Origin: Paraburkholderia agricolaris
Lineage (GTDB): Bacteria; Pseudomonadota; Gammaproteobacteria; Burkholderiales; Burkholderiaceae
Direction: 5' to 3'
Length of the DNA stretch: 64,000 nucleotides
Assembly (NCBI RefSeq): GCF_009455635.1
Contig: NZ_QPER01000002.1
Span: 248,001-312,000 of the forward strand
The position numbers and the translations under genes are program-made. This document shows positions 1 to 64,000 of this stretch, one piece after another. Numbering within the stretch: the first letter of the stretch is position 1; each line of letters opens with the position of its first letter. The notes under the pieces were generated by a model. The model made no database searches. It had not been told where the DNA came from and saw only the letters and a program-made list of their open reading frames with translations.

Positions 1-1
1 G

Positions 2-718
2 GCACTTGCCGAGTCGGTCAGGAATTTCAGCGTCCAGGTCGATCAGGCGCGCAATCTCCTGCTTGGCATGCTCGGGCATGACATGCGCAGCCCACTCCAG
101 ACCATCCAGATGACGGCCCAGTATCTGTCGGCACTCAACGCTGGGGAGCAGGTATCCGTAGCCGCATCCCGTTTGATAAGAAGCGGCGCTCGCATGCAGG
201 CCCTTCTGAACGATATGCTTGATTTCAATCGAACCAGGCTCGGTTTGGGGATCAATATCGTGTCGACAGATGGCGACCTGGAGAAACTGCTTGCCGACGA
301 ACTCGACCAGTTGCGGGCAGCGCACCCGGCCTGTCAGATCGATCTGGAAGTGAAAGGGGACTGTCGGGGAGTTTGGGACGGTCGCCGTCTGCAGCAGCTG
401 CTCGGCAACCTGGTGTTGAATGCGATCAAGTACGGCGCGCCGGATGCCCCCGTGCGGGTGGTAATGACCGGCGAAGAGCAGAACGTTCGTTTCGAGGTCC
501 GGAATCAGGGACCGGCCATCGATCAAACGACTCTGCAACGGATATTTGATCCGCTTCAGCGTGGCCTGAATCAGAAAGACTCATATAACAACGACGGCAA
601 CCTGGGGCTCGGACTCTATATCGCGCGTGAAATCGCCAAGGCTCATGGAGGCGAGATCGAGGCGCGGTCCGACGAGGCAGAAACCGTGTTCGCTGTGCGC
701 CTGCCTCGTCTTTCATAG
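2..718 (+). CDS. Sensor histidine kinase, C-terminal part (cut by window edge)
   Basis: The reading frame is open from base 2, so the start lies outside the window; 238 residues are visible. The dimerisation/phosphoacceptor box is seen as LGHDMRSPLQTI near the start, so His in GHDM is the likely phosphorylation site. The HATPase_c domain follows, with the N box LLGNLVLNAIKYG and G box GNLGLGLYIAREIAKAHGG. It would autophosphorylate and pass phosphate to a receiver domain. The missing N-terminus should hold the sensor region, so the signal cannot be judged. A stand-alone receiver gene lies 220 bp downstream on the same strand and is a possible partner. Confidence 0.93.
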   Translation, partial: ALAESVRNFSVQVDQARNLLLGMLGHDMRSPLQTIQMTAQYLSALNAGEQVSVAASRLIRSGARMQALLNDMLDFNRTRLGLGINIVSTDGDLEKLLADELDQLRAAHPACQIDLEVKGDCRGVWDGRRLQQLLGNLVLNAIKYGAPDAPVRVVMTGEEQNVRFEVRNQGPAIDQTTLQRIFDPLQRGLNQKDSYNNDGNLGLGLYIAREIAKAHGGEIEARSDEAETVFAVRLPRLS

Positions 719-938
719 CGTTCGTGCTATGTCCACAGACCGGCCGTCAGCGCGTATGCATACGTTTAAAACACGTAACGACGCGCCATATTCCTTGCTG
801 CGCCGGAATTATCGGACGACTATAGTTAAGTCGTGCCAGAAGTTTCCAGCAGTTCGTTCTCGAAGGTAATGCCGCGGGATGCACCGCGTGACGATGTAAG
901 CCTCCTACCGCATCAGTAGCAGGTCACCGGAGCAAACC

Positions 939-1406
939 GTGACAAGGCGCATACCTCTGGACGATGAGCATGAGTTCGCGTTCTGGAAAACAGAGCAGGA
1001 GGCCGAAGCAAAGTCCCTCCGGCGTGTTCTTGTTGGGCACAAGGACAAGGCAATCGGCGAGTCACTTTGCATTTTGCTGTCTCTTAAAGGCTATGAGGCG
1101 GTATATGCACGTGATACTGCGCAAGCCCGGCTATACCTTAGGTGCTGGGCACCCCATGCATTGCTGCTGGACACAAGACTTGACGCCGCGTCCGACTATC
1201 AATTCATTCAGACAATCCGGGCGGACGCAGCTACCGCAAATGTGCTGATTCTTGCGATGAGTAATATCTGGCCGCTTGATTCGGTGCTGGCCTTGCGAAA
1301 AGCGGGCTTCGACGGGCATTGCCGAAGACCATGCTCGCTTTGGCGCATTGTCGATCTGCTGGACGGACACTTCGTCGAAACGGTCAAACGTCGCGGCCAA
1401 CCGTAG
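939..1406 (+). CDS. Stand-alone response regulator receiver protein
   Basis: A 155-residue protein starting with GTG, made of a single receiver (CheY-like) domain with about 30 extra N-terminal residues and no output domain. The likely phosphoacceptor Asp is in HALLLDTRL. The conserved Ser/Thr position reads LAMSN. The usual Lys of the KP motif appears as Arg in CRRPCSLW, and the acidic pocket near VLVGHKDK is weaker than usual, so the phosphorylation chemistry may be atypical. It follows a histidine kinase gene on the same strand. It may act as a phosphate relay or sink, or through protein contact; no target can be named. Confidence 0.8.
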   Translation: MTRRIPLDDEHEFAFWKTEQEAEAKSLRRVLVGHKDKAIGESLCILLSLKGYEAVYARDTAQARLYLRCWAPHALLLDTRLDAASDYQFIQTIRADAATANVLILAMSNIWPLDSVLALRKAGFDGHCRRPCSLWRIVDLLDGHFVETVKRRGQP

Positions 1407-1482
1407 AAGAGAAAGAACTTGGGTTTAGACGTAGTTGCCGTCCCGGTTGGATCCGAAAAGGGCCACCTTATCGATTGGCAAC

Positions 1483-1505
1483 AAAAAAACCGGCGCTGAG
1501 CCGGT
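1483..1505 (-). terminator. Intrinsic terminator of the small minus-strand gene
   Basis: On the minus strand a six-base-pair stem (ACCGGC pairing with GCCGGT, five-base loop) runs straight into a run of seven T. It sits about 30 bp past the stop codon of the small gene that ends at 1534. This placement is the main support for that gene being real. Confidence 0.7.
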
Positions 1506-1533
1506 CGTTCTGTTCCTGCACGCCTGCAAGGAC

Positions 1534-1761
1534 TTAACCAGGCGTGCCTGGGTGACGAACACGCGTACGGGCGTTCCATACTCCTAGCGACGTCCAGACA
1601 CGCTTTCCCCAAGGCTTCGGTTTCGGCGGCACTTCCGCGTTCATGTCCTTCGAATCCTGCGTGGGTGCGATCGCTTCGCTGTGCTCCTGTGCAAGCGCCG
1701 CAGTCTCCCTACGTTTCCTGTTTTCCTCAATTTCTTCCTTGTCCACTTGGTCATCAATCAT
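1534..1761 (-). CDS. Small hydrophilic protein of unknown function
   Basis: A 75-residue, strongly charged protein beginning MIDDQVDKEEIEEN, followed by a Pro/Lys-rich segment (PPKPKPWGKRVW). It has no signal peptide, membrane segment or recognised domain. I chose the ATG at 1761 rather than the longer frame from 1839 because GGGAGAG lies just upstream of it. A rho-independent terminator lies just past the stop. Probably a lineage-restricted Burkholderiales protein; the composition suggests a largely disordered protein. Function unknown. Confidence 0.6.
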   Translation of the reverse strand: MIDDQVDKEEIEENRKRRETAALAQEHSEAIAPTQDSKDMNAEVPPKPKPWGKRVWTSLGVWNARTRVRHPGTPG

Positions 1762-2231
1762 GCTGCTCTCCCACTTTGAGAATCGGTGCGCGTACTGGCT
1801 TTCTGTCCGTACGCGGGCGGTACGGCGAGACGACTGCATGTCGAATCGTGTTTCACGTTACTGGTCACGCGGCTGGCAGGGCGGAAATGTCTGGCAGAAC
1901 GCGAATCGCCGTACCCCCGGAACACACGCAATGTTGGGAGGCATCGTAGCCACGGCTGGGGTTTGGAAACTGAAGCACCGCGATCAGCTTTGCTCGCATA
2001 CCGCCGAGTAGCGCTACTTACTGGCGGTTGAATCGACGTTTGAGCGGCGATCGCACGATGAGGCTCCGAAGTAAGAGGCCCATCATTAGCGACCGGCCTG
2101 CCCACTGTATACCCTTTGGGCGGTACTGATGTCTTTCTTTTCTAAAAACCTCGTAATTCAGGTTTCCGAAATATTTTTAGATGTCGACCAGTCGTCGCCG
2201 GCGTGGGTCTGGCCATGCAAGATTCTCCAGA
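1762..2231. other. Intergenic stretch without a convincing gene
   Basis: About 470 bp. Several overlapping open frames exist on both strands, but none shows a domain, good start context or protein-like composition. The part near 2130-2190 is AT-rich compared with its surroundings. I see no repeat, RNA gene or terminator. Confidence 0.5.
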
Positions 2232-3086
2232 TCAGGCACGGATCATATCGATGACGGCTTGCGACAGTGCTCCGCCCACCTCTCCAAGCCTGTCGACGGC
2301 ATCGAAATGGTGCCCGTCCCGTTGACGCACGATCCGCACGTCGAGACCGTGGTTATTCAGGAGCGTCTGGTATTCCGCCTGCAACCTGTGGAACTCATCG
2401 GACTCGTCTCCGCCGACGGTCAGGATGAACGGCAGAACCGTCGATGGCAGATGGAACTTCGGGCTGAAATCAGCCACCTCCCGCTCATTGAGTTTGACGG
2501 CGTTGTTGAGATAGCACAGCCGGATCGGTTCCAGGTCGTAAAGACCGCTGATCGCGCAAGCACCCTTCACGACGTTTGCGGGGAGATCATGCTTCGTCCA
2601 GTCGGTGCCGGCTAGAATCGCGGTCAAGTGGCCGCCTGCCGAGCTTCCGGACACGTAGATTGCGTCGCGGTCGAGGCCGAGCGTTTGTGCGTTTCGATAA
2701 AGATGGGCGATCGCCTGGATGTTGTCCAGAACGATGTCCCCCATTCGCACTGAGGGCGCGAGTCGATAGTTCACGACTGCCACGTTGATGTTCGCTTCCA
2801 GATAGGGAAGCGCCACTGTGCTGAAGTCGGATTTATCGAGCGATTGCCAGTAGCCGCCATGAATGAAGATGAGGACCGGACGCCCTTTGTCCTTCGCGGG
2901 GAAGAAATCGAGCATTTGTTTTTCGTCCGCGCCATAGCGCACATTTTCGTTCACCGTGTGGTCGCGACGAAACTGGGCGCTCGTTTGCGACCAGCGGGCG
3001 AATATCTCCAGATGGTCCGGGATTCCGGCGCGGACATTGTATTGTTGATCCAAAGCCTCTTGATTAAACGAACGGTAAACCGGCAT
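2232..3086 (-). CDS. Alpha/beta hydrolase, kynurenine formamidase-like
   Basis: A 284-residue hydrolase. The oxyanion-hole motif HGGYW and the nucleophile elbow GSSAGG are both clear, and a late GHHFD His would complete the triad. HGGYW-type motifs are typical of the esterase/lipase group that includes arylformamidases. The frame could begin further upstream (3188), but the ATG at 3086 is preceded by GAGG at a proper distance, giving the start MPVYRSFNQEAL. It is divergent from an AraC regulator at 3215, which may control it. No tryptophan-pathway partner is nearby, so the true substrate ester or amide is unknown. Confidence 0.85.
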   Translation of the reverse strand: MPVYRSFNQEALDQQYNVRAGIPDHLEIFARWSQTSAQFRRDHTVNENVRYGADEKQMLDFFPAKDKGRPVLIFIHGGYWQSLDKSDFSTVALPYLEANINVAVVNYRLAPSVRMGDIVLDNIQAIAHLYRNAQTLGLDRDAIYVSGSSAGGHLTAILAGTDWTKHDLPANVVKGACAISGLYDLEPIRLCYLNNAVKLNEREVADFSPKFHLPSTVLPFILTVGGDESDEFHRLQAEYQTLLNNHGLDVRIVRQRDGHHFDAVDRLGEVGGALSQAVIDMIRA

Positions 3087-3214
3087 CCTGTACCTCATTG
3101 AAAGTGCGTTAAAGGAGTAAGCGAACATTCGGGCGTCCGCGTCACTCCGTAAATTACAGGTGCTGTGGGCTGGCACGCTCGCGCGCAAGTGACAACATTG
3201 ATTGAGGACACGCC

Positions 3215-4000
3215 ATGTTCGGCAAGAGCGAAAACCGGGACGACTACCAACTCATCCAGCAGCGAGTCGGGGGGATGGCCCGCGATCTACCCGACAGGTT
3301 CTTCATCGACTATCACGAACATCGGCGCGGCCAGCTGATTTACGCGTACGCGGGGTCCATTCTTGTCACTGCTGAGGGCGGCTCGTGGGTCGTGCCGCCG
3401 CTGCGCGCCGTGTGGGTTCCGCCTCGGGTACGCCATTGCATGCAGGCAATTGGGCGTATTGAAATGCGCACCCTCTACTTCGATCCGGGACACACACCAC
3501 TCGCCTCGACCGCATGTTGCGTGGTTTCCATATCGCCGCTGCTGCGCGAGTTGATCGCGTCTGTCGTCAAGATGCCGGTTGACTACGACGAACACGGGCG
3601 CGACGGTCTCGTGGTCGAGCTGCTGTTTCAGGAGATCAAACCGCTGCAGATCGAGCCGCTGCATCTGCCGATGCCGAACGATGCACGCATCGCACGTATT
3701 TGCCGCTGGATCGTCGCGAATCCGGCCGAGGAGACGTCGGTTACCTCCTGGAGCAAGGTGGTTGGCGCGAGTGAACGCACGATCATCAGATTGTTCCCCG
3801 AAGAAACCGGCATGACGTTCACGCGCTGGAGGCAGCAGGCCCGTTTGCTCGCGGCCGTGCAGATGCTCGCTAACGACCGCCCTGTCACCGAAATCGCCAC
3901 GGAGCTCGGTTACGACAGTCCTAGCGCGTTCAGCGCGATGTTCCGCAAGGCGTTGGGCAGTAGCCCCACGGAGTATTTCCGGCGTACCGACACCGACTGA
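3215..4000 (+). CDS. AraC-family transcriptional regulator with cupin sensor domain
   Basis: A 261-residue protein. The N-terminal half is cupin-like (AGSILVTAEGG, PPLRAVWVPPRVRH). The C-terminal half is an AraC double helix-turn-helix: SERTIIRLFPEETG, then ARLLAAVQMLAND, ELGYDSPSAFSAMFRKALG and PTEYFRR. The ATG at 3215 follows GAGGA. This layout (sensor cupin plus AraC HTH, about 260 residues) is common for regulators of adjacent, divergently placed genes. The natural target is the hydrolase at 2232-3086. The ligand cannot be told. Confidence 0.92.
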   Translation: MFGKSENRDDYQLIQQRVGGMARDLPDRFFIDYHEHRRGQLIYAYAGSILVTAEGGSWVVPPLRAVWVPPRVRHCMQAIGRIEMRTLYFDPGHTPLASTACCVVSISPLLRELIASVVKMPVDYDEHGRDGLVVELLFQEIKPLQIEPLHLPMPNDARIARICRWIVANPAEETSVTSWSKVVGASERTIIRLFPEETGMTFTRWRQQARLLAAVQMLANDRPVTEIATELGYDSPSAFSAMFRKALGSSPTEYFRRTDTD

Positions 4001-4142
4001 GGCGTGTCGCTTATCCCGCCTTTTATTCATCGCCAGAATGGCGTCAACGCGACGAATCCTGGCACTATCGCGAGCGTCCGCTGTGCGCTAATTGTTCATA
4101 GTGATCGTGAATGCCGCGTGGGCGGCAAACACAGGAGCTGTA

Positions 4143-4607
4143 ATGACAATTTACGATCGCATTCGCGAAGCGGGAATAACGCTTCCGACACTTGCTATTC
4201 CCGCCACTGCATTCCGTCCCTACGTTCTTTTAGATAATCAACTGATCGTTTCGGGACAATTGCCGGTGCGCGACGGAAAGGCACTGTTTACCGGCAAAGT
4301 GCCTGACGTGGTGTCGGTAGCCGATGCTCAGAGTGCAGCGCGACTGTGCGTGGTCAACATCCTGGCGTGGGCACACCATGCTACGGAAGGCGATCTGAAC
4401 CGGATCAGGAAGGTATTGCGACTCGGCGGCTTTGTCGCGACGTCGGACGGTTTCGCCGATGCCCCTGCCGTTATCAATGCGGCGTCCGAGCTTGTCACCC
4501 AGATTTTCGGTGAGCGAGGCTCGCACGCAAGAATCGCGATAGGCGTGGCAAGCCTGCCCCTCAATGCACCGGTGGAAGTCGAAGCGACGTTTGCGCTGGC
4601 GGGATGA
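4143..4607 (+). CDS. RidA/YjgF family protein
   Basis: A 154-residue member of the Rid (YjgF/YER057c/UK114) family, whose best-known members hydrolyse reactive enamine/imine intermediates. Family features: SGQLPVRDGK near the N-terminus, and the C-terminal SHARIAIGVASLP with the Arg that contacts substrate carboxylates in active Rid proteins, followed by VEVEATFALAG. The start at 4143 has AGGAG five bases upstream; an upstream in-frame start at 4092 lacks a ribosome site. A second Rid protein at 27707-28141 lacks this Arg. Confidence 0.9.
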   Translation: MTIYDRIREAGITLPTLAIPATAFRPYVLLDNQLIVSGQLPVRDGKALFTGKVPDVVSVADAQSAARLCVVNILAWAHHATEGDLNRIRKVLRLGGFVATSDGFADAPAVINAASELVTQIFGERGSHARIAIGVASLPLNAPVEVEATFALAG

Positions 4608-4774
4608 AATGGGCGCGACGGGCGGACTGCCCGTATGCGCAGGGGAGCGCGCACCGCCATGCAGTTGCGCGCCATCCTGTCAGACGAAGATAACCGTCGT
4701 GTCTCGAGTCGGCGCCGAGGTTGGCCCGGGTCGCGCCGACAACATTCAATTCACTCCTTCACTTATACGTCGAC

Positions 4775-5386
4775 ATGACTCCCACCTACTTGTGCGCCGA
4801 CATGCGCCGGACCGACCTCGCGTGGACTGACTGGCCCGCCATCGAAAAATTTCTGAAAGACGAACTGATCTGCCGCGCCGCGGTTCACGACACGCCGTAT
4901 CCGTACATCACGGCGCAAAGCTTTACGTTCGTCGGCGATGCGTTCCTGATTCACTGCTCGCGATTCGGAAAATTTTCTGCAGCGATCCATGCCAACCCGC
5001 ATCTGATTATTGAAATCGATCGACCGGTGGCGCTCCTTAAAGCACCCAAAGGACAAAACACCAGTCTCGAGTACTACAGTGTGATCGCTCGCTGCCGGGC
5101 GCAAATCACGCATCTGACGAAAGACGTGATCGCGCACCAGAACCAGGCGCTCGACAAATTTCGGCCGGAGAAAGACTACACGCCGATTGAGGACGGCGCG
5201 GCCAATCAGATCATCGCGATGCGATGCGTGATCGACGAGATGACGGCCAAGAAACGCATTCTCGCGGACGGTCAATATTCGCCGCCCGGTCAACCGGAAG
5301 CTCCCTATGTCCGGTACCCGTTTGCCGCGGGCGCGACCCTGTCTGGTTTGCCCGCAGACGCGTTCGACAAGAACCGCTTCAAGTAA
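4775..5386 (+). CDS. Pyridoxamine 5'-phosphate oxidase-related flavin-binding protein
   Basis: About 203 residues. The pattern of a small split-barrel flavoprotein is visible: IEKFLKDELICRAAVHD, PYPYITAQSFTFVGDAFLIH, then a Gly-Lys-containing turn (RFGKFSAAIHANPHLIIEID). Such proteins bind FMN or F420/haem and often act as nitroreductase-like or stress proteins; the specific reaction is unknown. The start is uncertain: an ATG at 4802 (MRRTDLAW) matches how many relatives begin, and the frame stays open upstream to a TTG at 4721. No clear ribosome site marks any of them. Confidence 0.85.
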   Translation: MTPTYLCADMRRTDLAWTDWPAIEKFLKDELICRAAVHDTPYPYITAQSFTFVGDAFLIHCSRFGKFSAAIHANPHLIIEIDRPVALLKAPKGQNTSLEYYSVIARCRAQITHLTKDVIAHQNQALDKFRPEKDYTPIEDGAANQIIAMRCVIDEMTAKKRILADGQYSPPGQPEAPYVRYPFAAGATLSGLPADAFDKNRFK

Positions 5387-5542
5387 GCCGGTCACGGCCG
5401 TTCCCAAGTTGGCGTAGACGCGATAACCGACGGCATCTTCACGTGAGCCGCTGTTCTTTTGGAGTCCGATAGTGATTTTGCAGACACCGTTCGATGCGGT
5501 GTCCGTACTTTTCGATTCGACCCATGAGAACAGGAGACACGC

Positions 5543-6913
5543 ATGAAGATGACAGGGATGGAAGTGGTAGGCGGCAACGCGGCCAGCCGGCTGGAACGGT
5601 TACCTGTTTGCGGCTACCACCGCATGCTGTTCGTAGTCATCGCGCTGGCATTTTTCTTCGACAACGTCGACCTCGCCACGATGACCTTTGTTCTCGGGTC
5701 CATCAAGAACGAGTTTGGCCTGAGCAGCGCGCAGGCTGGAATGCTGGGTAGCGCGAGCTTCGCCGGGATGGCGCTGGGTGCATTGTGTTCGGGAGCCGCC
5801 GCCGACCGGTTCGGCCGCAAGCCGGTGTTTCAGATCAGCATGATCGTGTGGGGCGTCGGCAGCTATCTGTGCTCGACCGCTACGGATGCGACCTCATTGG
5901 GTATCTTCCGGCTGGTTCTCGGCGTTGGAATGGGAATGGAGCTTCCGCTTGCGCAGACCATGCTATCGGAATTCATTCCGGCAAAGTCCCGGGGCCGCTA
6001 CCTCGCAATGATGGATGGAAACTGGCCGCTGGCGTTTATCTGTGCCGGGCTGCTTTCATACTATGTACTGGGCGCGCACGGCTGGAGAACCTTGTTCCTG
6101 ATCGAATCGATGCCGGCGGTCTTTCTATTCGTGGTTCGCCGCTATGTTCCCGAATCGCCGCGCTGGCTTGAATCGCGAGGACGGCACGTGGAGGCGGCGG
6201 AAATCGTCGAACGAATCGAGCAATCCGTGATGTCGCGCCTGCAATTGAAAAGTTTGCCGGCGACTAATCCGGTCGCTATCGAGTTGCGCGACGAGCAGGG
6301 TCTCAAGGTGTTGTGGTCGAAGGCTTATCGGAGCAGAACGCTGACGGTCGGTTCGCTGTGGTTCTTCTCCCTTCTTGGGTTTTATGGATTGAACACCTGG
6401 CTGGGCGCGCTCCTTCAACAATCCGGACTCGCCGTGACGAAATCGGTTCTGTTCACCGTCTATATATCGCTAGGCGGCGTGCCCGGCTTTCTATGGGCCG
6501 CTTGGGCGGTCGAGCGATGGGGACGCAAACTGACATGCGTCATCACCCTGGTGGGCGCCGCGGTGATGATCTTCGCGTTTGGCCGCATCTCGCATCTCAG
6601 TCCGGGCCCGTCTGCGCTGATCGCAGTCGGCGCACTGATGCAATTCTTCACGTTTGGCATGTGGGCCGTGCTCTACACCTACACGCCCGAGTTGTACCCG
6701 TCGAGAGCGAGGGCTTCGGGGTGCGGCTTTGCCTCATTCATTGGACGGCTTGGTGCGCTGATTGGACCGACGGTGGTCGGCCTGATCCTTCCAGTCTGGA
6801 AGAACAACGGCGTATTCGTTTTCGGTGCCCTCTGTTTTCTTGTGGCGGCACTCGTGGTGACGCGCTTCGGGATTGAAACTCGCGGCAGCACGCTGGAGAA
6901 CGTGTCCGGTTAG
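5543..6913 (+). CDS. MFS transporter, sugar/aromatic-acid porter type
   Basis: A 456-residue inner-membrane permease with about 12 hydrophobic segments. The MFS signature between TM2 and TM3 is seen as GAAADRFGRKP, the first segment carries an acidic residue (FFFDNVDLATM), and the end of TM6 has VPESPRWLESRG, a feature of the sugar-porter and aromatic-acid:H+ symporter branches. A second signature is WAVERWGRK. The ATG follows ACAGGAGAC. It stands alone on the plus strand. The substrate cannot be read from sequence; a small carboxylic or aromatic acid is a reasonable guess. Confidence 0.9.
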   Translation: MKMTGMEVVGGNAASRLERLPVCGYHRMLFVVIALAFFFDNVDLATMTFVLGSIKNEFGLSSAQAGMLGSASFAGMALGALCSGAAADRFGRKPVFQISMIVWGVGSYLCSTATDATSLGIFRLVLGVGMGMELPLAQTMLSEFIPAKSRGRYLAMMDGNWPLAFICAGLLSYYVLGAHGWRTLFLIESMPAVFLFVVRRYVPESPRWLESRGRHVEAAEIVERIEQSVMSRLQLKSLPATNPVAIELRDEQGLKVLWSKAYRSRTLTVGSLWFFSLLGFYGLNTWLGALLQQSGLAVTKSVLFTVYISLGGVPGFLWAAWAVERWGRKLTCVITLVGAAVMIFAFGRISHLSPGPSALIAVGALMQFFTFGMWAVLYTYTPELYPSRARASGCGFASFIGRLGALIGPTVVGLILPVWKNNGVFVFGALCFLVAALVVTRFGIETRGSTLENVSG

Positions 6914-7013
6914 CAAACCATTGAACGCTTCCGGCTTCATCGTTCCAAGTCTACTTATTCGACTCGATTATCATCGCTCTGATTGGAACGTCATAACAGG
7001 AAGGGAATGACCG

Positions 7014-7544
7014 ATGAACCGGTTTGTCGTGATTTCCGGGTGCTCGGGCGGCGGCAAGTCAACGCTTCTCGCCGAACTTGCTCAACGGGGGTATGCCGTT
7101 GTGGAAGAGCCCGGCAGACGGATCGTACGTGCAGAGACGGAGAACAATGGCACTGCTCTACCTTGGGTAGATCTGCCTGCGTTCTTACGCCAGGTCATTG
7201 CGATGGCGCTCGCAGACAGAGATGCCGTTCGCACATCGGATGATTGGGTCTTCTTCGACCGGGGCATTGTCGACGCCGCGGCCACTCTCCAGCACCTTAC
7301 CGGCGAGCCGATGCTGGCGACGCTCGGACATGCCCACCGCTATCACCCGCGCGTTTTCCTGACGCCGCCCTGGCCCGAAATCTATGTTCAGGACCCGGAG
7401 CGGCGTCACGGCATCGACAGTGCCACGTCGGAATACTTGCGACTTCTGGAAGCCTATCCGGCATTGGGATATGACCTTTCCTTATTGCCGAAGGTCGGTG
7501 TGACGGAGCGCGCAGACTTCGTCCTGGAGACGCTAGGCAACTGA
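7014..7544 (+). CDS. Small AAA/P-loop NTPase
   Basis: A 176-residue protein with a Walker A motif GCSGGGKST at residues 9-17, a Walker B-like stretch (WVFFDRGIVD) and the conserved acidic site VVEEPGRRIV. This matches the AAA_28/NTPase group of small kinase-like proteins. The Arg-rich region around PERRHGIDSATSEY could serve as a lid. It is probably cytosolic. The substrate is unknown. It sits just upstream of the TonB-receptor region but is separated from it by a regulatory gap, so it is probably not co-transcribed. Confidence 0.85.
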   Translation: MNRFVVISGCSGGGKSTLLAELAQRGYAVVEEPGRRIVRAETENNGTALPWVDLPAFLRQVIAMALADRDAVRTSDDWVFFDRGIVDAAATLQHLTGEPMLATLGHAHRYHPRVFLTPPWPEIYVQDPERRHGIDSATSEYLRLLEAYPALGYDLSLLPKVGVTERADFVLETLGN

Positions 7545-7744
7545 CGATCTCGTTAGTTGCCTCAGGGTCGCGCGCAACCGGTCGACGGCAAGCAATGTCC
7601 GGCCACGAAGAGATCACCCTGAAACCCCCCGCGAGCATTTGCGAAGCCACAACGCTTGTCCTCTTGCTCAGGGCACCCTGCTGCGGTGCGGTTTTCGCCA
7701 CATGAGTCGATCTTTCCTCACGCGATATCGATATTCTAATTACA

Positions 7745-7775
7745 ATTGCGAATGATTCTTATATGCATTCGCAAT
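7745..7775 (+). promoter_or_regulatory. Fur-like inverted repeat upstream of the TonB receptor
   Basis: A perfect 10-bp inverted repeat (ATTGCGAATG and CATTCGCAAT) separated by 11 bp that read ATTCTTATATG. The left half with AATGATTCTTAT resembles Fur-box half-sites seen ahead of iron-uptake genes in Burkholderiales. It lies 42 bp before the chosen start of a siderophore receptor gene. This fits iron-dependent repression, but the match is by eye. Confidence 0.6.
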
Positions 7776-7816
7776 ATCGCGCGGATCCGCTCACTCATAG
7801 AACGAACCTTACCTTC

Positions 7817-10048
7817 ATGTTTCCTCGGGAAAATCATTCGAATTTCGGTCCACGCACAGCGGTTTCGCTGGCCGTTCAGCGACTTCTGGTGTCGCTGGTT
7901 GCCACGGCCGTCGTGCCGACGATCGTCTTTGCACAAACTGTCGAACCACCGCCGGCTGCCATGCCCCCGGACGGGGAAGCGGGCATGACCACCGGCACTC
8001 AAGCGCAATCGACCGTGTTGCCGACTGTGTCCATCAAGGCGACGGCGCTGCCCGGCGAGTTGCCCGCGCCGTACGCGGGTGGACAAATCGCCACCGGGGG
8101 CGGCATCGGCGTGCTGGGCACGGGCAAGGTGATGGATCAGCCGTTTGCCACAACGAATTACACCGGGCAGGCAATGGAAGACGGGCAGGCGCGCACGCTT
8201 GCCGACGTCGTCGTCAACAACGCATCGGTGCGCACCCAGCAGAGCAGCGGCGGTTTCGCCGACGTCTTTCAGATTCGTGGTTTCCCGGTCCAGGCTACGG
8301 ATGTTGCGCTAAACGGCCTCTACGGCATGGTGTCGGCGAGCAGGATGCCCGTCAACCTGCTGGAGCGCGTTGAAGTGCTTCAAGGTCCGGGCACCCTGAT
8401 GTACGGCATGGGGCCAAACGGCAGCATTGGCGGAGCGATCAATATCGTCACCAAGCGCGCCGATGACGAGCCGCTGACCCGTCTGACCGCGTTGTATCAG
8501 TCGAAGGGCCAGTTCGGCGTGCAGGCCGACGTCGGCCGCCGCTTTGGCGATGAAGGCCAATGGGGCATCCGGGTCAACGGAATGTACAAGGACGGCCAGA
8601 CGGGCATTGCCCACGGCAATCAGAGTCAGGGCGACGGCTCCATCGGACTGGATTACCGCGGCAAGAAACTGCGGTGGTCGTTCGACGCGTACAACATCTC
8701 GGAAAATACCGACGAGTTCCGGCCGCAAATCGGTCTGGGCACGGCCACGTCCGTTCCGGCCGTCCCATCCGGCTACACCAATTTCTATCCTGGCTCGAAG
8801 CTGAAACTGCGTGACTCGGCGCTCACTACGCGGCTCGAGTACGACATCAACCAGTACTTCACCGTGTACGCGGCAGCGGGCGAGCACTACGGCACGTCCA
8901 GGCAGAATTTCCCGTACGCGTTCGGCATGACCTCTGCCGGCGACTTCTCGGTCTACAACGGCTACTACGACGCCTATAACCGCACCAAAACCGTCGACCT
9001 CGGCGTGCGCTCGCATTTCGATACGTTCGGCATTCACCACACACTGGTTGCCGGGCTGACCACGTTGAACCAGGAGCAAGGCTACTTCTATGCGTTGTCC
9101 GACACGACGGCGCCGTCCAACCTCTACAATCCGTCGCCGCTTCCGATGATGACGGCGCCCCGTGGCGAGCCGCAACGCTCCAGCCATCTGCGTCTGAACA
9201 GCCAGCAGTTGATCGATACGATGTCCCTCTGGAACAACCGCCTGCTGCTGACCGGCGGCTTGCGTCGTCAGACGATCGGTGCAGACAACTACGATCCGAC
9301 CTCCGGTGCCCAGACGAGCACTTACGTGAAGCAGGCAATCACGCCGCTTGCAGGCATCGTGTTCAAACCGCTATCGAACATTTCCGTCTACGGCAATTTC
9401 ACGTCCGGTCTGTCGGACGGCGGTACGGCGCCAGTCGGCACGGCCAACGCCGGACAAGCCTTCGCGCCTTACAAGTCGAATCAGTACGAGGCCGGCGTGA
9501 AAGCCGACTGGGGCCGCGTGATGACAACGGTGTCGGTTTTCCAGATCTCGCAGCCGAACGGCGTCACGAATCCGGCGACCAACATCTATGCGTACGACGG
9601 CCGCTCGAAGGTGCGCGGTCTCGAACTGGCTGCCTATGGAGAAGCGTTCCGTCATCTGCGCCTGATGGCGAGCGCGACGATCTATGACGCCAGGCTGGAG
9701 GGCACGGCGGGTGGCACCACCGACGGCAACGAGCCGGTGGGCATCCCGCACTACGCGCTCAACCTCGGTGCGGACTATGACTTGCCTTGGCTACCGGGTC
9801 TGGCGGTAAACGGCCGGATCATCCACACTGGTGCGCAGTACTATGACGCCGCCAATACGCTACGTCTGCCGTCGTGGACGCGCTATGACGTTGGTGTCCG
9901 GTACAGCGCGAAGATCGCGAGCAAAGACGTGGTGTTCCGCGCGAATGTCGAGAACCTCTTCGGCAGTCGCTACTGGATCCAGCAAGGCACCTATCTGACG
10001 ACCGCCGCGCCGCGAACAGTGCTTCTGTCGGCGCAGATCGATTTCTGA
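7817..10048 (+). CDS. TonB-dependent siderophore receptor
   Basis: A 743-residue outer-membrane receptor. Residues 1-39 form a signal peptide with likely cleavage after VFA. The plug domain contains TLADVVVNNASVRTQQ, FQIRGFPVQ, LLERVEVLQGPGTLMYG and GGAINIVTKR, all classical for ferric-siderophore receptors (FhuE/FecA type). The C-terminus VLLSAQIDF ends in Phe, as outer-membrane barrels do. I place the start at 7817 because an upstream in-frame ATG at 7763 falls inside the inverted repeat and would add residues before the signal peptide. No siderophore synthesis or ABC genes are nearby, so it probably takes up a xenosiderophore. Confidence 0.95.
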   Translation: MFPRENHSNFGPRTAVSLAVQRLLVSLVATAVVPTIVFAQTVEPPPAAMPPDGEAGMTTGTQAQSTVLPTVSIKATALPGELPAPYAGGQIATGGGIGVLGTGKVMDQPFATTNYTGQAMEDGQARTLADVVVNNASVRTQQSSGGFADVFQIRGFPVQATDVALNGLYGMVSASRMPVNLLERVEVLQGPGTLMYGMGPNGSIGGAINIVTKRADDEPLTRLTALYQSKGQFGVQADVGRRFGDEGQWGIRVNGMYKDGQTGIAHGNQSQGDGSIGLDYRGKKLRWSFDAYNISENTDEFRPQIGLGTATSVPAVPSGYTNFYPGSKLKLRDSALTTRLEYDINQYFTVYAAAGEHYGTSRQNFPYAFGMTSAGDFSVYNGYYDAYNRTKTVDLGVRSHFDTFGIHHTLVAGLTTLNQEQGYFYALSDTTAPSNLYNPSPLPMMTAPRGEPQRSSHLRLNSQQLIDTMSLWNNRLLLTGGLRRQTIGADNYDPTSGAQTSTYVKQAITPLAGIVFKPLSNISVYGNFTSGLSDGGTAPVGTANAGQAFAPYKSNQYEAGVKADWGRVMTTVSVFQISQPNGVTNPATNIYAYDGRSKVRGLELAAYGEAFRHLRLMASATIYDARLEGTAGGTTDGNEPVGIPHYALNLGADYDLPWLPGLAVNGRIIHTGAQYYDAANTLRLPSWTRYDVGVRYSAKIASKDVVFRANVENLFGSRYWIQQGTYLTTAAPRTVLLSAQIDF

Positions 10049-10147
10049 TCCTGGCGGCAGATATGCAACGGGCGTATGCGGAGATCGAAACGCGGATCGA
10101 TGGCGGCACGATTTTATTGCAGGCCGAGCATTCAGGGAGTGTTGAAC

Positions 10148-10681
10148 ATGTTGATTGCGTTCGGAGGGCTACCCGGCACCGGAAAGACAACGGTAGCCCG
10201 AATGCTCGCTCGCAAGCTCGCTGCCGTTTATCTGCGCATTGATACGTTGGAGCAGGCGTTGATCGCATCCGGGAGCGGCGGCGCGGATATCGGACCTGCC
10301 GGCTACCTGGCCGCCTATGCCGTTGCGAAAGACAATTTATGCCTCGGGTTGACCGTTGTCGCGGACTCGGTCAACGCATTGCATGTGACGCGCGACGCCT
10401 GGAGACGTGTGGCGCTCGAAGCCGGTGTGCGCATCGTCGAGATCGAGCTGATTTGTTCTGATGCGACGGCGCACCGTCATAGGGTCGAGGGGCGACGGGC
10501 AGATATCCCCGATCACAAGCTGCCGACATGGCGGAGCGTGCTTGAACGCCAATATGATGCGTGGGAATCCGAGCATCTTGTGGTCGACACAGCTAACGTT
10601 TCGGTTGAGCAGGTCGTCGAAACTATCGCTCGTCAACTGTCGGTGTTACCCCCGGAGCAAAGCGTGTCACGCTCAGTGTGA
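10148..10681 (+). CDS. P-loop kinase-like protein
   Basis: A 177-residue protein beginning MLIAFGGLPGTGKTT, so the Walker A motif lies at the very N-terminus. Later features are YLRIDTLEQAL (nucleoside/gluconate-kinase-like acidic site), LTVVADSVNAL and an Arg-rich lid (AHRHRVEGRRADI). This looks like the AAA_33 group of small metabolite or nucleotide kinases. AGGGA precedes the ATG at 10148, while an upstream frame from 10076 has no ribosome site. Its last 9 bp overlap the end of the convergent AraC gene. Substrate unknown. Confidence 0.85.
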   Translation: MLIAFGGLPGTGKTTVARMLARKLAAVYLRIDTLEQALIASGSGGADIGPAGYLAAYAVAKDNLCLGLTVVADSVNALHVTRDAWRRVALEAGVRIVEIELICSDATAHRHRVEGRRADIPDHKLPTWRSVLERQYDAWESEHLVVDTANVSVEQVVETIARQLSVLPPEQSVSRSV

Positions 10682-11644
10682 CGAAACGTACGTCGCATCG
10701 TCGAACGCTGCCGGAATGGCGAAGCTCTCGCGCATACGCTTCGTCTCCGCCGCTGGCGTCAAGCCAAAAAGCCGCTTGAACTCTCGGCTGAACTGGGACG
10801 CGCTCGTGTAACCCACGGCGTGGCTCGCGGCGTCCGCAGTCAACTCCTCGCGGATCATCAGTAGGCGAGCCTGATGCAAGCGGGTTGACTTCACGTACTG
10901 CATCGGAGAAACGTGTGTGATTGCCTTGAAGTGGCTATGGAAGCTCGGAACGCTCATTCCCGCTTCTTCTGCCAACTGCAACACGTCCAGCGGCTGCGCG
11001 TAGCCGGCATGGATGAGGCGTAGCGATCTGCCTATCCGGCCGAACTGGCCTCGCATCGCCAAAGCTTCGCGCATCGAGCTTCCCTGCTTTCCGGTGAGCA
11101 CACGAAAATAAAGTTCGCGTAGCAGGCCCGGGCCCAATACAGCGGCTTCAAGCGGGCGATGCATCGCCTCAAGGAAACGCAGCACGGACGCCTGCATCGC
11201 GTCATCCATCGGCGTCGACATCATGCTTTGAGGCGCCTGCACGTGTTCCGTTACGCCTTCACGGTCGATCTGCCCGGCCAGTTCGGCAGCCAAGGTGAAA
11301 TCGAGGTGGAGGTACAGCGCGAGCAGCGGGCGCTGCTGCGTGGCCTCGGTTTCCATGTTGAACGGAACAGGCGCGGCTACGGCCAGGTAGTGATGCTCGT
11401 CGTAGAGATAGAGATCGTTGCCGAAATAACCTCGCTTGCGGCCTTGGCAAACGATCACGATACCGGGGTCGTAGAGAACCGGTGTGCGTGACAGAGGCCG
11501 GTTTGACCGCAAGATGCGGACGCCCGGCAGCGCCGTGAGGTTGTAGCCCTCATCGGGTGCCAACGCGCGGAGCAGCGCAATCATGCGCTTCCGGGTTGCC
11601 GCGGAAAGATCCGGATTGTCCGTAGCGGCCTGCTTCGTGCTCAT
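10673..11644 (-). CDS. AraC-family transcriptional regulator (AraC_N type)
   Basis: A 323-residue protein. The N-terminal part matches the AraC_N sensor family (GVRILRSNRPLSRTPVLYDP, GRKRGYFGNDLYLYDEHHY). The C-terminal AraC HTH pair is clear (LAEEAGMSVPSFHSHFKAIT, ASHAVGYTSASQFSREFKRL). A TTG four codons upstream is less likely than the ATG at 11644. It is divergent from the short-chain dehydrogenase gene at 11739. AraC_N regulators very often sit divergent from a single SDR or oxidoreductase gene that they control. Confidence 0.92.
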   Translation of the reverse strand: MSTKQAATDNPDLSAATRKRMIALLRALAPDEGYNLTALPGVRILRSNRPLSRTPVLYDPGIVIVCQGRKRGYFGNDLYLYDEHHYLAVAAPVPFNMETEATQQRPLLALYLHLDFTLAAELAGQIDREGVTEHVQAPQSMMSTPMDDAMQASVLRFLEAMHRPLEAAVLGPGLLRELYFRVLTGKQGSSMREALAMRGQFGRIGRSLRLIHAGYAQPLDVLQLAEEAGMSVPSFHSHFKAITHVSPMQYVKSTRLHQARLLMIREELTADAASHAVGYTSASQFSREFKRLFGLTPAAETKRMRESFAIPAAFDDATYVSSH

Positions 11645-11738
11645 AGTTTTAGGCAAGAAAAATAGCGAAATATGGCTTAGACAGCCCCGTCATTAAGACT
11701 AGTATGCACTCTCCAGACAACATTCGGGAGAGGTTTAA

Positions 11739-12572
11739 ATGGCATCCGGCAAAACTCTACTTATCACTGGCGTCAGCAGCGGCTTCGGCCGTGCGCTTGC
11801 AGGCGAGGCGTTGGCGGCGGGACATAAAGTCGTCGGTACAGTGAGAAGCGAGCAGGCAAAGCATGATTTCGAGGCGCTTTCTGCGAACGCGGCTTTGGGA
11901 CGTGTACTTGACGTGACCGACTTCGATGCCGTTGGCGGCATCGTGGCGGAGATTGAGGCGACCGTCGGACCGGTTGACGTTCTGGTCAACAACGCCGGTT
12001 ACGGACACGAAGGCATCATGGAAGAATCGCCTTTGTCCGAGATGCGCAGACAGTTCGATGTGAATGTGTTCGGCGCTGTCGCCATGATGAAAGCCGTGCT
12101 GCCCTTCATGCGTGAGCGCAGACGTGGCCACATTCTGAATATCACGTCGATGGGCGGCTATATCACCATGCCGGGCATCACGTACTACTGCGGAAGCAAA
12201 TTCGCGCTGGAGGGCATTTCCGAGGCGCTTGGCAAAGAGGTCAAGCCTTTCGGCATCGCCGTCACAGCCGTCGCGCCTGGCTCGTTCCGCACCGACTGGG
12301 CGGGTCGCTCGATGACGCGAACAGCCCGTTCGATTGCGGATTACGACGCTATCTTCGACCCCATTCGCACAGCGCGTGAGGAGAAGAGCGGCAAGCAACT
12401 GGGCGATCCTCAAAAGGCGGCACGCGCGATGCTCGCAGCAATCGCCGCGGATTTCCCGCCCACGCATCTTTTACTCGGCAGCGATGCACTCGGGCTCGTG
12501 AGAGGTAAGTTGTCCGCATTGGAAAATGAGATTCGCGACTGGGAGTCTGTCACGGTCTCAACCGATGGCTGA
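11739..12572 (+). CDS. Short-chain dehydrogenase/reductase
   Basis: A 277-residue classical SDR. The cofactor motif is TGVSSGFGRALA near the N-terminus, followed by NNAGYGHEG, the catalytic Ser in NITSMGGY and the YxxxK motif as YYCGSKFAL. The C-terminal extension is longer than in minimal SDRs, as in the retinol/17-beta-hydroxysteroid dehydrogenase-like oxidoreductases common in proteobacteria. It lies opposite an AraC_N regulator. The substrate is unknown. Arg at the end of beta-2 (GTVRSEQ) suggests NADP(H) preference; this is inference. Confidence 0.92.
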   Translation: MASGKTLLITGVSSGFGRALAGEALAAGHKVVGTVRSEQAKHDFEALSANAALGRVLDVTDFDAVGGIVAEIEATVGPVDVLVNNAGYGHEGIMEESPLSEMRRQFDVNVFGAVAMMKAVLPFMRERRRGHILNITSMGGYITMPGITYYCGSKFALEGISEALGKEVKPFGIAVTAVAPGSFRTDWAGRSMTRTARSIADYDAIFDPIRTAREEKSGKQLGDPQKAARAMLAAIAADFPPTHLLLGSDALGLVRGKLSALENEIRDWESVTVSTDG

Positions 12573-12600
12573 AGATCGCTGGAGCCGAGCGCAATCGCAA

Positions 12601-13602
12601 CTAGCGCTGCGATCGTGTGGTGTGCGGTTTGGCTCGGCGAATTTTTTGTGCAGGTTCGCTGCGAGCCGGCTCTACCGGATTTTGCGCCGCCGTTGCCATG
12701 ATCCAGTCTTTAAATGCAATGACGGCGTCATCGTCCGCGCGATCGGTGTTCACGACCAATGTGTAGTCCGGTCCGCGCAACACCGGCTCCGATAGCGGAC
12801 ACACGAGACGCCCGGTTGCGATCTCGCGCTCAATAAGTGGCAGCGACGCTAACGTCACGCCGAGGCCTTCGGCCGCTGCGCCCAGTTGGAGGAAAACGTG
12901 ATCGAAGTCGAGATGATGGGTACCCTGCAGGCCTGGCGCACCGGCCCCCCGTAACCAGTCGGACCAGGCTGTGCGCGTACTTGTGGAGTGAAGGAGCGTG
13001 TGATTTCGTAAATCGGCGACCGTCCTGATCGGGTGGCTTAGCAGCACCGCTGGATTGCAGGCGGGCAGGCGCAAGTCGGGCATCAGCGTCGTTGACATGA
13101 GGCCTGTCGCGTCCTCGGGTCCCGATCGCACGCCGACGTCGAATGCACCGCCGACATAGCGCAACTTGCGTGAGGTTGTGGAGAGCCGCACATCAATGTC
13201 CGGGTAGCGAGCCCGGAAATCCGCCAGGCGCGGTATTAGCCAGCACAAAGAGAAGCTCGCCAGCGCATTTACGCGCACGACGCCCGTGATACGACGCGTA
13301 ATGGATTCCTGGCGCAGCCGGGTAACCGAACTGCTCAGGCGCGCAAATGCGCCTTTGACGTCATTGAGCAGAGCAGCGCCTTCGTCAGTAGGAACGACGC
13401 CGCGTGAACGGCGCTCAAAAAGCGGAACGCCGAACCAGTCTTCCAGCAAACGAATCTGTTTGCCGACCGCCCAGTGCGTGACGTGCAGGTCGCTCGCCGC
13501 AGCCGCGAAACTCCCCAGGCGGGCGACCGCCTCAAAGTGCCGCAACGCATTTAAGGGGGGCAACTTTTCCGCGTCTTTCCCCGCTCGTTTGTCTGTGTCC
13601 AT
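12601..13602 (-). CDS. LysR-family regulator, GcvA-like
   Basis: A 333-residue LysR protein. The DNA-binding region reads PPLNALRHFEAVARLGSFA, then VTHWAVGKQIRLLEDWFG and PLFERRSRGVVPT, the pattern of the GcvA branch. The effector domain follows to about residue 310, with a basic C-terminal tail (KIRRAKPHTTRSQR). It is divergent from an MFS exporter gene at 13738, and a LysR-type inverted repeat lies between them. It probably controls that gene. Confidence 0.92.
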   Translation of the reverse strand: MDTDKRAGKDAEKLPPLNALRHFEAVARLGSFAAAASDLHVTHWAVGKQIRLLEDWFGVPLFERRSRGVVPTDEGAALLNDVKGAFARLSSSVTRLRQESITRRITGVVRVNALASFSLCWLIPRLADFRARYPDIDVRLSTTSRKLRYVGGAFDVGVRSGPEDATGLMSTTLMPDLRLPACNPAVLLSHPIRTVADLRNHTLLHSTSTRTAWSDWLRGAGAPGLQGTHHLDFDHVFLQLGAAAEGLGVTLASLPLIEREIATGRLVCPLSEPVLRGPDYTLVVNTDRADDDAVIAFKDWIMATAAQNPVEPARSEPAQKIRRAKPHTTRSQR

Positions 13603-13622
13603 ATGGTGACTTTTTCTCCCGG

Positions 13623-13642
13623 CTGACTCAATTTTACGTCAG
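13623..13642. promoter_or_regulatory. Possible LysR operator
   Basis: An inverted repeat CTGAC-N10-GTCAG lies 21 bp upstream of the LysR start codon and about 95 bp before the MFS gene. Its size fits the T-N11-A class of LysR sites. Seen by eye only. Confidence 0.35.
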
Positions 13643-13737
13643 TTGTGGCGTGTTCTTGACGAACCTAGACTATGGGTGTCCCGCAACAAATGCTCAAGCT
13701 GTCGTCAAGGCCTGCGCTTCTGCGATTCAGTCGAACC

Positions 13738-14952
13738 ATGAGACTTTTCTCCTTCTCCTCCCCAACGACAGGCGTAGCCGACGGACCCGGTCAGTCGACC
13801 TCCGTCTCACGCACGCGCGTATTGTGGCTCTCGTGTACGGCGCACGCGCTGCACGACGGGTACACCGACATGATCTACGCGTTGCTTCCCGTTTGGCAGG
13901 CGGACTTTGGACTCAGTTTCGGTGCCCTGGCCATGTTGCGCGGCATCTATGCGGGCACGATGGCGACGCTGCAATTACCCGCTGGACGCCTCGCACGCAC
14001 ATTGGGCACGCGCGCGACGCTTGCGTTCGGCACCTTTCTGGCCGCGCTGGGCTATGCCGTCGCAGGCCTGTCTGGAAGCCTGCTGGGCTTATGCGTCGCG
14101 CTCGCCATCTCGGGAAGCGGCTCGAGTACGCAACATCCCCTGGCTTCAGGCGCGGTCTCACGAGCATATGGACGCAACGCTCGAGGGCCGCTCAGCATCT
14201 ACAATTTTTCAGGCGACCTCGGCAAATCCGCGCTTCCGGCGGCTATCTCGCTTCTCATTACCATCATGCCGTGGCGCCATGCGCTTTGGGCCGTGTCGAC
14301 GATTGGCGTTTTAGTCGCAGTCGTGATTGCACTTTTTCTCCCATCGATACCGAGGGACGAGTATTCCCTGGAGGAAACGTCGAGCCAGAACAGCAACGGT
14401 TCGCGATCGGGCTTCTCACTGCTGTTGACGATCGGCGTACTCGACACAGCCGTGCGCATGGGGTTATTGACCTTCCTGCCATTCCTCCTGAAAACGAAAG
14501 GCATCTCGCAACCGATGATGGGCACGGCGCTCGCACTCGTCTTCATCGGTGGCGCCGCCGGCAAGTTCGTTTGTGGCTGGCTCGGCACGCGCGTGGGGGT
14601 AATCGGAACTGTGCTCGCAACCGAAGGCGGCACGGCAGCGTTGATCCTTGCCGTGATTTGCCTGCCACTGGCGCCCGCCATGATCTTGTTGCCGCTGCTT
14701 GGCGTGATGCTCAACGGCACATCGTCTGTTCTTTATGGCACGGTGCCTGAACTGACTTCGGTCGAGCGTACCGAGCGAGCGTTTGCGCTCTTTTATACCG
14801 GTACCATCGCTTCGGGCGCACTCTCGCCGATTGTTTACGGTTTTCTGGGTGACCGAATCGGCGTACATGGCGCCACTATTGCGACGGCGATCACAGCGCT
14901 GACCATCTTCCCTCTGGCGCTTGCCCTTCGTCCTCATCTGCGCACGACGTGA
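13738..14952 (+). CDS. MFS transporter, fosmidomycin-resistance (Fsr)-like
   Basis: About 404 residues with 12 hydrophobic segments. The N-terminal motif AHALHDGYTDMIYALLPVWQ and the following QLPAGRLAR are typical of the Fsr branch of MFS drug exporters. The frame continues upstream to an ATG at 13672, but that adds a Ser/Arg-rich stretch before the first helix, so I prefer 13738; neither start has a strong ribosome site. It is divergent from a LysR gene and followed 79 bp later by an SDR. Fsr-like proteins export small toxic compounds; the compound here is unknown. Confidence 0.85.
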   Translation: MRLFSFSSPTTGVADGPGQSTSVSRTRVLWLSCTAHALHDGYTDMIYALLPVWQADFGLSFGALAMLRGIYAGTMATLQLPAGRLARTLGTRATLAFGTFLAALGYAVAGLSGSLLGLCVALAISGSGSSTQHPLASGAVSRAYGRNARGPLSIYNFSGDLGKSALPAAISLLITIMPWRHALWAVSTIGVLVAVVIALFLPSIPRDEYSLEETSSQNSNGSRSGFSLLLTIGVLDTAVRMGLLTFLPFLLKTKGISQPMMGTALALVFIGGAAGKFVCGWLGTRVGVIGTVLATEGGTAALILAVICLPLAPAMILLPLLGVMLNGTSSVLYGTVPELTSVERTERAFALFYTGTIASGALSPIVYGFLGDRIGVHGATIATAITALTIFPLALALRPHLRTT

Positions 14953-15031
14953 GCTTGCCAGGGACGCACCCCCGCTGTTATTCGGCCCGGGCAGGATGCA
15001 TTTTTTTCACCATCACGTGGAGACTCACCAG

Positions 15032-15793
15032 ATGAACACTGTTCCGCAGGCGCCGTTGATTCTGATAACGGGTGGAGGCCGGGGCGTAGGGGCGGCGACT
15101 GCGCGGCTTGCTGCCGCACAGGGTTACGACGTAGCGATAAGCTTCGTTTCCGACGAGTCCGCTGCCCTTGCGGTGGCGGCCGATGTGGAAGCTGCCGGGC
15201 GCCGGGCTTTACCGATGCGCGCAGACAGCGCAGATCCCGGGCAGGTCGCTCAGCTATTCGCCGCGATCGACCAGAAGTTCGGCCGGATCGATGTACTCGT
15301 GAATAACGCCGCGATAATTGCGCGGCAGTCCCGGCTGGAGGATCTCGAATTCGAGCGGATGCAGCGTGTCTTCGCGGTCAACTCGATAGGTCCTATCCTC
15401 TGTGCACAGCAGGCGGTGAAGCGGATGTCGCGTCGTTACAATGGCCGCGGCGGCGCGGTAATCAACATCTCGTCGGCATCGGCACGGCTTGGCAGTCCAA
15501 ACGAATATGTCGACTATGCTGCCTCGAAGGGCGCGCTGGAGACATTCACTATCGGCTTCGCCAAGGAAGTCGCGCGGGATGGCATACGCGTCAACTGCAT
15601 TCGCCCTGGGCACATCTACACGGACATGCATGCTAGCGGCGGAGAGCCGGGACGGGTGGATCGCGTCAAAGACTCGATACCGATGGGACGAGGCGGTCAA
15701 CCTGAAGAGGTTGCGCGGGCGATTCTATGGTTGGCAAGCGCCGAGGCGTCCTTCATCACCGGCACCTTCCTCGATGTCACTGGCGGTAAGTGA
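15032..15793 (+). CDS. Short-chain dehydrogenase/reductase
   Basis: A 253-residue classical SDR. The cofactor motif is TGGGRGVGAATARL, with NNAAII, the catalytic Ser in NISSASARLG, and YAASKGALE containing the YxxxK pair. The C-terminus IFVTG-like pattern is seen as SFITGTFLDVTGG. This matches the FabG/glucose dehydrogenase-like subgroup. The frame extends upstream, but the ATG at 15032 begins right before the Rossmann fold. It probably follows the Fsr-like exporter in the same transcription unit. Substrate unknown. Confidence 0.9.
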   Translation: MNTVPQAPLILITGGGRGVGAATARLAAAQGYDVAISFVSDESAALAVAADVEAAGRRALPMRADSADPGQVAQLFAAIDQKFGRIDVLVNNAAIIARQSRLEDLEFERMQRVFAVNSIGPILCAQQAVKRMSRRYNGRGGAVINISSASARLGSPNEYVDYAASKGALETFTIGFAKEVARDGIRVNCIRPGHIYTDMHASGGEPGRVDRVKDSIPMGRGGQPEEVARAILWLASAEASFITGTFLDVTGGK

Positions 15794-15882
15794 GCAATAG
15801 GGGGCGGAGGCGGATTTCCCGAAACGCTGTCGCGGACACTGTGCGTGAACGCACCCGCGATCTACGGCGTCATCATTCGCCC

Positions 15883-16446
15883 TTAGCAACCACCGGGTGC
15901 GAAATCGACGTCCTTACTCTCGATGACTCCGCCAGTGCGGCCCGGTGCCCGTTGATTGCTCCAGTACAGATTAGTGTGCCTGATGACGGCATCCGGCGGC
16001 GGCGCGCCCCATTGCGTCAGGTCTTCCGTCGTATGGGCATCGCCGACGAGAAGCGCGTCATAGCCGCGTACGAGTGCGCCATGCAGTGTCGAGCGAACGC
16101 ACATGTCCGTCTGTGCACCCGTCACGATGAGTTTGCCCACGCTCAGGCTCGATAACACCTGTTCGAGATCGGTGGCTTCAAACGCATCGCGATAACTTTT
16201 TTCAACGATCGATTCCCCCGCTGCCGGAACGAGTTCGGCAACGATCTGCCACCCTTCGCTACCGGCTTTCAGATCTTCGTCGGCGTGACGGATCCAGACG
16301 ACCGGCACCTTGGCGCTGCGCGCCCGCGCAATGAGCGTGTTGACTGTGTCGAGCACCTCATCGCGCCGATAGGCGTTCGCGACGACTTCATTCTGAAGGT
16401 CGATAACGACAAGCGCGGTGTTGGAGCGATCGGCTAACGTAGTCAT
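15883..16446 (-). CDS. Isochorismatase-family cysteine hydrolase
   Basis: A 187-residue protein with the full catalytic set of the family: Asp in VVIDLQ (residue 16), Lys in VEKSYRDAF and Cys in GAQTDMCVRST, which also contains the non-proline cis-peptide region. These enzymes hydrolyse amides or enol ethers such as nicotinamide, ureidoacrylate or isochorismate. No siderophore or nicotinate genes adjoin it, so the substrate is open. It should not be confused with the related protein at 29240, which lacks the catalytic residues. Confidence 0.9.
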   Translation of the reverse strand: MTTLADRSNTALVVIDLQNEVVANAYRRDEVLDTVNTLIARARSAKVPVVWIRHADEDLKAGSEGWQIVAELVPAAGESIVEKSYRDAFEATDLEQVLSSLSVGKLIVTGAQTDMCVRSTLHGALVRGYDALLVGDAHTTEDLTQWGAPPPDAVIRHTNLYWSNQRAPGRTGGVIESKDVDFAPGGC

Positions 16447-16574
16447 GAACAGGTACCTTTCAGCAAAAAACGTATCTTAGCCGGATCTGCTGCCGGTAAC
16501 ACGACAGGCCGCCTGGAAAATCGCAGGCGCAATCATCAACACCGGCGGATCACGGTCTGATAATCCCGGCTTGC

Positions 16575-16793
16575 TCAAAGTTGCGTGACGCACGGACGTG
16601 ACGGAGTGGCATCTTCATGAAACAGATCGTCGAGATACTGTGCCAGTTCATCCGCTGCGACGAACGAAGGTATCTCGAACTCAGCACGACGGCGCTTACC
16701 CTCCTGGCCAAGCTGGAATGCCACCCAGCCATCATTGTTCATGGCGACTGCAATGATCCGGCCAAAAACATCGAAAAGATATTCGTCGGGCAT
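16575..16793 (-). CDS. Small conserved protein, DUF7661-like
   Basis: About 72 residues beginning MPDEYLFDVFGRIIAVAM, with WVAFQLGQEGKRRRAEF and a C-terminal acidic ELAQYLDDLFHEDATP. The sequence resembles a family of short Burkholderiales proteins I know as DUF7661; that identification is from memory. I chose the ATG at 16793, which has GGAG about 10 bases upstream, over a TTG at 16841. It lies 84 bp downstream of dapD on the same strand and may be co-transcribed. Function unknown. Confidence 0.65.
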   Translation of the reverse strand: MPDEYLFDVFGRIIAVAMNNDGWVAFQLGQEGKRRRAEFEIPSFVAADELAQYLDDLFHEDATPSRPCVTQL

Positions 16794-16876
16794 GTCGAGG
16801 GCTCTCCGATCGCGTATATGTGACAACACGCTATCAAGCAAGGGAGTGGCGAAGGACTGGCGGCGATTGATGCTAC

Positions 16877-17776
16877 TCAGTCGTTGCTATGCAGGCTCGT
16901 ATTCAACCCGCCCCAGCGGGAGGAATCGGTTGGCAGTACCTCGACTGCACCGGTCTGACTGTTTCGACGAAATAGCAGGCCGGACTGACCGGACAGCTGT
17001 CTTGCCGACACGACAGTGCCATCGGGCATCTTCACCTTGGTACCGGCCGTGACGTAAAGACCGGCTTCGACGATACATTCGTCTCCCAGTGAAATGCCGA
17101 TTCCAGCGTTCGCTCCCAGCAGGCTGCGCTCGCCGATGACGTTCTTGCTTTTACCGCCGCCCGATAGCGTTCCCATGATCGATGAGCCTGCGCCGACGTC
17201 CGAATTTTTGCCAACCGTAACGCCCGGCGTCACGCGGCCCTCAACCATCGACTCGCCAAGCGTGCCCGCATTGAAGTTGACGAAACCCTCATGCATCACC
17301 GTGGTGCCACTCGCCAGGTGGGCACCGAGCCTCACGCGATCCGCATCGGCTACCCGCACGCCCTCGGGTACGACGTAGTCCGTCATCCGGGGGAATTTAT
17401 CTACCGAGGTCACCGTCAGATGGTGGTGCTCGGATGCCAGCCGGTCCCGGAGGTCATCGAGATTCGCAGGAAAAACGGCGCCTGCGGAGGTCCAGGCCAC
17501 ATTCGGCAAGAGGCCAAAAATGCCGTCGAGATTGATTTCGTTAGGTTTAACCGATCTCTCGGAGAGCAGATGCAAACGCAGATAGGCTTCCTCGGTCGAG
17601 ACCGGAGGGGTTTCGAGCGATTCGATCACGACATCGACGAAATCACCCGAAATGACGCCGACTTTTTCGGCGAGGCAACCGCGCTTCTTTCCGGCGCCAG
17701 TAGCGGGGAACCAGACGTCAATGGTCTTGCCTGTAGCCGTGTCGCGATACCTGTGGCCGGTTCGTTGAATAGCCAT
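16877..17776 (-). CDS. dapD: 2,3,4,5-tetrahydropyridine-2,6-dicarboxylate N-succinyltransferase, actinobacterial type
   Basis: A 299-residue acyltransferase of the left-handed beta-helix fold, which would succinylate tetrahydrodipicolinate in lysine and diaminopimelate synthesis. Motifs: AYLRLHLLSERSVKP, VDKFPRMTDYVVPEGVR, GTTVMHEGFVNFNAGTLG, SSIMGTLSGGGK and GLLFRRNSQTGAVEVL. These follow the mycobacterial/corynebacterial DapD very closely, whereas the usual betaproteobacterial DapD is about 275 residues and quite different. No other dap gene is nearby. It is therefore probably a second, transferred DapD, or an enzyme of that fold used for another acyl acceptor. Succinyltransferase activity is inferred from family. 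Confidence 0.88.
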   Translation of the reverse strand: MAIQRTGHRYRDTATGKTIDVWFPATGAGKKRGCLAEKVGVISGDFVDVVIESLETPPVSTEEAYLRLHLLSERSVKPNEINLDGIFGLLPNVAWTSAGAVFPANLDDLRDRLASEHHHLTVTSVDKFPRMTDYVVPEGVRVADADRVRLGAHLASGTTVMHEGFVNFNAGTLGESMVEGRVTPGVTVGKNSDVGAGSSIMGTLSGGGKSKNVIGERSLLGANAGIGISLGDECIVEAGLYVTAGTKVKMPDGTVVSARQLSGQSGLLFRRNSQTGAVEVLPTDSSRWGGLNTSLHSND

Positions 17777-17974
17777 CGAAGATTCCTCTTTCGAAATGTG
17801 GCGATTGATCTGGAAACACCGGCTGCGGAGACTATAGTTTGCAACCGGAGGCTCGGAGCATCATAGCTGAACGTTCGCCCGGTGCCGGCGGGTGACATAG
17901 TGTGAACGGCCGCTTTGGCGCGGCCCCCGAAAGACCCCTGACCATCTCTGACCATGAAAGAAAGGAGAGACCTC

Positions 17975-18463
17975 ATGCCGAGCCCTGAGCGAGTGCAGCC
18001 GGCTACGCTTGTCGACTATGTCTGGCGCGTGGTGCTTCGCCTCGGATTCCGGCTCGCTCGCGCCTGGTGGCACCTCCGGCGGCCTCGCCATGAGGGAGCG
18101 CTAGTAGCAATCTACGTCGGGCGGGCGCTGTTGCTGGTGAAGTCATCGTACCGGGCCGAATGGAATTTGCCCGGCGGCAGTGTCCGGCCCGGTGAGACAC
18201 CCGATGCCGCCGCGCAGCGCGAAATGGAGGAGGAGATTGGTCTCCCGTCGCACCCATTACGCCCCGCGGGCAGCGTCTGCGGCATCTGGGACGGGAGAAG
18301 AGACCGGGTGCACTTCTTTGAACTGCACCTCGATTGCATGCCCGAGCTGCGGCTCGATAATCGTGAGATTGTCGCCGCGCGTCTGGCATCGCCGGAGGAA
18401 TTGCACGGCATCGCGCTGACTGAGCCGGTCGCGGCGTATCTCCGCAAAGATCTCTGCTGTTAG
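17975..18463 (+). CDS. NUDIX hydrolase
   Basis: A 162-residue protein with a complete Nudix box: the stretch from GGSVRPGETPDAAAQ through REMEEEIGL satisfies GX5EX7REUXEEXGU. An N-terminal segment of about 40 residues (LVDYVWRVVLRLGFRLARA) is hydrophobic/basic and may contact membrane. The ATG at 17975 is preceded by AAAGGAGA, better than the ATG at 17954. It would cleave a nucleoside diphosphate linked to an unknown moiety. It is divergent from dapD, with about 200 bp between them. Confidence 0.9.
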   Translation: MPSPERVQPATLVDYVWRVVLRLGFRLARAWWHLRRPRHEGALVAIYVGRALLLVKSSYRAEWNLPGGSVRPGETPDAAAQREMEEEIGLPSHPLRPAGSVCGIWDGRRDRVHFFELHLDCMPELRLDNREIVAARLASPEELHGIALTEPVAAYLRKDLCC

Positions 18464-18651
18464 TTGGCCCTGTTCCTGTCACCCTTGTCTTTGTCGTGCA
18501 CGGTAAGCGTATGCGCACTGCCGTGGACACCTGTTCCAGGTACGATAGCGACCGGGCAGGTACAGTCCTTATCAGAGCAGAGCCGGCGCCCATGCTCTGC
18601 GTTGATCATTCAAGTGGACCGCAGGTAAGGCTGTTAGCAAACAGGAGAACT

Positions 18652-19770
18652 ATGAGAGTCGTTGTGCTAGGAGGGTATGGAAACTTTGGTGCTCGCATCT
18701 GCCGTGCGCTGGCCGGCGACTCAGACATTGAGCTCATCGTCGCCGCTCGAGACGAAGAGCGTGCAAGGGGATTCGCTGCCACGTTGCCGGGGAGCTCCCG
18801 CGCAGTTCGGCTGGATACATGTGCAGCAGAATTCTCCGAGCGTCTGGATGCCGTGGGTGCCCAACTGGTGATTCATACTGCGGGTCCATTTCAGGGGCAA
18901 GGCTATGAGGTCGCTCAGGCCGCCGCACGATCTGGAGCGCACTATATCGATCTCGCAGACGGCCGCCGGTTCGTGTGCGATTTCGCTCGCACCCTCGACG
19001 CCCCGTTCAAAGCTGCGGGGCGCATCGGCATAAGCGGCGCCAGCACCTTGCCGGCGCTTTCGTCAGCGGTTGTCGACGAACTGCGAGGCCGCTTCGCCGA
19101 CCTTCATTCAATCGACGTATGTATCGCGCCGGGCCAACAGGCGCCCCGCGGCGAGGCCACCCTTGCCGCAGTTCTCTCTTATTGTGGCGAAGGCGTGTCC
19201 GTGTGGCGCGAAGGTCAATGGCAGCAGTTGATTGGCTGGGCAAAACCGACGCCGGTGCATTTCGCTCACATGCCTTCGCGGCTGGGTGCGCTGTGCGATG
19301 TTCCGGACCTGGAGCTGTTTCCTCAGCGCTATGACGTCACACAAAACGTGATCTTTCGGGCGGCGCTTGAAGTCGCACTAACGCAGCGCATGTTCGGACT
19401 TCTCGCTGTGGTGCGAAGGTGGCGCCTGTTAAATGACACAGCCACGCTCGCTCGATGGCTGCATCGCACAGGACCGTGGTTTGACCGCTTTGGCTCCGGG
19501 CTTGGGGGTATGTTTGTTCGCCTTACCGGTGTTTCGCCGGAAGGCAAGCCACTGCAACTGGAATGGCACCTAAGCGCAGATAACAACCACGGTCCAGAAA
19601 TCCCTTGCATGCCCGCCATTTTGCTTGCGCGCAAGCTCGCTCGCGGCGAAGCATTTCCCGCAGGCGCGTTGTCCTGCATCGGTCTGCTACAACTCAGAGA
19701 GTTTGAGCCCGAGTTCGATCGTTGGGGCATCCGAACCGAGCTTGTCGAGCGGAGCGCCTCCGGTGAATGA
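18652..19770 (+). CDS. Saccharopine dehydrogenase-family NAD(P)-binding protein
   Basis: A 372-residue protein with an N-terminal Rossmann motif VVVLGGYGNFGARICRAL and AARDEERARG, followed by HTAGPFQGQGYEVAQAA and YIDLADGRRFV, typical of the Sacchrp_dh_NADP family. AGGAGAACT directly precedes the ATG at 18652; the frame upstream is only coincidentally open. Family members include saccharopine reductases and enoyl reductases. The C-terminal half does not identify which. No lysine-degradation partner adjoins it, although dapD is about 1 kb away. Confidence 0.87.
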   Translation: MRVVVLGGYGNFGARICRALAGDSDIELIVAARDEERARGFAATLPGSSRAVRLDTCAAEFSERLDAVGAQLVIHTAGPFQGQGYEVAQAAARSGAHYIDLADGRRFVCDFARTLDAPFKAAGRIGISGASTLPALSSAVVDELRGRFADLHSIDVCIAPGQQAPRGEATLAAVLSYCGEGVSVWREGQWQQLIGWAKPTPVHFAHMPSRLGALCDVPDLELFPQRYDVTQNVIFRAALEVALTQRMFGLLAVVRRWRLLNDTATLARWLHRTGPWFDRFGSGLGGMFVRLTGVSPEGKPLQLEWHLSADNNHGPEIPCMPAILLARKLARGEAFPAGALSCIGLLQLREFEPEFDRWGIRTELVERSASGE

Positions 19771-19867
19771 GCGCTCCTCAGTCAGGCTATTTTTTGACCT
19801 CGAGGCAAAAAACTCGATGTATGCGGTGTGCGCTGCAAGATCGTAGTTAACACCGGCGGATTCAAAC

Positions 19868-20803
19868 TCATCGAGATTGCTGCGTGAGCATCAGATTCAG
19901 GTTCTGAACCGCTGCGCCGGATGCGCCTTTGCCAAGATTATCGAAAACCGCGGACAACAGGACGTGCCCGTGCTCCATGTTAGGAAACACGCTTAGGCGC
20001 ATATCGTTAGTACCGTTCAGCACTTGCGGATCCAGTTGCTTCAAGACGCACGATTCGTGCAGCGGCAAGACATGTACGTGGGCCGCCTCGGCATAGTGGC
20101 GTGCAAGGCACGCGTGTAACGTAGCGCCATCCACGCCGGGGGCCAGCAGCCGTAACGCCAGGGGCACTGTCAGCACGATGCCCTGGCGGAACGAGCCATA
20201 CGCAGGGACGAAGATGGGACGCTGCGCGAGCCCGGCGTGCTGCTGGATCTCCGGGGTGTGCTTATGCGCGAGTTCCAGGCCATATACCAGGTAGGAAGAC
20301 GCGTTGCCGGCACCGTGCCCCTCATGCTCTTCCACGCCGGCACGCCCACGTCCGGAGTAGCCGGACACCGCATGAATGCTGACAGGGTAGTTGTCAGGAA
20401 TGAGCCCGGCCTGCAACAGCGGACGCAGCAAGCCAATTGCACCGGTCGGATAGCAACCGGGATTGGTAACCCGGCGTGCGTTCGCAATGCGCTCAGCCTG
20501 TCCCGCCGCCATTTCCGGAAAGCCGTATGTCCAGCCCGGCTGCGTGCGGTGGGCGGAACTTGCGTCGATGACTCTCACGGCAGGATTAACGATGGCGTCC
20601 ACCGCCTCGCGCGCGGCGGCGTCAGGCAAGCAGAGGATGGCGATGTCGCAGGCGTTGATGGCCTCTGCGCGACGCCGCGGATCTTTGCGTTCCGCGGCGG
20701 GAAGCGTGACCAGTTTCAGATCGGTCCGGTTGCGCAGCCGTTCGTGGATTTGCAACCCGGTGGTGCCTTGGTCGCCGTCGATGAAAACAACGGGTGAGCT
20801 CAT
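19868..20803 (-). CDS. argC: N-acetyl-gamma-glutamyl-phosphate reductase, short type
   Basis: A 311-residue enzyme that reduces N-acetyl-glutamyl phosphate to the semialdehyde in arginine synthesis. The NADP site is [14 protein letters not shown], the active Cys lies in [13 protein letters not shown], and [16 protein letters not shown] contains the substrate loop. The length of about 311 residues marks the shorter ArgC type, distinct from the 340-350-residue type usual in arg operons. The ATG at 20803 is preceded by AAGGA. It stands alone opposite a LysR gene, which suggests a conditional second copy. Confidence 0.93.
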
Positions 20804-20901
20804 GCGTGAAATCCTTCGGTGACTAGGTTGTAGTAAGTAGCGCGAGCCCCTATGTTCCATGCACGGTTAGAATAGAGAAAGTTGAATTTCACAACGTGGA
20901 C

Positions 20902-20918
20902 ATTCAGTTTTTCTGAAT
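20902..20918. promoter_or_regulatory. LysR-type operator in the argC/LysR gap
   Basis: A perfect inverted repeat ATTCAG-TTTTT-CTGAAT, fitting a T-N11-A LysR site, ends 12 bp before the LysR start codon. It is well placed for autoregulation and for control of the divergent argC. Confidence 0.45.
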
Positions 20919-20930
20919 CTGGACGCCGAC

Positions 20931-21815
20931 ATGCGAGAGATCAGTCTGGACCGCTTGCGAACCCTGGTCGCCATTACCGACCATGGCTCATTTGCCGATG
21001 CGGCGCGTGCATTGCATCTGGCGCCGCCAACCGTCAGCCTCCACATCGCTGAACTCGAAGACCGCATTGGGGCTCCACTCCTGTCACGCAAGCGCGGACA
21101 TGTAAAGCCGTCGGCGATAGGAGAGGTGCTGGTCGAGCGCGCGCGTCGGCTGCTGGCGGATGCGGAGCAGGCGTTAGACGATATTCAACGGCAGGTGGAG
21201 GGGCTCGAAGGGCGCGCGCGGCTCGGTGCGTCGACCGGTGTGATCGCGCATCTGTTGCCACAAGCGCTTGAGGTGCTGCGCCAGCACCATCCCGCTATCG
21301 ACATTCAGATTGCGGTACTCACGTCGCATGAAACGCTGTCCCGACTGGCGGACGGAACGCTGGATGTTGGGCTGGTCGCGCTGCCTCAGCCCCCGGTGGC
21401 CGGACTCGTAATAAAGCCTTGGCGCCGCGACCCGGTAATGGCCTTTGTGCCGGCGCATTGGCGCTGTCCCGCCCGCGTCACGCCTGAATGGCTCGCCGCC
21501 CAGCCTCTCATTCTCAATGACGCGACCACGCGCCTCTCGCGTCTGACAACGGAGTGGTTCGCGACCGGCGGGCACCATCCTGCGCCGCGCATTCAGCTCA
21601 ACTACAACGACGCGATCAAGAGTCTGGTAGCGGCAGGTTACGGCGCAGCGCTGTTGCCACACGAGGCTACGACGCCATTGCCCGACAAGCGCATTGTCAT
21701 GCGTCCGCTGCGCCCGGCGTTGTGGCGTCGGCTCGGCATTGCGCATCGTGCAGGACACGTTGAGCGGTCCACGCAACACGTGCTGGATGTGTTGTGGAGT
21801 CTGCGATTGGCGTAG
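20931..21815 (+). CDS. LysR-family transcriptional regulator
   Basis: A 294-residue LysR protein. The HTH is ISLDRLRTLVAITDHGSFA, then HLAPPTVSLHIAELEDRIG and PLLSRKRGHVKPS. The effector-binding domain extends from about residue 90. It is divergent from argC with 127 bp between the starts, and an inverted repeat sits in the gap. It probably regulates the divergent argC; the inducer is unknown. Confidence 0.93.
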   Translation: MREISLDRLRTLVAITDHGSFADAARALHLAPPTVSLHIAELEDRIGAPLLSRKRGHVKPSAIGEVLVERARRLLADAEQALDDIQRQVEGLEGRARLGASTGVIAHLLPQALEVLRQHHPAIDIQIAVLTSHETLSRLADGTLDVGLVALPQPPVAGLVIKPWRRDPVMAFVPAHWRCPARVTPEWLAAQPLILNDATTRLSRLTTEWFATGGHHPAPRIQLNYNDAIKSLVAAGYGAALLPHEATTPLPDKRIVMRPLRPALWRRLGIAHRAGHVERSTQHVLDVLWSLRLA

Positions 21816-21892
21816 GCGTTGCCATTTGCCGCTGTCCAGCTTCGCTTCGCCGATGCTGGGACAGTGGCCTCATTGCACGCCCACGCGACATC

Positions 21893-23224
21893 TCAATCTT
21901 CCCTCGCCAGCCACACACCATGAAACCCGGCTGGAATCCGCGTCGGCAGATGTACCGTTGCGACCGGTCCTGCGGCGACGTCACACGCATCGAGTACGAC
22001 TACATCGCTGGTATCCGTCGCATGCCGATACACGCAACACAGCAACCAGCCATCGTCTTCCTGCGTCGCCTCACGCCGCGGCACAAAAACCGGTTCGCTG
22101 TTCTGATCCCCTGATGGCGGCTCATATCGTTCGAGCTTGCCGCTGTGCCAGTCATGCCGCACGATTCCACGGATCTCGAAAGGCGTCGGCTGCGCGGCCG
22201 CGTACAGGTACCGATATGGCTGACCGGTCGACTGCTCGTTGATCCGCGGCAGCTCGATACCGCTGTCACCGGCTTGCCCTTCGTGCACCACCCCCGAGCT
22301 CAGATCAATCCGGTATCGCCACAGCATCCCGAGCGGATTTTCTTCGAACGCGGTTCCGTCCGGGGTGAGCCGCAGAAACCACGGATACCGGACGACATCG
22401 AGGACGATCGTCGTCTCATCCATGTCGTACGCGTTGACGACATGTTGAATGAAGCACGGCGCAATCGTGAACCAGCGCATCTGGCCGCCGTGGCGCGGGA
22501 TCACGCCGAGCCGCGCGTCGCGTTCGTCATGCCAGCGCAACGGCATCCGGTGTCCGCGCGCAAGCATCGAGAAGTCGTAGGCAACGTTCAGATCGAACAG
22601 GATGCTGTGCGTGGCGGTAATCGCCAGGTCGTGCATCATCGACGGAGACTGCAGCGCAATCTCGACATCGACGATCGGCTTGCCCGTTGCATCGGCCACG
22701 CCATAGCGCAGGAATGGCGCATTCCAGTCGGCGCGGAACAGCACAAGCTCGCCGGTGCGCGGATCGATTTTTGGGTGGGCGGTCATGCCGCCTGTAATGC
22801 CCGGATGCCGGCGCGCCGGTCCGAGCGTATCGAGCGTTGGCGTGATTGCAAGTGGCGCTCCACCTTCGGCCAGCGCGAGTATTTCGTTTGCATGCCGGAT
22901 CACGTTGACGTTCGGATTGGTATCCGGCCATGACGTCGCACTCTCCGGCACGTGCGCGCGTGCCCATCGTTGCGTGCGCAGCCAGCGGTTGCGATAGCCG
23001 GTCGCGCGGCCGCGCTCGAAGGTGATTCCGTGAAGCATCGCGGCCTCTGGCCACCATGAAAGCACGCCGCTACCCTCGAAATGTCCCGACACCGGATTGG
23101 GGCCGTTGCGCACGAGCACGCCGTCGAGATCGTCCGGCACGGTACCCGTCACGCTGAGTTCGACGAGATCAATTTCATGTGCGACCGGCGCAATTGCGCC
23201 GGCATTCAGGTCAAGGGCTGTCAT
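21893..23224 (-). CDS. Carotenoid oxygenase-family protein
   Basis: A 443-residue seven-bladed propeller dioxygenase. The four Fe-binding His are visible in MTAHPKID, SMMHDLAIT, PCFIQHVVNAYD and the C-terminal PAGFHGVWL. The N-terminus GVLVRNGPNPVSG is also family-typical. Bacterial members cleave the central double bond of stilbenes, lignostilbenes or apocarotenoids. A stilbene-type substrate is plausible in a soil betaproteobacterium, but no carotenoid or lignin genes flank it. Upstream lie two TATCCGGGTA boxes that could be operators. Confidence 0.92.
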   Translation of the reverse strand: MTALDLNAGAIAPVAHEIDLVELSVTGTVPDDLDGVLVRNGPNPVSGHFEGSGVLSWWPEAAMLHGITFERGRATGYRNRWLRTQRWARAHVPESATSWPDTNPNVNVIRHANEILALAEGGAPLAITPTLDTLGPARRHPGITGGMTAHPKIDPRTGELVLFRADWNAPFLRYGVADATGKPIVDVEIALQSPSMMHDLAITATHSILFDLNVAYDFSMLARGHRMPLRWHDERDARLGVIPRHGGQMRWFTIAPCFIQHVVNAYDMDETTIVLDVVRYPWFLRLTPDGTAFEENPLGMLWRYRIDLSSGVVHEGQAGDSGIELPRINEQSTGQPYRYLYAAAQPTPFEIRGIVRHDWHSGKLERYEPPSGDQNSEPVFVPRREATQEDDGWLLCCVYRHATDTSDVVVLDACDVAAGPVATVHLPTRIPAGFHGVWLARED

Positions 23225-23257
23225 CGCAATCGGTCCGAAGTCGAAAGCGACAATTTA

Positions 23258-23293
23258 TATCCGGGTAAAATTATTGTCAATATTATCCGGGTA
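23258..23293. promoter_or_regulatory. Two direct TATCCGGGTA boxes in the carotenoid oxygenase promoter
   Basis: The 10-mer TATCCGGGTA occurs at 23258-23267 and again at 23284-23293, a spacing of 26 bp, within an unusually AT-rich stretch. Each copy is nearly palindromic around CCGG. This looks like tandem operator sites 34-70 bp ahead of the minus-strand start at 23224. The binding protein is not in the vicinity in an obvious form. Confidence 0.5.
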
Positions 23294-23323
23294 TAAATAA
23301 TATCCAACATCGGACCGAGGGTT

Positions 23324-23485
23324 GTGTGCCGCACGTCATGCGGCCGCCGTGGCGGTTTATTCGCGACCGCCGATGGCCACCCGGCGGCGCAGACCAGGGC
23401 GCGCTTCCCGCACGCCTGGATCCGAAGAGAAGGCCAGCAGATTTCGACACTGGATCTGTTTGGCGACAACTACGCATTGCGTGAG
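23324..23485 (+). pseudogene. Relic of a FAD-dependent aromatic monooxygenase (C-terminal end only)
   Basis: In the frame of 23324 the translation contains GHPAAQTRARFPHAWI and then [16 protein letters not shown]. The pattern of an arginine-rich RFPHAW segment followed by STLDLFG is the start of the thioredoxin-like C-terminal domain of phenol hydroxylase/PheA/MhpA-type FAD monooxygenases. Only some 50 residues survive; the FAD-binding part is absent and the frame runs on into the end of the LysR gene on the opposite strand. I read this as the stump of a deleted gene once controlled by that LysR. Confidence 0.55.
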
Positions 23486-24369
23486 AAACGCTGCCCCAGT
23501 TCGCGCAGCCATGTCAGAAAGGTATTGATGGCGGGGTCCTCAAGGCGTGCATTGTGGACGTAGCTGCAGTAGCGCCATGCAGGCAAGGCCGGCCCGTCGA
23601 ACGGAAACACGAGACGGCCCTCCTCGACATCGAGCGCTACAAGCGCGGTCGGGCCCATCGCAATACCTAAGCCGTCAATGGCGGCCTGCAGGGTCAAATA
23701 AAAGTGATCCAGTTGCTGCGAATGACGTGCGGCAAGCTGAGGGTTGCCGCACGCCGCAAGCCATTCGGCCCAAAGGCCGGGATAGGTTGCCGTGTGCAGC
23801 AGGGTGTGATGCGCCAGGTCTGAGACATGACGTATCGGATGAGACTCCAACACCTTGGGCGAGCACACCGGCAAGCGGACTTCCGACAGAAATTCGCTAA
23901 CTACGTACCCTGCCGGTTTCTGCTCGCCGCCGCGAATCGCCACATCGCATTCGTCGCGTAGCCTTTCGATCGGTTCAGCCGAAGTAGTCAGCCGGACTTC
24001 CACCGACGGATTGATCAACTGGAAGTTGGAAAGCTGCGGCAATAGCCATCGCAACGCGAAAGTAGTCGGCGCATTGACCCTGATGATCTGCTGCCGCGTG
24101 ACCCGGAGCTGTTCATTGGTGGCCAGCGCGATGCGGTCGAGCGCCGCCGATATCTCTGACAGATAAGTGCGTCCCGGTGCGGTCAGTACGACCCTTCGGC
24201 CGCGGCGTTCAAACAGGTTGTGTCCGAGCCAGGCTTCCAGTTGCCCCACTTGCCGGCTAACGGCCCCGTGCGTGACGCACAGCTCGTCGGCGGCGGCTGA
24301 AAAGCTCTCGAACCTGGCGGCGGCTTCGAACACGCGCAGTGCGTTTAACGGTGGCAGGCGACGTGGCAT
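23470..24369 (-). CDS. LysR-family regulator, GcvA-like
   Basis: A 299-residue LysR protein. The N-terminus [19 protein letters not shown] and the [21 protein letters not shown] place it in the GcvA branch; [13 protein letters not shown] follows. I take the ATG at 24369 over the TTG at 24375. It is divergent from purA, with 142 bp between starts, and its stop lies at the edge of a monooxygenase relic. Its original target could have been the lost monooxygenase or the purA-like gene. Confidence 0.93.
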
Positions 24370-24511
24370 GGCCAATCTCTATGTGATTTTTCCTGACAAG
24401 CGTGATGAGTTTATATGCATTTTCGTGAGCACTATAGTCCCCTATATTCACCTGGTTGGCAGCAGATCGGGTTCTCGATCTGTTCAATTAAGTCACCAGG
24501 AAGACTACCGA

Positions 24512-25816
24512 ATGTCGAATGTTGTTGTGGTTGGCGCGCAGTGGGGCGATGAGGGGAAAGGCCGGATTGTGGATTGGCTTGCCGAGAAGGCGGACATCGT
24601 TGCCCGCTACAACGGCGGCCACAACGCCGGCCATACGCTTGTGGTCGACGGTCAGACGTACAAACTGGCGCTGCTTCCCAGCGGTATCGTGCGCGGCAAG
24701 CCGGGTCTGATCGGCAACGGTGTTGCCCTTGACCCGGAGGCGCTGCTCGCGGAGATCGACCGCATGGCCGCGCTGGGCATTCGCGTAACGCCCGAGGTGT
24801 TGCAGATCGCTGAAACGGCCACGCTTGTGCTGCCGCTTCATCGTGCGATCGACGCCGCTCAGGAACGCTTGCGCGCCAAGCCGATCGGCACCACGCTACG
24901 CGGTATCGGTCCGGCATACGAAGACAAGGTTGGGCGCCGAGGCTTGCGCGTTTGCGATCTTGCAGAACCCGAACTGTTCGCCGAAAAGCTCGATGCATTG
25001 CTTGAGCACCATAACGCGTGGTTCCGCGGCCTCGGTCTGGAGCCTTTCCAGCGGGATCCAATGTTGAGCGATCTGCTTGCCATGGCGCCAAGAATCTTGC
25101 CCTTCATGGGACGCGTCTGGGAGCAACTCGACAACGCGCATGCCTCGGGCAAGCGCACGCTGTTCGAGGGCTCGCAAGCCGTGATGCTCGACGTGGATTG
25201 GGGCAGCTATCCGTATGTGACGTCGTCGAGCACTGTCGCCGCTGGCGCGGCCAGTGGCACCGGTATCGCCCCTTCTCACCTTGGGCAGGTACTTGGCGTT
25301 AGCAAGGTCTATGCAACGCGTGTTGGCGAAGGCCCGTTCACGTCTGAAGTCGACGGAACACTCGGCGAGGTGCTCCGGCAGCGCGGCGGCGAGTATGGCG
25401 TCAACACCGGCCGCCCGCGTCGCTGCGGTTGGCTGGACACAGTGCAACTGCGGCAGAGCTGCAAGGTCGCCGGCATCAACCTGCTGGCGCTGACCAAGCT
25501 CGATGTGCTCGATGGCTTCGATTCGATCTACGTGTGCGTAGGCTACGAGCTCGACGGGAAGCGCATCGACTACATGCCGTTCACCAACGCCGGGCAGCAA
25601 CGCCTGCAGCCGGTTCTCAAGCGTTTTGATGGTTGGGACGGTTCGACCCGGGGTATCCGCTCTTATGGCGATCTGCCGCGTCAGGCCGCGGCGCTGATTG
25701 AAGCGATTCAGCAGGAGGTTGGCATTCCGGTGTCAGTGGTCACCACGGGCCCGGAGCGTGACGACGCGATTGTCTTGCGATCCCCATTCGCGGAAACGGA
25801 CGGCATGGCAATCTGA
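24512..25816 (+). CDS. purA: Adenylosuccinate synthetase, alphaproteobacterial-type paralogue
   Basis: A 434-residue enzyme joining IMP and aspartate with GTP to form adenylosuccinate. Signature [10 protein letters not shown] at residues 7-16, active Lys/His region [27 protein letters not shown], and the GTP-site TKLDVLDGF are all intact. The wording ([35 protein letters not shown]-like motif) resembles rhizobial PurA more than the standard Burkholderia enzyme, which has an N-terminal extension. Start at 24512 with AGGAAG upstream; the long upstream open frame overlaps the LysR gene and is ignored. Probably an extra copy, divergent from a LysR gene. Confidence 0.93.
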
Positions 25817-25862
25817 TCGACTCACGCCGGCGATTTCGATCCGGTTGACGGACTCTATTGAA

Positions 25863-26504
25863 TCAACTTTCTTTCAGCGGTCGAGTGCCCCAGAACAACA
25901 CCGCCTCGATCGCGAAAAATACAACGAGTGGCGCAATCGCCCCTGCCGTCCCCGCGATCTCATACCCAAACCGGCTCGTCACATAAAGCAGCACGATCAT
26001 GCTGATCGCCATGCCCGGAGCCCCAAGCCCGCGCAGCGCAGCGCTGTGGTGATAGCCGATCCAGAACGCGCCGCGCGAGACGATCCACAGCACGGTCGTT
26101 GCCACGACCGCGCGCATGGATGAGCCGTCGGGGCAGTAGGCGGCCAGGCCGAACAGCGCCGCCGCAAACACGATGATCTGCTCCACGGTGTTCTGCAGGT
26201 ACCGTTGATTGATGCGTAACCTGCGTGTCTCGAAGCCCACCAGCGGATCGAACGCGGGCGAGGTCAATCGTTCGTGCGCCACGGCTTCAACACCTGTCAC
26301 CAGACAGAACAACACTGCGGCACAGCAGCATTTCAGCGTCAGCAGCATCCGCGCGCCGAGGGTCTCCATGCCCGGCAGCGGCGACATAAAATGATCGACA
26401 GCGAGCCAGAGCCCAGAGGCAAACAGCGAGGCGATCGCGATGCCGGCAATGCCGACGGTACGCTGCCGGCGAAAGTCGGACGCGGGATGAACCGGGGCGG
26501 TCAT
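25863..26504 (-). CDS. MAPEG-family membrane protein
   Basis: A 213-residue integral membrane protein with about four to five hydrophobic segments. NTVEQIIVFAAALFGLAAY and SRGAFWIGYHHSA are hallmarks of the MAPEG family (membrane-associated proteins in eicosanoid and glutathione metabolism). Bacterial members may be membrane glutathione transferases, but many are uncharacterised. It is convergent with purA and not part of an operon. Confidence 0.82.
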   Translation of the reverse strand: MTAPVHPASDFRRQRTVGIAGIAIASLFASGLWLAVDHFMSPLPGMETLGARMLLTLKCCCAAVLFCLVTGVEAVAHERLTSPAFDPLVGFETRRLRINQRYLQNTVEQIIVFAAALFGLAAYCPDGSSMRAVVATTVLWIVSRGAFWIGYHHSAALRGLGAPGMAISMIVLLYVTSRFGYEIAGTAGAIAPLVVFFAIEAVLFWGTRPLKES

Positions 26505-26590
26505 GGATGTTTCCTCCAGGCGTTTTCGTGCAGCGATATTGTGTCATTGTCGTGGCCGATGATACGGCTGCAACCCAAGGAAACTAACGA

Positions 26591-27148
26591 ATGCAGAAAG
26601 ACGATCGCACCAGGATAATTTACGGCAGGACGCCGGAATCGGCGGCCATGGTGGCAAACGTCAAACGGGCAACGGCGCTCACCGCCAGACTTAACCGTTT
26701 GACGTTCAACGAGGCGGACGAAGTCCGGGCCTTGTTCAGTGAACTGATTGGTAAAAAGGTCGACGAGAGCTTTTTGCTGATCCCGCCGTTTTATACGGCC
26801 GGCGGAGACGAAATCCGCGTCGGCCGGAATGTCTTCATCAATCAGAACTGCACTTTCTATGACCTTGGCGGCCTCGACATTGCAGACGATGTGATGATCG
26901 GGCCGAACGTAAGCATCATCACGACGGGTCATCCCCTTGAACCCTCGCAGCGGCGCTCCGTCACCATCGGAGCGCCCATTGTGATCGGGAAAGGTGTGTG
27001 GATCGCGGCGGGTGCGACCATTATCGGTGGCGTAACGGTCGGCGAGAATTCGGTCGTCGCGGCCGGGTCGGTCGTCACCAAAGACGTTCCCCCGAATACG
27101 CTTGTTGGGGGCAATCCGGCGCGGGTCATTCGTTCGATTGCTGGCTAA
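26591..27148 (+). CDS. Sugar O-acetyltransferase, Maa/NodL/LacA type
   Basis: A 185-residue hexapeptide-repeat acetyltransferase. The N-terminal Maa domain (RIIYGRTPESAAMVANVKRA) is followed by left-handed beta-helix repeats (DIADDVMIGPNVSIITTGHP, IVIGKGVWIAAGATI, TVGENSVVAAGSVVTKDVPP). The catalytic His is in TTGHPLEP. The C-terminal GGNPARVIRSI is standard. It would transfer acetyl from acetyl-CoA to a sugar hydroxyl; the acceptor is unknown. It lies alone between the MAPEG gene and a cupin gene. Confidence 0.93.
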   Translation: MQKDDRTRIIYGRTPESAAMVANVKRATALTARLNRLTFNEADEVRALFSELIGKKVDESFLLIPPFYTAGGDEIRVGRNVFINQNCTFYDLGGLDIADDVMIGPNVSIITTGHPLEPSQRRSVTIGAPIVIGKGVWIAAGATIIGGVTVGENSVVAAGSVVTKDVPPNTLVGGNPARVIRSIAG

Positions 27149-27310
27149 GGGGGCGTCTGTTGAGGCGCACTATGCGAAACGACCGGTTAATTTGGCTCAC
27201 ATACTCGCGAGAATTTCTGGCTTGGTGAACGCTTTAACACGGGACTATGCTTGGGGTAGGGCGCGCTCGCGCTGTGTAGCGTTGGTCCAACCTGACTTCA
27301 GGGAGACGGC

Positions 27311-27667
27311 ATGATCCAACCGGTCGATGTTGGTGCGGTCGCGGGTGGCACGCTCCAAGGCTATTCAAATCAGATTCTGACGAGCGTGAACGACCACGAC
27401 GTTCATTTGAGCGTCATGGACGGCCCATATTTCTGGCACCTGCATCCCGATTCGGACGAAACATTTCTGGTTATCGAAGGCGTGCTCACTATCGACTTCG
27501 ACGATGGGTCGGTCGGCCTGTTGTCCGGCCAGTTGCTTACTGTGCCTGCAGGTATGCGCCATCGCACGCGGCCGCACGGTGCACGCTCGGTTAATCTGAC
27601 GGTCGAGAAGACCGATGCGACTACCGTCAGGTGCGAAGCCCCGCGGGGTTGGCCAGGATCGTCCTGA
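27311..27667 (+). CDS. Small cupin-domain protein
   Basis: A 118-residue single-domain cupin. The first motif is HLHPDSDETFLVIEGVLTID, with two His and a Glu as metal ligands, and the second is LLTVPAGMRHRTRP with the last His. CAGGGAGACGGC before the ATG provides a ribosome site. Such small cupins can be isomerases, dioxygenase-like or sensors; nothing here decides. Confidence 0.87.
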   Translation: MIQPVDVGAVAGGTLQGYSNQILTSVNDHDVHLSVMDGPYFWHLHPDSDETFLVIEGVLTIDFDDGSVGLLSGQLLTVPAGMRHRTRPHGARSVNLTVEKTDATTVRCEAPRGWPGSS

Positions 27668-27706
27668 GTTGGGCCTCGGCTAGTAGCGACCGCTCAAAGC
27701 GGCTGC

Positions 27707-28141
27707 TCACGTAGCGCCTGGTCGGTCCTGCTCGGGGTGACGAAACCGCGAGCGAGGAATTTCAGCGATTGCCGCGATCTCGATCATCAGTTCATGCCGG
27801 TATAGACGTTCGATCTGGACGGTCGTTGTGACTGGATAGGGCGCGGCAAAAAACTCTTGCCGGATGTCTCCTGTGGTCATGAATGCCTCGATGTCCGTTG
27901 CATAGTGAACCAGCGAAATCACATCCGCCATTTGCCCGCCCATCGACGCCAGAACGTCACGAATATTCTCCAGAACCTTGCGCACCTGCGCCCGCATGTC
28001 GTTTTGCCCGACGACTTGCCCGTGGCGATCGAGTGACACCTGCCCCTTCAGGTGGACGATCTGGCCATCGCCCTGGATGACGGCCATTGAGAATGCGCCG
28101 AACGGCGACCAGACATTAGTCGGGTTCACTGCATTTACCAT
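27707..28141 (-). CDS. RidA-like protein lacking the catalytic Arg
   Basis: A 144-residue Rid-family protein. MVNAVNPTNVWSPFGAFSMA, HLKGQVSLDRHGQVVG and QVRKVLENIRDVLASMGG are family features. At the position where RidA has the substrate-binding Arg the sequence reads YPVTTTVQIERL, so the residue is Thr. This places it among the Rid groups without imine deaminase activity. It may bind a small ligand. It is convergent with the cupin gene. Confidence 0.87.
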   Translation of the reverse strand: MVNAVNPTNVWSPFGAFSMAVIQGDGQIVHLKGQVSLDRHGQVVGQNDMRAQVRKVLENIRDVLASMGGQMADVISLVHYATDIEAFMTTGDIRQEFFAAPYPVTTTVQIERLYRHELMIEIAAIAEIPRSRFRHPEQDRPGAT

Positions 28142-28278
28142 TGCCGAACTCCTATGGCTAGTTGTCCGTAGAAATTATGCCCCACCCAGGATGCGAGCGC
28201 CGATTGGCCGCGATGGCGGCAGTTTAGCGCTACTATATTCGCGGCCATGCCTTCAGCCGAATACATGCGAGACACCCT

Positions 28279-28731
28279 ATGCATCCCGATCCCCGCCCTG
28301 CCATTCTGGCCGACTGTCAAGCTATCGAGGAAATCGTTCGAGATGCCTACTCGCCTTATATCCGTCGTATTGGACGGCCGCCGGGACCGATGCTGGATGA
28401 CTATGAATTCCTGATCGACAAGGGCAGCGTCTATGTTGTCGATCAGGAGGGCACGATACAAGGCATTGTTGTGCTCATTCCGGAACAGGATGCGATGCTG
28501 CTGGACAACGTAGCCGTGGCACCTTCCGCCAAGGGGACAGGAATAGGGCGCCGCCTGCTGGAGTTTGCCGAGCGCTCAGCGAGAGCGGCAGGTTACCGTG
28601 TCATCCGGCTCTACACCCACGAGACCATGACGGAAAATATCGCGCTGTACTCTCGCATCGGCTATACCGAGACGCATCGGGCCGAGGAGAAAGGCTTGAA
28701 ACGGGTCTTCATGGTTAAGCATCTAGACTGA
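28279..28731 (+). CDS. GNAT-family N-acetyltransferase
   Basis: A 150-residue GNAT enzyme. The acetyl-CoA site is NVAVAPSAKGTGIGRRLLEF, with the beta-4 strand IQGIVVLIPE before it and FMVKHLD at the C-terminus. It is divergent from the RidA-like gene at 28141. The acceptor amine is unknown. Confidence 0.9.
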   Translation: MHPDPRPAILADCQAIEEIVRDAYSPYIRRIGRPPGPMLDDYEFLIDKGSVYVVDQEGTIQGIVVLIPEQDAMLLDNVAVAPSAKGTGIGRRLLEFAERSARAAGYRVIRLYTHETMTENIALYSRIGYTETHRAEEKGLKRVFMVKHLD

Positions 28732-28804
28732 TCGCTGCTGATGTCTGCCGGCGTTCGGCGTGACCAGGCGTCCGGTTTGTGTTCGTGATCCGGCGAGCTT
28801 AACG

Positions 28805-29113
28805 TCAAGCCGGTGGCACCTGCTGGCATTCCGCCTGGAACCAGCGGTCGACCTGGCGCTGTGCCGCCTGCAGATCCCCCGGATAGTATGGGTCGTACCA
28901 TCTTGACGGGTCATAGCCCGCTTGCCTTAAAGCCGCCAGTTCGCTGCGATTTCGCTCCGGGGTCGGAGGCGCATTGTTCCTGAGTGCGGCCAGGTCGTGG
29001 CATTGCAATGTACTCAAATGCGCCGTGCTTTGCGGCACGCCACCCGCCGCGCAGCCAGCGAGCAATATAAGCAACGGAGAAAGCCTCAGCCACTTTCGCG
29101 GTTGGTTCTTCAT
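28805..29113 (-). CDS. Small lipoprotein with a DUF4148-like segment
   Basis: A 102-residue protein with a lipoprotein signal peptide: a basic start (MKNQPRKWLR), a hydrophobic core and the lipobox LLAGC at about residue 21. The mature part has RSELAALRQAGYDPSRWYDP followed by YPGDLQAAQRQV, resembling DUF4148, a family of short periplasmic proteins abundant in Burkholderiales. It is probably an outer-membrane-anchored lipoprotein. Function unknown. Confidence 0.75.
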   Translation of the reverse strand: MKNQPRKWLRLSPLLILLAGCAAGGVPQSTAHLSTLQCHDLAALRNNAPPTPERNRSELAALRQAGYDPSRWYDPYYPGDLQAAQRQVDRWFQAECQQVPPA

Positions 29114-29239
29114 ATTACGTCTCACTCCATTCAAGCGACACAAAACAACAGCGGCAAACGGTCAGAAGCGGTCTGCTGAACCAGCGAACCCTAGGTCACT
29201 CAACGAGCCCAGGTTTGCTCCGGAGCAGACGTCGAGCGT

Positions 29240-29818
29240 CTAGGCGAGCAACTGCAAAGCATCCGCGAGCGACAGCACCGTGGTGCGCGAATCGAATGCG
29301 GTGGAAAACAGATGTTCATGCACCACCTGATCCGGGTCGTAGCAGCAATCCTTGACCGTGTACAGGCGGAAGTCTGCGTCGCTCGCATAAGCCACCGACG
29401 ACAGCATGACGCCGGTCGACGCAATCCCAACCATGATCAACGAATCGATACCTTGTGCGGAAAGCCGTACCTGCAGGTCGGTGCCGAAGAACACACTGGC
29501 GCGATGCGCGATGATGACCGGTTCATGGGCCTGCCGACCCAACTCCGGCGAGATCAGGTCGTCGACGAAGAGGCCGAGTTGCCTGATTCCCTGCCCATTC
29601 TTGTTCAATGGGCTGACTTCCGGATAGCCCGGGCTGAACCGGAGGTTGGCGAAATAGACGCTGACACCTTTGGCCCGCGCGGCGTCGCATAGTTTGCGCG
29701 TATTGGCGAGCAACGCGGGTGCGACCGATGGAAAGAGCCCGAGAATGTCGGTCTGATAATGCATGACGATAAGCGCGGTGTGCGCCGGCGTGATTGCCGT
29801 TGGCAACGCTGCCTCCAT
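29240..29818 (-). CDS. Isochorismatase-fold protein with replaced catalytic residues
   Basis: A 192-residue protein with the overall cysteine-hydrolase fold (TALIVMHYQTDIL, FANLRFSPGYPEVSP, KDCCYDPDQVVHEHL). The catalytic Asp position is His (VMHYQ), the Lys position falls in AHRASVFFG without Lys, and the Cys position reads GIASTGVMLSSV with no Cys. It therefore probably does not act as a cysteine hydrolase; a subfamily with STGV at this place is known in databases but uncharacterised. It may bind a ligand or have other chemistry. Confidence 0.85.
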   Translation of the reverse strand: MEAALPTAITPAHTALIVMHYQTDILGLFPSVAPALLANTRKLCDAARAKGVSVYFANLRFSPGYPEVSPLNKNGQGIRQLGLFVDDLISPELGRQAHEPVIIAHRASVFFGTDLQVRLSAQGIDSLIMVGIASTGVMLSSVAYASDADFRLYTVKDCCYDPDQVVHEHLFSTAFDSRTTVLSLADALQLLA

Positions 29819-30148
29819 TTAACCGTCTCCTTTCTTCGACACGCGATTCATATTCTCAACCAGAGAGCGCTGAGCGTAGCGAAGCATCTATGGTCAAAAC
29901 GACGCTTCGCTGCCGTGGAAATAATACTTCATGTCGTCACGCCGGTGAGCCGACCAGAAACAAGCGCGCGGGATGCTCCCATTCTGTTAGGGAGCAATGC
30001 GGACCATTGACGGCATCGGGATCGCTATTCAGCGGATTTCGAGGAGTCTACTCAATCACTGCCCGGCGGACTTTATGCAAAGCATCGCCGGAGAAGCATT
30101 TTGTTTTGCTGCAAGGCGAGATTGCAGCCGCGATGCAGCAGTGCGAAC
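29819..30148. other. Intergenic stretch without a gene
   Basis: About 330 bp between two minus-strand genes. No open frame here has a recognisable domain or ribosome site. An 8-bp inverted repeat AGCGAAGC/GCTTCGCT with a long loop near 29880 is the only structure I notice and is weak. Confidence 0.45.
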
Positions 30149-31399
30149 TTACGAACCGGTACACGCCTGAGCTGTGACGCGGGACCGGCCATATGCGTGC
30201 ATCAACATGAAGCTGATCAAAAAGCTGAAGCCGCCAACAAGAAGCAAGCCGATTTCTCCAAGCGTCGGAAGCAGATTGGTCAGGAAGCCCGTAACGACCC
30301 ATGCGACTGCCATCACTGATCCGGCAACGCCGAGCGCCCACCCCTGGCGCTCTTCACTCACCGCATCGGAAAAGGCGGTGTACATCGTGGTGTAGGCAAC
30401 CATGTCGAAACAGCCGACCAGCATCGCGAGACACCACAACGCAATTTCGTGCGGAAACAGCGCGGAGAGTATCTGGCACACGCCGGCAACCAGTAGCCCA
30501 GTCTTCGCAATGTCCATCACACTCCAGATGCGGAGCATGAACCGCACGACGAACAGCAGGCCGAAGGCAAAGCAGAGACCGATCAAGCCGCTGAATAGTC
30601 CAAGTTGCGCGCTCGTATAGTGGAGTCTCGTCTCCAGCAGAAGCATGATCGTTTGCAGATAAAGCCCATAACCGACCTGCATCAGAAAGAAGACGACTGA
30701 CAGGAAGGCGACTTCCTTGTGCGTTGCGGCCTGATAGATGATGCGCAGCGGTAGCATAAGGTCGACGCGGGAATTTCCCGATGCCGGAATTGTGTTCCGG
30801 TAGGAATACGCAGTCCAGATTGCGCAGATTGCCGATAGGCTGCCCACGAGTAGAAACGGTGTGCCGTAGTTGAAGGCTGGCGCAATCGTCCGGTCCGACG
30901 TAACGCCGCCGATTACAGGGCCGACAATCACGCCGGCGCTGAACGCAAGCGACATGATGCTCATGTTGTAAGCCTTGTTTTCGGGTGTACTCATGTCCGT
31001 GATCGCGGCCTGTGCGATGCCCTGACAGCCGGCCATCAGGCCACTCAAGCCACGTCCGATCAACAATAGCCACAGGCTCGGCCAAAGCGCGCCGAACGCC
31101 ATCAGGAAATAACTTACGGACAGGCCTGAAGCGCACAAAAGCAGAATTTTCCGGCGACCGTATCCATCCGAAAGCTCGCCCATCAGCGATGAACCAAAGA
31201 ACATGCAGAACGGATAGATGCCGTAGCCAAGTCCGAGGTAGAAGGTACGGAGCTGAGGACTGGTATTGGCAGCCAGAATCCCGGCCTGCGGATCGTTGAA
31301 TATCGCTGACATCATTGGATAAACCAGACCGAATCCCATTGCGTCGATAGCGATAGCGAGCAGGCAAGGGCCGAGAAGTTTGAGGTTGAGTTTGGACAT
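30149..31399 (-). CDS. MFS transporter, TetA-like drug/metabolite efflux type
   Basis: A 416-residue permease with 12 hydrophobic segments. The TM2-TM3 signature is GELSDGYGRRKILLL and TM1 begins LAIAIDAMGFGLVYPMMSAI; the overall pattern resembles the TetA/multidrug branch of DHA1 transporters. I take the ATG at 31399 because the upstream frame reads as unrelated sequence overlapping the LysR promoter. It is divergent from a LysR gene at 31513. Substrate unknown. Confidence 0.88.
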   Translation of the reverse strand: MSKLNLKLLGPCLLAIAIDAMGFGLVYPMMSAIFNDPQAGILAANTSPQLRTFYLGLGYGIYPFCMFFGSSLMGELSDGYGRRKILLLCASGLSVSYFLMAFGALWPSLWLLLIGRGLSGLMAGCQGIAQAAITDMSTPENKAYNMSIMSLAFSAGVIVGPVIGGVTSDRTIAPAFNYGTPFLLVGSLSAICAIWTAYSYRNTIPASGNSRVDLMLPLRIIYQAATHKEVAFLSVVFFLMQVGYGLYLQTIMLLLETRLHYTSAQLGLFSGLIGLCFAFGLLFVVRFMLRIWSVMDIAKTGLLVAGVCQILSALFPHEIALWCLAMLVGCFDMVAYTTMYTAFSDAVSEERQGWALGVAGSVMAVAWVVTGFLTNLLPTLGEIGLLLVGGFSFLISFMLMHAYGRSRVTAQACTGS

Positions 31400-31512
31400 G
31401 GGTGCTTTGCAGGCGAAGACGTAGTGCTCGTTACAGTAGCGTCCTGCAATGGCCTCGCGGTAGGCGGCTTGCGCCGATAACATCTATTGGCGAAACTGAT
31501 ACGATACGGCGC

Positions 31513-32436
31513 ATGGATCTCTTGGCGGCGATGCGAATCTATGTGCGGGTGGTTGAGCGCGGCAACATGTCGAGGGCCGCGCGCGACCTCGGAATAGGCC
31601 AGCCTGCGGTCAGCGAGCGTATTGAGCGGCTTGAGCAACATCTCGGGGTAAAACTGCTGCGCCGTAGTACGCGCGTCGTATCGTGTACGGACGAGGGCAA
31701 TCTCTTTTATGAACGCAGCAAGCAGGTAATCGACGCGGCGGATGATGCCTGCGCCGCCGTCTCGCAAGACGATCGCACCCTGCGAGGCCTGTTACGTATT
31801 GCTGCGCCTCAGGGTCTCGGCGAAGTCGTTCTGCCGCGTATCCTGCTGGGTATCCGTGAGCAGCATCCGCAGCTCAATATTGATCTGATATTGAACGACC
31901 ATATCGTCGATCCCATTACTGAGGGGGTTGATATCTCGTTGCGCCTGGGAGAGTTGAGTGCAGGCAACTTTATCGCCCGTCCGCTAGGTCATGTTCGGCG
32001 CGTGCTGGTTGCCGCGCCCAGCTATCTGGAACGGTACGGTGTGCCGGATCACCCGAACGATCTGGTCGCGCATTCGTTTATCCGCGTGATGAATCTGTTC
32101 GGCGACGGCATGCTAAGGCTGCTTGATGAACGCGAGTCGTTGGTAGCGGCACCGGTCACGGCCACAATCAGCCTGAGCCATTGGCGGCCGGTGTATGAGT
32201 TGCTCATTGCGGGTGGGGGCATTGGCGTGCTCCAGGAGCCCATGTGTGCCCAGGCCATGGAACGCGGTGATTTGATTCGGCTGCTGCCTCAGTACACCGT
32301 GCCGGGCTTCGACCTGAATGCGTTGCTTGCGCGCCCCATTCCTTCCAGGGTGCGTGCGATCATGACGATACTGGAAAAGGCCTTGCCTGCAGTGCTCGGT
32401 AAGCTTGATCTCAACGACACTACGGTAAATCGGTAG
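31513..32436 (+). CDS. LysR-family regulator
   Basis: A 307-residue LysR protein. MDLLAAMRIYVRVVERGNMS, then DLGIGQPAVSERIERLEQHL and LLRRSTRVVSCTDEG give the HTH and wing, in the DmlR/CrgA-like branch. The effector domain has PSYLERYGVPDHPNDL, a motif common there. It is divergent from the MFS gene at 30149-31399, which it probably controls. Confidence 0.93.
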   Translation: MDLLAAMRIYVRVVERGNMSRAARDLGIGQPAVSERIERLEQHLGVKLLRRSTRVVSCTDEGNLFYERSKQVIDAADDACAAVSQDDRTLRGLLRIAAPQGLGEVVLPRILLGIREQHPQLNIDLILNDHIVDPITEGVDISLRLGELSAGNFIARPLGHVRRVLVAAPSYLERYGVPDHPNDLVAHSFIRVMNLFGDGMLRLLDERESLVAAPVTATISLSHWRPVYELLIAGGGIGVLQEPMCAQAMERGDLIRLLPQYTVPGFDLNALLARPIPSRVRAIMTILEKALPAVLGKLDLNDTTVNR

Positions 32437-32485
32437 GCGATCTTCATCCGTGAGTTGAAGACGTTAGTGGAGGTTGGGCGTTTCA

Positions 32486-32510
32486 GGTCGCAAGCTGCCA
32501 GCTTGCGACC
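32486..32510. terminator. Strong hairpin between convergent genes
   Basis: A perfect 11-bp stem (GGTCGCAAGCT pairing with AGCTTGCGACC) with a three-base loop lies between the stop codons of a LysR and a TetR gene that point at each other. No T run follows on either strand, so it may not be a textbook intrinsic terminator; it could still separate the two transcripts. Confidence 0.5.
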
Positions 32511-32527
32511 GATAAGCAGACCTCGCT

Positions 32528-33106
32528 TCACGCACCGCGAACCAGGGCATCGACAAAGGTCGCCGCAGATTCTTTAAGCTGCTCACGGTTATATCCAGCG
32601 CGTTCCATCACAGCGAGTCCTCTCGTGAAGGTTACAACCACACGAGCAAGTCGATTTGCATCGATCACTGTCAATCTGCTGGGGGCGCAACGGATTGCTT
32701 CGCCTATCAGCTGCTCAAGTCGGCTAAGCATACTTTGCACGCGCTGGCGCACCGCTTTACTCGAAATAGTCGCGTCGAGCGCGGTGCGTGTTGACAGGCA
32801 ACCCCGCGCCGGCGATCCGCGCGTCATATTTGCAATGATTACGTCGAATAAATTCTGCAGCCTGGCCGCTGTGTCGCCTTGTGCCAACGCGTTGCCGGCC
32901 GTTTCCAGGAATTGCCCGGCGTACTGGTCGAAGGCTCGCAGAAAAATTGCTTCCTTGTTGCCGTAGGCGTTGTAAAGACTGCCGCGCTGAACGCCTGTCG
33001 CCGTGGCAAGGTCCTGCATGGTCGCGTCGTGGAGACCTTTCCGCCAGAACACATCCAATGCGATGGCGATCACCTCTTCCTCGTCAAACTGGCGTGCGCC
33101 TACCAT
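32528..33106 (-). CDS. TetR-family transcriptional repressor
   Basis: A 192-residue protein. The HTH is visible in IALDVFWRKGLHDATMQDLA and TGVQRGSLYNAYGNKEAIF. The C-terminal domain has SPARGCLSTRTALD, found in the AcrR/NemR-like group whose conserved Cys (in RGCL) can sense electrophiles. AAGGAG precedes the ATG at 33106. It is divergent from a YdhR-type gene, and two tandem palindromic operators lie between. A role as an electrophile or quinone sensor is inference. Confidence 0.92.
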   Translation of the reverse strand: MVGARQFDEEEVIAIALDVFWRKGLHDATMQDLATATGVQRGSLYNAYGNKEAIFLRAFDQYAGQFLETAGNALAQGDTAARLQNLFDVIIANMTRGSPARGCLSTRTALDATISSKAVRQRVQSMLSRLEQLIGEAIRCAPSRLTVIDANRLARVVVTFTRGLAVMERAGYNREQLKESAATFVDALVRGA

Positions 33107-33129
33107 TCGATTTGCTCCTTATGTCTATT

Positions 33130-33165
33130 CTTGACACTATTGTCAAGATTGACGATAGTGTCAAG
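33130..33165. promoter_or_regulatory. Doubled TetR operator with overlapping divergent promoters
   Basis: The 36-bp stretch is a near-perfect palindrome (16 of 18 positions) built from two copies of TTGAC-N6-GTCAA. The left copy, CTTGACA-CTAT-TGTCAAG, is itself a perfect inverted repeat. On each strand a TTGACA hexamer is followed after 17 bp by GATAGT or AATAGT, so the two operators overlap the -35 and -10 of both the TetR gene and the gene at 33282. Confidence 0.7.
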
Positions 33166-33281
33166 GAAGGGGTGCATAGCGTCGATTGGAGGAGTGCGGA
33201 ATCTATCCGCGACGACCGAATGGACGCGTGTCGCGCACAGGGCAGGATCTCTAACGTCTTCACAACGAAGGGAGCGTTTCA

Positions 33282-33596
33282 ATGATCACCGTCATCACAT
33301 CGTTTCAGTTGCCAAAGCCGATTACACGGGAAGAGGCACGAAGCCTTTTTCTGAGCACTGCGCCGAAGTATCGGGGCGTAACCGGTCTGCTCCGTAAGTG
33401 CTATATCTTGTCGGAAGACGGGAGCGCTGGTGGCGGAATCTACCTCTGGAACTCCCGTGCTGAAGCTGAGGCCATGTACACCGAGAATTGGAGGACTTTG
33501 GCGCGGGAGAAATATGGTGCCGATCCTTCGGTCACGTACTTTGAAAGCCCCGTCGTGGTTGACAACGTCACGCACGAAATTCTCTCGGATGAGTAG
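33282..33596 (+). CDS. YdhR-family monooxygenase-like protein
   Basis: A 104-residue alpha/beta-barrel protein. ITSFQLPKPITREEARSLF, then APKYRGVTGLLRKCYI and GGGIYLWNSRAEAEAMY match the YdhR (putative mono-oxygenase) family. The E. coli relative has unknown substrate; the fold is shared with small quinone-forming monooxygenases. It lies directly divergent from a TetR gene across a doubled operator and is likely the repressor's main target. Confidence 0.87.
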   Translation: MITVITSFQLPKPITREEARSLFLSTAPKYRGVTGLLRKCYILSEDGSAGGGIYLWNSRAEAEAMYTENWRTLAREKYGADPSVTYFESPVVVDNVTHEILSDE

Positions 33597-34370
<774 letters not shown>

Positions 34371-34480
34371 ACGGGCGAAAGATGTAGCGGCGAGCCACGA
34401 TCTTGCGAACGGCAAGCACAAGCCGAACGGTTGGCTTGTACCTTGTTGACGGCCTTGCTCGCATACTGGAAGCGACGTGA

Positions 34481-35449
34481 ATGAGTATTCTCGCGACTAT
34501 TGCAATGGCTGCAGCCATGCAATCTGGAATCCCGCTCCACGTGGTACGGGCGGACATTGACGCGCCGGGTCCTGCAGGACCGTTGCGAGGCACGCTGCTA
34601 TCGCCTGCCGCTCATGACGTCCCGGTGGTCCTGATCGTACCGGGTTCGGGCCCAACGGACCGGGATGGCAATGGCCCATATACTCATGCATCGACATACA
34701 GGCTGATTGCTGAGGGGCTGCTCAGTCGTGGTATCGCATCGGTTCGAATCGACAAGCGAGGCATGTTCGGCAGCGCGTCGGCAATACCCGACGCAGATAA
34801 CGTCACACTCGACGACTACGCGACCGACGTGCACTCGTGGGTGACGGCCATCAGGCAGCGGACGGGCACCCCCTGCGTATGGGTGTTGGGGCACAGCGAG
34901 GGCGGATTGGTATCGCTGGTTGCCGCGCAGCATACGGCCGATATTTGCGGTCTGATCCTGGTCTCCACGGCCGGACGTCCACTCGGACAGGTACTGAGGG
35001 AGCAATTGCAATCAAACCTCGCAAACAGCCCTCTGCTGAATAACGCAATGTCGGTGCTCAACGATCTCGAAGCGGGGCAGCCGGTGGACGCGACAAAGAT
35101 CGATCCTGGCCTGATGCCATTGTTCAGACCGCAAGTGCAGCGCTTTCTCATGAGCGAATTGGCGGCTTCCCCAACTACTCTTCTGGCAGGTTACAAAAAG
35201 CCGGTGCTCATCGTGCAGGGGTTGCAAGACCTTCAGGTCAGTCAGCAGGATGCGCAATTGCTAAAGCATGCGAATCCGCAAGCCAAACTCGTGCTTGTCG
35301 CCAATGCCAATCACGTTCTCAAAGCGGTGCGAACGCGGGACCGGGCAGGGAATCTTGCCACTTACTCGGACCCAGATCTCCCGCTGGCCGACCATGTTGT
35401 CGAAGCGATTGCGACGTTCGTGAAGAAGCCGGATGCGGAGCACCGTTAG
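34481..35449 (+). CDS. Alpha/beta hydrolase with N-terminal signal-like segment
   Basis: A 322-residue hydrolase. The nucleophile elbow is LGHSEGG, the oxyanion region is VPGSGPTDRDGNGP, and LIVQGLQDLQV carries the acidic triad residue, with His in NANHVLK. The first about 15 residues (MSILATIAMAAAMQ) are hydrophobic but short for a signal peptide, so location is uncertain. This matches the YbbA/Aes-like serine hydrolases with the GSGPTDRDGN motif. Substrate unknown. Confidence 0.88.
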   Translation: MSILATIAMAAAMQSGIPLHVVRADIDAPGPAGPLRGTLLSPAAHDVPVVLIVPGSGPTDRDGNGPYTHASTYRLIAEGLLSRGIASVRIDKRGMFGSASAIPDADNVTLDDYATDVHSWVTAIRQRTGTPCVWVLGHSEGGLVSLVAAQHTADICGLILVSTAGRPLGQVLREQLQSNLANSPLLNNAMSVLNDLEAGQPVDATKIDPGLMPLFRPQVQRFLMSELAASPTTLLAGYKKPVLIVQGLQDLQVSQQDAQLLKHANPQAKLVLVANANHVLKAVRTRDRAGNLATYSDPDLPLADHVVEAIATFVKKPDAEHR

Positions 35450-35769
35450 GTTCGATTACCTCGCCCGATAGCGTGACATTAAGTACAGGGCGACAAAAAT
35501 AGACGATCGGTTTCAAAGCATGGCGTTTATTCATAACGCGTTGGACCGGCTCGTCGTAGTTGAGAAGCGGCAGGCTGGAGCCGAAGTCTGGCTGACCCGT
35601 CGCAGGCACGGTGGCCAACCGCCGTATCGGCATGGCCGCCAGGCTCAGGACGACGAGTATTACCTCAGCCGATCCTCAACATAATGAAATCCGATTGTTG
35701 TTGATCTCGATTTTTCTCGTTTCTAAGATGGCCCAACTGTAGAAAACCGGTAACGCGGAGACACTGAAT
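35450..35769. other. Intergenic leader ahead of the glutamine-synthetase-like operon
   Basis: About 320 bp without a convincing gene. The last 90 bp are AT-rich (TTGTTGATCTCGATTTTTC) and likely carry the promoter. GGAG lies 9 bases before the ATG at 35770. No hairpin or riboswitch-like fold is obvious. Confidence 0.5.
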
Positions 35770-37167
35770 ATGGATGCGCATGCGAAGCCCGAACGGGCGA
35801 TCAAAACGGTAGAGGACGCAATTGCCCTGGTAGAGGCAAGCCGCCTGACGCATATCAAAGTCGGTGTGTCCGATGTCGACGGCATTCTGCGCGGAAAATA
35901 TTTACGCAAGGATAAATTCCTTGGTGCATTGCGCGCCGGGTTCGCTTTCTGCAACGTCGTATTGGGTTGGGATTCTAACGACCAGATGTACGACAATACG
36001 AAGTACACCGGCTGGCATACCGCCTACCCGGATGCCATGGTGCGCATCGTGCCGGAGAGCTGCCGCCGTTTGCCGCTTGAGCAGAGCGACGGCGAGGACA
36101 TGCTGTTCTTCCTTGCCGAGTTCGTTGAGGATGCCGCAGCAATTTGTCCGCGTGGTTTGTTGCAACGCGTACTGAAGCGCGCCGACGAGATGGGATTCGA
36201 GGCCCTGGCCGCGCTTGAATATGAGTTCTTCATGTTCGACGAAACGCCGCATTCGGTGCGCGAGAAGAATTATCGCGACCTGAAAAACTGGACACCCGGC
36301 AACTTCGGTTATTCGGTGCTGCGCAGTACGGTCGAAGGGGATTTCTACCGGCAGTTGCTCGATATGTGCGAGCAGATGGACATGCCGATCGAAGGCCTGC
36401 ATACCGAAACCGGTCCGGGTGTGCTGGAGGCTGCGCTTGCGGTCGATGGCGCGGCCGAGATGGCGGACAAGGCCATGCTGTTCAAAACCTTCACCAAGGC
36501 GCTGGCCCAGAAGAACAATCTGATGGCGACCTTCATGGCGAAATGGTCGCACGACCACCCGGGACAAAGCGGTCATATCCATGTGTCCCTGCGTGAGGCG
36601 CGTACCGGAAAATCGGTGTTCTACGACGACAGCCGTCCCTACAATATGAGCGCGAGGCAAGCCAGTTTCATGGCAGGGGTGCAACGCTACCTGCCCGAAT
36701 TCATGTCGATGTTCGCGCAGACCGTCAACAGCTATTCCCGTCTGGTGCCCGGCTACTGGGCCCCGCTCGATGCAACATGGGGCGTCGAGAATCGAACCAC
36801 GGCCTTGCGCCTGATCCCGGGTTCCGCAAAGTCCCAGCGCGTGGAAGTTCGCATCGGGTCGGCCGACGCGAATCCCTACATTGCATTAGCGGCTGCCCTG
36901 GGCGCCGGTTTGCACGGTATCGAACAGGGCCTCGAACCGGGCCCGATCGTTCAGGGGAACGCCTATACGCAGGAGTTTCCGGCCCACCTGAAATTGCCAT
37001 GCACCTTGTGGGAAGCCGCTCAGCGACTCCGCGATTCCGAAGCAGCGAAGACCCTGTTTGGCGAACCGTTTGTCGAGCACTTTGTGGCGACGCGTGAATG
37101 GGAAGAACGGCAGTTCCGTCGGCATGTGACCGATTGGGAATTGGCCCGGTATTTCGAAATTATCTGA
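35770..37167 (+). CDS. Glutamine synthetase-like gamma-glutamyl ligase (PuuA/GlnA-like)
   Basis: A 465-residue GS-fold ligase. Catalytic elements: EYEFFMFDE, GLHTETGPGVLEAAL, the HIHVSL nucleotide site, YWAPLDATWGVENRTTALR and VEVRIGSADANPY. The phrase ETGPGVLE resembles gamma-glutamylputrescine synthetase PuuA rather than true GlnA, so it probably joins glutamate to an amine with ATP. It is the first gene of a four-gene operon (21, 23 and 36 bp gaps). The neighbours (alcohol and aldehyde dehydrogenase, metallohydrolase) suggest the amine carries a hydroxyl; ethanolamine-type substrates are a guess. Confidence 0.9.
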   Translation: MDAHAKPERAIKTVEDAIALVEASRLTHIKVGVSDVDGILRGKYLRKDKFLGALRAGFAFCNVVLGWDSNDQMYDNTKYTGWHTAYPDAMVRIVPESCRRLPLEQSDGEDMLFFLAEFVEDAAAICPRGLLQRVLKRADEMGFEALAALEYEFFMFDETPHSVREKNYRDLKNWTPGNFGYSVLRSTVEGDFYRQLLDMCEQMDMPIEGLHTETGPGVLEAALAVDGAAEMADKAMLFKTFTKALAQKNNLMATFMAKWSHDHPGQSGHIHVSLREARTGKSVFYDDSRPYNMSARQASFMAGVQRYLPEFMSMFAQTVNSYSRLVPGYWAPLDATWGVENRTTALRLIPGSAKSQRVEVRIGSADANPYIALAAALGAGLHGIEQGLEPGPIVQGNAYTQEFPAHLKLPCTLWEAAQRLRDSEAAKTLFGEPFVEHFVATREWEERQFRRHVTDWELARYFEII

Positions 37168-37188
37168 GTCCAAGAGTCCAAGCCCACC

Positions 37189-38583
37189 ATGATGAAACAA
37201 GAACTGATTACGATTAGCCCGATCGACGGCAGCGAGTTCGTGCGCCGGCCTTATGCGAGCGATTCACATATCGAGCAGACGCTGCGCCGTGCGCATACCG
37301 CCCAGAAAGCATGGGCCGCAAAACCGCTGTCGGAGCGCGTGGCGTTGGTTGGCCGTGCCGTCGAACACTTTGTCGAAAACAAGGCCAATATCGCCGAGGC
37401 GATTACGCGCCAGATGGGGCGCCCGCTGCGCTACACCGGCGGCGAGGTGGACGGTTTTGCGGCACGCGCGCGCCATATGATGGCGATTGCTGAAGACTCG
37501 TTGAAGCCCGTGCAAGTGGCGCCGCAAGACGGCTTTACCCGCTTTATTTCGCGTGAACCGGTCGGCGTGGTGTTGACCATCGCGCCGTGGAATTACCCGT
37601 TGCTGACCGCCGTCAATAGCATCGTGCCGGCGCTGTTGGCAGGTAATACGGTCATTCTCAAGCATTCCGATCAGACGCCGCTATGCGCCGAACTCATCCA
37701 TCAGGCATTTGTTCAGGCCGACTTGCCTGAGGGCGTGTTTCAGTACCTGCATGTGGATCACGAGCGCGTGCGTCGACTGATTCAGGCAAAGGAAATCGGT
37801 TTTGTCTGCTTTACCGGTTCGGTGGGGGGAGGCCGTATCGTCGAGGAAGCCGCCGCAGGCCGTTTTATCGGGGTTGGACTGGAGTTGGGTGGTAATGATC
37901 CGGCCTACGTGCGAGGCGACGCCAATCTCGACCATGCCGTGGAAACGCTGGTGGACGGCGCATTTTTCAACTCGGGCCAGTCGTGCTGCGGTATCCAGCG
38001 GATTTATGTGGCTCAGCCTCTGTACAAGGACTTTGTCGAACGTGCGGTGGCGCTGACCAACCAGTACGTACTCGGCAATCCGCTCGATGCACAAACCACC
38101 TTGGGGCCGGTCGTGCGTACCGCGGCAGCCGACGGCGTGCGCGCCGTGATTGCCGATGCACTCGCCAAGGGCGCGAAGAATCTGATCGACGAAAGCCAGT
38201 TTGCGCTGTCGCGCGTTGGCACGCCTTATGTTGCACCGGGCATCTTCGTGAATGTCGACCACGGCATGACGCTGATGAACGACGAATGCTTCGGGCCGAC
38301 GGTCGGCATCATGCCCGTGTCCGGCGATGAACAGGCAATCGAGCTCATGAACGACAGCCCCTACGGTCTGACGGCCAGCGTGTTCACAAGCGACGAGGAC
38401 GCGGCGCTATCGATCGGCCGGCGTGTCGAAACCGGCACGTTCTTCATGAACCGCTGCGATTATCTCGACCCCGCGCTGGCCTGGACCGGCGTGAAGAATA
38501 CCGGACGTGGTGCGACCCTGTCGGCAATTGGTTACGAGCATCTGACGCGACCCAAGTCTTTTCATCTGAAAACCCGTCTTTGA
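37189..38583 (+). CDS. Aldehyde dehydrogenase family protein
   Basis: A 464-residue NAD(P)-dependent ALDH. The cofactor region APWNYPLLTAVNSIVPALLAG, the general base Glu in GLELGGNDPAY and the catalytic Cys in NSGQSCCGIQR are present; GFVCFTGSVGGG forms the Rossmann turn. It is second in the operon after the GS-like ligase and before an iron alcohol dehydrogenase. If the pathway follows Puu logic it would oxidise a gamma-glutamyl-amino aldehyde to the acid. Confidence 0.94.
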   Translation: MMKQELITISPIDGSEFVRRPYASDSHIEQTLRRAHTAQKAWAAKPLSERVALVGRAVEHFVENKANIAEAITRQMGRPLRYTGGEVDGFAARARHMMAIAEDSLKPVQVAPQDGFTRFISREPVGVVLTIAPWNYPLLTAVNSIVPALLAGNTVILKHSDQTPLCAELIHQAFVQADLPEGVFQYLHVDHERVRRLIQAKEIGFVCFTGSVGGGRIVEEAAAGRFIGVGLELGGNDPAYVRGDANLDHAVETLVDGAFFNSGQSCCGIQRIYVAQPLYKDFVERAVALTNQYVLGNPLDAQTTLGPVVRTAAADGVRAVIADALAKGAKNLIDESQFALSRVGTPYVAPGIFVNVDHGMTLMNDECFGPTVGIMPVSGDEQAIELMNDSPYGLTASVFTSDEDAALSIGRRVETGTFFMNRCDYLDPALAWTGVKNTGRGATLSAIGYEHLTRPKSFHLKTRL

Positions 38584-38606
38584 ACGGGACTCTCGAAGGA
38601 ACTCGC

Positions 38607-39770
38607 ATGTCACTCCCCACCGCAAACTGGAATTATCCGACCGCCGTCAAAGTCGGTGCAGGCCGCATTGGCGAATTGGCTCAATGGTGCAAAAGTCTGG
38701 GCATGCGTCGGCCGCTATTGATTACCGACCCGGGTCTGGCCGCGTTGCCGTTGATCGGCAGCGCTGTGGATCAGTGCAGGTCCGCGGGCCTGGAGTGCGG
38801 ACTGTTTCACGATATCAAGGGCAACCCGACCGGCAAGAATGTCGACGACGGCGTGGCGATATTCAAGGCCGGCGACCATGACGGCGTGATCGCCTTCGGT
38901 GGCGGCTCGGCTCTCGATGCGGCCAAAGCCGTCGCGCTGATGGTCGGGCAGGATCGTCCGTTGTGGGACTTCGAAGATGTCGGCGACAACTATCTGCGTG
39001 TCAATGTGGCCGGCATGGCGCCCGTCGTCGCTGTGCCGACCACGGCGGGAACCGGTTCGGAAGTCGGACGCGCATCGGTGATCACCGACGACGAATCCCA
39101 CGTGAAGCGGATCATCTTTCACGCGAAGATGCTGCCCGCGGTGGTCATCCTCGATCCTGAGCTGACGGTGGGCTTGCCGGCAAAACTGACGGCGGCGACC
39201 GGCATGGACGCTCTGTCGCATAACCTTGAAGCCTATTGTTCGCCGTTTTATCACCCAATGGCGACCGGCATCGCAGTCGAGGGGATTCGCCTGATCAAGC
39301 AGTTTCTGCCGCGCGCCGTCAAGGACGGCCACGATCTCGACGCGCGCCTGCAAATGCTGGTGGCATCGAGCATGGGCGCTACGGCATTTCAGCGTGGTCT
39401 CGGTGCAATGCATGCCTTGGCCCATCCGTTGGGCGCGCTGTACGACGCCCATCACGGCATGCTCAACGCGATTCTGATGCCGTATGTGCTCAAGGCGAAC
39501 GAATCGGCCATCAAGGACCGGATCGAATTGCTGGCGCGCTATCTGGAACTGGCGCAGCCGTCGTTCGCATCGTTCCTCGAATGGGTTCTGACGATGCGCG
39601 AGTCGCTGGGTATTCCTCATACGCTGCAGGACATCGGCATCGATGCGCGCGACGCGGTGAAGATCGGTGAAATGGCCGTGGCCGATGGATCCGCCGGCAC
39701 CAATCCGATACCGTTCAACGCCGCCGAGTACAACCGCATTTTCACGACCGCGGTAGAAGGCCTGCTGTAA
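38607..39770 (+). CDS. Iron-containing alcohol dehydrogenase
   Basis: A 387-residue group III ADH. The NAD site is GVIAFGGGSALDAAKA, with VPTTAGTGSEVGRASVI after it. Metal ligands are Asp and His in TGMDALSHNLEAY, His in MHALAHPLGALYD and the DAHHG segment. GAAGGA stands before the ATG at 38607; a TTG at 38580 overlaps the previous stop and is less likely. As the third operon gene it would oxidise an alcohol to the aldehyde used by the preceding ALDH. Confidence 0.94.
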   Translation: MSLPTANWNYPTAVKVGAGRIGELAQWCKSLGMRRPLLITDPGLAALPLIGSAVDQCRSAGLECGLFHDIKGNPTGKNVDDGVAIFKAGDHDGVIAFGGGSALDAAKAVALMVGQDRPLWDFEDVGDNYLRVNVAGMAPVVAVPTTAGTGSEVGRASVITDDESHVKRIIFHAKMLPAVVILDPELTVGLPAKLTAATGMDALSHNLEAYCSPFYHPMATGIAVEGIRLIKQFLPRAVKDGHDLDARLQMLVASSMGATAFQRGLGAMHALAHPLGALYDAHHGMLNAILMPYVLKANESAIKDRIELLARYLELAQPSFASFLEWVLTMRESLGIPHTLQDIGIDARDAVKIGEMAVADGSAGTNPIPFNAAEYNRIFTTAVEGLL

Positions 39771-39806
39771 CGCCAGGGCGTCAGTCAGAGTGATCGAGGG
39801 AATGTT

Positions 39807-41285
39807 GTGGCAAGAATCGGGATCGCTGGTTTTCTGCATGAGACCAATACGTTCGCCGCCAGCCGGGCGAGTTTCGCTACGTTCGTCGAAGCGGATGCGT
39901 GGCCGGGCTTGCTGGTTGGCGAGGAAATTTTCGGTGCGGTCTCGGGCGTCAATCTGGCGATCGACGGTTTTATCCAGGCTGCGCGGCCAGCACACCAGTT
40001 AGTCCCGTTGCTGTGGGCGTCGGCTAACCCGAGCGGTCCGGTCACGCAGGACGCGTTCGAAGCGATTGCTTTCATGCTCAACCGGATGATTCGCGATGCC
40101 GGTCCGCTCGACGCGCTGTTCCTCGATCTACACGGCGCGATGGTGAGCGAGCATCTGGAGGACGGCGAGGGAGAGTTGCTCCGGCGCTTGCGGCACAGAG
40201 TCGGCGCCACGATGCCGATCGTGGCGGCGCTCGATTTTCACGCCAACATCACGCCGGCCATGATCGACCATGCGAGTGGGCTGCTGGCGTATCGCAGCTA
40301 TCCGCATGTCGACATGATGCAGACCGGGCGGCGCGCTCAGGTGCTGCTGGATAAGTTGCTCGCCGGCGCGACGATGTGCAAGGGCTATCGCCAGCTTCCC
40401 TTTCTGATTCCCATGCCGTGGCAGAGCACCTTGACCGAGCCGATGCGCGGCTTGATGGCGCTTGGTGAGTCTCTCGCATCGGAACAGGTTTTTGCCGCCG
40501 AATTTGTGCCGGGTTTTCCGCTTGCCGATATTCATCACAGTGGCCCCAGCGTGATTGCCTACGGCGCTGATCCGATCGCGGTCGACGCAGCGGTCGACGC
40601 TTTGACGCAAGCGGTTCTGGCCCGACAGTCTGATTTCGGCGGACGCCTTCACGCACCGGCCGATGCCGTCGCGCACGCGCTCGAGCGAGCGCTGCGGCCG
40701 GGCGGCGGCAGGGTCATCCTGGCCGATACGCAGGACAATCCAGGCGGTGGCGGCGGCGGTGACACAACCGACCTCCTGCACGAGTTGCTACGGCAAAAAG
40801 CGCAACGCGTATGCGCCGGTGTGCTGTGTGATGCGGAATTTGTCGAAGCGGCAGCGCGCGCGGGCGTCGGCGCCGTTATTCATATACCGCTGGGTGGCGT
40901 TAGCGGCATGGGGGCCGGCCCGCTGCACGTGCCATTCGAAGTGCTTGGGCTCGGAACTGGCCGTTTCACCGGCACGGGACCGTTTTATCTCGGCTGCCAG
41001 ATGGATATCGGGCCCATGGCCCGCGTGCGGTGTGGCGGCCCACTCGGTGTGGAGATCGTCGTATCGAGCCGCAAGCAGCAGGCTGCCGATCAGGCGATGT
41101 TCCGGCACGTCGGCGCCAACCCGTCCGACTACCGCATCCTGGTACTCAAGAGCTCGGTGCATTTCCGGGCCGACTTTGCCGCGTTGGCGAGTGAAATTCT
41201 GGTGGTGGCGGCGCCCGGCATCAATGTGGCCGATCTGCACCAGTTGCGTTACGAAAAATTGCGACCCGGCGTCAAACTGCTTTGA
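39807..41285 (+). CDS. M81-family metallopeptidase, MlrC-like
   Basis: A 492-residue protein starting with GTG, with GAGGG upstream. It matches the MlrC N- and C-terminal domains: GIAGFLHETNTFA, DALFLDLHGAMVSEH, VAALDFHANIT with putative metal-binding His/Asp, YRSYPHVDMMQTGRRA, and later ADTQDNPGGGGGGDTT. The founding member, microcystinase C, is a metallopeptidase that opens peptide bonds near a gamma-linked D-glutamate in linear microcystin; most relatives have no known substrate. As the last gene of the operon it could remove the gamma-glutamyl group. Confidence 0.9.
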   Translation: MARIGIAGFLHETNTFAASRASFATFVEADAWPGLLVGEEIFGAVSGVNLAIDGFIQAARPAHQLVPLLWASANPSGPVTQDAFEAIAFMLNRMIRDAGPLDALFLDLHGAMVSEHLEDGEGELLRRLRHRVGATMPIVAALDFHANITPAMIDHASGLLAYRSYPHVDMMQTGRRAQVLLDKLLAGATMCKGYRQLPFLIPMPWQSTLTEPMRGLMALGESLASEQVFAAEFVPGFPLADIHHSGPSVIAYGADPIAVDAAVDALTQAVLARQSDFGGRLHAPADAVAHALERALRPGGGRVILADTQDNPGGGGGGDTTDLLHELLRQKAQRVCAGVLCDAEFVEAAARAGVGAVIHIPLGGVSGMGAGPLHVPFEVLGLGTGRFTGTGPFYLGCQMDIGPMARVRCGGPLGVEIVVSSRKQQAADQAMFRHVGANPSDYRILVLKSSVHFRADFAALASEILVVAAPGINVADLHQLRYEKLRPGVKLL

Positions 41286-41287
41286 AA

Positions 41288-42259
41288 TCAGCCCAACACG
41301 ATGGACGGCAGCAACCAGGGGGCATTCGCTTCGATGATGGGCAGGAAGCGATTCCTCAGCAAGCGCACGCTGTCTTCGGCGAGTTGCTGTGGCAGCAAGC
41401 CGAGATCGTCCTGACGGGCGACCATGGTGAGTTCGCGAAAGAACTCCTCGCCGGGAATCGGGACCAGGCGAAACGCCTGAGAAAACTTGTTGTCCGGGGT
41501 CAGTCCGGATTGCAACAGGCACAACGGCGTCGTGATGGTCCAGCCGGCATTGGCCATCACTAGTTGCATGATCGCAAACGAATTGTCGAGTTGCAGGCGC
41601 AGAGGCGGTTGAACGCCCCATTTTTCCAACTGGGTTTCAATGCTCCGGCCGATCACGGTGGAATTGCTGTAGCGAATGAAATCATCTCTGACGAGCAGGC
41701 TGCGCAGAGAGGGAACGGGTCCTTTGAAGTCGCCGGGCAAAACCAGCACAAATGGTTCACGCAAGATGCGCTGGCGGTACAGCAAAGGGTTTTTCAACAC
41801 CAGATCGTCGGAAACGATGATGTCCACCCGCCTGGACAGCAATGCTTCGGCATGCTGATGCGACTGGCCGGTCACCATCGACCAGTTCGTGGTGCGTTCC
41901 CGTATCGCGCTCAACAGTTCAGCGCCGATGCTGGTGGCCATGGAGTCGACCAGTGCAATGCGAATGTGTTTGAGCGGTTCGCCGGGAGGCTTGTGGAATT
42001 CCTGACTCAAGTGCCGGGCGTCATCCAGCAGCGTGCAGGCGCGGTTGTAAAACTGGCGGCCCGCGGGTGTCAGCAACGGAGGCCGTTGCGAGCGATCCAG
42101 CAGCTGGAGATTGAGTGCCTGTTCCAGGTTCGACAGCGTTTGAGAGACTGAGGATTGCGTGATGCTGAGCCGTTGACCTGCCGCCGTCATGCCGCCGGAT
42201 TCGACGACAAGCACGAAGACTTCGAGCGCCTTCAGATCGAAATGAATGCCATTCTGCAT
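41288..42259 (-). CDS. LysR-family regulator beside the glutamyl-pathway operon
   Basis: A 323-residue LysR protein. FDLKALEVFVLVVESGGMTA, then LSITQSSVSQTLSNLEQAL and LDRSQRPPLLTPAG are the HTH and wing. The ATG at 42259 follows AGGCGG; the upstream frame is not protein-like. It is convergent with the M81 gene (2 bp between stop codons), so it does not share a promoter with the operon. Closeness still makes it the best candidate regulator. Confidence 0.92.
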   Translation of the reverse strand: MQNGIHFDLKALEVFVLVVESGGMTAAGQRLSITQSSVSQTLSNLEQALNLQLLDRSQRPPLLTPAGRQFYNRACTLLDDARHLSQEFHKPPGEPLKHIRIALVDSMATSIGAELLSAIRERTTNWSMVTGQSHQHAEALLSRRVDIIVSDDLVLKNPLLYRQRILREPFVLVLPGDFKGPVPSLRSLLVRDDFIRYSNSTVIGRSIETQLEKWGVQPPLRLQLDNSFAIMQLVMANAGWTITTPLCLLQSGLTPDNKFSQAFRLVPIPGEEFFRELTMVARQDDLGLLPQQLAEDSVRLLRNRFLPIIEANAPWLLPSIVLG

Positions 42260-42422
42260 AAGACCGCCTGATTGACCGCGACGGCAAGTGGCCGGGAGCG
42301 CGAGGGTGCGATATCTCGGAGTAGTGTACCCACTGTTGGCTTCGCTACAAAAAAGCGACATCAGAATCGGATAGACAAGCCTATGACTTTCCCGTCTGCT
42401 GCTTCAGAGCCTGACGCGGCTT

Positions 42423-42683
42423 ATGACGTACCGTTTTCGGGCTCCACGGCGCCGGAGATTCCCAACGGTTTTAGCGTCAACACCCGGGTCCTATCTGCGA
42501 GCAATCTGGCTCAATGGTGTACGGCGCGATCTGGTGTCGACCCAGGGAGGGGCGCCAAGAACGGTGCAAAGCGTGGCGGCCGATTGGGGCTTCTGGCATT
42601 TGAGCCAGTTCGCGACGGATTATCGCAAGCTCTTTGGCAAGCGCCCTTCGGAGTCCTTGCGCGAAGCGCTGGTGATTCAGTAG
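42423..42683 (+). pseudogene. C-terminal relic of an AraC-family regulator
   Basis: The frame at 42423 encodes SYLRAIWLNGVRRDL, then SVAADWGFWHLSQFATDYRK and FGKRPSESLREAL. These are the second helix-turn-helix and tail of an AraC protein; WGFWHLSQFATDYR is particularly diagnostic. The first HTH helix pair and the whole sensor domain are missing, and the sequence before the match does not fit. It is probably what remains of a deleted regulator gene. An intact 86-residue protein is possible but unlikely to work. Confidence 0.7.
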
Positions 42684-42684
42684 T

Positions 42685-43182
42685 TCAACGCGTTTCACCG
42701 GCACGCCAGGCCATGAGCGCCGCCTTGATCGCACTGGCCGTCTGTATCGGTGTGAGTGTCGCGTTATCAAGAAGGAAATTCGTGAAGCGTCGGTCGGCAT
42801 AACCTTCCTCGTACATTTCCACGATTCGCGTGCATTCCGCTTGAGACAGCGCTCGCGTGCCGCGATTCCTCAAACTTTCAGCCAACGGCGGAGACAGGGT
42901 CGCGACGAACACGCCGGCGCCGCGCCGGGCGGCAGCGGCGACAATGCGTGCATAATCTTCCGCGCGCAGCGGATAGGCGACCACAAGATCTGTATTGGCG
43001 TTGATGATCAACGCCTCGATGCGAGCGAGAGAGACGCTGATCCGGGTATCGAGATCGGCGTATTCGGGAGCGTCATGGTCGTCGCCTTCAACGAATTGCG
43101 CTTCTGGCAGCAACTCGCATAGACATCGTCCGACCGTCGATTTTCCGGAATTGATAGGGCCGTTGATACATACGATATCCAA
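42685..43182 (-). CDS. Small P-loop kinase-like protein
   Basis: A 165-residue protein beginning MDIVCINGPINSGKSTVGR, with the Walker A motif GPINSGKST and, further on, VEGDDHDAPEYADLD, resembling the acidic substrate site of shikimate/gluconate-type kinases. The stretch RNRGTRALSQAECTRIVEMY could be the lid. It ends 2 bp from the AraC relic. Substrate unknown. Confidence 0.83.
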   Translation of the reverse strand: MDIVCINGPINSGKSTVGRCLCELLPEAQFVEGDDHDAPEYADLDTRISVSLARIEALIINANTDLVVAYPLRAEDYARIVAAAARRGAGVFVATLSPPLAESLRNRGTRALSQAECTRIVEMYEEGYADRRFTNFLLDNATLTPIQTASAIKAALMAWRAGETR

Positions 43183-43358
43183 GGCTAGCTCCTGTAACTA
43201 TCGAACGGAATCGCTAAAGTTGTTGCCGTTTATCCGGCGCGCATTGACAGGCATTGACGTCCTGTGCCGGATTATCTTCTACTACGAAATCTTGCTGGAA
43301 GCCTACCTGTCATGACGATTTCTCGTAGTCATGCAGCAACACCGAATGGAGAATCCAG

Positions 43359-43562
43359 ATGAACTTCGATTGGCATTCCGGGCATATAACGCGGACTACA
43401 CTGGTCGACAAGACCTACAGAAATACCCAGAATGTACGTCGTTTTCTGACGCTCGAGTGTGGGCCCGAATTCAAATTCGACCGTGATTTCATGGCATGGA
43501 TTCGCAACGGGACGCACAAAACCATGGGGGACGTCGCCGATGAATGGTCCCGTCGGCGCTGA
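43359..43562 (+). CDS. DUF6434-type small protein
   Basis: A 67-residue protein, MNFDWHSGHITRTTL followed by YRNTQNVRRFLTLECGPEFK and DFMAWIRNGTHKTMGDVADE. This is the complete DUF6434 domain, often fused to or found near SAP-like domains in other bacteria. GGAGAATCCAG precedes the ATG, a good ribosome site. Function unknown. Confidence 0.85.
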   Translation: MNFDWHSGHITRTTLVDKTYRNTQNVRRFLTLECGPEFKFDRDFMAWIRNGTHKTMGDVADEWSRRR

Positions 43563-43665
43563 AAGCGCGAGGATAGGCTCGGGTATTATCGGGACTCCGA
43601 CTGCCGCGTAACGTGAATACGCATTCAGCGTGACGCCGGGGGCACATCTCACCAGGGAGCCGTGC

Positions 43666-44124
43666 ATGCCCAAGATCGACATCGCCGCTGTGCCCGTGCG
43701 TAACGGTTCGGGCTATCCGTCTCCGTTCGACGCGCCCTGTACCGCGCGAACACGGCGGCGTCTCGGAGAGGCGGGTGGACTTCGCGATTTCGGCCTTAAT
43801 CTGATGACCTTGCCGCCGGGCAACTGGTCCAGCCAGCGCCACTGGCACAGTCATGAGGACGAGTTCGTCTATGTACTCGAGGGCGAAGTGACACTTGTGG
43901 AAGACGGCGGCCAAACACTATTGCGCGCGGGCGATTGCGCGGCGTTTCCGCAAGGCACCGGCAATGGCCATCACCTGATCAATCACTCCTCTGCAATGGT
44001 CGTTTATCTGGAGGTGGGGTCGCGCAACCCGAATGATCTCACCACCTGTTCCGATGTCGACATGATGAGTTCCAACGCCGACGGCCGGTTTGTGCATAAA
44101 GACGGTACGCCTTATCCCAAGTGA
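43666..44124 (+). CDS. Cupin-domain protein
   Basis: A 152-residue single-cupin protein. The first motif is RHWHSHEDEFVYVLEGEVTL, with His/His/Glu ligands, and the second is GDCAAFPQGTGNGHHLIN. The C-terminal segment SDVDMMSSNADGRFVHKDG with PYPK is shared by a group of proteobacterial cupins that often begin with MPKIDI. The ATG at 43666 has AGGGAG upstream. It overlaps the end of the convergent COG0523 gene by 13 bp. Role unknown. Confidence 0.88.
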   Translation: MPKIDIAAVPVRNGSGYPSPFDAPCTARTRRRLGEAGGLRDFGLNLMTLPPGNWSSQRHWHSHEDEFVYVLEGEVTLVEDGGQTLLRAGDCAAFPQGTGNGHHLINHSSAMVVYLEVGSRNPNDLTTCSDVDMMSSNADGRFVHKDGTPYPK

Positions 44125-45209
44125 TAACCTGGTGCGCGATCTATGGCGGCGAGAGTCGGTCCATCGGAAAGCGCCGCATCATCTTCCGCCGGTTCGTTCA
44201 CTCCCGCTTCGCGCAGAAAATGCGCGATCGTTTCTTCGATCACCGACCTGGCGAGCCCTTGCACGATGAACACGAGCCGTGTTGTGTGATCGTCGTCAGG
44301 CCATGCTTCAAGCCGTATCGGTTCATGCAGCAACTGCTGCACGCCATGGAACACAACAGGCCGCGATTCGCCGATGAAATTGCCGATCCCCTTGACCCGC
44401 AGGATGTGTTCGCCGTGATAGCCGAGCAATACCGTCAACGCGGTTTCGAACGGCTGCATGGGCAATGCCTGCGAGTAGGTCAGGCAGAAACTGTCGATGT
44501 CCGGATGAGCCGCACGTGACGCCGCTGCGCCACGCATCAGCAACTTGCGTGGCGAAGGCTCGGCGCGCAACCAGGGCCGCAACGCACGCGGCGTCAGAAT
44601 ATCGAGCAGTTGCTGTGCTTCAATCTCGCCGTTGTGCACCGGGATGCGCGTCGCACCCGGATTCAGCGCTTCAAGCGCCGCTTCGAGTTCGGCTAGCGCG
44701 GGCGCATCGACCAGCTCAGCCTTTGTCAGCAACAGCCGGTCCGCGACCGCCACCTGCTGACGCGACTCTTCATGCCGGGCAAGTTGCGCGGCGCCGTGTT
44801 TCGCATCCACGGTCGTCACGATGCCGTCGAGCTGCAAACGACCTTCAAGCGCCGGGTCGCCGAGCAGCAGCGAGATCACCGGGCCGGGCCGCGCAAGGCC
44901 CGTGGTCTCGATCAGAATCCGCTCGAAGGCGGGAATCTCGCCGCGCGTGCGGCGCTCCAGCAGATCGGCCACGGTCGCAGCCAGTTCGTCGCGCACGCCG
45001 CAACACAGACAGCCGTTTTCCAGCAGCGCGATGGTCTCGTCGCGCGAGGTGCTGACGAACAGATGATCGAGACCGATCGCGCCCAGTTCGTTGATCACCA
45101 CGGCACAACGGCCCAGCGCCGGTTGCGGCAGCAGGCGATTGAGCAACGTGGTCTTACCCGAACCGAGAAAGCCGGTCAGCAATGTCAGGGGAATCGCGGC
45201 GAATTGCAT
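44112..45209 (-). CDS. COG0523/CobW-family GTPase (metallochaperone-like)
   Basis: A 365-residue G3E GTPase. Walker A is LLTGFLGSGKTTLLNRLL, the metal-binding CxCC motif is ENGCLCCGVRDEL, ETTGLARPGP follows as switch region, and LLLTKAELVD is the guanine-specificity (NKxD-like) site. The C-terminal CobW_C domain has GIGNFIGESRPVVFHGVQ. This family delivers Zn or Co to client enzymes. The ATG at 45209 is chosen over a GTG at 45227. It lies 18 bp downstream of a Zn-dependent hydrolase gene, and that pairing suggests the client. Confidence 0.92.
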   Translation of the reverse strand: MQFAAIPLTLLTGFLGSGKTTLLNRLLPQPALGRCAVVINELGAIGLDHLFVSTSRDETIALLENGCLCCGVRDELAATVADLLERRTRGEIPAFERILIETTGLARPGPVISLLLGDPALEGRLQLDGIVTTVDAKHGAAQLARHEESRQQVAVADRLLLTKAELVDAPALAELEAALEALNPGATRIPVHNGEIEAQQLLDILTPRALRPWLRAEPSPRKLLMRGAAASRAAHPDIDSFCLTYSQALPMQPFETALTVLLGYHGEHILRVKGIGNFIGESRPVVFHGVQQLLHEPIRLEAWPDDDHTTRLVFIVQGLARSVIEETIAHFLREAGVNEPAEDDAALSDGPTLAAIDRAPGYHLG

Positions 45210-45227
45210 GGTGGCTTGTTCCGGCAC

Positions 45228-46226
45228 TCAGATAACCTGCAGATCTTTTCCGACGATGATCTGTCCGTCGAAATGCTTGCGCGCATCGGCCGCCCACATC
45301 TCGTCTGTGATCGCGGGATCGCCACCCGGCACGAAATGGCTCAGCACCAGCGTCTTGACGCCCGCCGCCGCGGCGATCCTGCCGACCTGTTCCGTGGTGG
45401 TGTGGCTCTTCATGAGGTGATCGAGCAGCGTCGGCGCGTTGTCGACGGTCTTCATCAGTTTTTCGAGCGCGGGCAGGTACATCACTTCGTGCACCAGTAC
45501 GTCAGCGCCTTTCGCGAACTCGGCCAGCGCCGGGTAGTAGGTCGTGTCGCCAGAAAAGACGACGGTGCGGTCCTTGGTCTCGAAGCGGTAGGCGAAGGCC
45601 GGCTTGATCGTGTAGTGATCGACCAGTGTCGAGGTGACACGTACACGCTCGTCTTCCATCACGAGGCGCGGGCCGTCGAATTCATGGATGTTGATCAGTG
45701 GCCGGAATGGCGGGCGGCCTTCTTCGCGCATGCGTACGTCGAGATCGATCGCGTTCATATCGACAAAGTCGTCGATCATCTTTGTCATGCGCGGCGGCCC
45801 GTACAGATTGACGGGCGTGCGCAGACCGGTGGCCCAGGCGAGAAATACGAGGTTGCCGAGGTCGGCGTTGTGATCCGAATGATGGTGAGTCAGGAAGATG
45901 TCGCGGATGCCCGGCAGCTTGATGCCCGCCTTGGTCAGTTGCAGCGCGACGCCGTTGCCGCAATCGACCACATAGGGCTGGCCGTCGACCACCAGCACGT
46001 TCGCCGGCGCGGCGCGCAGGTCGGACGGTGTCGGGCCGCCCTTGGTGCCGAGCAGGATCAACTGGGTGCCTTTTGCCGAATGACCCGCGACGGGCGCTGT
46101 GCTTGCGGCGTTGGCCGGTGACTGCGCATGGGCGTCCTGCATCCACGGCAGCGCGGCGGTGGTGCCTGCTGTAACGGCGATACGCATGAAATCACGACGG
46201 GAGCGGCCGAACGGCTGATCATTCAT
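45228..46226 (-). CDS. Tat-exported metallo-beta-lactamase-fold hydrolase
   Basis: A 332-residue protein with a twin-arginine signal (RSRRDFMRIAV, Arg 10-11) and likely cleavage after AHA at residue 34. The metal site HHHSDH (His114, His116, Asp118, His119) is intact, with a later VVFSGDTTYY and LSHFVPGGD typical of the arylsulfatase/tRNase Z-like branch. Tat export implies folding with metal in the cytoplasm before secretion. It is the first gene of a pair with the COG0523 GTPase. Substrate unknown. Confidence 0.92.
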   Translation of the reverse strand: MNDQPFGRSRRDFMRIAVTAGTTAALPWMQDAHAQSPANAASTAPVAGHSAKGTQLILLGTKGGPTPSDLRAAPANVLVVDGQPYVVDCGNGVALQLTKAGIKLPGIRDIFLTHHHSDHNADLGNLVFLAWATGLRTPVNLYGPPRMTKMIDDFVDMNAIDLDVRMREEGRPPFRPLINIHEFDGPRLVMEDERVRVTSTLVDHYTIKPAFAYRFETKDRTVVFSGDTTYYPALAEFAKGADVLVHEVMYLPALEKLMKTVDNAPTLLDHLMKSHTTTEQVGRIAAAAGVKTLVLSHFVPGGDPAITDEMWAADARKHFDGQIIVGKDLQVI

Positions 46227-46328
46227 GGGGCTGTGTCTCCTGAGATCTTTGATGGGGTGCCCGATTCTAGCGCCGGGTGCTGCATCTGCTTGAGCGCTTT
46301 AACGAAGCTTAAATCATCATCCCGCCTT

Positions 46329-47219
46329 TCAGGACGTTTGAAGATACTTGCCCAGGAAGTCGACGAACGTCCTGAGCTTCACCGAGAGCTGGTTCCGTTC
46401 CAGATAGATCGCATGGATATTGGCGTCCGGCAACGCCCAATCGTCCAGCAAGGGCACGAGCTCTCCGCGTGCGAGATAACCATCGATCTCCCACTGGGAG
46501 CGCACGACAATGCCGCGTCCTTCGAGTGCCCAGTGGAGCACCGCACCCCCGTCGTTGCTCGACAGTGCCCCGTCGACCTTGACCGCTTCCGTTCGCTTGC
46601 CGCGTGAGAGGTGCCATGTGCCGTAGGCCGAGTCGTTCTCGCGCAGCACGATGCACGCGTGGCGAGTCAGATCGTGCGGTACTGAGGGCTTGCCATACTG
46701 CTCGAGATAAGCCGGCGAAGCGCACACGATGCGCCGGTTCTTCAGCAGCAAACGCGCATTGATACGCGCGTCGGGCACCTCGCCGAAGCGGATGCCCACA
46801 TCGAAACCTTCATCCTGCAGGCTCATTGGCCGGTCGGTCAGATGCAACTGGATTTTCATCGCGGGAAAGCGCGCGACGAAATCCGACACCGCCGGCGCAA
46901 TGCGTGCCCGCCCAAACCCGAACGACGCATTCACGCGCAGCAGCCCGGTCGGCTCGGCCCGGCTGCGCATCACCAGTTGTTCCAGCTCCGACAGTTCGTC
47001 GAGGATGCGCGAGCCGTTCGAGAGGTAAAGCTCGCCCTCCGGCGTGAGGGAGAGGCGTCGCGTGGTGCGATTCATCAGCCGCACGCCAAGGCGCCGCTCC
47101 AGTTGCGCGAGCCGCTTGCTGACCGCAGGCGGCGTCACACCCAGTTCGCGCGCCGCAGCGGCAAGATTGCGATGCCGCGCCACGAGCGCGAACAGGTTCA
47201 GATCTGAGAAGCCATCCAT
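46329..47219 (-). CDS. LysR-family regulator
   Basis: A 296-residue LysR protein. The HTH is DLNLFALVARHRNLAAAARE with VTPPAVSKRLAQLERRLG, and RLMNRTTRRLSLTPEG is the wing. The effector domain contains LTDRPMSLQDEGFDVGIRFG, a pattern common in the DmlR/CrgA-like branch. It is divergent from a haloacetate-dehalogenase-like gene and a leuC/leuD pair, so probably regulates them. Confidence 0.93.
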   Translation of the reverse strand: MDGFSDLNLFALVARHRNLAAAARELGVTPPAVSKRLAQLERRLGVRLMNRTTRRLSLTPEGELYLSNGSRILDELSELEQLVMRSRAEPTGLLRVNASFGFGRARIAPAVSDFVARFPAMKIQLHLTDRPMSLQDEGFDVGIRFGEVPDARINARLLLKNRRIVCASPAYLEQYGKPSVPHDLTRHACIVLRENDSAYGTWHLSRGKRTEAVKVDGALSSNDGGAVLHWALEGRGIVVRSQWEIDGYLARGELVPLLDDWALPDANIHAIYLERNQLSVKLRTFVDFLGKYLQTS

Positions 47220-47335
47220 TGCACTACTCCCTCGTATTGCTTGATTCGTTCCTGAAAGTTACGACCGGATTGCTTTTTCGGAAACCCAATCGTCTATTTC
47301 ATGAATTAGACTTCAAGCAACGTCGGGAGGCAACC

Positions 47336-48229
47336 ATGTTCGAAGGTTTTACGGATGCGTCGACCTATGTCGACGGCATCAGGATTCACGCAATCAAGGG
47401 CGGAAGCGGCCCCGCGCTTTTGCTGTTGCACGGCCATCCGCAAACGCACGCAATCTGGCACAAGGTTGCGCCCGCGCTCGCCGGGCATTTCACTGTGATT
47501 GCTGCCGATTTGCGCGGCTACGGCGACAGCGGCAAGCCGCGAGGCACCGCCGACCATGCCAACTACTCGAAGCGCCGCATGGCGCTCGACCAGGTCGAAC
47601 TCATGCGTAGCCTTGGCTTCGCCTCGTTCGCGGTGATCGGTCATGACCGAGGCGGACGTGTCGCCGCGCGCATGGCGCTCGATCACCCGGACGCTGTGAC
47701 GTGCCTCGTCACGCTCGACGTCGCGCCGACGCTGGCGATGTATGAGAAGACCTCGTTCGAGTTCGCGCGCGCCTACTGGCACTGGTTCATGCTGATACGC
47801 CCCGCGCCGTTCCCGGAAACACTGATTCGCGCGGATCCTGACCTGTACCTCAAGCAGACGATGGGCGCGCGCAGCGCGGGTCTTGCGCCGTTCACCGCGG
47901 CGGCTTACGCGGAATATCTGCGCTGCGTGTCCGATCCCGACACCGCGCACGGCATCTGCGAGGACTACCGCGCGAGCGTGACGATCGATCTCGAGCACGA
48001 CCGCGCAACGCTGGATGCGCAACAGCAGATCGCCTGCCCGTTTATGGCGCTATGGGGCGCAGACGGCGTGATCGAGCAATGCTTCGATCCGCTCGCGGAA
48101 TGGCGGGCGTATGCGCCGCACGTGCAAGGCCAGGCGCTGTCTTGCGGTCACTACATCGCCGAAGAAGCGCCGCAGCTCCTGCTGGACCACCTGCTGCCCT
48201 TCCTCACCACCCAGGCAATCACGGCCTGA
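47336..48229 (+). CDS. Alpha/beta hydrolase, haloacetate dehalogenase-like
   Basis: A 297-residue hydrolase. LLLHGHPQTHAIWHK, then DLRGYGDSGKP, and the nucleophile elbow GHDRGGRVAARMALDHP, where Asp is the nucleophile and the two Arg bind the carboxylate, as in fluoroacetate dehalogenase. YWHWFML supplies the His-Trp halide pair and SCGHYIAEEAP the general base. The ATG at 47336 is preceded by GGGAGG. A downstream leuC/leuD pair suggests it may act on a hydroxy or halo carboxylate feeding that pair. Confidence 0.88.
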   Translation: MFEGFTDASTYVDGIRIHAIKGGSGPALLLLHGHPQTHAIWHKVAPALAGHFTVIAADLRGYGDSGKPRGTADHANYSKRRMALDQVELMRSLGFASFAVIGHDRGGRVAARMALDHPDAVTCLVTLDVAPTLAMYEKTSFEFARAYWHWFMLIRPAPFPETLIRADPDLYLKQTMGARSAGLAPFTAAAYAEYLRCVSDPDTAHGICEDYRASVTIDLEHDRATLDAQQQIACPFMALWGADGVIEQCFDPLAEWRAYAPHVQGQALSCGHYIAEEAPQLLLDHLLPFLTTQAITA

Positions 48230-48265
48230 GCGCGCTGGCTCGCAACCGGCCTCAGGATGAACACC

Positions 48266-49684
48266 ATGTCGAAACGAACCCTCTATCAGAAGCTTGTCGA
48301 TTCGCACCTCGTATCGCGAATCGATGAACAGAACGTGCTGCTGTACGTCGATCTCCATCTGATGAACGAGTACACCAGTCCGCAAGCGTTCAGCGCGCTC
48401 GACGCGCGCGGGCGGAGCGTGCGCCGGCCGCGTCAGCAGATGGCCGTCGTGAGCCACATCATTCCCACGCACGCCGAATCGCCGCGGGTGATTCGCGACG
48501 CCGCGTCGCTGCTGCAAGCGCAAAACCTCGCACGCAACTGCGAGCGCGCCGGCATCCGGCTGTTCGCGGCGGACGACCCGCTGCAGGGCATCGAGCACAT
48601 CGTCGCGCCGGAACTCGGACTGATCCGCCCGGGCATGGTCGTGCTGTGCGGCGACAGCCACACCACGACGTATGGCGCGCTTGGCGCGCTGGGGTTCGGC
48701 ATCGGCACCTCGGAGGTCGAGCATGTGCTGGCGACGCAAACGCTTGTCTACCGGGTGGCGCTGACCATGCGTATCACGGTCGACGGCGCATTGCCGTACG
48801 GCACGTCGTCGAAGGATGTGGTCATCTGGCTGATCAGCCAGATCGGCGCCCAGGGTGCGCGCGGCTATGCAGTCGAGTTCAGCGGGTCGACCATTGCATC
48901 GCTCTCCGCCGAGGCGCGCATGACGTTGTGCAACATGACCGTTGAAGCGGGCGCACGCGCCGCGCTGATCGCACCTGATCAGACCACCTTCGACTACGTG
49001 CGCGCCCATACGCCCTCGCTCGATCAGGCGGCCTGGCAAAACGCACTCGACGACTGGCGCAACCTGTATTCCGATGCCGATGCCAGCTTCGACGCCGAGT
49101 ACCGCTTCGACGCGCACGACATCGCGCCGTTTGTCACCTGGGGCACGAGCCCCGATCAGGCCGTCGCGATCGATCAGCCTATTCCCGACGAATCGATGCA
49201 AGCGACACCCGAAGCCGCCGCATCGCTGCGCCGCGCGCTCGACTACATGGGGCTGTCCGCGCGGCAAGCGCTTGCGGGTACGCACATCGACCGCGTGTTC
49301 ATCGGCTCGTGCACCAACGGGCGTATTGAAGATTTGCGCACGGTCGCCGCGCTCGTGCGAGGCAAGCACGTTGCTGACGGCGTGCGCGCGATGGTTGTGC
49401 CGGGCTCGGGCAGCGTGCGCCGCGTCGCCGAACAGGAAGGCATTGCGCAGACGCTGATCGATGCAGGCTTCGAATGGCGTGAGCCGGGCTGCTCGATGTG
49501 TCTCGCGATGAACGACGACGTGCTCGAAGCCGGCGAACGCTGTGCTTCGACAACCAACCGCAATTTCGAAGGCCGCCAGGGACGCGGTGGCCGCACGCAC
49601 CTGATGAGCCCGGCGATGGCGGCCGCGGCGGCATTGACCGGCTGCATCACCGATGTCCGCACTCTGGAGACACAAGCACCATGA
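48266..49684 (+). CDS. leuC: 3-isopropylmalate dehydratase large subunit-like protein
   Basis: A 472-residue aconitase-family large subunit. Fe-S ligands are visible as VFIGSCTNGRIEDLR and GCSMCLAMNDD; MNEYTSPQAFSALDARG, HIIPTHAES and CGDSHTTTYGALGALGFGIG are family signatures. It overlaps leuD by 4 bp. The ATG at 48266 has CAGGA upstream; 48257 is an alternative. No leuA or leuB is near, so it may be a paralogue acting on a related hydroxy acid such as 2-methylmalate/citraconate. Confidence 0.9.
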   Translation: MSKRTLYQKLVDSHLVSRIDEQNVLLYVDLHLMNEYTSPQAFSALDARGRSVRRPRQQMAVVSHIIPTHAESPRVIRDAASLLQAQNLARNCERAGIRLFAADDPLQGIEHIVAPELGLIRPGMVVLCGDSHTTTYGALGALGFGIGTSEVEHVLATQTLVYRVALTMRITVDGALPYGTSSKDVVIWLISQIGAQGARGYAVEFSGSTIASLSAEARMTLCNMTVEAGARAALIAPDQTTFDYVRAHTPSLDQAAWQNALDDWRNLYSDADASFDAEYRFDAHDIAPFVTWGTSPDQAVAIDQPIPDESMQATPEAAASLRRALDYMGLSARQALAGTHIDRVFIGSCTNGRIEDLRTVAALVRGKHVADGVRAMVVPGSGSVRRVAEQEGIAQTLIDAGFEWREPGCSMCLAMNDDVLEAGERCASTTNRNFEGRQGRGGRTHLMSPAMAAAAALTGCITDVRTLETQAP

Positions 49685-50295
49685 CGCGACTCACGATCAT
49701 CGAGGGCAGCGCTGTGCCGCTGCCGATCGACAACCTCGACACCGACCAGATCATGCCCAAGCAGTTTCTGCGCATCATCGACAAGGCGGGTCTCGCGGAT
49801 GGCCTGCTATACGACCTGCGTTTTAACGAACACGGCGCGCCGCGCGCCGACTGCGTACTCAACCAGCCCCGCTACGCGAATGCGCGTGTCCTGCTTGGCG
49901 GCTCCAATTTCGGTTGCGGATCGAGCCGCGAACATGCGGTATGGGGCTTGCAGCAGTACGGCGTTCAGGCGGTGATCGCGCCGAGCTTCGCGGAGATTTT
50001 CTATTCGAATGCGATGAACAACAGGCTGCTGCTCGTGCAACTCGAGCGCGGCGTTGTCGATGCATTGCTGCGCGACGCGATCGACGCTCCCGGCACATCG
50101 CTCGCGATCGATCTCGAACGACAAACGGTGACGTCCGCGTCGGGGCACGTGTATGCGTATCCCATCGGCGCGCGTCACAAACGCATGGTGATCGAAGGTA
50201 TGGACACCGTCGATCTCACCCTGGCTTCCGTCGCCGAGATCGAGGCATTCGAACGCGGGCATTTCGTCCGGCATCCTTGGGCACAGGTGATGTAA
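49681..50295 (+). CDS. leuD: 3-isopropylmalate dehydratase small subunit-like protein
   Basis: A 204-residue small subunit. PLPIDNLDTDQIMPKQFL, the swivelling-domain motif LLGGSNFGCGSSREHAVW and APSFAEIFYSNAMNNRLL are canonical for LeuD. The ATG overlaps the stop codon of the large-subunit gene (ATGA), indicating translational coupling. Works with the large subunit above; substrate uncertain for the same reason. Confidence 0.92.
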   Translation: MTRLTIIEGSAVPLPIDNLDTDQIMPKQFLRIIDKAGLADGLLYDLRFNEHGAPRADCVLNQPRYANARVLLGGSNFGCGSSREHAVWGLQQYGVQAVIAPSFAEIFYSNAMNNRLLLVQLERGVVDALLRDAIDAPGTSLAIDLERQTVTSASGHVYAYPIGARHKRMVIEGMDTVDLTLASVAEIEAFERGHFVRHPWAQVM

Positions 50296-50417
50296 CGGGC
50301 CGCCGCGCTGTCATACGAAACACTGAAGTGCAGAGCGTGGCCTTGTTTACGGCGGCTTCACTCACCGTCCCACAGCGGGGCGAGTTATTCGTAGCGTGTC
50401 GAAGCCAGTTCGCGGAA

Positions 50418-51338
50418 CTAGCCGATGCGGCCACGGCGATGCAGTTGTGTCCCAATCTCCGCGATCCTGGCTTCCCCCGCACGCAACGCCTCTGCCGACG
50501 TATGTACCGAGTAATAGCCAAGCACAAGTTCGTGCGGATGCGCGACCGCGGAGCCGAGGACGAACTCCGAATCTCCGTTGGCGGTGAACGTCAGGACGTT
50601 TTCGGACTCGTCAAACACGACAAGTTCGTTGGAAACCGATTCATCGGCGACGCGCAGGGCACCACGTTGGATACCCAACCACGCGACGGTGTGGCCGGCC
50701 GGCGGCGTGTACTGCCACTGCTCGCCAGCCGAAAGCCGCACAAGCAGATAGTTGATGCCTGCGGGTGAGGGCACCGGGCTTTCGGTGTTTTCGTAACGAC
50801 CCAGGATAACGCGCGCTGGACCCGTTTGCGGGACCTCGCTCACGGATAAATACTGGCTGAAGGGTGTGCCCAGTTCGAGTTCGGGCGGCAACGCGACCCA
50901 CAACTGATAGCCCCGCACCGGCCCATTGCCTCTCGCCCGGCCGTCGTGCCACACGCCTTGGCCCGCATTCATCCATTCGACGCTGCCGGCGGGCATGATG
51001 CCCGATGCGCCCGTGGTGTCTTCATAGTCGACTTCCCCTTCCAGAAGCACGGTCGTCGTGGCAAGCCCCGAATGGGGGTGCATGGAAAAGCGCATTCCGG
51101 CTTCCACCGAGCTATCGAAATAGTCGAGAAAGACGAAGGGTTTCAGCACCTCGCCAAGGTCGGACGGGCTGACAAGACGCTTCACGGGGCCGTGTTGGCG
51201 ACCCGCGGTTCGTGTGACTATCGATCGTCCGCGCCGCGGAACGCTCGAAGTATGAGCAACAGGTTTCATATCGAGCAACGCGCCATCTTCTGCAGAACCT
51301 TGCGATGGGGCGCTCGACGGGATCGTTTCGAAAGACAT
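50418..51338 (-). CDS. Pirin family protein
   Basis: A 306-residue bicupin. Metal site in MHPHSGLATTTVLLEGEVDY and VEWMNAGQGVWHDGRA; FVFLDYFDSSVEAGM and a Pirin_C domain (GHTVAWLGIQRGALRV, ELVLGYYSVH) follow. The ATG at 51338 has GGGAG upstream. Some pirins are quercetin dioxygenases or redox-responsive regulators. It lies beside a second pirin and a DoxX gene on the same strand. Confidence 0.9.
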   Translation of the reverse strand: MSFETIPSSAPSQGSAEDGALLDMKPVAHTSSVPRRGRSIVTRTAGRQHGPVKRLVSPSDLGEVLKPFVFLDYFDSSVEAGMRFSMHPHSGLATTTVLLEGEVDYEDTTGASGIMPAGSVEWMNAGQGVWHDGRARGNGPVRGYQLWVALPPELELGTPFSQYLSVSEVPQTGPARVILGRYENTESPVPSPAGINYLLVRLSAGEQWQYTPPAGHTVAWLGIQRGALRVADESVSNELVVFDESENVLTFTANGDSEFVLGSAVAHPHELVLGYYSVHTSAEALRAGEARIAEIGTQLHRRGRIG

Positions 51339-51436
51339 GGTGTTGACTCCCACGGGTACACCGACAACAGAGAAACATCACAGCGAGACGAGCGCCCACT
51401 GTATCGGGTAAGCGCCGCCTCGACGCGTCCATTTTC

Positions 51437-51859
51437 CTAGCTCGCCTTCAGGGGCGAAACACGCAAAGCGACCCGGCCGGAACGCGCGTCCAGGCTGAAA
51501 GCGCCGGCGCCGAACCAGGTGATTTGCAGGAGGCCGCCGGCCATCATCACGTTCTTGAGGAAGTGAATCATCTGGTTCTGATCGGCGAAGTTGTGGTGAA
51601 AGAACATTGCAGTGACCACACAGAACACCGCCATCCCCAGCGACACGGCGCGCGCCCTGTAGCCAGAGATCAGCAGCAGGCCGCCGCCCAACTCGGTCAG
51701 CACGGCGAGAACGAACGCCAGTGGCGGAACAGGCAGCCCCATGGCGGCGATATAGCCAACCGTCGCCCCATACGCTGCGAGCTTGCCCAGCCCGCTCATG
51801 ACAAACGGCGCACCGATCAGAATGCGGCCTAACAACGGAAGAAATTTAAAACGTTCCAT
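51437..51859 (-). CDS. DoxX-family membrane protein
   Basis: A 140-residue protein with four hydrophobic segments. FKFLPLLGRILIGAPFVMSG, AFVLAVLTELGGGLLLISGY and AMFFHHNFADQNQMIHFLKN are DoxX/YphA features. GGAG precedes the ATG at 51859. Members have been linked to quinol or thiol redox systems. It lies between two pirin genes in what is probably one operon. Confidence 0.9.
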   Translation of the reverse strand: MERFKFLPLLGRILIGAPFVMSGLGKLAAYGATVGYIAAMGLPVPPLAFVLAVLTELGGGLLLISGYRARAVSLGMAVFCVVTAMFFHHNFADQNQMIHFLKNVMMAGGLLQITWFGAGAFSLDARSGRVALRVSPLKAS

Positions 51860-51907
51860 GACAATCTCCAGAAATGAATTGACGGAGGTGGATGACAAGA
51901 AAGGGAA

Positions 51908-52606
51908 TTAGCCGGCGTCCACCATCACCAGCTCAGAATCTTCAAGAGCGGAAATCCGTGCGGCAGCGACCTTCGTGATCGCCACGCCGTCTAGCGGGCC
52001 AACGGGCTCGCCGTTTACTTCGATGCGTCCCGATGCCACGACGAGGTAGGCGCTGCGCGCTGAACCCAGTTCGTGTTGAACGCTTTCACCTGCCTTCAGC
52101 ATTGCGCCGAGCACACGTGCATCGGCGCGAATAGGCAGGGCGCCTTCATCGCCGTCGAATCCGCTGGCAAGGACAACGAACCGCCCGGACCGGTCGCTTT
52201 TGGGAAACGGCTTGGTATCCCATGCAGGTTCGCCGCCGGCTTCACGCGGCAGGAGCCAGATCTGGTAAAGCTTGAGCGGTTCCTCGCCGCGGTTGAACTC
52301 GGCGTGGCGTATGCCCGTGCCGGCACTCATGACCTGGACGTCGCCCGTGTGGATCGTTCCCTCGGAGCCCAAAGTGTCCCGATGTCCGAGCAGGCCCTGG
52401 CGCACATAGGTGATGATTTCCATGTCACGGTGCCCGTGCATGGGGAACCCGCTGCCGACGGCGATCTCGTCGTCGTTCCAGACAATCAGGGGACCGAGGG
52501 CGGCGTGCGCGGGATTGCCATCGGCGCTGACCGCGAAATGGTGTTTCGCGCGCAGCCAGCCGAGATTTCCCCGATCCAACGATTCCCAACGCCTGTGTGT
52601 GAGCAT
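51908..52606 (-). CDS. Pirin family protein, YhaK-like
   Basis: A 232-residue bicupin. FPMHGHRDMEIITYVRQGLL, GDVQVMSAGTGIRHAEFN and the wording of the C-terminal part (VQHELGSARSAYLVVASGRI) match the YhaK/quercetinase type. All usual metal ligands (HGH, E, H) are present, unlike the shorter motif of the neighbour pirin. GGAGGC precedes the ATG. It is divergent from a LysR gene 178 bp away that probably controls this redox operon. Confidence 0.92.
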   Translation of the reverse strand: MLTHRRWESLDRGNLGWLRAKHHFAVSADGNPAHAALGPLIVWNDDEIAVGSGFPMHGHRDMEIITYVRQGLLGHRDTLGSEGTIHTGDVQVMSAGTGIRHAEFNRGEEPLKLYQIWLLPREAGGEPAWDTKPFPKSDRSGRFVVLASGFDGDEGALPIRADARVLGAMLKAGESVQHELGSARSAYLVVASGRIEVNGEPVGPLDGVAITKVAAARISALEDSELVMVDAG

Positions 52607-52784
52607 GTCCGCCTCCGTTTTCCGCCATCGCCAATGCGACGCTTGTTACCTGTGCTATCTGCCGAATTCGGCTCTGGTGCAGGCCGTGAGACGAATGCTA
52701 TATTTGCAATGAACGTGCGCATAGATGCTGGATTAGAACGCATCGTTGTCATGGATAGAACGATTGGAAGGAGTGAAGCCTGCC

Positions 52785-53702
52785 ATGAACACAATCACTG
52801 ACCTCAACGATCTCCGGCTCTTCTCAGAGGTGGTCGAGCATGGCAGCTACACGGCGGCCGCGCGCAGCCTCGGCTTGCAGACGTCCAAGCTCAGCCGGCG
52901 CATTCGCGCGCTGGAAGAGGAACTTGGTGTTCGCCTGCTGAATCGCACGAGCCGGAGTCTGTCGTTGACGGAAACCGGGCGGCAATTTCATCAGCATTGC
53001 CTTGCCCTCGTAGCGGAAGCGAAGGCTGCCAGAGATATCGTGGACCGCACGCGCTCCAAGCCGCAGGGCACCGTTCGCATCGCCTGCCCCGTGGCCTTAC
53101 TGGAGTCCGGCATCTCCGCAGTCATCGCGCGATACGTTGAAGACAACCCGGATGTCCAGGTTCTGCTGGATGCAACCAACCGTCGTGTGGATGTCGTCGA
53201 GGAAGGCCTGGACTTCGCCATCCGGGTCAGGCTTCCGCCGTTGGAGAACACCGATCTCGCGGTGCGTCAGTTGGGTTTGTCGATCCATATTCTGGTTGCG
53301 AGTCCCGAACTGGCGGCGCGCCATCCGGCGCCGGGCTCGATCGAATCCGTGAAGGGATGGCCCACGCTCTCCATGGCCAGCAGCAGCGAGCGATTTGTCT
53401 GGAACCTGCTCGACGCCGAGGGAGAGGTGACATCGTGGGCGCATCAGCCGCGCCTCGCCACCGACGACCTGGCCAGCCTTCGGGTCGCGGCCATATCGGG
53501 TGTTGGCGTGGCACTGCTGCCGAGAGAGCTGGTTGAGGCCGATATTCAGGCGGGTCGGTTGCAGCACCTGCTGCCAGGTCTGGCTACCGCGCCCGGCCTC
53601 GTCCATGCGATTTTTCCCACGCGCCGTGGCATGGTTCCCGCCGTGCGTCACCTGCTCGATGCACTTGTTTCGGGATGCGAAGATTCGAACTGGCAGCGCT
53701 AG
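52785..53702 (+). CDS. LysR-family regulator
   Basis: A 305-residue LysR protein. DLNDLRLFSEVVEHGSYTAA, then LGLQTSKLSRRIRALEEELG and LLNRTSRSLSLTETG. The effector domain has DFAIRVRLPPLENTDLAVRQ, typical of the branch divergent from pirin/DoxX genes. I take the ATG at 52785, with AAGGAG upstream. It is divergent from the two pirins and DoxX, so it likely controls them. Confidence 0.93.
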   Translation: MNTITDLNDLRLFSEVVEHGSYTAAARSLGLQTSKLSRRIRALEEELGVRLLNRTSRSLSLTETGRQFHQHCLALVAEAKAARDIVDRTRSKPQGTVRIACPVALLESGISAVIARYVEDNPDVQVLLDATNRRVDVVEEGLDFAIRVRLPPLENTDLAVRQLGLSIHILVASPELAARHPAPGSIESVKGWPTLSMASSSERFVWNLLDAEGEVTSWAHQPRLATDDLASLRVAAISGVGVALLPRELVEADIQAGRLQHLLPGLATAPGLVHAIFPTRRGMVPAVRHLLDALVSGCEDSNWQR

Positions 53703-53725
53703 CTTGGCCACCTGCTCCGGGTTAC

Positions 53726-53944
53726 TTAAAGCCTCGCATGCCGGTCGAGCATGCGTGCCAGGCGCAGAATGTCGGCAACTCCGAAGTCGTCATGAATAAA
53801 GGCGCCGCGGGTGCGATCGCTGCCGACGTCGCGAATGGTCTCGACAGCGCGTAAGCGCTCCCGCAACAGAGCCTCCAGGGCGTCAACCAGCAAGGCCCTG
53901 TCGCGGGCGCACAGTTCGTCATGGTTCTGTACTGTGCGAGACAT
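53726..53944 (-). CDS. Small hypothetical protein
   Basis: About 72 residues from the ATG at 53944, or 82 from one at 53974. The sequence ALLVDALEALLRERLRAVET is strongly helical and amphipathic, ending GVADILRLARMLDRHARL. It resembles no family I recognise. The ribosome context is poor (GGGAAG right before the ATG). It is convergent with the LysR gene. Moderately likely to be real. Confidence 0.45.
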   Translation of the reverse strand: MSRTVQNHDELCARDRALLVDALEALLRERLRAVETIRDVGSDRTRGAFIHDDFGVADILRLARMLDRHARL

Positions 53945-54005
53945 CTTCCCGCGAATCTGTGTCGGCATATTCATGTAAACGCTGCTCGTGGTGGTCTGCG
54001 ATGGA

Positions 54006-55427
54006 CTAGTACCCTGCAGTCGCCTTCAACTCCAGATAGTCGCTCAGCCCGAACTCCGCATGCTCGCGACCATTGCCGGACTGCTTGTAGCCACCGAAAG
54101 GCGCGCCGGCGTCCCAGGGCGCCTCGTTGATATAGACGTTCCCTACGCGCAACCGCGCGGCAACACGACGGGCCTTTTCCTTGTCGGCGGTCTGCACATA
54201 GCCGGCCAGTCCATAGATGCTGTCGTTGGCGATGCGGATCGCGTCTTCTTCATCGCTGAAGCCGATGATGGACAGCACCGGGCCGAAGATTTCCTCGCGC
54301 GCTATGCGCATGGTCGGCAGCACGTCGGCGAATACGGTCGGCCGCACGAAATAGCCTTGCTGGAGACCGGCAGGGCGGCCTGGTCCGCCCGCGACGAGCG
54401 TCGCTCCCTCCTCGATGCCGCTTTCGATCAAGCCTTGGATATGCTGATACTGGCGCGCGTTGACCACGGGTCCCAGTTCTGTATCCGGCAGCTCGGGCGC
54501 GCCGGTACGAATCGATTCGGCTTCGCGAGCCGCTATTCGCGCCGCGTGCTGCATCATGTCCTTGGGGACGAGCATGCGGGTCGGTGCGCTGCACGACTGG
54601 CCGCAGTTCAGATAGCTCGCACGCACACCATGCGCGACAGCGCGTTCGAAATCGGCGTCCGCGAAGATGATGTTGGCCGACTTGCCGCCGAGCTCCTGAT
54701 GCACGCGTTTCACCGTATCGGCCGCCGCTTTCGCCACCGCCACGCCGGCGCGCGTCGAGCCCGTGATCGACACCATGTCGACCTCCGGATGTCTTGCGAG
54801 CGCGTCGCCGACGATTGCGCCATCGCCATTCAGCACGTTGAAGACGCCGGGCGGGAAACCGGCTTCGTGCACCATCTGTGTAAAGCGCAATGCGCTGAGT
54901 GGCGAGAATTCACTGGGTTTGACGACCATCGTGCAGCCGGCCGCGAGCGCCGGCGCAACCTTGACGACGAGCTGGTTCATCGGCCAGTTCCACGGCGTGA
55001 TGAGCGCGCAGACCCCAATCGGCTCGCGGCTCAACAAGGTCTCGCCGCGCTGTTCGGTAAACGCGAAATCGCCGAGTACGCGGATCGCCGTTTCCAGATG
55101 CGCGCGACCGAGTGCGATCTGCGCGTTGCGGGAAAAGCTGCTGGCTACGCCCATTTCCGTGGTCATCAGCGCGGCCATCTCGTCGGATGCCGCGTTGTAG
55201 AGTTCGAGCAGGCGGGTCAGCAAGCGCTTGCGTTCTTCGCGCGAAGTCGCGGCCCAGCCGCCGAACGCTGCTCTGGCCGCGGCAACCGCGCGATGGGCGT
55301 CTTCAACGTTGCCCATTGCCAGGCTGCCAATCGGCTGTTCCGTGGCTGGATTGATCAACTGAAAACGGCCGTCCCCCAGCGGGGCGACCCACTCGCCATT
55401 GATATAGAAACTGTCTGCCCTGTTCAT
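54006..55427 (-). CDS. Aldehyde dehydrogenase
   Basis: A 473-residue ALDH. TPWNWPMNQLVVKVAPALAA, GSTRAGVAVAKAA, general base in HQELGGKSANI and catalytic Cys in NCGQSCSAPTR are intact. The ATG at 55427 has GGAGG upstream. It is the last gene of the sugar operon and would oxidise the aldehyde released by the aldolase (for example glycolaldehyde, lactaldehyde or glyceraldehyde); which one cannot be told. Confidence 0.94.
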   Translation of the reverse strand: MNRADSFYINGEWVAPLGDGRFQLINPATEQPIGSLAMGNVEDAHRAVAAARAAFGGWAATSREERKRLLTRLLELYNAASDEMAALMTTEMGVASSFSRNAQIALGRAHLETAIRVLGDFAFTEQRGETLLSREPIGVCALITPWNWPMNQLVVKVAPALAAGCTMVVKPSEFSPLSALRFTQMVHEAGFPPGVFNVLNGDGAIVGDALARHPEVDMVSITGSTRAGVAVAKAAADTVKRVHQELGGKSANIIFADADFERAVAHGVRASYLNCGQSCSAPTRMLVPKDMMQHAARIAAREAESIRTGAPELPDTELGPVVNARQYQHIQGLIESGIEEGATLVAGGPGRPAGLQQGYFVRPTVFADVLPTMRIAREEIFGPVLSIIGFSDEEDAIRIANDSIYGLAGYVQTADKEKARRVAARLRVGNVYINEAPWDAGAPFGGYKQSGNGREHAEFGLSDYLELKATAGY

Positions 55428-55478
55428 GCGATGCCTCCAGGTTCGAGACGCGCGCCGCACGGGTCGCGCGCTGAACGA

Positions 55479-56240
55479 TCAGTGAAAATAGATGCCGCCG
55501 CAGACGTTGAGCGCCTGGCCGGTGACAAATGCCGACTGCTCGGAGGCGAAAAAGCACACCGGTCCGACGATGTCCTCGGGCGTGCCAAGGCGTTTCAATG
55601 CAGCGACCTCTTCCCAGTGCCGGACGGCTTCGTCGCTACCCAGATTGTTGCGGCCCATTTCAGTCAGGATGATGCCTGGACAGATCGCATTCACGGTGAT
55701 GCCGTCCATGCCTGCCTCCTGCGCGAGCACGCGGGTGAGCGTGATGACGGCCGATTTGGTGGCAGCGTAATGACCCTGGTTGGCCACGCCCTGGCGCCCG
55801 GCGATCGACGCGATGTTGATCACGCGCCCCGACTTGCGTGCCCGCATGTGCGGCACGACCGCCTGGCACATCAGCAGCACGCCTTTTACGTTGACATCGA
55901 AATGGGCGTCCCACGTTGCTTCATCGAGGTCCTGGAGCAGGGACAGCTTGAGGATGCCGGCGTTGTTCACGAGCACGTCAATACGCCCCGCGTCGCGCAA
56001 TGCGGCTTGCACCGTGGCGTCGACCTCGTCTTTTTTGCTGACGTCGGCAAGGTACGTATAGGCCTTGCGATCGAGAGCGGTAATCAGGCCGGCGGTTTTG
56101 CGCAGATCGGCCTCCTGACGTGCGAGGTCGGTAATCACCACGTCGTAGCCGGCTTGTGCCAGACCAACGGCGACGGCCTGGCCGATTCCGCGGCTTGCGC
56201 CGGTGACAAATGCGACACGGCGTTGCTGGGTATTTTGCAT
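55479..56240 (-). CDS. Short-chain dehydrogenase/reductase
   Basis: A 253-residue classical SDR. TGASRGIGQAVAVGL, the NNAG motif in VLVNNAGILKL, catalytic Ser in NIASIAGRQG and the YxxxK set in HYAATKSAVITL are present. NVCGGIYFH is the C-terminus. The acidic residue after beta-2 (VITDLARQ) suggests NAD. It lies between the kinase and ALDH genes of the sugar operon and may oxidise or reduce a polyol or keto-acid intermediate. Confidence 0.93.
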   Translation of the reverse strand: MQNTQQRRVAFVTGASRGIGQAVAVGLAQAGYDVVITDLARQEADLRKTAGLITALDRKAYTYLADVSKKDEVDATVQAALRDAGRIDVLVNNAGILKLSLLQDLDEATWDAHFDVNVKGVLLMCQAVVPHMRARKSGRVINIASIAGRQGVANQGHYAATKSAVITLTRVLAQEAGMDGITVNAICPGIILTEMGRNNLGSDEAVRHWEEVAALKRLGTPEDIVGPVCFFASEQSAFVTGQALNVCGGIYFH

Positions 56241-56256
56241 GGGTTGTCTCTATCGA

Positions 56257-57231
56257 TCAGAGTTGATGAGTTGCTGTGAGCGTGTCCTGGCGCACGGGCA
56301 GCGAGGTCATGGCCGCAACGGTGTCGTCGAACGATTTGAGCTTGCCTTGCGAGCCGAGGCCCATCGCGACCCTGGCCGCGACGGCCGAAGCGAATCGCGC
56401 GGACTCTTCGAGCGACCATCCTTTGATGATCCCGACGATGATCCCCGCGGTAAAACTGTCGCCGCACCCTGTCGTATCGGAGACGGGCACCTCGAAGGCC
56501 GGCAGATGGAACACGCGGCCGCGCTCGGACGCCACGTAGACGCCGTTTGCGCCCAAGGTCAGGATGCAGTTCTTGACGCCGCGCGAGAGGAAGAAATCGG
56601 CGACCGCGGGCACGCTGCTCGTGCCGGCCATCTCGGAGGCTTCGTCGATACTCGGCACAAAATAATCGAGGTAGGGTAGGCATGGTTCGACCAACGCGAT
56701 CGTCTCCGGATTCGCCTGAATCAGGTCGAACGTGGTGATCCGCCCCAGCTCCTTCGCACGACGCAGCAATGCAACGGTCGGCTCACCGTCGAACGCTTTC
56801 AGCAGGCCGGTGCCGCCCACATGAATGATGCGTGCATCAAGCGCGGTGTCGAGATCGTCTGGCGCGACTTCGAACACCGTCGCACTGCCCGGTACGTGAA
56901 GCGCGGGCCGCTCGCCATTGGGGCGTACCGGCAGGATTGTCGCGGATGTTTGCACCGACGACGTGCGTTTGACGAGCGAGCAGTCGACACCATAGTTCCG
57001 CATCTTCGACACGAGGAAGTCGCCCATGTCGTCGTCGCCCACGGTGGTCACCGAGCGTGTCTTGATGCCGAGGATCGCGCACGCAACCGCGGTGGCGCCG
57101 GCGGTGCCGGCCACCGTCATGCAGATTTCGTCGATGAACGCCGCGCGGCCGCCCGGCGGAATCGCGGTGACAGGGCGGCCAAGCACGTCGAGGACGTGAA
57201 AGCCGATTGAACTGACATCGAAAGTAGTCAC
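56257..57231 (-). CDS. PfkB-family carbohydrate kinase
   Basis: A 324-residue sugar kinase. The catalytic signature DTTGCGDSFTAGIIVGIIKG is clear, with VGDDDMGDFLVSKMRNYGVD near the N-terminal third. Start is GTG at 57231 with GAGGATAG upstream. In this operon it probably phosphorylates a ketose before aldol cleavage. Adenosine or ribose kinase roles are less likely given the aldolase. Confidence 0.93.
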   Translation of the reverse strand: MTTFDVSSIGFHVLDVLGRPVTAIPPGGRAAFIDEICMTVAGTAGATAVACAILGIKTRSVTTVGDDDMGDFLVSKMRNYGVDCSLVKRTSSVQTSATILPVRPNGERPALHVPGSATVFEVAPDDLDTALDARIIHVGGTGLLKAFDGEPTVALLRRAKELGRITTFDLIQANPETIALVEPCLPYLDYFVPSIDEASEMAGTSSVPAVADFFLSRGVKNCILTLGANGVYVASERGRVFHLPAFEVPVSDTTGCGDSFTAGIIVGIIKGWSLEESARFASAVAARVAMGLGSQGKLKSFDDTVAAMTSLPVRQDTLTATHQL

Positions 57232-57248
57232 TGTCTATCCTCTTATAT

Positions 57249-58247
57249 TTAGTGTGAGCGGCGGCGCATTGCGAAACTGGCCGCGAGCACGACGAAAACC
57301 AGAATGCCGATTCCAACCTGTTGCCAGTAGAAGTTCCATCCCACCAGCAGCAAGCCGTTCTTCATGGCGGCCAGCATCAGCACGCCGAGCAGAGTGCCGA
57401 TCACGCTCGGACGGCGTTCCTGGCTCAGTGTCGTGCCGATAAAGGTCGCGCCGATAGCGTCGAGCAGGAACGCGTTGCCGGACAGCGGCACATACGATTT
57501 GACGGTAGCCGACAGCAGGATGCCGGTGATGCCCGCGAGCAGCGCGCAGGCCACGTAGACCCATGAAAGCTGACGGGCGACGCGAATGCCCGAATACCGC
57601 GCGACGCCAGGTTGCACACCGAGCGCGACGATTTGCCGTCCGAACACCGAACGGTGCAGAACGAGAAAGACGACGACCGAGCAGGCTAGCAGTACCCAGG
57701 CCGGAGTCGGCACATGCAGCAGCGCCGTGCGCGCGATCTGATCGAACTGGTGCGCGGGTTCGCCAGTGATCAGGTAGATTGGCTGGCCGCCCGCCGTGGC
57801 GAGCTGTTGTGTGCTTTGGCCGATGAACAGCATGCCGAGCGTGGCGAGAAACGGGCTGATCTTGAAGCGCGTGATAAGCACCGCATTGATCAGCCCGACC
57901 ATGGCCGCCGCGCCGAGACCAGCCGCGACGCCGACGACGCTGCCGTAACCTGCGGCGAGCAGCATCACGAACACCATGCTCGACAGGTCGACTGCAACGC
58001 CGACCGACAGGTCGATCCCGCCGGACGATACGACAAGGGTCAGGCCGAGCGCGACGATCGCGAGCAGCACGACATTGTTCACCAGCACATTGAACAGGTT
58101 CGCCGGCGCGAGGAAGGTCGGCGTGACAATCGAAAATACGATGCAGATCCCGATAAACACGAACAGCAGCGCGTAATTGCCGAGCAGGCTGCGCACTTGC
58201 TGCATGTGGCGGGACGGGATGTCCGCTGGGGTAGGCGTTGTGCTCAT
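57249..58247 (-). CDS. Sugar ABC transporter permease (RbsC family), second
   Basis: A 332-residue permease with about ten hydrophobic segments. LTLVVSSGGIDLSVGVAVDL is the RbsC/XylH signature; YSGIRVARQLSWVYVACALL and GTTLSQERRPSVIGTLLGVL are also typical. It overlaps the preceding permease by 4 bp and is followed 17 bp later by the kinase. Two permease subunits from one family suggest a heterodimeric channel. Confidence 0.93.
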   Translation of the reverse strand: MSTTPTPADIPSRHMQQVRSLLGNYALLFVFIGICIVFSIVTPTFLAPANLFNVLVNNVVLLAIVALGLTLVVSSGGIDLSVGVAVDLSSMVFVMLLAAGYGSVVGVAAGLGAAAMVGLINAVLITRFKISPFLATLGMLFIGQSTQQLATAGGQPIYLITGEPAHQFDQIARTALLHVPTPAWVLLACSVVVFLVLHRSVFGRQIVALGVQPGVARYSGIRVARQLSWVYVACALLAGITGILLSATVKSYVPLSGNAFLLDAIGATFIGTTLSQERRPSVIGTLLGVLMLAAMKNGLLLVGWNFYWQQVGIGILVFVVLAASFAMRRRSH

Positions 58248-59296
58248 CGTCCACTCTCCGGTTTGCGGGCGAAAGAGGTCGTGGCGACCACCAGCAGGAT
58301 CAACGCGCCCTGAAAACCGTTGACCCAGTAGCTCGAGACGTTGAGCAGCTGGAAGCCGTTCGCGAGGCAGCCGATGAACAGCACGCTCAGGATCGTGCCA
58401 CCGATAGTCGGCACGAAACGGCGCGAGAACACCGTGCCGAGCAGCGCGGCGGCGAGCACGCTCAGCAGCATGTCACCTGATCCGGGTGTGCTCGAACTCA
58501 GCCGCGAAACCATCAGGACGCTGGCGATCGCCGCGCTCAGTCCGCTGAACAGGTAGGAGAACATCACGTAGCGTGATACGCCGATGCCCGCCGCGCGTGC
58601 CGCCTCCGGATGTCCGCCCACCGCGTAGAGACGTAAGCCGAAGCTGGTGAAGTGGACGAGCGCAATCATGAACAGCGAGACGGCGATGAGAATCCACGCG
58701 AGCGCGGAGATGCCGAATAGCGACCACGAGCTCATGACGGTGATCAACGGCGACGTCACGCTCAGCACGGTGTTCTGCGTGACGGTCAACTCGACGCCCG
58801 CCGCGATGTTCATGACCGCGAGTGTGGCGAGCAACGGCAGGATGCCGAGCCATACCACCGCCACGGCATTGAGCGCGCCGATCGCAAGGCCTACCGCCGC
58901 GACCGCGATCAAGGCGGTACCGTCCGAATAGCCGAGCGTCAGGAGCTTGGCGAACACGGCTGCGCAGACACCCATGTTCGCAGCGATAGAGAGGTCAATG
59001 CCGCCCTCGGTGACGTTCGAGCCGCCCGCAATGATGACGACTGACATGCCGAATGCCATCACACCGAGAATCGCGGACTGCTCGACGATGTTGATCAGAT
59101 TGCCGGGCATCAGAAAGCCCGGCGCCAGCACGGCGAAGTAAAGCAGGATCAGGGCGAAAGTCGCGACCGCGCCGATACGGATCGCGAATGCGCCTATCGA
59201 CCGGCGGCGTGCGCGGCGCGGCGTGGCCACGCCGGCGCTACCGTCGGCGCCGGCGTCTGCCGGATCATGCACGAGAGGACGCTGAATGGCGGTCAT
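58244..59296 (-). CDS. Sugar ABC transporter permease (RbsC family), first
   Basis: A 350-residue permease. SVVIIAGGSNVTEGGIDLSI is the family signature, with GIGVSRYVMFSYLFSGLSAA and SRRFVPTIGGTILSVLF later. The N-terminal about 40 residues are Arg/Ala-rich (RRARRRSIGAFAIRIG) and cytosolic. It overlaps both neighbours by 4 bp, so the ATPase and both permeases are translationally coupled. Confidence 0.93.
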   Translation of the reverse strand: MTAIQRPLVHDPADAGADGSAGVATPRRARRRSIGAFAIRIGAVATFALILLYFAVLAPGFLMPGNLINIVEQSAILGVMAFGMSVVIIAGGSNVTEGGIDLSIAANMGVCAAVFAKLLTLGYSDGTALIAVAAVGLAIGALNAVAVVWLGILPLLATLAVMNIAAGVELTVTQNTVLSVTSPLITVMSSWSLFGISALAWILIAVSLFMIALVHFTSFGLRLYAVGGHPEAARAAGIGVSRYVMFSYLFSGLSAAIASVLMVSRLSSSTPGSGDMLLSVLAAALLGTVFSRRFVPTIGGTILSVLFIGCLANGFQLLNVSSYWVNGFQGALILLVVATTSFARKPESGR

Positions 59297-60816
59297 ACGG
59301 TGGCTCCTTCATTGAGCTGCGCGCCCGACGATGCCGCCAGCAGATGATCGCTATCGAGCCGCGCGCCGCTGTACTCGCCGACGAGCGCGCCGCGATACAC
59401 CACGAGCACGCGGTCGCAGAAATCGGAGAGCTCCAGCAGGTCGGACGACAGCATCAGGATGGCCGCGCCTTCCCCGGCGAGCCGGTTCAGCAGCGTGTAG
59501 ATTTCGACTTTCGCGGCGACATCCACCGCGACGGTGGGCTCGTCCAGCACATAGACTTTGGACTGGCAGCTCAGCCATTTGGCGATCGCCACCTTCTGCT
59601 GGTTGCCGCCCGACAGATTGCGCACCAGCGTTTCGCCGCCGGGTGTTTTGATCGATAGTTCGCGAATCAGATCCGTGACAATGGAGCGTTCGCTGCCGCG
59701 CCGCATGAAGCCAAGCTGGCTGTAGCGGCCGAGGCTCGCGAGACTGACGTTCTCCCGTACCGAAAGGCCGAGCGCGACGCCGTGCGCGCGGCGGTCCTCG
59801 GGCAGCATGGCGATGCCGTGGCTTACGGCCTGCATCGGCGAGGCGAGGGTGACAGGTTGGCCTGCCACGCTAATCGTGCCGCTATCCGGCTGTTTGAGGC
59901 CGAACAGGCACTGCACGATATCCTTCGCGCCGGAGCCGAGCAGGCCGGTCAGGCCGACGATCTCGCCGCGCCGCACGGTCAGGCTGATGTCGGCAAAACT
60001 GCCCTCGCGCGTGAGGTTCGCAACCTCGAGCATCGGCGCGCCAATCTCGCACTCGCGGGGCGGGAACATTTCGCCGACGTCGCGCGCGATCATCATCGAA
60101 ATGATGTCGTCCATCGGCGTCTGTTTCGGCGAGACGACGCCGACGTCCGTGCCGTTGCGCATCACGGTGACGGTGTCGCACAGCGATTCGATTTCCTGCA
60201 TGTAGTGCGAAATGAAAATCACCGCGATGCCGTCGTCGCGCAAGCGGCGCAGCACCGTGAAGAGACTGTCCACTTCTTTCTTGACGAGCGCCGCCGTGGG
60301 TTCGTCGAGCACCAGCACGCGAGCCTTCTGGGCGAGTGCGCGGGTGATCTGAACGATCTTTTGCTGGGCTGTGGTCAGGTCCTGCACGAGCAGACCCGGA
60401 TCGAGTTCCAGATCGAAGTACGTCTTCAGCAATTCGGCGGCGCGGCGGTCCATCGTGCGCCGGCTGATGAAGATGCCGGCGCGTGGCTCATGACACAGGA
60501 AAACGGCCTCGCCAATGGTGGCCGTGGGCACCAGCAAGCGGTCCTGATGGATGAAGTGGACTCCGAGCCGTTCGACGCTCGCCGGATTCAGGCGGCCGAC
60601 CGGCTCGCCCATGATCTCGATACTGCCGCTGTCCGGCGTGACGATGCCGGCCAGTACCTTGATGATCGTCGACTTGCCGGCGCCGTTCTGGCCCACCAAA
60701 CCGTGAACCGTGCCGCACGCCACTTCGAGATTCGCGTCGGCGAGTGCCTGCACGGCGCCGAACCGTTTCCCGATGTTTTTCATTGAAATGGCAATGCGCT
60801 GTTCGCCTGTGCGCAT
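59293..60816 (-). CDS. Sugar ABC transporter ATP-binding protein (RbsA/MglA type)
   Basis: A 507-residue double-ATPase. The first Walker A is GLVGQNGAGKST and the first signature region QDLTTAQQKIVQITRAL; the second half has GLTGLLGSGAKDIVQCLFG (degenerate Walker A, as usual) and NLSGGNQQKVAIAKWL. AAGGAGGGAAGT precedes the ATG at 60816, the strongest ribosome site in the operon. The longer frame from 60903 is rejected. It powers the import of the sugar bound by the next protein. Confidence 0.95.
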   Translation of the reverse strand: MRTGEQRIAISMKNIGKRFGAVQALADANLEVACGTVHGLVGQNGAGKSTIIKVLAGIVTPDSGSIEIMGEPVGRLNPASVERLGVHFIHQDRLLVPTATIGEAVFLCHEPRAGIFISRRTMDRRAAELLKTYFDLELDPGLLVQDLTTAQQKIVQITRALAQKARVLVLDEPTAALVKKEVDSLFTVLRRLRDDGIAVIFISHYMQEIESLCDTVTVMRNGTDVGVVSPKQTPMDDIISMMIARDVGEMFPPRECEIGAPMLEVANLTREGSFADISLTVRRGEIVGLTGLLGSGAKDIVQCLFGLKQPDSGTISVAGQPVTLASPMQAVSHGIAMLPEDRRAHGVALGLSVRENVSLASLGRYSQLGFMRRGSERSIVTDLIRELSIKTPGGETLVRNLSGGNQQKVAIAKWLSCQSKVYVLDEPTVAVDVAAKVEIYTLLNRLAGEGAAILMLSSDLLELSDFCDRVLVVYRGALVGEYSGARLDSDHLLAASSGAQLNEGATV

Positions 60817-60927
60817 ACTTCCCTCCTTAAATCGCGTGGCCGCGAGGGCGACGCCGGATCTCTGCCATGCTTGCGCGCCGTGATAGGACGCGAACGCATG
60901 CATGACGTCCGGCGCGGGCTCCTGCGG

Positions 60928-61947
60928 TTACTTCGCACCGACCTTGGCGGCGTCGTCGAGCAGCGGCCTGGACGTTGTGGCTGCATTCTCCTTGCTGACG
61001 AGAACGGACGGCACGAACGTGAACGGCGGCACCTTCTGGCCCGACAGATATTTAGCGACATTCATGGCCGACGCGCGGCCGATTTCATACGGACGTTGTG
61101 CGCCTACCGCGCCGGCCGGAGAATTCGGGTCGGCGACCATCTTGATCACATCCGGGCTGCCGTCGATCGCGTAGGTGCGCACCTCGTTGCGTTTGGCCGC
61201 CTGAACCGCCTGCGTCGCGCCGATCTGCGGCACGTCCCAGCACGCCCAGATCGCGTTGATCGAGCCCTTCGCCGGATACTTGGTCAGCATGTCGGTGACG
61301 TTCGAATACGCGCTTTGAACCGTGTTCGGAATCACGTCGCGCAACTCGGGCTCGATGATCTTCACATCGGGGTAGGCGCTCAGCACGTACTTCATCTGGT
61401 CATAGCGGATTTTGCAGACCGGCACGCTATAGAAGCCGTTGAACACCAGCACGTTGCCCTTGCCACCCATGTCCGAAACCATTTGTAGCGCGACTTCCGA
61501 ACCCAGCGAATAGTTGTTCGAGGTGGTGACGTTCAGCGAATACGGCGTAGCGGTGTCGACGGTAAAGAGCGGGATGTTCGCCGCGCGGATCTTCGCGAGC
61601 CATGGATTCAGCACGCTGACGTTGCCGAGAATCTCCACGATCGCATCCGGCTTCTGCGCGATCAGGGTTTGCAGTTGTGCGATCTGCGTCTGATCCTTGC
61701 GGCCGGCATCGAGCGCGATGGCCGTGCCGCCCAGACGTTTGATCTCGTCCTGCACGCCGCGAAATGCCATCAGGTCCCAGTAGTGATCGGTGCCCGTAAT
61801 CGATACGCCAATGCGCTTGCCCGCGAGCGACGGCTCCGCGTGGGCTGCCTGAGCGAGCAAGCCGGACGCGAGCGCGAGCAGTGTCGCGAATGAAGCGATG
61901 CGCAAGGCACCCGGCGTGCGTCGTGCGGCGGCCTTAATAGTTTTCAT
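60928..61947 (-). CDS. Sugar ABC transporter substrate-binding protein
   Basis: A 339-residue periplasmic protein with a signal peptide (AAHA cleavage near residue 37) and the Peripla_BP_4 fold: GKRIGVSITGTDHYWDLMAF, AQLQTLIAQKPDAIVEILG, DTATPYSLNVTTSNNYSLG and AIDGSPDVIKMVADPNSPAG. It binds a monosaccharide or polyol for the RbsC-type permeases. The ligand cannot be read from these motifs. Confidence 0.94.
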   Translation of the reverse strand: MKTIKAAARRTPGALRIASFATLLALASGLLAQAAHAEPSLAGKRIGVSITGTDHYWDLMAFRGVQDEIKRLGGTAIALDAGRKDQTQIAQLQTLIAQKPDAIVEILGNVSVLNPWLAKIRAANIPLFTVDTATPYSLNVTTSNNYSLGSEVALQMVSDMGGKGNVLVFNGFYSVPVCKIRYDQMKYVLSAYPDVKIIEPELRDVIPNTVQSAYSNVTDMLTKYPAKGSINAIWACWDVPQIGATQAVQAAKRNEVRTYAIDGSPDVIKMVADPNSPAGAVGAQRPYEIGRASAMNVAKYLSGQKVPPFTFVPSVLVSKENAATTSRPLLDDAAKVGAK

Positions 61948-62070
61948 GCCTGTCTCCTGATTGTGAACGTGTCTGGTGTTGTGGCCTGCTTGAGAATGAA
62001 GCGAGGCCTTGGTTAGACATCCTTTTCCTGACGTGTGACGCGGTGCTTTATTTCTGCTTTATTTCAACAG

Positions 62071-62715
62071 CTAATCCTGATGACCATAGTTCGCCATCCG
62101 CGAAATAACCCGCTCGATTTCCTGCTCGGACAGCAGCGGCGGTTCGGTGATCTGCAGGCAGGTCAAATACTGACGCGCGAGTGTTTCCACTTCAACCGCC
62201 AGCCACATGGCCTTCTCGAGCGAGGTGCCGGTGGCGATCATGCCGTGGTGCGCGAGTAGACAAGCCTTACGGTCCTGCAGCGCGGCGACCGCGTTGGCCG
62301 ACAGTTCGTCTGTGCCGAACGTCGCATAGGGGGCGCAGCGAATGTCGCTGCCGCCCGCGACGGCCACCATGTAGTGGATCGGCGGAATGCGTTGCTCGAG
62401 GATCGACAGCGACGTGCTATACGGCGGGTGCGCGTGCACGACCGCGTTGACGTCGGGGCGCGCGAGCAGAATGTCCAGATGGAAACGCCATTCGCTCGAT
62501 GGCTGGCGCGTGCCTTGGCATTCGCCGTCCAGCGTCATATACACGATGTCCTCGGGCGTCATCGCGTCGTAGGGCATGCTGGTCGGCGTGATGAGCATGC
62601 CGTCGGGTTCGCGTACGCTGATGTTGCCCGACGTGCCCTGGTTGATGCCAAGTGCGTTCATGCGGCGGCACGCGTCGATGATCGCCTGGCGTTTCTGGAT
62701 GTCGTTGTGGTTCAT
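62071..62715 (-). CDS. Class II aldolase/adducin-family protein
   Basis: A 214-residue Zn aldolase. NQGTSGNISVREPDGMLITP, the Glu in PSSEWRFHLDILLARPDVNA, Zn His in VVHAHPPYSTSLSI and LLAHHGMIATGTSLEKAMW are intact, resembling fuculose/rhamnulose-1-phosphate aldolase. In this operon it likely cleaves a ketose 1-phosphate into dihydroxyacetone phosphate and an aldehyde. A ketotetrose or ketopentose phosphate substrate is inference. Confidence 0.93.
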   Translation of the reverse strand: MNHNDIQKRQAIIDACRRMNALGINQGTSGNISVREPDGMLITPTSMPYDAMTPEDIVYMTLDGECQGTRQPSSEWRFHLDILLARPDVNAVVHAHPPYSTSLSILEQRIPPIHYMVAVAGGSDIRCAPYATFGTDELSANAVAALQDRKACLLAHHGMIATGTSLEKAMWLAVEVETLARQYLTCLQITEPPLLSEQEIERVISRMANYGHQD

Positions 62716-62737
62716 GGAGTGAGCCTGTTAGCCGGAA

Positions 62738-63565
62738 TTACCAGGAGGTGTAGCCACCGTCTACCGGGACGATGGAACCCGTCATATACGAGGACGCGGG
62801 AGAGGCGAGAAAGACGACCGCCGCAGCCACTTCGCCGGGCTCACCGCAGCGGCCCATCGGCGTCATGTCCATCCACACGTCGAAGAGTTCGGGCCGTGCG
62901 CGCATGGCAAGCGTCATTTCGGTGCCGATATAGCCGGGCGCCAGTGCATTCACGCGGACGTTGTCGCGCGCCCACTCGGTGGCCAGCGCCTTGGTCAGCA
63001 TGTGAACGGCACCCTTGCTGGTCATATAGGAGGCCGCGGTTTGCGGCCGGTTGACGATCAGTCCGGACATGGAGCCGAGGTTCACGATGCTGCCCGAGCG
63101 GCGCGCAACCATGTGCCTGCCGAACGCACGCGAGGCCCAGAAAAGACCGTTCACATTGATGTCCATCACCTGCCGCCATTCTTCATCCGGCGTATCGAGG
63201 GCTGCGTTGAGGCGGGCAATGCCTGCGCTGTTCACCAGCACATCGACCTGTCCGTGCTCGCTGACCACCCGGTCAGCCACGCTTTGCAGCGCGGCCGGGT
63301 CGGTGACATCGACGGCATGCGCCGATGCCGCAAGTTGTTCGTCGCGCAAGGTCTGAACGGCGCGGTCCAATGATTGGGTATCGCGGTCGAGCAGGACGAC
63401 GCGTGCGCCGCATTGCGCCAGTGCCCGGGCGGATTCGAGGCCGATCCCGCTGGCGCCGCCTGTTACAACCGCGATCAGCCCGTCGAGAGCGAATCGGCTC
63501 CGGTAGCTGGTGGCATGGTTTTCGATGCTGACGACTTGTCCGGTTTCAACTTGCCTGCTGCTCAT
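62738..63565 (-). CDS. Short-chain dehydrogenase/reductase, first gene of the sugar operon
   Basis: A 275-residue SDR. TGGASGIGLESARAL, VLLDRDTQS (acidic residue favours NAD), VLVNSAGIARL, NLGSMSGLIVN and SYMTSKGAVHML are present, with YMTGSIVPVDGGYTSW at the end. This is the polyol-dehydrogenase-like subgroup (GolD-like), so oxidising a polyol to a ketose is a fair guess. GAGATCATGAG-type spacing upstream is adequate. Its promoter region holds the GntR operators. Confidence 0.93.
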   Translation of the reverse strand: MSSRQVETGQVVSIENHATSYRSRFALDGLIAVVTGGASGIGLESARALAQCGARVVLLDRDTQSLDRAVQTLRDEQLAASAHAVDVTDPAALQSVADRVVSEHGQVDVLVNSAGIARLNAALDTPDEEWRQVMDINVNGLFWASRAFGRHMVARRSGSIVNLGSMSGLIVNRPQTAASYMTSKGAVHMLTKALATEWARDNVRVNALAPGYIGTEMTLAMRARPELFDVWMDMTPMGRCGEPGEVAAAVVFLASPASSYMTGSIVPVDGGYTSW

Positions 63566-63742
63566 GATCTCCTCGTATCGATGCCGACGGGTCTCGCTCC
63601 TCGATGATTCGCCCTAATTTCTGTACCGACCGAACGGTACAGATTAGGTCGCCAGTTTGCGCTTGAATGCCGGTCATGCCATGGCAACGGGACGCTTTCG
63701 ATCTACTGGATGACGACGGGGTGAGACTACCGAATTCAGTGC

Positions 63743-63775
63743 TTGACGTGGTTAGTACCAGCTGGTTATAACCAG
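63743..63775 (+). promoter_or_regulatory. Sigma-70 promoter and paired GntR-type operators ahead of the GntR gene
   Basis: TTGACG (63743-63748), 17 bp, then TTATAA (63766-63771) form a plus-strand promoter. Within it, TGGTTAGTACCA (63749-63760) and the perfect palindrome CTGGTTATAACCAG (63762-63775) each carry GT-N4-AC, typical of GntR-family sites. Binding would block this promoter directly. Confidence 0.65.
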
Positions 63776-63776
63776 A

Positions 63777-63805
63777 ATAATGGTCGGTGGCCGGAGCAAA
63801 GTCAA
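63777..63805 (-). promoter_or_regulatory. Promoter of the sugar operon
   Basis: On the minus strand TTGACT (63805-63800) is followed after 17 bp by CATTAT (63782-63777). It lies immediately beside the GntR-type palindrome, so one repressor could silence both directions. Confidence 0.5.
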
Positions 63806-63883
63806 GACGCTTTTTTCGGGTTTTGCAAGGCTCAGGGTTGTTCCGTATGCCGGATAATCGAAGCGAATCCATCTTGGTCAGTC

Positions 63884-64000
63884 ATGTCAGTTACCTCTGA
63901 AAACATCGATCTCCACGACCTGTTGCGCGAAGCGCACGCACTCGATCGCGACAGCCCGTTGCCGCTTTGGGTGCAGGTCAAGAACACCCTCGAGGCCGCC
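63884..64000 (+). CDS. GntR-family regulator, N-terminal part (cut by window edge)
   Basis: Only 39 codons are visible: MSVTSENIDLHDLLREAHAL then DSPLPLWVQVKNTLEAA. The PLPLWVQVKNTLEAA phrase is where the GntR winged helix begins, resembling the HutC/YvoA side of the family. It is divergent from the sugar operon, with paired operators between, and so is the likely repressor, with a sugar or sugar phosphate as inducer. The rest lies beyond the window. Confidence 0.75.
   Translation, partial: MSVTSENIDLHDLLREAHALDRDSPLPLWVQVKNTLEAA

Follow-up and report, generated by a model that had tools for sequence, protein, structure and literature searches.

This locus raises the question of what a metallohydrolase of peptidase family M81 does as the last of four tightly spaced genes, the other three of which encode a glutamine synthetase (GS)-fold ligase and two dehydrogenases. 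The window, that is, the whole stretch of 64,000 nucleotides that was analysed, comes from a Paraburkholderia agricolaris genome of two contigs (8.7 Mb). The features under study are as follows:

35770-37167, + strand: GS-fold gamma-glutamyl ligase, predicted ethanolamine gamma-glutamylase (465 aa; Pfam Gln-synt_C, 329 bits)
37189-38583, + strand: aldehyde dehydrogenase (ALDH), predicted to convert gamma-glutamyl-aminoacetaldehyde to gamma-glutamylglycine (464 aa; Pfam Aldedh, 404 bits)
38607-39770, + strand: iron-type alcohol dehydrogenase (FeADH), predicted gamma-glutamylethanolamide dehydrogenase (387 aa; Pfam Fe-ADH, 170 bits, and ADH_Fe_C, 133 bits)
39807-41285, + strand: M81 (MlrC-type) metallohydrolase, predicted gamma-glutamylglycine hydrolase (492 aa, GTG start; PF07364, 295 bits, and MlrC_C, PF07171, 179 bits)
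41288-42361, - strand: LysR-type regulator in convergent orientation, which may control the operon (Pfam)

The Four-Gene Unit and Its Surroundings

The unit runs from 35770 to 41285 on the + strand with intergenic gaps of 21, 23, and 36 nt, confirming the tight spacing described in an earlier note on this DNA. The same note had stated that the operon lacks a transporter, and indeed the ORFs and Pfam families of the four-gene unit itself include no transporter gene. The length of the FeADH is counted from an ATG; its open frame extends back to a TTG at 38580. The LysR gene ends 2 nt from the end of the M81 gene. Scans for promoters and terminators gave signal no greater than in shuffled sequence. 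Elsewhere in the window (44112-46226, - strand), a CobW-type protein gene adjoins a metallo-beta-lactamase-fold gene, possibly as a metal-delivery pair. The best named match to the ligase, among the matches listed, is from Paraburkholderia fungorum (96%). The operon is patchy, as 57 other genomes of the genus gave a ligase match at E ≤ 1e-80 in only 4 cases.

Predicted Pathway and Published Systems

The unit very probably encodes a gamma-glutamylation pathway of the ethanolamine type, for which we infer both the substrate, most likely ethanolamine, and each of the reactions. The ligase would use ATP to join glutamate to ethanolamine, giving gamma-glutamylethanolamide, whose hydroxyl would be converted to an aldehyde by the FeADH and then, by the ALDH, to the acid, gamma-glutamylglycine. 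The M81 metalloenzyme would cut the gamma-amide bond of gamma-glutamylglycine and release glutamate and glycine. The earlier note had proposed a gamma-glutamylation route for an amino alcohol, and this is supported in outline. The route is not new, since it is published for ethanolamine (PMC6529630, PMC10132767).

PMC10132767 describes an induced operon in Phaeobacter sp. MED193 (ETAGA, GAADDH, GETADH, GGAH), with phosphoethanolamine as an inducer. Its genes are annotated as ethanolamine gamma-glutamylase, gamma-glutamylacetylaldehydeamide dehydrogenase, and gamma-glutamylethanolamide dehydrogenase, alongside a gamma-glutamylglycine amidohydrolase and an ethanolamine TRAP transporter, and they are related to Chromohalobacter salexigens and Agrobacterium genes shown to work by Vetting et al. 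(PMC10132767). The window shares with this operon, as described there, the order of ligase, aldehyde dehydrogenase, and alcohol dehydrogenase and the four-step logic. It differs in having M81 instead of the amidohydrolase, in lacking the TRAP transporter, and in having a LysR rather than an RpiR regulator beside it. In Streptomyces, GlnA4 produces gamma-glutamylethanolamide, and a dehydrogenase, an ALDH, and an amidohydrolase are proposed to follow (PMC6529630). There too a GS-fold ligase acts on ethanolamine ahead of a dehydrogenase, an ALDH, and a hydrolase; however, the dehydrogenase is of the short-chain type, whereas that of the window is iron-type, and the proposed hydrolase belongs to the glutamine amidotransferase/formylglutamate amidohydrolase families and not to M81 (PMC6529630). 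The window holds a known type of pathway whose last enzyme appears to be new.

The GS-ALDH-FeADH Cassette and Its Fourth Gene

Genome contigs were scanned with the ligase and the best 80 loci of a longer list were used, which skews this set to close relatives. Combining these with the relatives, class, and order searches and removing identical ligases left 110 non-redundant loci. The ligase is adjoined by an ALDH in 95 and by an FeADH in 101 of them, and is accompanied by both in 93. The search for the same gene order in other genomes that the earlier note had recommended recovered GS-ALDH-FeADH-M81 in several genera, and M81 adjoins the cassette in 18/110 loci, window included.

Within 3.5 kb of the cassette, 37/110 loci carry a gene for a class-I glutamine amidotransferase (GATase), 18 one for M81, and 55 neither (17 of which have less than 1.5 kb of sequence downstream); both together were found in 0/110. 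Before removal of duplicates, the best 80 loci gave 28 GATase, 11 M81, and 41 neither; the class survey (17 loci) 9, 0, and 8; and the relatives search (9 loci) 0, 6, and 3, respectively. Measuring gaps between match ends, M81 lies 3′ of the FeADH on the same strand in 18/18 loci (3 to 478 nt), and the GATase does so within about 220 nt in 32/37; it is 1.5 kb off in L156 and divergent beside the ligase in L160, L161, L162, and L165. M81 thus appears to sit in the deglutamylating position, as had been suggested for this locus, because it fills the slot that the GATase holds elsewhere and never stands beside one.

Cassettes of the GATase type occur in Halomonadaceae, Legionella, Shewanella, Colwellia, and others, and on an L. 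lytica plasmid. Their first three genes match those of the window in kind, order, and spacing, and a LysR or an ethanolamine permease adjoins some; the fourth gene is unrelated to M81. The best solved match of the GATase is gamma-glutamyl peptidase 1 (E 2.5e-27). The His-x-Glu motif is present in 38/38 of these proteins and the strict Cys motif in 34/38, the Cys of the other four being kept by eye. Moritella sp. PE36 carries two tandem GATase genes 3′ of the FeADH (L067, 13035-14598).

No common alternative fourth gene was found among the scanned neighbours of the "neither" cassettes, which encode an alpha/beta hydrolase (L064), proteins for transport, EF-Tu-type proteins, and others. The hydrolase in this slot seems open to exchange, since other hydrolases lie by more distant ligases. 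A Burkholderia vietnamiensis plasmid (ligase 55.5% identity) has a ligase-ALDH-GATase set. On a Rhodobacteraceae plasmid (L273, 7140-10799; ligase 52.7%), an N-formylglutamate amidohydrolase, which may represent a third kind of hydrolase for this step, precedes ligase and ALDH. Around the ligase of a Pseudorhizobium plasmid are genes for transport and for a P1 peptidase, and no ALDH is listed there. Plasmids gave no M81 match at E ≤ 1e-100.

Phylogeny and Genome-Wide Complement

On the ligase tree (FastTree, 110 rows), the difference between M81 and GATase amounts to one change over the 55 rows having either, which argues for a single event rather than many independent ones. The M81 ligase rows fall in one 40-row group (support 98) that also holds 22 "neither" rows and no GATase row; if "neither" is treated as a further state, the number of changes for M81 rises to 5. 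On the M81 tree (IQ-TREE quick, 56 rows; long branches flagged, L066 among them), 18/18 operon M81s lie on one side of a branch (SH-aLRT 94) as one group with no non-operon member in the 56 rows, where one row classed as non-operon, L174, comes from a 3.3 kb contig with its context cut. Operon proteins share 49.6-100% identity with the window's M81 and non-operon proteins 29.6-52.1%, so the two ranges overlap slightly.

A converse survey of the order found M81 at E ≤ 1e-130 in 31/399 genomes, including that of the window. The 5 further M81s with identities of 53% or more all lie by the ligase, and the ligase was found in 0 of 14 inspected neighbourhoods of the 25 M81s at 47-50%. The non-operon M81s of about 50% identity (L258-L270, L200-L206, and others) have Dpp/Opp-type peptide ABC transporter genes in 15 of 25 stretches, and an amidase gene in 13. 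Six M81 genes are present in the window's genome, including three at G000:C2 2742589-2761359; the five outside the operon share about 30% identity with the operon M81. This genome has no GATase relative at E ≤ 1e-10, and the same search of the 18 M81-type genomes returned nothing save two poor matches of 26% identity (E 4e-15 and 9e-15).

That M81 is the hydrolase of an ethanolamine-type pathway is probable, its activity being a prediction. On balance, we also favour a fuller reading: M81 in these operons would be a metal-dependent enzyme that hydrolyses gamma-glutamylglycine, having supplanted a cysteine-type hydrolase of amidotransferase fold at the root of a single lineage. The enzyme replaced would be the class-I GATase, and the change a non-homologous displacement in one Burkholderiales-rich lineage. 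Displacement by M81 is a reading well supported by genome evidence: gene order, protein families, exclusivity, tree pattern, and an intact metal-ligand motif are all read from the sequences.

The existence of cassettes lacking a dedicated hydrolase weakens the displacement argument. Also counting against it are the single change on the ligase tree, the 22 "neither" rows on the M81 side of that tree, and the lack of a residue that sets the operon M81s apart from their sister group. We checked 17 genomes with "neither" cassettes for M81 and GATase genome-wide. All eight Achromobacter genomes among them lack a GATase at E ≤ 1e-20 and have an M81 of about 50% identity away from the cassette; the pathway may therefore be able to do without a hydrolase of its own. 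A GATase lies elsewhere in the genomes of L043, L050, L074, and L081, with no M81 at E ≤ 1e-60. The genome of L084 has both, away from the cassette; that of L061 has M81s only, that of L028 only a 35% M81, and those of L027 and L064 neither. An ethanolamine cassette in which M81 acts elsewhere, on a peptide or a side product, while a housekeeping enzyme such as gamma-glutamyltransferase cleaves gamma-glutamylglycine, would suit Achromobacter and some other genomes in which the cassette comes with neither a GATase nor an operon-type M81, as well as the peptide transporters beside the nearest non-operon M81s. We nonetheless consider it unlikely, because M81 occupies precisely the place of the GATase, on the same strand and similarly spaced, and never lies next to one, and because the operon M81s form a group apart.

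Substrate and Uptake

The choice of ethanolamine as the substrate draws in part on neighbouring genes in other genomes. The ethanolamine permease model (NCBIfam TIGR00908, cut-off 381.75) was passed beside three M81-type cassettes (L035, 647.8 bits; L033, 642.4 bits; L192, 635.7 bits) and two GATase-type cassettes (L085, 561.6 bits; L072, 545.0 bits), and L066 (M81-type, 374.8 bits) and L163 (371.6 bits) fell just below the cut-off. When a looser tblastn criterion was applied, permeases turned up within 6 kb in 4/17 M81-type, 9/37 GATase-type, and 9/55 other loci. Relatives of the window's LysR with 38% identity or more occur, again within 6 kb, at 12/17 M81-type, 11/37 GATase-type, and 0/55 neither-type cassettes; one LysR family is thus common to the M81 and GATase types. 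Beside a halomonad cassette of the same ligase clade (L052), the TRAP binding protein matches PDB 4uab/4xf5 at 532 bits; we take 4uab to be Csal_0678 with ethanolamine.

GS-fold ligases vary in their choice of amine. The same chemistry could serve another amino alcohol (e.g., 3-aminopropanol, alaninol, or 1-amino-2-propanol), with M81 recruited for a different gamma-glutamyl amino acid. The window's operon has no transporter of its own, and the best TIGR00908 score in its genome is 135.2 bits, with no protein over the cut-off, which would be in keeping with a different amine; the permeases beside the three M81-type operons and the shared LysR family nevertheless make this rather improbable. 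EutB was not found in the window's genome.

In Allopusillimonas (L032), a transporter similar to 2-aminoethylphosphonate systems borders the operon, each of its parts scoring below the curated cut-offs. In L032 (15402-20147), and upstream in L013 and L025, a HisN/inositol-monophosphatase-like phosphatase gene lies by the cassette together with a 2-aminoethylphosphonate-like ABC transporter (below cut-offs); these neighbours belong to Allopusillimonas and Achromobacter cassettes. Such phosphatase and transporter genes suggest uptake of a phosphorylated amino alcohol, e.g., phosphoethanolamine.

Ligase Identity

The Gln-synt_C match places the ligase in the GS fold. The earlier note had called it PuuA-like, which did not hold: the gamma-glutamylputrescine synthetase model (NF045547) gives 175.5 bits against a cut-off of 650, and the comparison with PuuA is unneeded. 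A type I glutamine synthetase (GlnA) was likewise rejected (TIGR00653, 217.3 against a cut-off of 429.15 bits). Trp330 (codon 36757-36759) replaces the flap glutamate of the genome's own GlnA, and Trp stands at this position in 110/110 members of the ligase clade. The flap glutamate is catalytic in GS. The E. coli Puu route has a similar logic of adding a glutamate tag, oxidizing, and removing the tag; in contrast, the window's unit has an alcohol dehydrogenase and, judged by the families of its genes, no FAD amine oxidase (PuuB) and no PuuD. The weak matches to both models could point to a polyamine pathway of the Puu kind, or to a standard glutamine synthetase that has nothing to do with its neighbours; this is very improbable, given scores so far under the cut-offs, the missing amine oxidase and PuuD, and the universal Trp.

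The M81 Protein and Its Metal Site

Matches over cut-off to PF07364 and PF07171 place the protein in peptidase family M81, which has at least 8000 proteins at E ≤ 1e-30. The model for microcystinase MlrC scores far below its cut-off (NF041767, 146.4 against 999 bits). Microcystinase C (MlrC, PDB 7ylq) and PDB 3iuu share with it the family and the metal-ligand motif, whereas its operon context is unrelated to microcystin. The zinc site of MlrC comprises Glu56, His150, Asp184, His186, and His208 (PMC12474180). In an alignment to 7ylq that presumes a constant offset of 17 between MlrC numbering and the chain, H109, D143, H145, and H167 (codons 40131, 40233, 40239, and 40305) align with the last four of these ligands. 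Across the 56 M81s, these four positions vary little or not at all. E12 (codon 39840) is invariant, falls outside the printed alignment, and is likely the fifth zinc ligand. At the thresholds used, no residue was fixed in the operon M81s but different in the sister group.

Such M81 proteins are named "microcystin degradation protein" in the sources. We found no link of M81 to gamma-glutamyl hydrolysis or ethanolamine in the open-access literature, including the available parts of PMC12474180 and PMC8305402; subscription papers and preprints lie outside this scope.

Implications

If the displacement reading is true, hydrolysis of gamma-glutamylglycine would be a new job for the M81 family. This large and mostly uncharacterised family would gain a concrete and easily tested substrate, and a physiological role outside microcystin breakdown, and the naming of such proteins after microcystin degradation would be corrected. 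Their cousins linked to peptide transporters would become candidate enzymes for the cleavage of unusual (iso)peptide bonds. It would also mean that, in a widespread route for ethanolamine, an unrelated fold can take over the final reaction.
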